Part shown: positions 1 to 9,179 of the stretch, one piece after another
Layout of the letters: every line of letters begins with the position of its first letter
Position numbering within the stretch: position 1 is the first letter of the stretch
The notes under the pieces: model-generated
Databases searched by the model: none
Told to the model about the DNA's origin: nothing
The model's input: only the letters and a program-made list of their open reading frames with translations
Program-made: the position numbers and the translations under genes
NCBI GenBank assembly: GCA_003557545.1
Contig: PWOD01000030.1
Location: 1 to 9,179 of the forward strand
Length of the DNA: 9,179 nt
Direction of reading: 5' to 3'
DNA from: a bacterium
Lineage (GTDB): Bacteria > T1Sed10-126

Positions 1-625
1 AGGCTGGAATTACGTCATACCCCGGCCAGGAGGCATCAGAAATTATCTGCCAGCCATGTTTTTCCGCATCCTGTGTAAGCTGCTGGACCGCATCATCATA
101 GGTTCCCTCAATAATTTCCACCCGGGCTCCATAACCCTCAATCGCCTCGATGCGCGCCTGACTGGTCTTCTCATGTACATAAATTATCGACTGATAGCCC
201 AATTTATTAGCTGCCCAGGCCACACCCCGACCATGGTTGCCATCGGTTGCAGCAGCAAAAACTGTTTCTCCCAGATGACCCCCGACAGTTTCTGCAGTCA
301 ACTCATCAAACGGAACCTGCTGATTCTCCCGACCCATCTCCTGTTTCAGATAGCGATAGATGGAAAAAGCTCCACCCAGAGCTTTAAAAGAATTAAGATT
401 TAACCGTTGGGACTCATCTTTGACCCACAATCCTCCAATCCCCAGCATCTGAGACAGCTGATTTAAACTTTTTAACGGAGTTTGCCGGTAGCCTGGAATC
501 TGGCTGTGAAAAGCTCGCGCTTCCCGGGCAATATTTTTGGGGATAACCTTATTAATCGCTTCCAGGTTAACTTCCGACGGTTTCAAATCATTTTCAACCC
601 AGCGTATCGAATTAGTATTTTGCAT
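1..625 (-). CDS. dpaL: Diaminopropionate ammonia-lyase, N-terminal part (runs off window)
   Basis: PLP-dependent fold-type II lyase that converts 2,3-diaminopropionate to pyruvate and ammonia in the cytoplasm. The visible 208 residues start at the ATG at 625-623; the C-terminal part lies left of base 1, as the family is about 400 residues long. Family signatures seen: DES (70-72) leading to LNSFKALGG (77-85), in which K81 is the expected Schiff-base lysine; ATDGNHGRGVAWAA (127-140), whose GNHG holds the PLP phosphate and whose D128 matches a catalytic Asp of the family; and SDASWPGYD (196-204) with the second conserved Asp, D197. The start is supported by AAGGGGTGAT about 8 bases upstream and by a promoter at 662-690. 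It faces away from the gene-free gap, so it starts its own transcript. Threonine dehydratase-like enzymes are the main alternative, but the N-terminal layout and the LNSFKALGG/ATDGNHGRGVAW pair favour DpaL. Confidence 0.93.
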   Translation of the reverse strand, partial: MQNTNSIRWVENDLKPSEVNLEAINKVIPKNIAREARAFHSQIPGYRQTPLKSLNQLSQMLGIGGLWVKDESQRLNLNSFKALGGAFSIYRYLKQEMGRENQQVPFDELTAETVGGHLGETVFAAATDGNHGRGVAWAANKLGYQSIIYVHEKTSQARIEAIEGYGARVEIIEGTYDDAVQQLTQDAEKHGWQIISDASWPGYDVIPA

Positions 626-661
626 AACTAAAATCACCCCTTGCAAAGATATATTTCGACA

Positions 662-690
662 AGTATAGCAAACTCAAAAATAATTGCCAG
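662..690 (-). promoter_or_regulatory. Sigma-70-type promoter of dpaL
   Basis: On the minus strand CTGGCA (690-685) is followed after exactly 17 bases by TATACT (667-662), a 4/6 and a 5/6 match to the housekeeping consensus. Transcription would begin near 655, giving a leader of about 30 bases that contains the AAGGGGTGAT ribosome binding site. Found by eye only. Confidence 0.6.
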
Positions 691-906
691 CACCGACTTT
701 GTCCTGGTTGGAAAATCCAGCCCTCACTGGCTATTATGACAGCGACAGGTTTTTTGGTGGATTGGAACAGTTTTAGAAAGCGGAAAATTTAACTGAAAAG
801 AAAACTTAAGGGGGAATTGGCTGAACAGCATACTAATAACAGAACTCATTACTCAGCTATTGCCATTGTCTCAGACAGAAACCAACAATTTAAAAACCAG
901 CCTGTA
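691..906. other. Gene-free stretch between dpaL and the csp terminator
   Basis: About 370 bases (626-996) separate the dpaL start from the csp stop. Apart from the dpaL promoter and the csp 3' region, I see no convincing gene here. A TTG-started frame at about 820-973 has a purine-rich AAGGGGG before it but encodes an unrecognisable 50-residue peptide that runs through the csp terminator. A plus-strand TTGGAA (708-713), 18 bases, TATTAT (732-737) could be a weak promoter, but nothing convincing follows it. Confidence 0.5.
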
Positions 907-944
907 CAAAATAAAAGACTCCCACGCCATACAGCATGGGAGCC
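907..944 (-). terminator. Intrinsic terminator of csp
   Basis: Read on the minus strand, a stem CTCCCATGC / GCGTGGGAG (9 pairs, one G-U, extendable by two more) closes a 6-base loop and is followed by TTTTATTTT. The csp stop codon is about 50 bases upstream. A second, smaller perfect hairpin, ACTGGT-4-ACCAGT at 963-978, lies between stop codon and terminator and may protect the 3' end. The T-run is on the minus-strand side only, so this serves csp and not a plus-strand transcript. Confidence 0.88.
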
Positions 945-996
945 TCCTATTGTCTGTCTTATACTGGTATAAACCAGTTTTACAATTACAGACTAA

Positions 997-1197
997 TTAC
1001 AGGGGTTTGACCTGTACAGCTGAAAGACCTTTGTCAGTTTCTTCCAGCTCAAACTCAACTTCAGCACCCTCGTCGAGAGTTTTGAAGCCGTCCGTTTGGA
1101 TTTCGGAGTAATGCACGAAGACATCCTCTCCGATTTCCTGTTCAATGAAGCCAAAACCTTTGTCAGCATTGAACCACTTAACGGTACCGGTAGCCAT
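997..1197 (-). CDS. csp: Cold-shock protein (CspA family RNA chaperone)
   Basis: Small single-domain OB-fold protein that binds single-stranded RNA and DNA and melts secondary structure in mRNA, especially after temperature downshift. The 66 residues match the family's usual 65-70. KWFN (7-10), the RNP1 motif KGFGFI (13-18) and the RNP2 motif VFVHY (26-30) are all intact, including the aromatic residues that stack on bases. The protein is acidic, as usual for the family. The ATG at 1197-1195 follows AAAGGAGGT with 7 bases between, a near-perfect ribosome binding site. The gene is monocistronic: it has its own terminator at 907-944 and a leader upstream with competing inverted repeats that can mask the start codon, which points to post-transcriptional control. 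Which paralogue (A, B, C or D) cannot be told. Confidence 0.96.
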
Positions 1198-1265
1198 TAC
1201 GGTTACCTCCTTTACTAAAAAAAATGCTTCTTACTTCAGCAACCGTAATTACTCTACCAATTACG
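1196..1265 (-). promoter_or_regulatory. csp mRNA leader with mutually exclusive hairpins
   Basis: Three short related segments lie in the leader (minus-strand reading). Segment A is CGTAATT (1265-1259), segment B is AATTACGGTT (1250-1241) and segment C is AACCGTAAT (1204-1196), which covers the first two bases of the ATG. A pairs perfectly with the 5' part of B (7 pairs, 8-base loop). B also pairs perfectly with C (9 pairs), extendable through G-U, C-G, U-G into the last three bases of the GGAGGT ribosome binding site. The two pairings share the same B bases, so they exclude each other. A run of eight T (1224-1217) after a 4-pair TGCT/AGCA hairpin also sits in the leader. No strong promoter was identified upstream; TATAGT near 1310 is a weak candidate for the -10 box. 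Confidence 0.6.
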
Positions 1266-1344
1266 ACTTGCCTACTGCCAAGAAATTTACTGAACCTACT
1301 TACTATAACCTCTCTTTAACAAAATTAAAAGTAAAATCTTTTCT

Positions 1345-1380
1345 TAAATAAACTAACCCCAGCTTTGATTTCAAACCTGG
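1345..1380 (-). terminator. Probable terminator after the NERD helicase gene
   Basis: One base past the TAG stop, the minus strand reads CCAG-G-TTTG, loop, CAAA-G-CTGG (1380-1359), a near-perfect stem with one G/G mismatch. It is followed by GGTTAGTTTATTT, a broken T-run. It is weaker than the csp terminator, and some read-through into csp is possible. Confidence 0.5.
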
Positions 1381-1381
1381 A

Positions 1382-3103
1382 CTACCGCCCGGCCTCAATT
1401 ACACGATTTTCAACCAGGGGGTCCCGTGTAAAAATCCACAACAGATGCCGGGCTCGTGATGCTCCAGTATACCATACAAGATTCTGTTTTTCAGATAGTT
1501 CTGGAATGACCAGTAATACTACATCGGACTCCAGCCCCTTAAATCCCTGTATAGTGTTACACAACAGCTGCTGACGACCCGTAGAACCCTGTTTAACCAC
1601 ACGGTGTTCACAGAGCTTTTTTACCCCGGCCAGCGGACCTTTATTTTTTGATCGCCCGGTTAAAATAACCAGATTGTCAGGATCCAGTTTTTCTTCATAA
1701 ATCAGTTCATGCACAGCCCGCCGCAACTGATCCACCAGTTGTTTATCAGTTTCAGCCAGATCAACTCGCACCTGTTTGCCTGGCGGACCAAACTTTATCT
1801 CATCCTCAACCTCTCCAAGATTCAACGCTACACGAGCTATTTCACGGGTATTCCTCACATTACTCTGCAGCGGATATACTAACCTTTCTGATTCTTCAAT
1901 CCAACCGGTATCATCATGAAAAATTGTCTGGTGGGGGTCATAAAATAGATAGAACCAGCGATTTTCACTATCTTTAAAAAACTCTTCCAGAACAAGAATC
2001 CAATTATCAGCGAAATCCTGGCCTTCATCAATAATTATTGCATCATATCTTCGAGCAATCATTCCCACGGCATCAGCCATAAGTTCAGGAATTTCCTCAC
2101 GAAAAAATCTATCCCACTCTTCGCTGCGCGGATTATCATATTTCTGATTGGGAAACTTAAATTTAATCCCTGCTTCATTTAATATTTCAAGTCCAAAAGA
2201 ATGAAACCTCGAAACCTCAAAAATCCCCTCGTCATAATGCTGTTTAACATGTTCACTGAGGTTTTTGTTATAACAGAGCCAGAGAACCCGCTTACCCTCC
2301 AGCGCCAGCCGGCGAGCTTTTTCCAAAGATAACAAGGTTTTTCCCGAACCGGCCGGACCACTGATGAATGCTTCACGCTGGTTACTTAAAACCTGTAATA
2401 TTCGTTTCTGTTCCTCAGTAGCCCGCAGCAGCTTCTTCTGACTTTTAGTTATATAGTTTCCCAGCCCCTCTATTATCTGAAACTCACGGCGTAAAAACAC
2501 CTCGGTCAACCGCTCCCAGGTAGTTCGATCCAATGGTCCTGTAAAACTCACCTGCTGATCCCAAAAATCAAATAGTTTTTCAAGGCTTTCCTGAATATGA
2601 GCTTTATCATCGTCAAACAGCAGCCGTTCGTAGGGGAGGTTCATATCGGGTAATGACCGGCCCTGCTGTGAGTTCATGTCGGCAAAAAATATTGCCCAAC
2701 CAACCACACCGGAGAATTTTCCCTGGCCTTCAATTCGGGGGTTTTCCTTCAATCTCTCAAGCAAATTATACATCCCGGCTTCAGCCTGAACCGCCGGGCT
2801 TTTATCCAACTCATGCCGGCCGCTATCATTTACTGTATACCAGGTATTGGTTTTTACATCATAACCAATTCCGCCCCCCTTAACCTCAACTATCAGCAAA
2901 CCCTTTTCTGGATGACAAACAAGAAAATCTATCTCACCCCGCAACTGATCACGTTTCGATTGCCCGGGAGCTCTAAACCAGTCTTCTGAATGAAAAATCG
3001 CATATTCATCAGGTAGCTCCTTTTCAAGCAGCTCAAACACTACCCGTTCCGCCGAACTATTATGAAAATCAGTATATTCTTTCGAAGGATACATACGGGC
3101 CAT
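1382..3103 (-). CDS. NERD-domain nuclease / superfamily 1 helicase fusion
   Basis: Predicted cytoplasmic DNA-processing enzyme joining an N-terminal nuclease-related (NERD) domain to a UvrD/Rep-like helicase. Numbering is from the farthest upstream start (GTG, 3145). NERD: AER at 32-34, GEID at 70-73 and EVK at 87-89, the restriction-endonuclease-like acid/Lys set. Helicase: Walker A GPAGSGKT (263-270), Walker B DEGQD (373-377), YDPHQ motif III (402-406), SNVRN motif IV (428-432), NTIQGFKGLE motif V (530-539) and GASRAR motif VI (561-566). All motifs needed for activity appear intact. I prefer the ATG at 3103 (573 residues) because the protein then begins MARMYPS, like many NERD helicases I recall. 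The GTG at 3145 has no ribosome binding site and is directly preceded by a stop; the ATG has only a weak GGAAAG. It lies downstream of the lipoprotein gene, apparently in the same transcript. The biological role of such fusions is mostly unknown; DNA repair or phage defence are both possible. Confidence 0.9.
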   Translation of the reverse strand: MARMYPSKEYTDFHNSSAERVVFELLEKELPDEYAIFHSEDWFRAPGQSKRDQLRGEIDFLVCHPEKGLLIVEVKGGGIGYDVKTNTWYTVNDSGRHELDKSPAVQAEAGMYNLLERLKENPRIEGQGKFSGVVGWAIFFADMNSQQGRSLPDMNLPYERLLFDDDKAHIQESLEKLFDFWDQQVSFTGPLDRTTWERLTEVFLRREFQIIEGLGNYITKSQKKLLRATEEQKRILQVLSNQREAFISGPAGSGKTLLSLEKARRLALEGKRVLWLCYNKNLSEHVKQHYDEGIFEVSRFHSFGLEILNEAGIKFKFPNQKYDNPRSEEWDRFFREEIPELMADAVGMIARRYDAIIIDEGQDFADNWILVLEEFFKDSENRWFYLFYDPHQTIFHDDTGWIEESERLVYPLQSNVRNTREIARVALNLGEVEDEIKFGPPGKQVRVDLAETDKQLVDQLRRAVHELIYEEKLDPDNLVILTGRSKNKGPLAGVKKLCEHRVVKQGSTGRQQLLCNTIQGFKGLESDVVLLVIPELSEKQNLVWYTGASRARHLLWIFTRDPLVENRVIEAGR

Positions 3104-3162
3104 AAAGCTTTCCACTTCCTCGCCATTTTTACTATTGATCTCCACTTAAGCTGCGCTTAACT

Positions 3163-3303
3163 CTACCGGTGACGCAACTGCTGACGAGCATTCTCCCGTT
3201 GACGTAATGTCTCATCCCGATCAATCTCACGTGACTGTGGTTGGGCACAGCCGAGAACAGTCACCAGAAAAACCATAAGCAATAACCAGCTGAAGTTTTT
3301 CAT
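3163..3303 (-). CDS. Small predicted lipoprotein (46 residues)
   Basis: Unrecognised short protein. It starts with MKNFSW, a hydrophobic stretch (residues 7-18) and the lipobox-like V-L-G-C with Cys19 as the predicted lipidated residue. A charged, Arg/Gln-rich tail of 27 residues follows with no recognisable domain. Mature size would be only 28 residues, anchored on the outer face of the cytoplasmic membrane (or in the outer membrane if the host is diderm). The frame is open further upstream to 3375, but the ATG at 3303 is chosen because GGGAGG lies 7 bases before it and because the signal peptide starts there. It ends with TAG 59 bases before the helicase ATG, so the two are probably cotranscribed, though a functional link is not evident. 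Confidence 0.72.
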   Translation of the reverse strand: MKNFSWLLLMVFLVTVLGCAQPQSREIDRDETLRQRENARQQLRHR

Positions 3304-3392
3304 TTTCACGCCTCCCTGAAATAAAACTTCCGTTTCCAAATAATCTTTTTTCACCTTTGGCCGGCAACAAACCATCTGCTGCTGCCAACTCG

Positions 3393-3420
3393 ATTATAAA
3401 TTTAACCTGATTTTTTTCAA
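3393..3420 (-). promoter_or_regulatory. Sigma-70-type promoter of lipoprotein-helicase unit
   Basis: Minus strand TTGAAA (3420-3415), 16 bases, then a perfect TATAAT (3398-3393). The start would fall near 3386, leaving a leader of about 80 bases before the lipoprotein ATG. It lies between the dinG stop and the lipoprotein gene, so it starts a new transcript; I saw no convincing terminator after dinG, so read-through may add to it. Two similar blocks (CTACCTATCC and CTACCCCTATCC, plus strand, about 3436-3478) lie upstream, meaning unknown. Confidence 0.7.
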
Positions 3421-3494
3421 TACTCAGAAAAAAATCTACCTATCCACTGTTCGACACTTAGATTTCTACCCCTATCCTTTTGCTGGTAACAAAA

Positions 3495-5678
3495 TTAAAA
3501 ATCATCATGCACAATCTCACATTCTGGCAGCGCTTTCAAAAACTTCTGACCGTACCCTTTTCTCAGTATCCGGCTATCAAGAATCGTTACCTCACCCTGA
3601 TCGCTCCGGGTTCTTATCAACCGGCCAAACCCCTGTTTTAAATTCAATACAGCCTCCGGTAAAAAATAGCTGCTAAAGGGATTTTTACCCTGTTTTTTAT
3701 ACTGTTCGGCTGTGGCCTCGACCAGAGGATCCTTGGGATTAGGGAAGGGTAACCGGGTTATTATTACCCGTTTCAAACTTTCTCCCCTGACATCTATCCC
3801 TTCCCAGAAGGAGGCTGTACCAAATAATATGGCCGGCTGCCGGCGCTTGAATCGTTCCAGCATCTGATCGCGCGAAAATCTTCCCCCCTGAATCAAAACC
3901 TCAACTTTCTGCTCCTTGAGTTGACCACGCAATGTTTCCACTACCCGATTGAGGTCCTTATAATTGGTAAACAAAACAATTGTTCGACCCGGCTGTTTTT
4001 CCACATAATGTTTTTCAAAATACTGTCGCAACCAACTGATTAACTCAGTCAGATACTGCCGTTTATTAACGTTAGGTGGTGTGATTCCCAAAACCAATCG
4101 TAACTTTACCTGCTCCTTGTAGTTGAACGGATGGCCCAGCTGCAAAGTTTGCGCTCCCCGCAGCCCCAGCCGCTGCATTTCATAGGCAAACGGCATCTCC
4201 CCCGGAGTGGTTAGAGTAGCCGAGGTCAAGATCGCCGAATAGAGCGGCTCAAATAAAATCTGGTAAAGTTCCTTATCTACAGCCACCGGGGATGAACTTA
4301 ACTCAACATTATCCCGATAAGAAGAGGGTTCAATCCAGTAAACCTGATCTTCAAAGCCCTGTGATAAAAACATCTCTAACCCCTCATCCAGCTCCCTTAT
4401 TCGCTCAATAATCATTTTCAGCTCTTGCTGCTGATACTCATCGAACTCTGCTCTATCTAATAGTTTTTTGAGTTCATTTGACAAACGTTTCAGACCTGGC
4501 GACAGACTATTTTTCACAATCTCCAGTTCCCTGACCCGCAGCGAGTAACCGTCAGTTGATCTTCCTCTTACAAACTTTCTTATCTCAGCAAAAAATTCGC
4601 TTGCCTGACTCTTCAACCTGATAACTGTTTCGGCCAGATCCTCGGCTCCCCAATATTTCAACAAACCGCCGGTTTTTTTCTTATTCCACAGATCATTACA
4701 GAGGTAAATAAACTGTAAATAACTCAGTTTTAAACCCAGAGAATTTTTGGCAACCCTTTCTAAATGATGTGCTTCATCACAAATAACCGCCCCATATTCC
4801 GGCAGAACCCCAACCTCAGAATTATTTCTTAACACCAGGTCAGATAACAATAAATGATGATTAACAAGGATTATTTCAGAGTCATAAAGCATCTGGCGGG
4901 CATCAGCATAAAAACATCTTTTTTTACTTTTTAAACAGTTACATAAGCCACGCTGAGCATTAACTTTTTCCCAGACCTCAGGACTTATCTTCCGGTCCAG
5001 CTCACTACGGGTACCAAGTTTCGTCGTCCTCGCCCAGTTTTCCAGGTACTGCAGCTGCTGATTAGCTCGATCATCGGAAAACAGCAGCTGTTGTTGGCCA
5101 CAAGCGATTTTTAACCGTTCCGGGCAAAGATAGTTGTTCCGACCCTTAAAAATCGTATAACCGATCTCCCCATCGACTACCTGAGCCGCCCTCGGTAGAT
5201 CACTGCGATACAACTGATCCTGAAGGTTTATTGTATTTGTGCTGATTACAACCGGTGCCTCGACCTCACGTGCAAACTCAATCGCCGGAATCAGGTAAGC
5301 CAGTGATTTTCCCGTTCCAGTCCCCGCCTCCACCATCAGATGATGACCTTGTTTCAGGGCAGAGCTAACCGCTGAAGCCATCTTTTCCTGGTGGCTCCTA
5401 TACATAAAACCCTTTAAATGGGTTTTTAATTTACCACCATCACCGTAGATTTTTTTGGCATCAAAACTGTAGTTTGATATATCCAGTTTATCTTTCTCTA
5501 ACAAACCAATCTCTCCCGTCTCATCTATCCCCCGACCAATCCAGCTAATTTTTTCTGCTACAAACCGATCAAACAAAATTTTACTCTGGCCAGATACAAT
5601 CCGACTCAGACTACTGGCTGATAGAGCACGAGAAGATGACAACTGAAAACTTTTAATGTCACCCCTGTAGACAGCCAT
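3495..5678 (-). CDS. dinG: DinG/XPD-family iron-sulfur ATP-dependent DNA helicase
   Basis: 5'-3' superfamily 2 helicase of the DinG/YoaA/XPD group, which unwinds replication- or repair-associated DNA structures. The 727 residues show Walker A EAGTGTGKS (117-125), four Cys spaced as in the 4Fe-4S domain (C185, C246, C248, C255), Walker B DEAH (301-304), motif III SAT (486-488), motif V TASFWEGIDV (621-630) and motif VI QGFGRLIR (682-689). All catalytic and cluster residues seem present. The first 90 residues before RSHQEKM are not recognised and contain no DnaQ-type exonuclease motif, so this is the exonuclease-less type, nearer to YoaA than to the longer Bacillus DinG. The ATG at 5678 is the only ATG before residue 92 and an in-frame stop lies 15 bases upstream, but the ribosome binding site is poor (GATGGA touching the ATG), suggesting weak translation. 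Divergent from the MATE gene. Whether it belongs to dinG or yoaA proper is uncertain. Confidence 0.92.
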   Translation of the reverse strand: MAVYRGDIKSFQLSSSRALSASSLSRIVSGQSKILFDRFVAEKISWIGRGIDETGEIGLLEKDKLDISNYSFDAKKIYGDGGKLKTHLKGFMYRSHQEKMASAVSSALKQGHHLMVEAGTGTGKSLAYLIPAIEFAREVEAPVVISTNTINLQDQLYRSDLPRAAQVVDGEIGYTIFKGRNNYLCPERLKIACGQQQLLFSDDRANQQLQYLENWARTTKLGTRSELDRKISPEVWEKVNAQRGLCNCLKSKKRCFYADARQMLYDSEIILVNHHLLLSDLVLRNNSEVGVLPEYGAVICDEAHHLERVAKNSLGLKLSYLQFIYLCNDLWNKKKTGGLLKYWGAEDLAETVIRLKSQASEFFAEIRKFVRGRSTDGYSLRVRELEIVKNSLSPGLKRLSNELKKLLDRAEFDEYQQQELKMIIERIRELDEGLEMFLSQGFEDQVYWIEPSSYRDNVELSSSPVAVDKELYQILFEPLYSAILTSATLTTPGEMPFAYEMQRLGLRGAQTLQLGHPFNYKEQVKLRLVLGITPPNVNKRQYLTELISWLRQYFEKHYVEKQPGRTIVLFTNYKDLNRVVETLRGQLKEQKVEVLIQGGRFSRDQMLERFKRRQPAILFGTASFWEGIDVRGESLKRVIITRLPFPNPKDPLVEATAEQYKKQGKNPFSSYFLPEAVLNLKQGFGRLIRTRSDQGEVTILDSRILRKGYGQKFLKALPECEIVHDDF

Positions 5679-5784
5679 TCCATCTACTGTCTAACAGTTA
5701 ACTTCACCCGGATCAAGCTTCTGCAAAGCTGCCTGTCCGGACAATTTCCATCTTTTATCCTCTATCAATTGCACCAGTAGACAG
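5667..5784. repeat. Three TAGACAG repeats in the divergent dinG/MATE control region
   Basis: TAGACAG occurs at 5668-5674 (plus), inverted as CTGTCTA at 5687-5693, and again at 5778-5784 (plus). The first two form a perfect inverted repeat with 12 bases between and straddle the dinG start codon. The third lies directly upstream of the MATE -10 box; its 8-base form GTAGACAG matches the first copy exactly, 110 bases away. A 10-base palindrome TGTCCGGACA lies between, near 5735. The arrangement fits a regulator operator with DNA looping, but the repeats are short and could be chance. Confidence 0.4.
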
Positions 5785-5796
5785 TTATAATATATG
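5769..5796 (+). promoter_or_regulatory. Probable promoter of the MATE gene
   Basis: A perfect TATAAT lies at 5786-5791 with a poor -35 (TATCAA, 5763-5768, 17 bases away). Alternatively TTGCAC (5769-5774) and TATATG (5791-5796) stand 16 bases apart. Either way transcription would start near 5798-5803, about 50 bases before the ATG at 5851. One TAGACAG repeat lies between the boxes. Confidence 0.55.
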
Positions 5797-5850
5797 CTTA
5801 TTTTTACTTTTTCAAACCTGTTACTCGAACAATCCACAGGAGTCCCAACA

Positions 5851-7227
5851 ATGGATGGTCAGTTTACCGAAGAAACTGCTGCTTTAACCTACGGTCCGGT
5901 CATTCCGATGATCGTTAAACTTACCCTCCCCATGATCTTCGGCACCCTCAGCCTGGTAGTATTCCAGCTGGCCGACACCTTTTTTATCGGTCAACTGGGA
6001 ACAGATGAGCTGGCCGCGATCAGCTATAGCTATCCGGTCATCCTGTTCATCAACAGCATTGCCCTGGGCATCGGTCTTGGGGCCGCCACTGTTATCTCCC
6101 GAGCAATCGGTGAAGGCGATCAGAATAAGGTCCGCATCTTCACCACCCACAGTCTGCTACTGGCCCTTTTTATCGTCTCAATCTTTGTTCTGATCGGTCT
6201 ACTAACAATCGATCCTCTCTTCAGACTACTCGGTGCTTCCGGCGAAATTCTTCAATTCATCCACGAATATATGAATATCTGGTATCTTGGAATGATCTTT
6301 GTCGTCGTTCCTATGATTGGCAACAACGCCATCAGAGCCACCGGCGACACCCTTACCCCGGGACTGATAATGGGGCTGGCCGCCCTGACCAATATAATTC
6401 TTGATCCCCTGCTTATCTTTGGCCCTGGCCCCTTCCCTGAACTGGGACTTACCGGCGCGGCACTGGCCACTGTAATCGGTCGTTCCATCACCTTTCTTTT
6501 TGCGCTCTATGTGCTGGCCATCCGGGAAAAAATGATTCCCTGTTCAGCCTCCACAGTCAAACAACTTCTCCACTCCTGGGCAGCCATACTACATATCGGT
6601 ATCCCGACAGCCATAGCCAAGATGATTCTTCCTTTGGGAACAGGTGTCCTAACCCGCTTGCTTTCCTACCATGGAGCCGCCGCTGTGGCCGCCTATGGAG
6701 TTGCTACAAGAATAGAATTTTTAGGTATGACAGTAATTATCGCAGTGGCTTCAGTTACCGCACCCTTTGTCGGCCAGAATCGAGGTGCGGAGCTTTTCCA
6801 GAGAATTCGTCGGGGGTTAACCGGAGCCAAACTATTTGCCCTGGGCTGGAGCGGGATATTCGGGCTGATCGTCTTTATTGCCGCTCGACCGATCGCTCTA
6901 TTTTTTAACGATGATCCGCTTTATCTGTCAACCCTGGTTAGCTATCTGAGAATTGTCCCTCTGGCATACGGATTCCACGGAATTATGTTGATCAGCTCCA
7001 ACGCCCTGAATGTTCTTAAAAAACCTTTTATAGCGGCGGGTCTTTCACTCCAGGAAATCTTTCTTGTCTGTGTTCCGCTGGCCTACATCCTATCCTTCTT
7101 TGCTGGCCCCACGGGAATTTTTTCGGCCATAGCTATCGCCTTTATAACTGCCGGTCTAACCGGACATTTGCTTCTCAAAATAGTTGTTAACCGGGAGGAA
7201 CTGACCGTAACAAATAGCTACAGCTGA
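5851..7227 (+). CDS. MATE-family multidrug/cation efflux transporter
   Basis: Integral membrane antiporter that exports cationic drugs, dyes or metabolites in exchange for Na+ or H+. The 458 residues hold about 12 hydrophobic segments in two similar halves, the normal size for the family. Signatures: PMIFGTLS in helix 1, LADTFFIGQLG (40-50), RATGDT (162-167) with NIILDPLLIFG (181-191), and in the second half TRIEFLG (286-292) and VGQNRGA (307-313). The ATG at 5851 has AGGAG 8 bases upstream. An in-frame ATG at 5794 would add 19 residues but lies inside the promoter, has no ribosome binding site and adds a sequence foreign to the family, so I reject it. It ends in tandem stops TGA TAA and converges on the pilin gene with only 28 bases between and no visible terminator. 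The ligand cannot be predicted; the branch looks closer to NorM/DinF-like bacterial MATEs. Confidence 0.94.
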   Translation: MDGQFTEETAALTYGPVIPMIVKLTLPMIFGTLSLVVFQLADTFFIGQLGTDELAAISYSYPVILFINSIALGIGLGAATVISRAIGEGDQNKVRIFTTHSLLLALFIVSIFVLIGLLTIDPLFRLLGASGEILQFIHEYMNIWYLGMIFVVVPMIGNNAIRATGDTLTPGLIMGLAALTNIILDPLLIFGPGPFPELGLTGAALATVIGRSITFLFALYVLAIREKMIPCSASTVKQLLHSWAAILHIGIPTAIAKMILPLGTGVLTRLLSYHGAAAVAAYGVATRIEFLGMTVIIAVASVTAPFVGQNRGAELFQRIRRGLTGAKLFALGWSGIFGLIVFIAARPIALFFNDDPLYLSTLVSYLRIVPLAYGFHGIMLISSNALNVLKKPFIAAGLSLQEIFLVCVPLAYILSFFAGPTGIFSAIAIAFITAGLTGHLLLKIVVNREELTVTNSYS

Positions 7228-7255
7228 TAACCTTACTTTATTCTCGCCTCTCTAA

Positions 7256-7567
7256 CTATTCAACCAAATCCCAGGCCGGACCAACCCCGGGCTCGCTATT
7301 ATGTGTCCACCATTTGGCCATAAATTGCTGACCATTATGCCAGACAGTTTCTCCTGCCTGGTATTCATTAAAATTTCGCCATTCATCGGTCAACTCCTGC
7401 CAGGGACTATCAAGCTCACCCGGCACCTGCTGCTGGTCAGCATAATTACGTGCCTCATATACAGCACCTTGATAAAGGACGGTATCCCCACCATCATATT
7501 TATTAAAATCCCGCCATTCTTCAGTTATTTCCTGCCACGGGCTGCTCATCAAACCTGGTTCATCACC
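7256..7567 (-). pseudogene. CBM5/12 (chitin-binding) modules after in-frame TAG; continuation of the pilin frame
   Basis: This is the same reading frame as the pilin, resuming directly after TAG (7570-7568). It starts GDEPG, the normal continuation of the chitin-binding motif, then holds two full 45-residue modules (codons 122-166 and 167-206 of the joint frame) before a final TAG. Each module shows the family pattern W-x-x-x-x-Y-x-x-G-[DE]-T-V-x-x-x-G-x-x-[YF]-x-A. No frameshift or further stop has accumulated and the coding pattern is intact, so damage, if any, is recent. Internal start options (TTG 7552, ATG 7549) have only weak AGGT before them and the peptide would lack any signal for export. 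It is therefore either the dead tail of a pseudogene, or is made by stop read-through. Confidence 0.6.
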
Positions 7568-7648
7568 CTACGTCCAATATCTGGCCTCAAACAGTTTCCC
7601 ATCATGAACAACCCGATCACCACCCAGATAAACCTGCCCCAGCTTCCA
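7379..7648 (-). repeat. Tandem 135-base repeats encoding chitin-binding modules 1 and 2
   Basis: Codons 77-121 (7648-7514) and 122-166 (7513-7379) of the joint frame are two successive units of 45 codons; a third, slightly shorter unit follows at 7378-7256. Units 1 and 2 end in closely similar strings, SPWQE-[IL]-T-[ED]-EW, at codons 112-121 and 157-166, and DNA identity is visible around CCGTGGCAGGA / CCCTGGCAGGA. This shows expansion by duplication of one module. Confidence 0.8.
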
Positions 7649-7876
7649 GGCTGGCCCGCTCGGTTCCGAAGGCGAATCACCATTTCCAGTATCGCCACTT
7701 TCCCCTTCAGCAGCTATGTCACGAAAGCTAACACGATTCAGGTCACCCATTTCAAACACTGATAAAACACCTGGCCCCATCAATACAACTGCTGAAATAA
7801 CCAGGAGCCCAATCAGCCCAATCAACATTCCATATTCAACTAATCCCTGTCCATCCTGCTTTTTGATCAGTTCCAT
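7568..7876 (-). CDS. Flp/Tad-type pilin with C-terminal chitin-binding module, cut by in-frame TAG
   Basis: Secreted pilin-like protein of 102 residues up to the TAG. Leader MELIKKQDG (1-9) is followed by the predicted prepilin-peptidase site before Q10. Glu14 and Tyr15 then stand at +5 and +6 of the mature chain, as in Flp pilins, and a hydrophobic helix (16-41) follows. After the short ectodomain comes a Gly/Ser/Pro/acidic linker (57-75) and the start of a CBM5/12 module (77 onward: W77, GGD 85-87, F96-E-A, Y100-W101-T102). The frame stops at codon 103, TAG, exactly where chitinase modules read WTQGDEPG, so a CAG-to-TAG change is the simplest origin. ATG 7876 is preferred over GTG 7888 because AAAGGTGG lies 8 bases upstream. 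No other Tad pilus genes are in the window. Intended role: probably surface adhesion to chitin or similar polysaccharide. Confidence 0.8.
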   Translation of the reverse strand: MELIKKQDGQGLVEYGMLIGLIGLLVISAVVLMGPGVLSVFEMGDLNRVSFRDIAAEGESGDTGNGDSPSEPSGPAWKLGQVYLGGDRVVHDGKLFEARYWT

Positions 7877-8062
7877 AAATTCCACCACCTTTTTTTAACC
7901 CCCTACAGATAGAACCCTACAACCAAATCTAGTAATCTCTTCAGATAGCTTTTAGCAACCCTGGTAAACTTTCAAAACTACGTAACCAGCACCAAAAACA
8001 ACGGTGATCAAGGATTTTCCGAATAATCTACTACTCAGACCAACCACTCCGACCTCTATACC

Positions 8063-8461
8063 CTACATATACTGCCGGGCATATTTTCCAACCAGTGGCA
8101 CACTATACATTTTACCGGTAAAAGCCTTGTACATCAAGAAAACCCACAAAATAATAATTACTGGAACGAACAACAACGAAATCAAACCAAGGAAGAACAC
8201 GACTATCCATCCCAGTATGGGAACCAATCCGATAATTCCCATTACTGCAGTCCACAACACCGAAAGGACAAATATCCCTCCGAAAACAATAATACTTTGC
8301 ATCGCATGAAATCGCACAAATTCGTTCTCTTTTTCCAGAACATAAAACAGAATACCTGTCAAAATCCCCAGCAGATAGCAGAGTGCACCGGCCACATTAG
8401 GCTCAAGTCCCGTGCTCGTTTCTGGCGTAACTTCCGGACTGTTTTGAAGATCTTCTTCCAT
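8063..8461 (-). CDS. DUF4870 (Tic20-like) membrane protein
   Basis: Small integral membrane protein of unknown function, 132 residues, typical for DUF4870. A 20-residue acidic N-terminal tail is followed by NVAGALCYLLG (22-32) opening the first membrane segment, then the family hallmark FVRFHAMQS (48-56) in the loop, a second segment (about 57-80) and a long third hydrophobic stretch (84-112). A cytoplasmic tail ends near VPLVGKYA (121-128). The ATG at 8461 follows AAGGAGG with 7 bases between, an excellent ribosome binding site. It appears monocistronic, with a leader of about 130 bases from the promoter at 8598-8606. It stops with TAG. No function is assigned to the family, although proximity to a pilin and an antiporter suggests envelope physiology. 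Confidence 0.9.
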   Translation of the reverse strand: MEEDLQNSPEVTPETSTGLEPNVAGALCYLLGILTGILFYVLEKENEFVRFHAMQSIIVFGGIFVLSVLWTAVMGIIGLVPILGWIVVFFLGLISLLFVPVIIILWVFLMYKAFTGKMYSVPLVGKYARQYM

Positions 8462-8482
8462 TTTTTTGCCTCCTTATTTTTT

Positions 8483-8501
8483 ATCAACTGATTTAGTTGA
8501 T
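8483..8501 (-). repeat. Perfect hairpin ATCAACT-5-AGTTGAT just upstream of the DUF4870 ribosome binding site
   Basis: A 7-pair inverted repeat with a 5-base loop lies about 10 bases before AAGGAGG. ATCAAC is found three more times on the plus strand at 8541, 8603 and 8634, so GTTGAT recurs through the whole leader and promoter region. It may be an RNA control element or a protein-binding site. Confidence 0.4.
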
Positions 8502-8597
8502 CACTCATAACGATCAAAGCACTCACAGAACAGCTCAATTATCAACCCCTTATTCCTTTTTTTAATTTTTCAACCGAAAACTGTCCATTACATATTG

Positions 8598-8606
8598 ATT
8601 ATATCA
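8598..8606 (-). promoter_or_regulatory. Extended -10 promoter for DUF4870 gene
   Basis: The minus strand reads TGATATAAT (8606-8598), a perfect TGn-TATAAT extended -10 element, which can work without a good -35 box; none is obvious upstream. Start near 8591, leader about 130 bases. It lies between the antiporter stop (8642) and the DUF4870 start. Confidence 0.55.
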
Positions 8607-8641
8607 ACTCATCGGCTATTCCAAACAAAAAAAATCAACTA

Positions 8642-9179
8642 TCACCCTTCAATCAAAATCACCGGTACTGAGCTCTTTTCAATCACCTGGCGACTAATTT
8701 TACCAAGTGAATTATCACTACCGGTTTTACCGATATAAATATAGTCAATCGAATGTTCAACTGCCTGATTAACAATAATATCAACCGCATTCCCCTGGTC
8801 AAAAACAATCTCATGCTCAATGTCACTGGCCAGTTTCAACTCTTTTTTGATCTTGTTATATATAGTTTTCTGGTCATCACCATTAAAAAAATTAACAATG
8901 ATTAATTTAGCATCAACCTGCCGGGCAACCCGGGCGGCTTCTTCCAGTGCCCGGCTGGAAGCTGTTGTCCCCTCCATTGCCACTAAAAACCGGTAATTTT
9001 CTTTAATATTAATTTTTGTCGGATCAACCCTGCCTTTATCTAATAAACGGGGGGCCAGAAACGCGGTACCAAAGGCTCCCAGCGGGGCGGTGAAAACAAT
9101 CGATAACACCGCAATCGCCAGTATATATTCTCCATGTTCAATCCCCAGGGCCAGTGGAATACCACCAATTGCCGCCTGC
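8642..9179 (-). CDS. Cation:proton antiporter with C-terminal Usp domain (C-terminal part)
   Basis: The last 178 residues of a longer protein whose N-terminal part lies beyond base 9179. The visible part opens with QAAIGGIPLALG and continues through ILAIAVLSIVFTAPLGAFG, the end of a CPA1/NhaP-type Na+/H+ antiporter membrane domain, where the QAAIGG and TAPLG strings are characteristic. A Usp (universal stress protein) domain follows from about residue 61 of this fragment (NYRFLVAMEGT) to the end (SVPVILIEG). In ATP-binding Usp proteins the loop is G-2-G-9-G-[ST]; here it reads GKTG, 5 residues, GK, so nucleotide binding is uncertain. The fusion suggests transport controlled by a cytoplasmic regulatory domain. 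A frame beginning at GTG 9109 is only part of this gene. The stop TGA is followed by T8, but no clear stem precedes it. Confidence 0.85.
   Translation of the reverse strand, partial: QAAIGGIPLALGIEHGEYILAIAVLSIVFTAPLGAFGTAFLAPRLLDKGRVDPTKINIKENYRFLVAMEGTTASSRALEEAARVARQVDAKLIIVNFFNGDDQKTIYNKIKKELKLASDIEHEIVFDQGNAVDIIVNQAVEHSIDYIYIGKTGSDNSLGKISRQVIEKSSVPVILIEG

Follow-up and report, generated by a model that had tools for sequence, protein, structure and literature searches.

Organization of the pilin-array gene

The DNA analyzed here (the window) is a stretch of 9,179 nt from contig PWOD01000030.1 of assembly GCA_003557545.1 (T1Sed10-126, an uncultured bacterium). On its minus strand, positions 7876 (ATG) to 7256 form a single reading frame with one internal TAG, giving a product of 102 aa up to that stop or 206 aa when it is read through. 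The frame encodes a Flp-type prepilin followed by a linker and three carbohydrate-binding modules of the CBM5/12 family (Table 1). A GTG at 7888 offers an alternative start; the ATG at 7876 was taken as the start because a good ribosome-binding site (AAAGGTGGTGG) lies directly 5′ of it. Its neighbors are a MATE transporter gene and a gene for a small membrane protein; it stands by itself, outside the tad cluster of the genome, and a promoter and terminator scan identified no signal beyond chance. An earlier note, made from the sequence, had treated 7256 to 7876 as a single frame; one minus-strand frame was indeed found, but the TAG at 7570 to 7568 had gone unmentioned, the wording "joint frame" hinting that two frames had been seen. 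Elsewhere in the window, a protein combining a NERD nuclease domain and a UvrD-like helicase part (1382 to 3145, minus strand) adjoins a DinG/Rad3-like helicase (3495 to 5678).

Table 1. Coordinates of the pilin-array gene in the window and of two array pilins at other loci (L070 and L071, own numbering)
Feature	Position	Strand	Basis or remarks
Open part as sequenced: Flp-type prepilin, linker and first ~60% of module 1	7571..7876	-	102 aa from ATG; AGGTGG ribosome-binding-like site upstream
Class III leader peptide MELIKKQDG, predicted cut G/QGLVEY (E+5, Y+6)	7850..7876	-	Sequence; motif definition from PMC3244431
Mature Flp N-terminal hydrophobic helix QGLVEYGMLIGLIGLLVISAVVLMGPGVLSVFE	7751..7849	-	Flp profile, AF2 helix, likeness to the genome's own Flp
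Gly/Ser/Pro linker MGDLNRVSFRDIAAEGESGDTGNGDSPSEPSG, ~32 residues	7655..7750	-	Sequence
CBM5/12 module 1, 44 residues, holds in-frame TAG	7523..7654	-	Pfam CBM_5_12; module profile 56 bits
In-frame TAG stop	7568..7570	-	Relatives and solved chitinases: Q, K or H here
CBM5/12 module 2, 45 residues	7388..7522	-	Pfam CBM_5_12; module profile 66 bits
CBM5/12 module 3, 43 residues, KWWT aromatic pair	7259..7387	-	Pfam CBM_5_12; module profile 69 bits
Terminal TAG stop of the frame	7256..7258	-	Sequence
Array pilin L070	1342-2316	-	Inside pil operon
Array pilin L071	877-2175	+	Inside pil operon

The N-terminal half is a Flp-type pilin

The leader and the residues that follow it (MELIKKQDG|QGLVEYGMLIG) place Glu at +5 and Tyr at +6 of the predicted mature protein and match the rule for Flp pilins, defined as E or D at +5, Y at +6 and a leader ending in Gly (PMC3244431); the hydrophobic Flp motif of ~20 residues is also present. 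The Pfam profile Flp_Fap (PF04964) scored the pilin part at 12.7 bits, under its gathering cut-off of 32.2. A purpose-built profile of eight Flp pilins from other loci, including that of the genome's own tad cluster, matched residues 3 to 42 with 52 bits (E value, 1.6e−13, a somewhat favorable figure because the sequences in the profile were retrieved using the window query). The same profile matched none of 2,000 shuffles and no other frame of the window. Direct comparison, which is independent of the profile, gave 43% identity (E value, 2e−8) to the tad-cluster Flp, itself above the Pfam Flp cut-off. In a single-sequence AF2 model, a helix at residues 10 to 42 was the sole confident part, the remainder being too poor for fold searches. 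Both to the stop and through it, the protein exceeds the size of a typical Flp pilin (~60 aa). The class III leader with its E+5/Y+6 pair, the hydrophobic helix and the Gly/Ser/Pro linker that the earlier note had described were thus borne out by the sequence, the Flp profile and the AF2 helix.

Three CBM5/12 modules follow the linker

With the TAG read through, Pfam CBM_5_12 (PF02839) matched three stretches (77.4 bits; E value, 8.3e−22), and the part after the internal stop scored 42.7 bits by itself, above the gathering score. A module profile built solely from the arrays of other genomes, with the window excluded, gave 176 bits against the joint frame (individual modules in Table 1), and no shuffle exceeded 7 bits. 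The modules have the length of ~45 residues, the terminal Trp and the PG motif of the family. Three tandem modules, as the earlier note had proposed, were therefore confirmed, with 43 to 45 residues each. Of the profile checks that it had suggested, PF02839 matched and so did the Flp profile built here, but PF04964 itself remained below its cut-off.

Using phmmer, the array matched the binding domain of Streptomyces griseus chitinase C (PDB 2d49) with an E value of 2.5e−6, and its solved relatives are chitinase binding domains. Chitinase C has one module per ~45 residues and shares the module family and the aromatic pair of KWWTQ, the pairs in modules 1, 2 and 3 of the window being YW, NY and WW, respectively. 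Trp59 and Trp60 of this enzyme matter for chitin binding (Itoh 2006, as cited in PMC5328894), and presumably correspond to the WW of KWWTQ. Chitinase modules serve an enzyme, whereas the protein of the window has no catalytic domain and is carried by a pilin. Judged by its CBM5/12 family alone, chitin or a related polysaccharide would be the predicted ligand.

An in-frame TAG interrupts module 1

The internal TAG lies inside module 1, in the context ARYWT*GDEPG (asterisk, stop codon). At this site, solved chitinases carry Q or K (WTQG and WTKG), as do the modules of the closest relatives (NWTQNEKPG and YWTKNQQPG), and module 3 of the window carries H. Under translation table 11, the frame gives the 102-aa pilin with ~60% of module 1, followed by 103 stop-free codons holding modules 2 and 3; these codons stayed open in only 28 of 20,000 base shuffles, and GC3 was equal before and after the TAG. 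Because the downstream codons are open and GC3 is unchanged, the array was part of one protein until very recently or still is. The TAG most likely arose by a recent nonsense mutation or through an error in the consensus.

Were the TAG real and fixed, the gene would be decaying and the array would be a relic; the product would be no more than a short Flp-like pilin whose tail has no use, if any protein is made at all. We regard this as a serious possibility that falls short of probable. It fits an in-frame stop in a genome where neither a suppressor tRNA nor PylS was found, and a family search of that genome identified no other CBM5/12 protein above cut-off and hence no sign of an active chitin lifestyle. 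However, with 103 downstream codons open, GC3 unchanged and strong modules, any decay must be very recent, and a consensus error would give the same picture. If such a consensus or assembly error was made, the true genome would carry a sense codon, most simply for Q or K, and encode the full 206-aa protein. A single base separates TAG from CAG and AAG, the codons for the residues of relatives and solved structures, the rest of the frame is intact, and the assembly is in 239 contigs; the other genes of the window, however, show no such break. An error is accordingly quite conceivable here, without being what we would expect outright.

Partial readthrough or recoding of the TAG, by which one gene would yield both a short pilin and a long, adhesin-bearing one, is improbable. 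The frame is open with the right modules on either side of the TAG, and a filament would be well served by a blend of subunits with and without the array. Against this, the source assembly (2.15 Mb, 91.9% complete), which was searched by family, contained no PylS over cut-off, and none of the 40 tRNAs found in it had a CUA anticodon, on which grounds pyrrolysine insertion or TAG recoding was rejected. TAG also terminates three other genes of the window. The site needs no unusual residue, and the short form retains half a module, which would be needless in a designed short form.

It is more improbable still, to the point of being almost negligible, that there are two genes here, one for a pilin and one for a CBM protein that starts from a TTG or ATG after the stop. 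The ORF finder does report 7256 to 7552 as a separate ORF, but the boundary splits a single module, the modules of the downstream ORF would remain cytosolic for want of a signal peptide, and the relatives described below keep pilin and array in a single frame. The description that fits the gene best is that of an interrupted modular Flp-type pilin, backed by a wider and apparently undescribed set of minor pilins with CBM5/12 arrays.

Pilus genes elsewhere in the source genome

Contig C86 carries a partial tad cluster, in which an ordinary Flp is followed by two TadE-like genes, RcpC/CpaB, a secretin and a CpaE-like ATPase (TadA, TadB and TadC were outside the search). A prepilin peptidase with both A24 domains, and so of the full PilD type rather than the truncated TadV type, adjoins aro-like genes on contig C213. 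Together, the partial tad cluster with its ordinary Flp and the prepilin peptidase imply that the pilin of the window could be processed and possibly assembled; the tad genes and the peptidase that the earlier note had proposed looking for were both located.

The CpaE-like protein of C86 (L009, 364 to 2022, minus strand) carries an RDD membrane domain (PF06271; E value, 1.5e−19) as a C-terminal fusion, to our knowledge an unusual arrangement. The TadE-like proteins of the same cluster (L009, 5086 to 6874, minus strand) are large (272 and 345 aa) and contain Asp-rich stretches that resemble calcium loops (for example, DLDRDGLVDSW). Contig C164 encodes a second Flp-like prepilin that stands alone (L015, 1279 to 1668, plus strand), of 129 aa (ERGQVMLEYS…, with E+5, Y+6 and a long C-terminal tail). 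Its tail was considered as a CBM5/12-like candidate, but it scored below cut-off (14.0 bits; E value, 0.052) and the module profile gave no support, so the protein was not counted as evidence.

Related arrays on type IV pilins

In a search of 398 genomes of another phylum, strong array matches were identified in four (L058 to L061), with 39 to 49% identity to the array of the window where aligned. PF07963 exceeded its cut-off in L058 (261 aa) and L060 (321 aa), both of them type IV prepilins bearing three or four modules, and L061 (507 aa) combines a PilX-like N terminus (recognized by eye; there was no profile match) with modules and a Big_2 domain. In the fourth, L059 (1495 to 2478, minus strand), the carrier of the same kind of array is exported but is not a pilin; a signal peptidase and a TasA/camelysin-looking protein are encoded next to it, a hint that other surface fibers may be decorated in this way as well. 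Five further arrays on pilins or pilin-like proteins (L070 to L074) came from 82 searched genomes of one class. L058, L060, L071 and L072 are type IV prepilins with a GF[ST]xxE leader, and L061, L070, L073 and L074 are PilX-like. These eight pilin-borne arrays comprise 3 to 5 tandem CBM5/12 modules, accompanied in some by a Big_2 domain, share the array type PWQE[LI]TDEWRxFNxY…, and have no internal stops.

By eye, the surroundings of L070 and L071 include pilus ATPase-like and PilC-like genes, FimT/PilV/PilW/PilX-like minor pilins and PilN/M-like genes; Pfam confirmed N_methyl and PilN for three genes of L090. Because eight type IV pilins or pilin-like proteins bear uninterrupted related arrays, pilins with CBM5/12 arrays are a recurrent design, and no description of CBM5/12-array minor pilins was found in the literature searched. 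All eight carry the same kind of array as the window gene and differ from it in their type IVa-like or PilX-like, rather than Flp, carriers and in their uninterrupted frames.

The homologue search proposed in the earlier note thus recovered related arrays on these eight type IV or PilX-like pilins, but no second Flp carrier in the sets scanned. Neither a protein scan nor a DNA pattern identified a Flp-CBM joint in the genome contigs and viral contigs collections. The pattern allowed ~50 to 70 residues between EY and the first module Trp, and because it spans one range of linker lengths and codon choices, absence of the joint elsewhere is not proven. No record of the plasmid collection covered 80% of the query. 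An origin in a phage tail was considered and dropped, as the 19 records matched in the phage collection gave CBM-only matches, with coverage of the query below 80% in each. Across the 398 genomes, Flp-side and CBM-side matches lay at separate places and were never joined; where Flp matches with long open frames were reread, the surplus length was 5′ of the leader and the pilins ended shortly after the helix. Flp as the carrier of a CBM5/12 array was found only in the source genome among the sets scanned, in which its phylum is represented by two genomes.

The last module of the window array resembles the last modules of the other arrays, as if whole arrays had been inherited or moved. A bolder proposal, to which we give little credence, is that CBM5/12 arrays are a mobile polysaccharide grip shared across unrelated pilus classes, moved here onto a Tad Flp, with the TAG partly read through to yield bare and chitin-gripping subunits.

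Proposed function and comparison with known systems

We consider it reasonably probable that a modular Flp-type pilin with a three-module CBM5/12 polysaccharide-binding array is, or was until recently, the product of this gene. By analogy with known modular pilins and Tad tips, this pilin would most likely act as a minor polysaccharide adhesin displayed at the tip of a Tad pilus. The prepilin peptidase would cut the leader after the Gly, and the helix would pack into the Tad filament, the subunit being present in low abundance and probably located at the tip or close to it; with 130 extra residues, the array subunit is expected to be rare or tip located rather than the main subunit. The flexible linker would keep the array outside the fiber, where the three modules could jointly grip chitin or a similar beta-1,4 polysaccharide with added avidity, and retraction or anchoring would keep the cell on the particle. 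As presently assembled, the sequence would give a short pilin without a working array; only if the in-frame TAG is an error or undergoes readthrough would the adhesin have its array. Several observations count against the adhesin reading, namely that the array is out of translation as assembled, that the gene lies apart from the tad cluster, that the curated Flp_Fap profile misses it, that the prepilin peptidase is of the PilD rather than the TadV type and that the sets scanned contain no closer relative of the whole Flp-array protein.

Binding modules grafted onto pilins are known from the modular type IV pilins PilB and PilC of Streptococcus sanguinis, where they are probably located at pilus tips (PMC8179133, PMC9934059), and the PilC module binds glycans (PMC9934059). 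Like the window gene, PilB and PilC combine a pilin part bearing a class III signal peptide with a short linker and a binding module, tip display being likely for PilB and PilC and predicted for the window protein. This architecture (class III pilin, linker and functional module) is present in the joint frame, interrupted by the TAG as assembled. In view of these pilins and of the related arrays on type IV minor pilins, the remark in the earlier note that no described family was known went too far. The modular pilins of S. sanguinis and of a survey of 264 architectures have an IPR012902 (GFxxxE) leader, whereas the window gene has a short Flp/Tad carrier and a tandem CBM5/12 array; because the survey was keyed to that leader, modules borne on Flp would have escaped it. 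The window gene indicates that Tad pilins can be modular too and, with the array minor pilins found elsewhere, points to a recurrent way of making a retractable fiber a polysaccharide grip.

Tad tips are interchangeable and are customized by subunits with extra domains (TadE/F/G), as in the Kil tips of Myxococcus xanthus (PMC12075869). There, the extra domains sit on TadG/KilN-like minor pilins and the Flp-type KilK and KilO are bare adapters, whereas in the window the domains sit on the Flp itself. Adherence to insoluble polysaccharide is likewise a property of the cellulose-binding type IV pilus of Ruminococcus albus, as cited in PMC3244431, where the passage on this pilus does not describe it as a Flp pilin with CBM5/12 modules. 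An array pilin would offer Flp/Tad pili a direct molecular route onto chitin particles. In Jeongeupia, the five transcripts induced most significantly on chitin include those of two Flp pilin genes, ranked second and third (PMC10455584), which, although from another organism, fits a role for Flp on this substrate.
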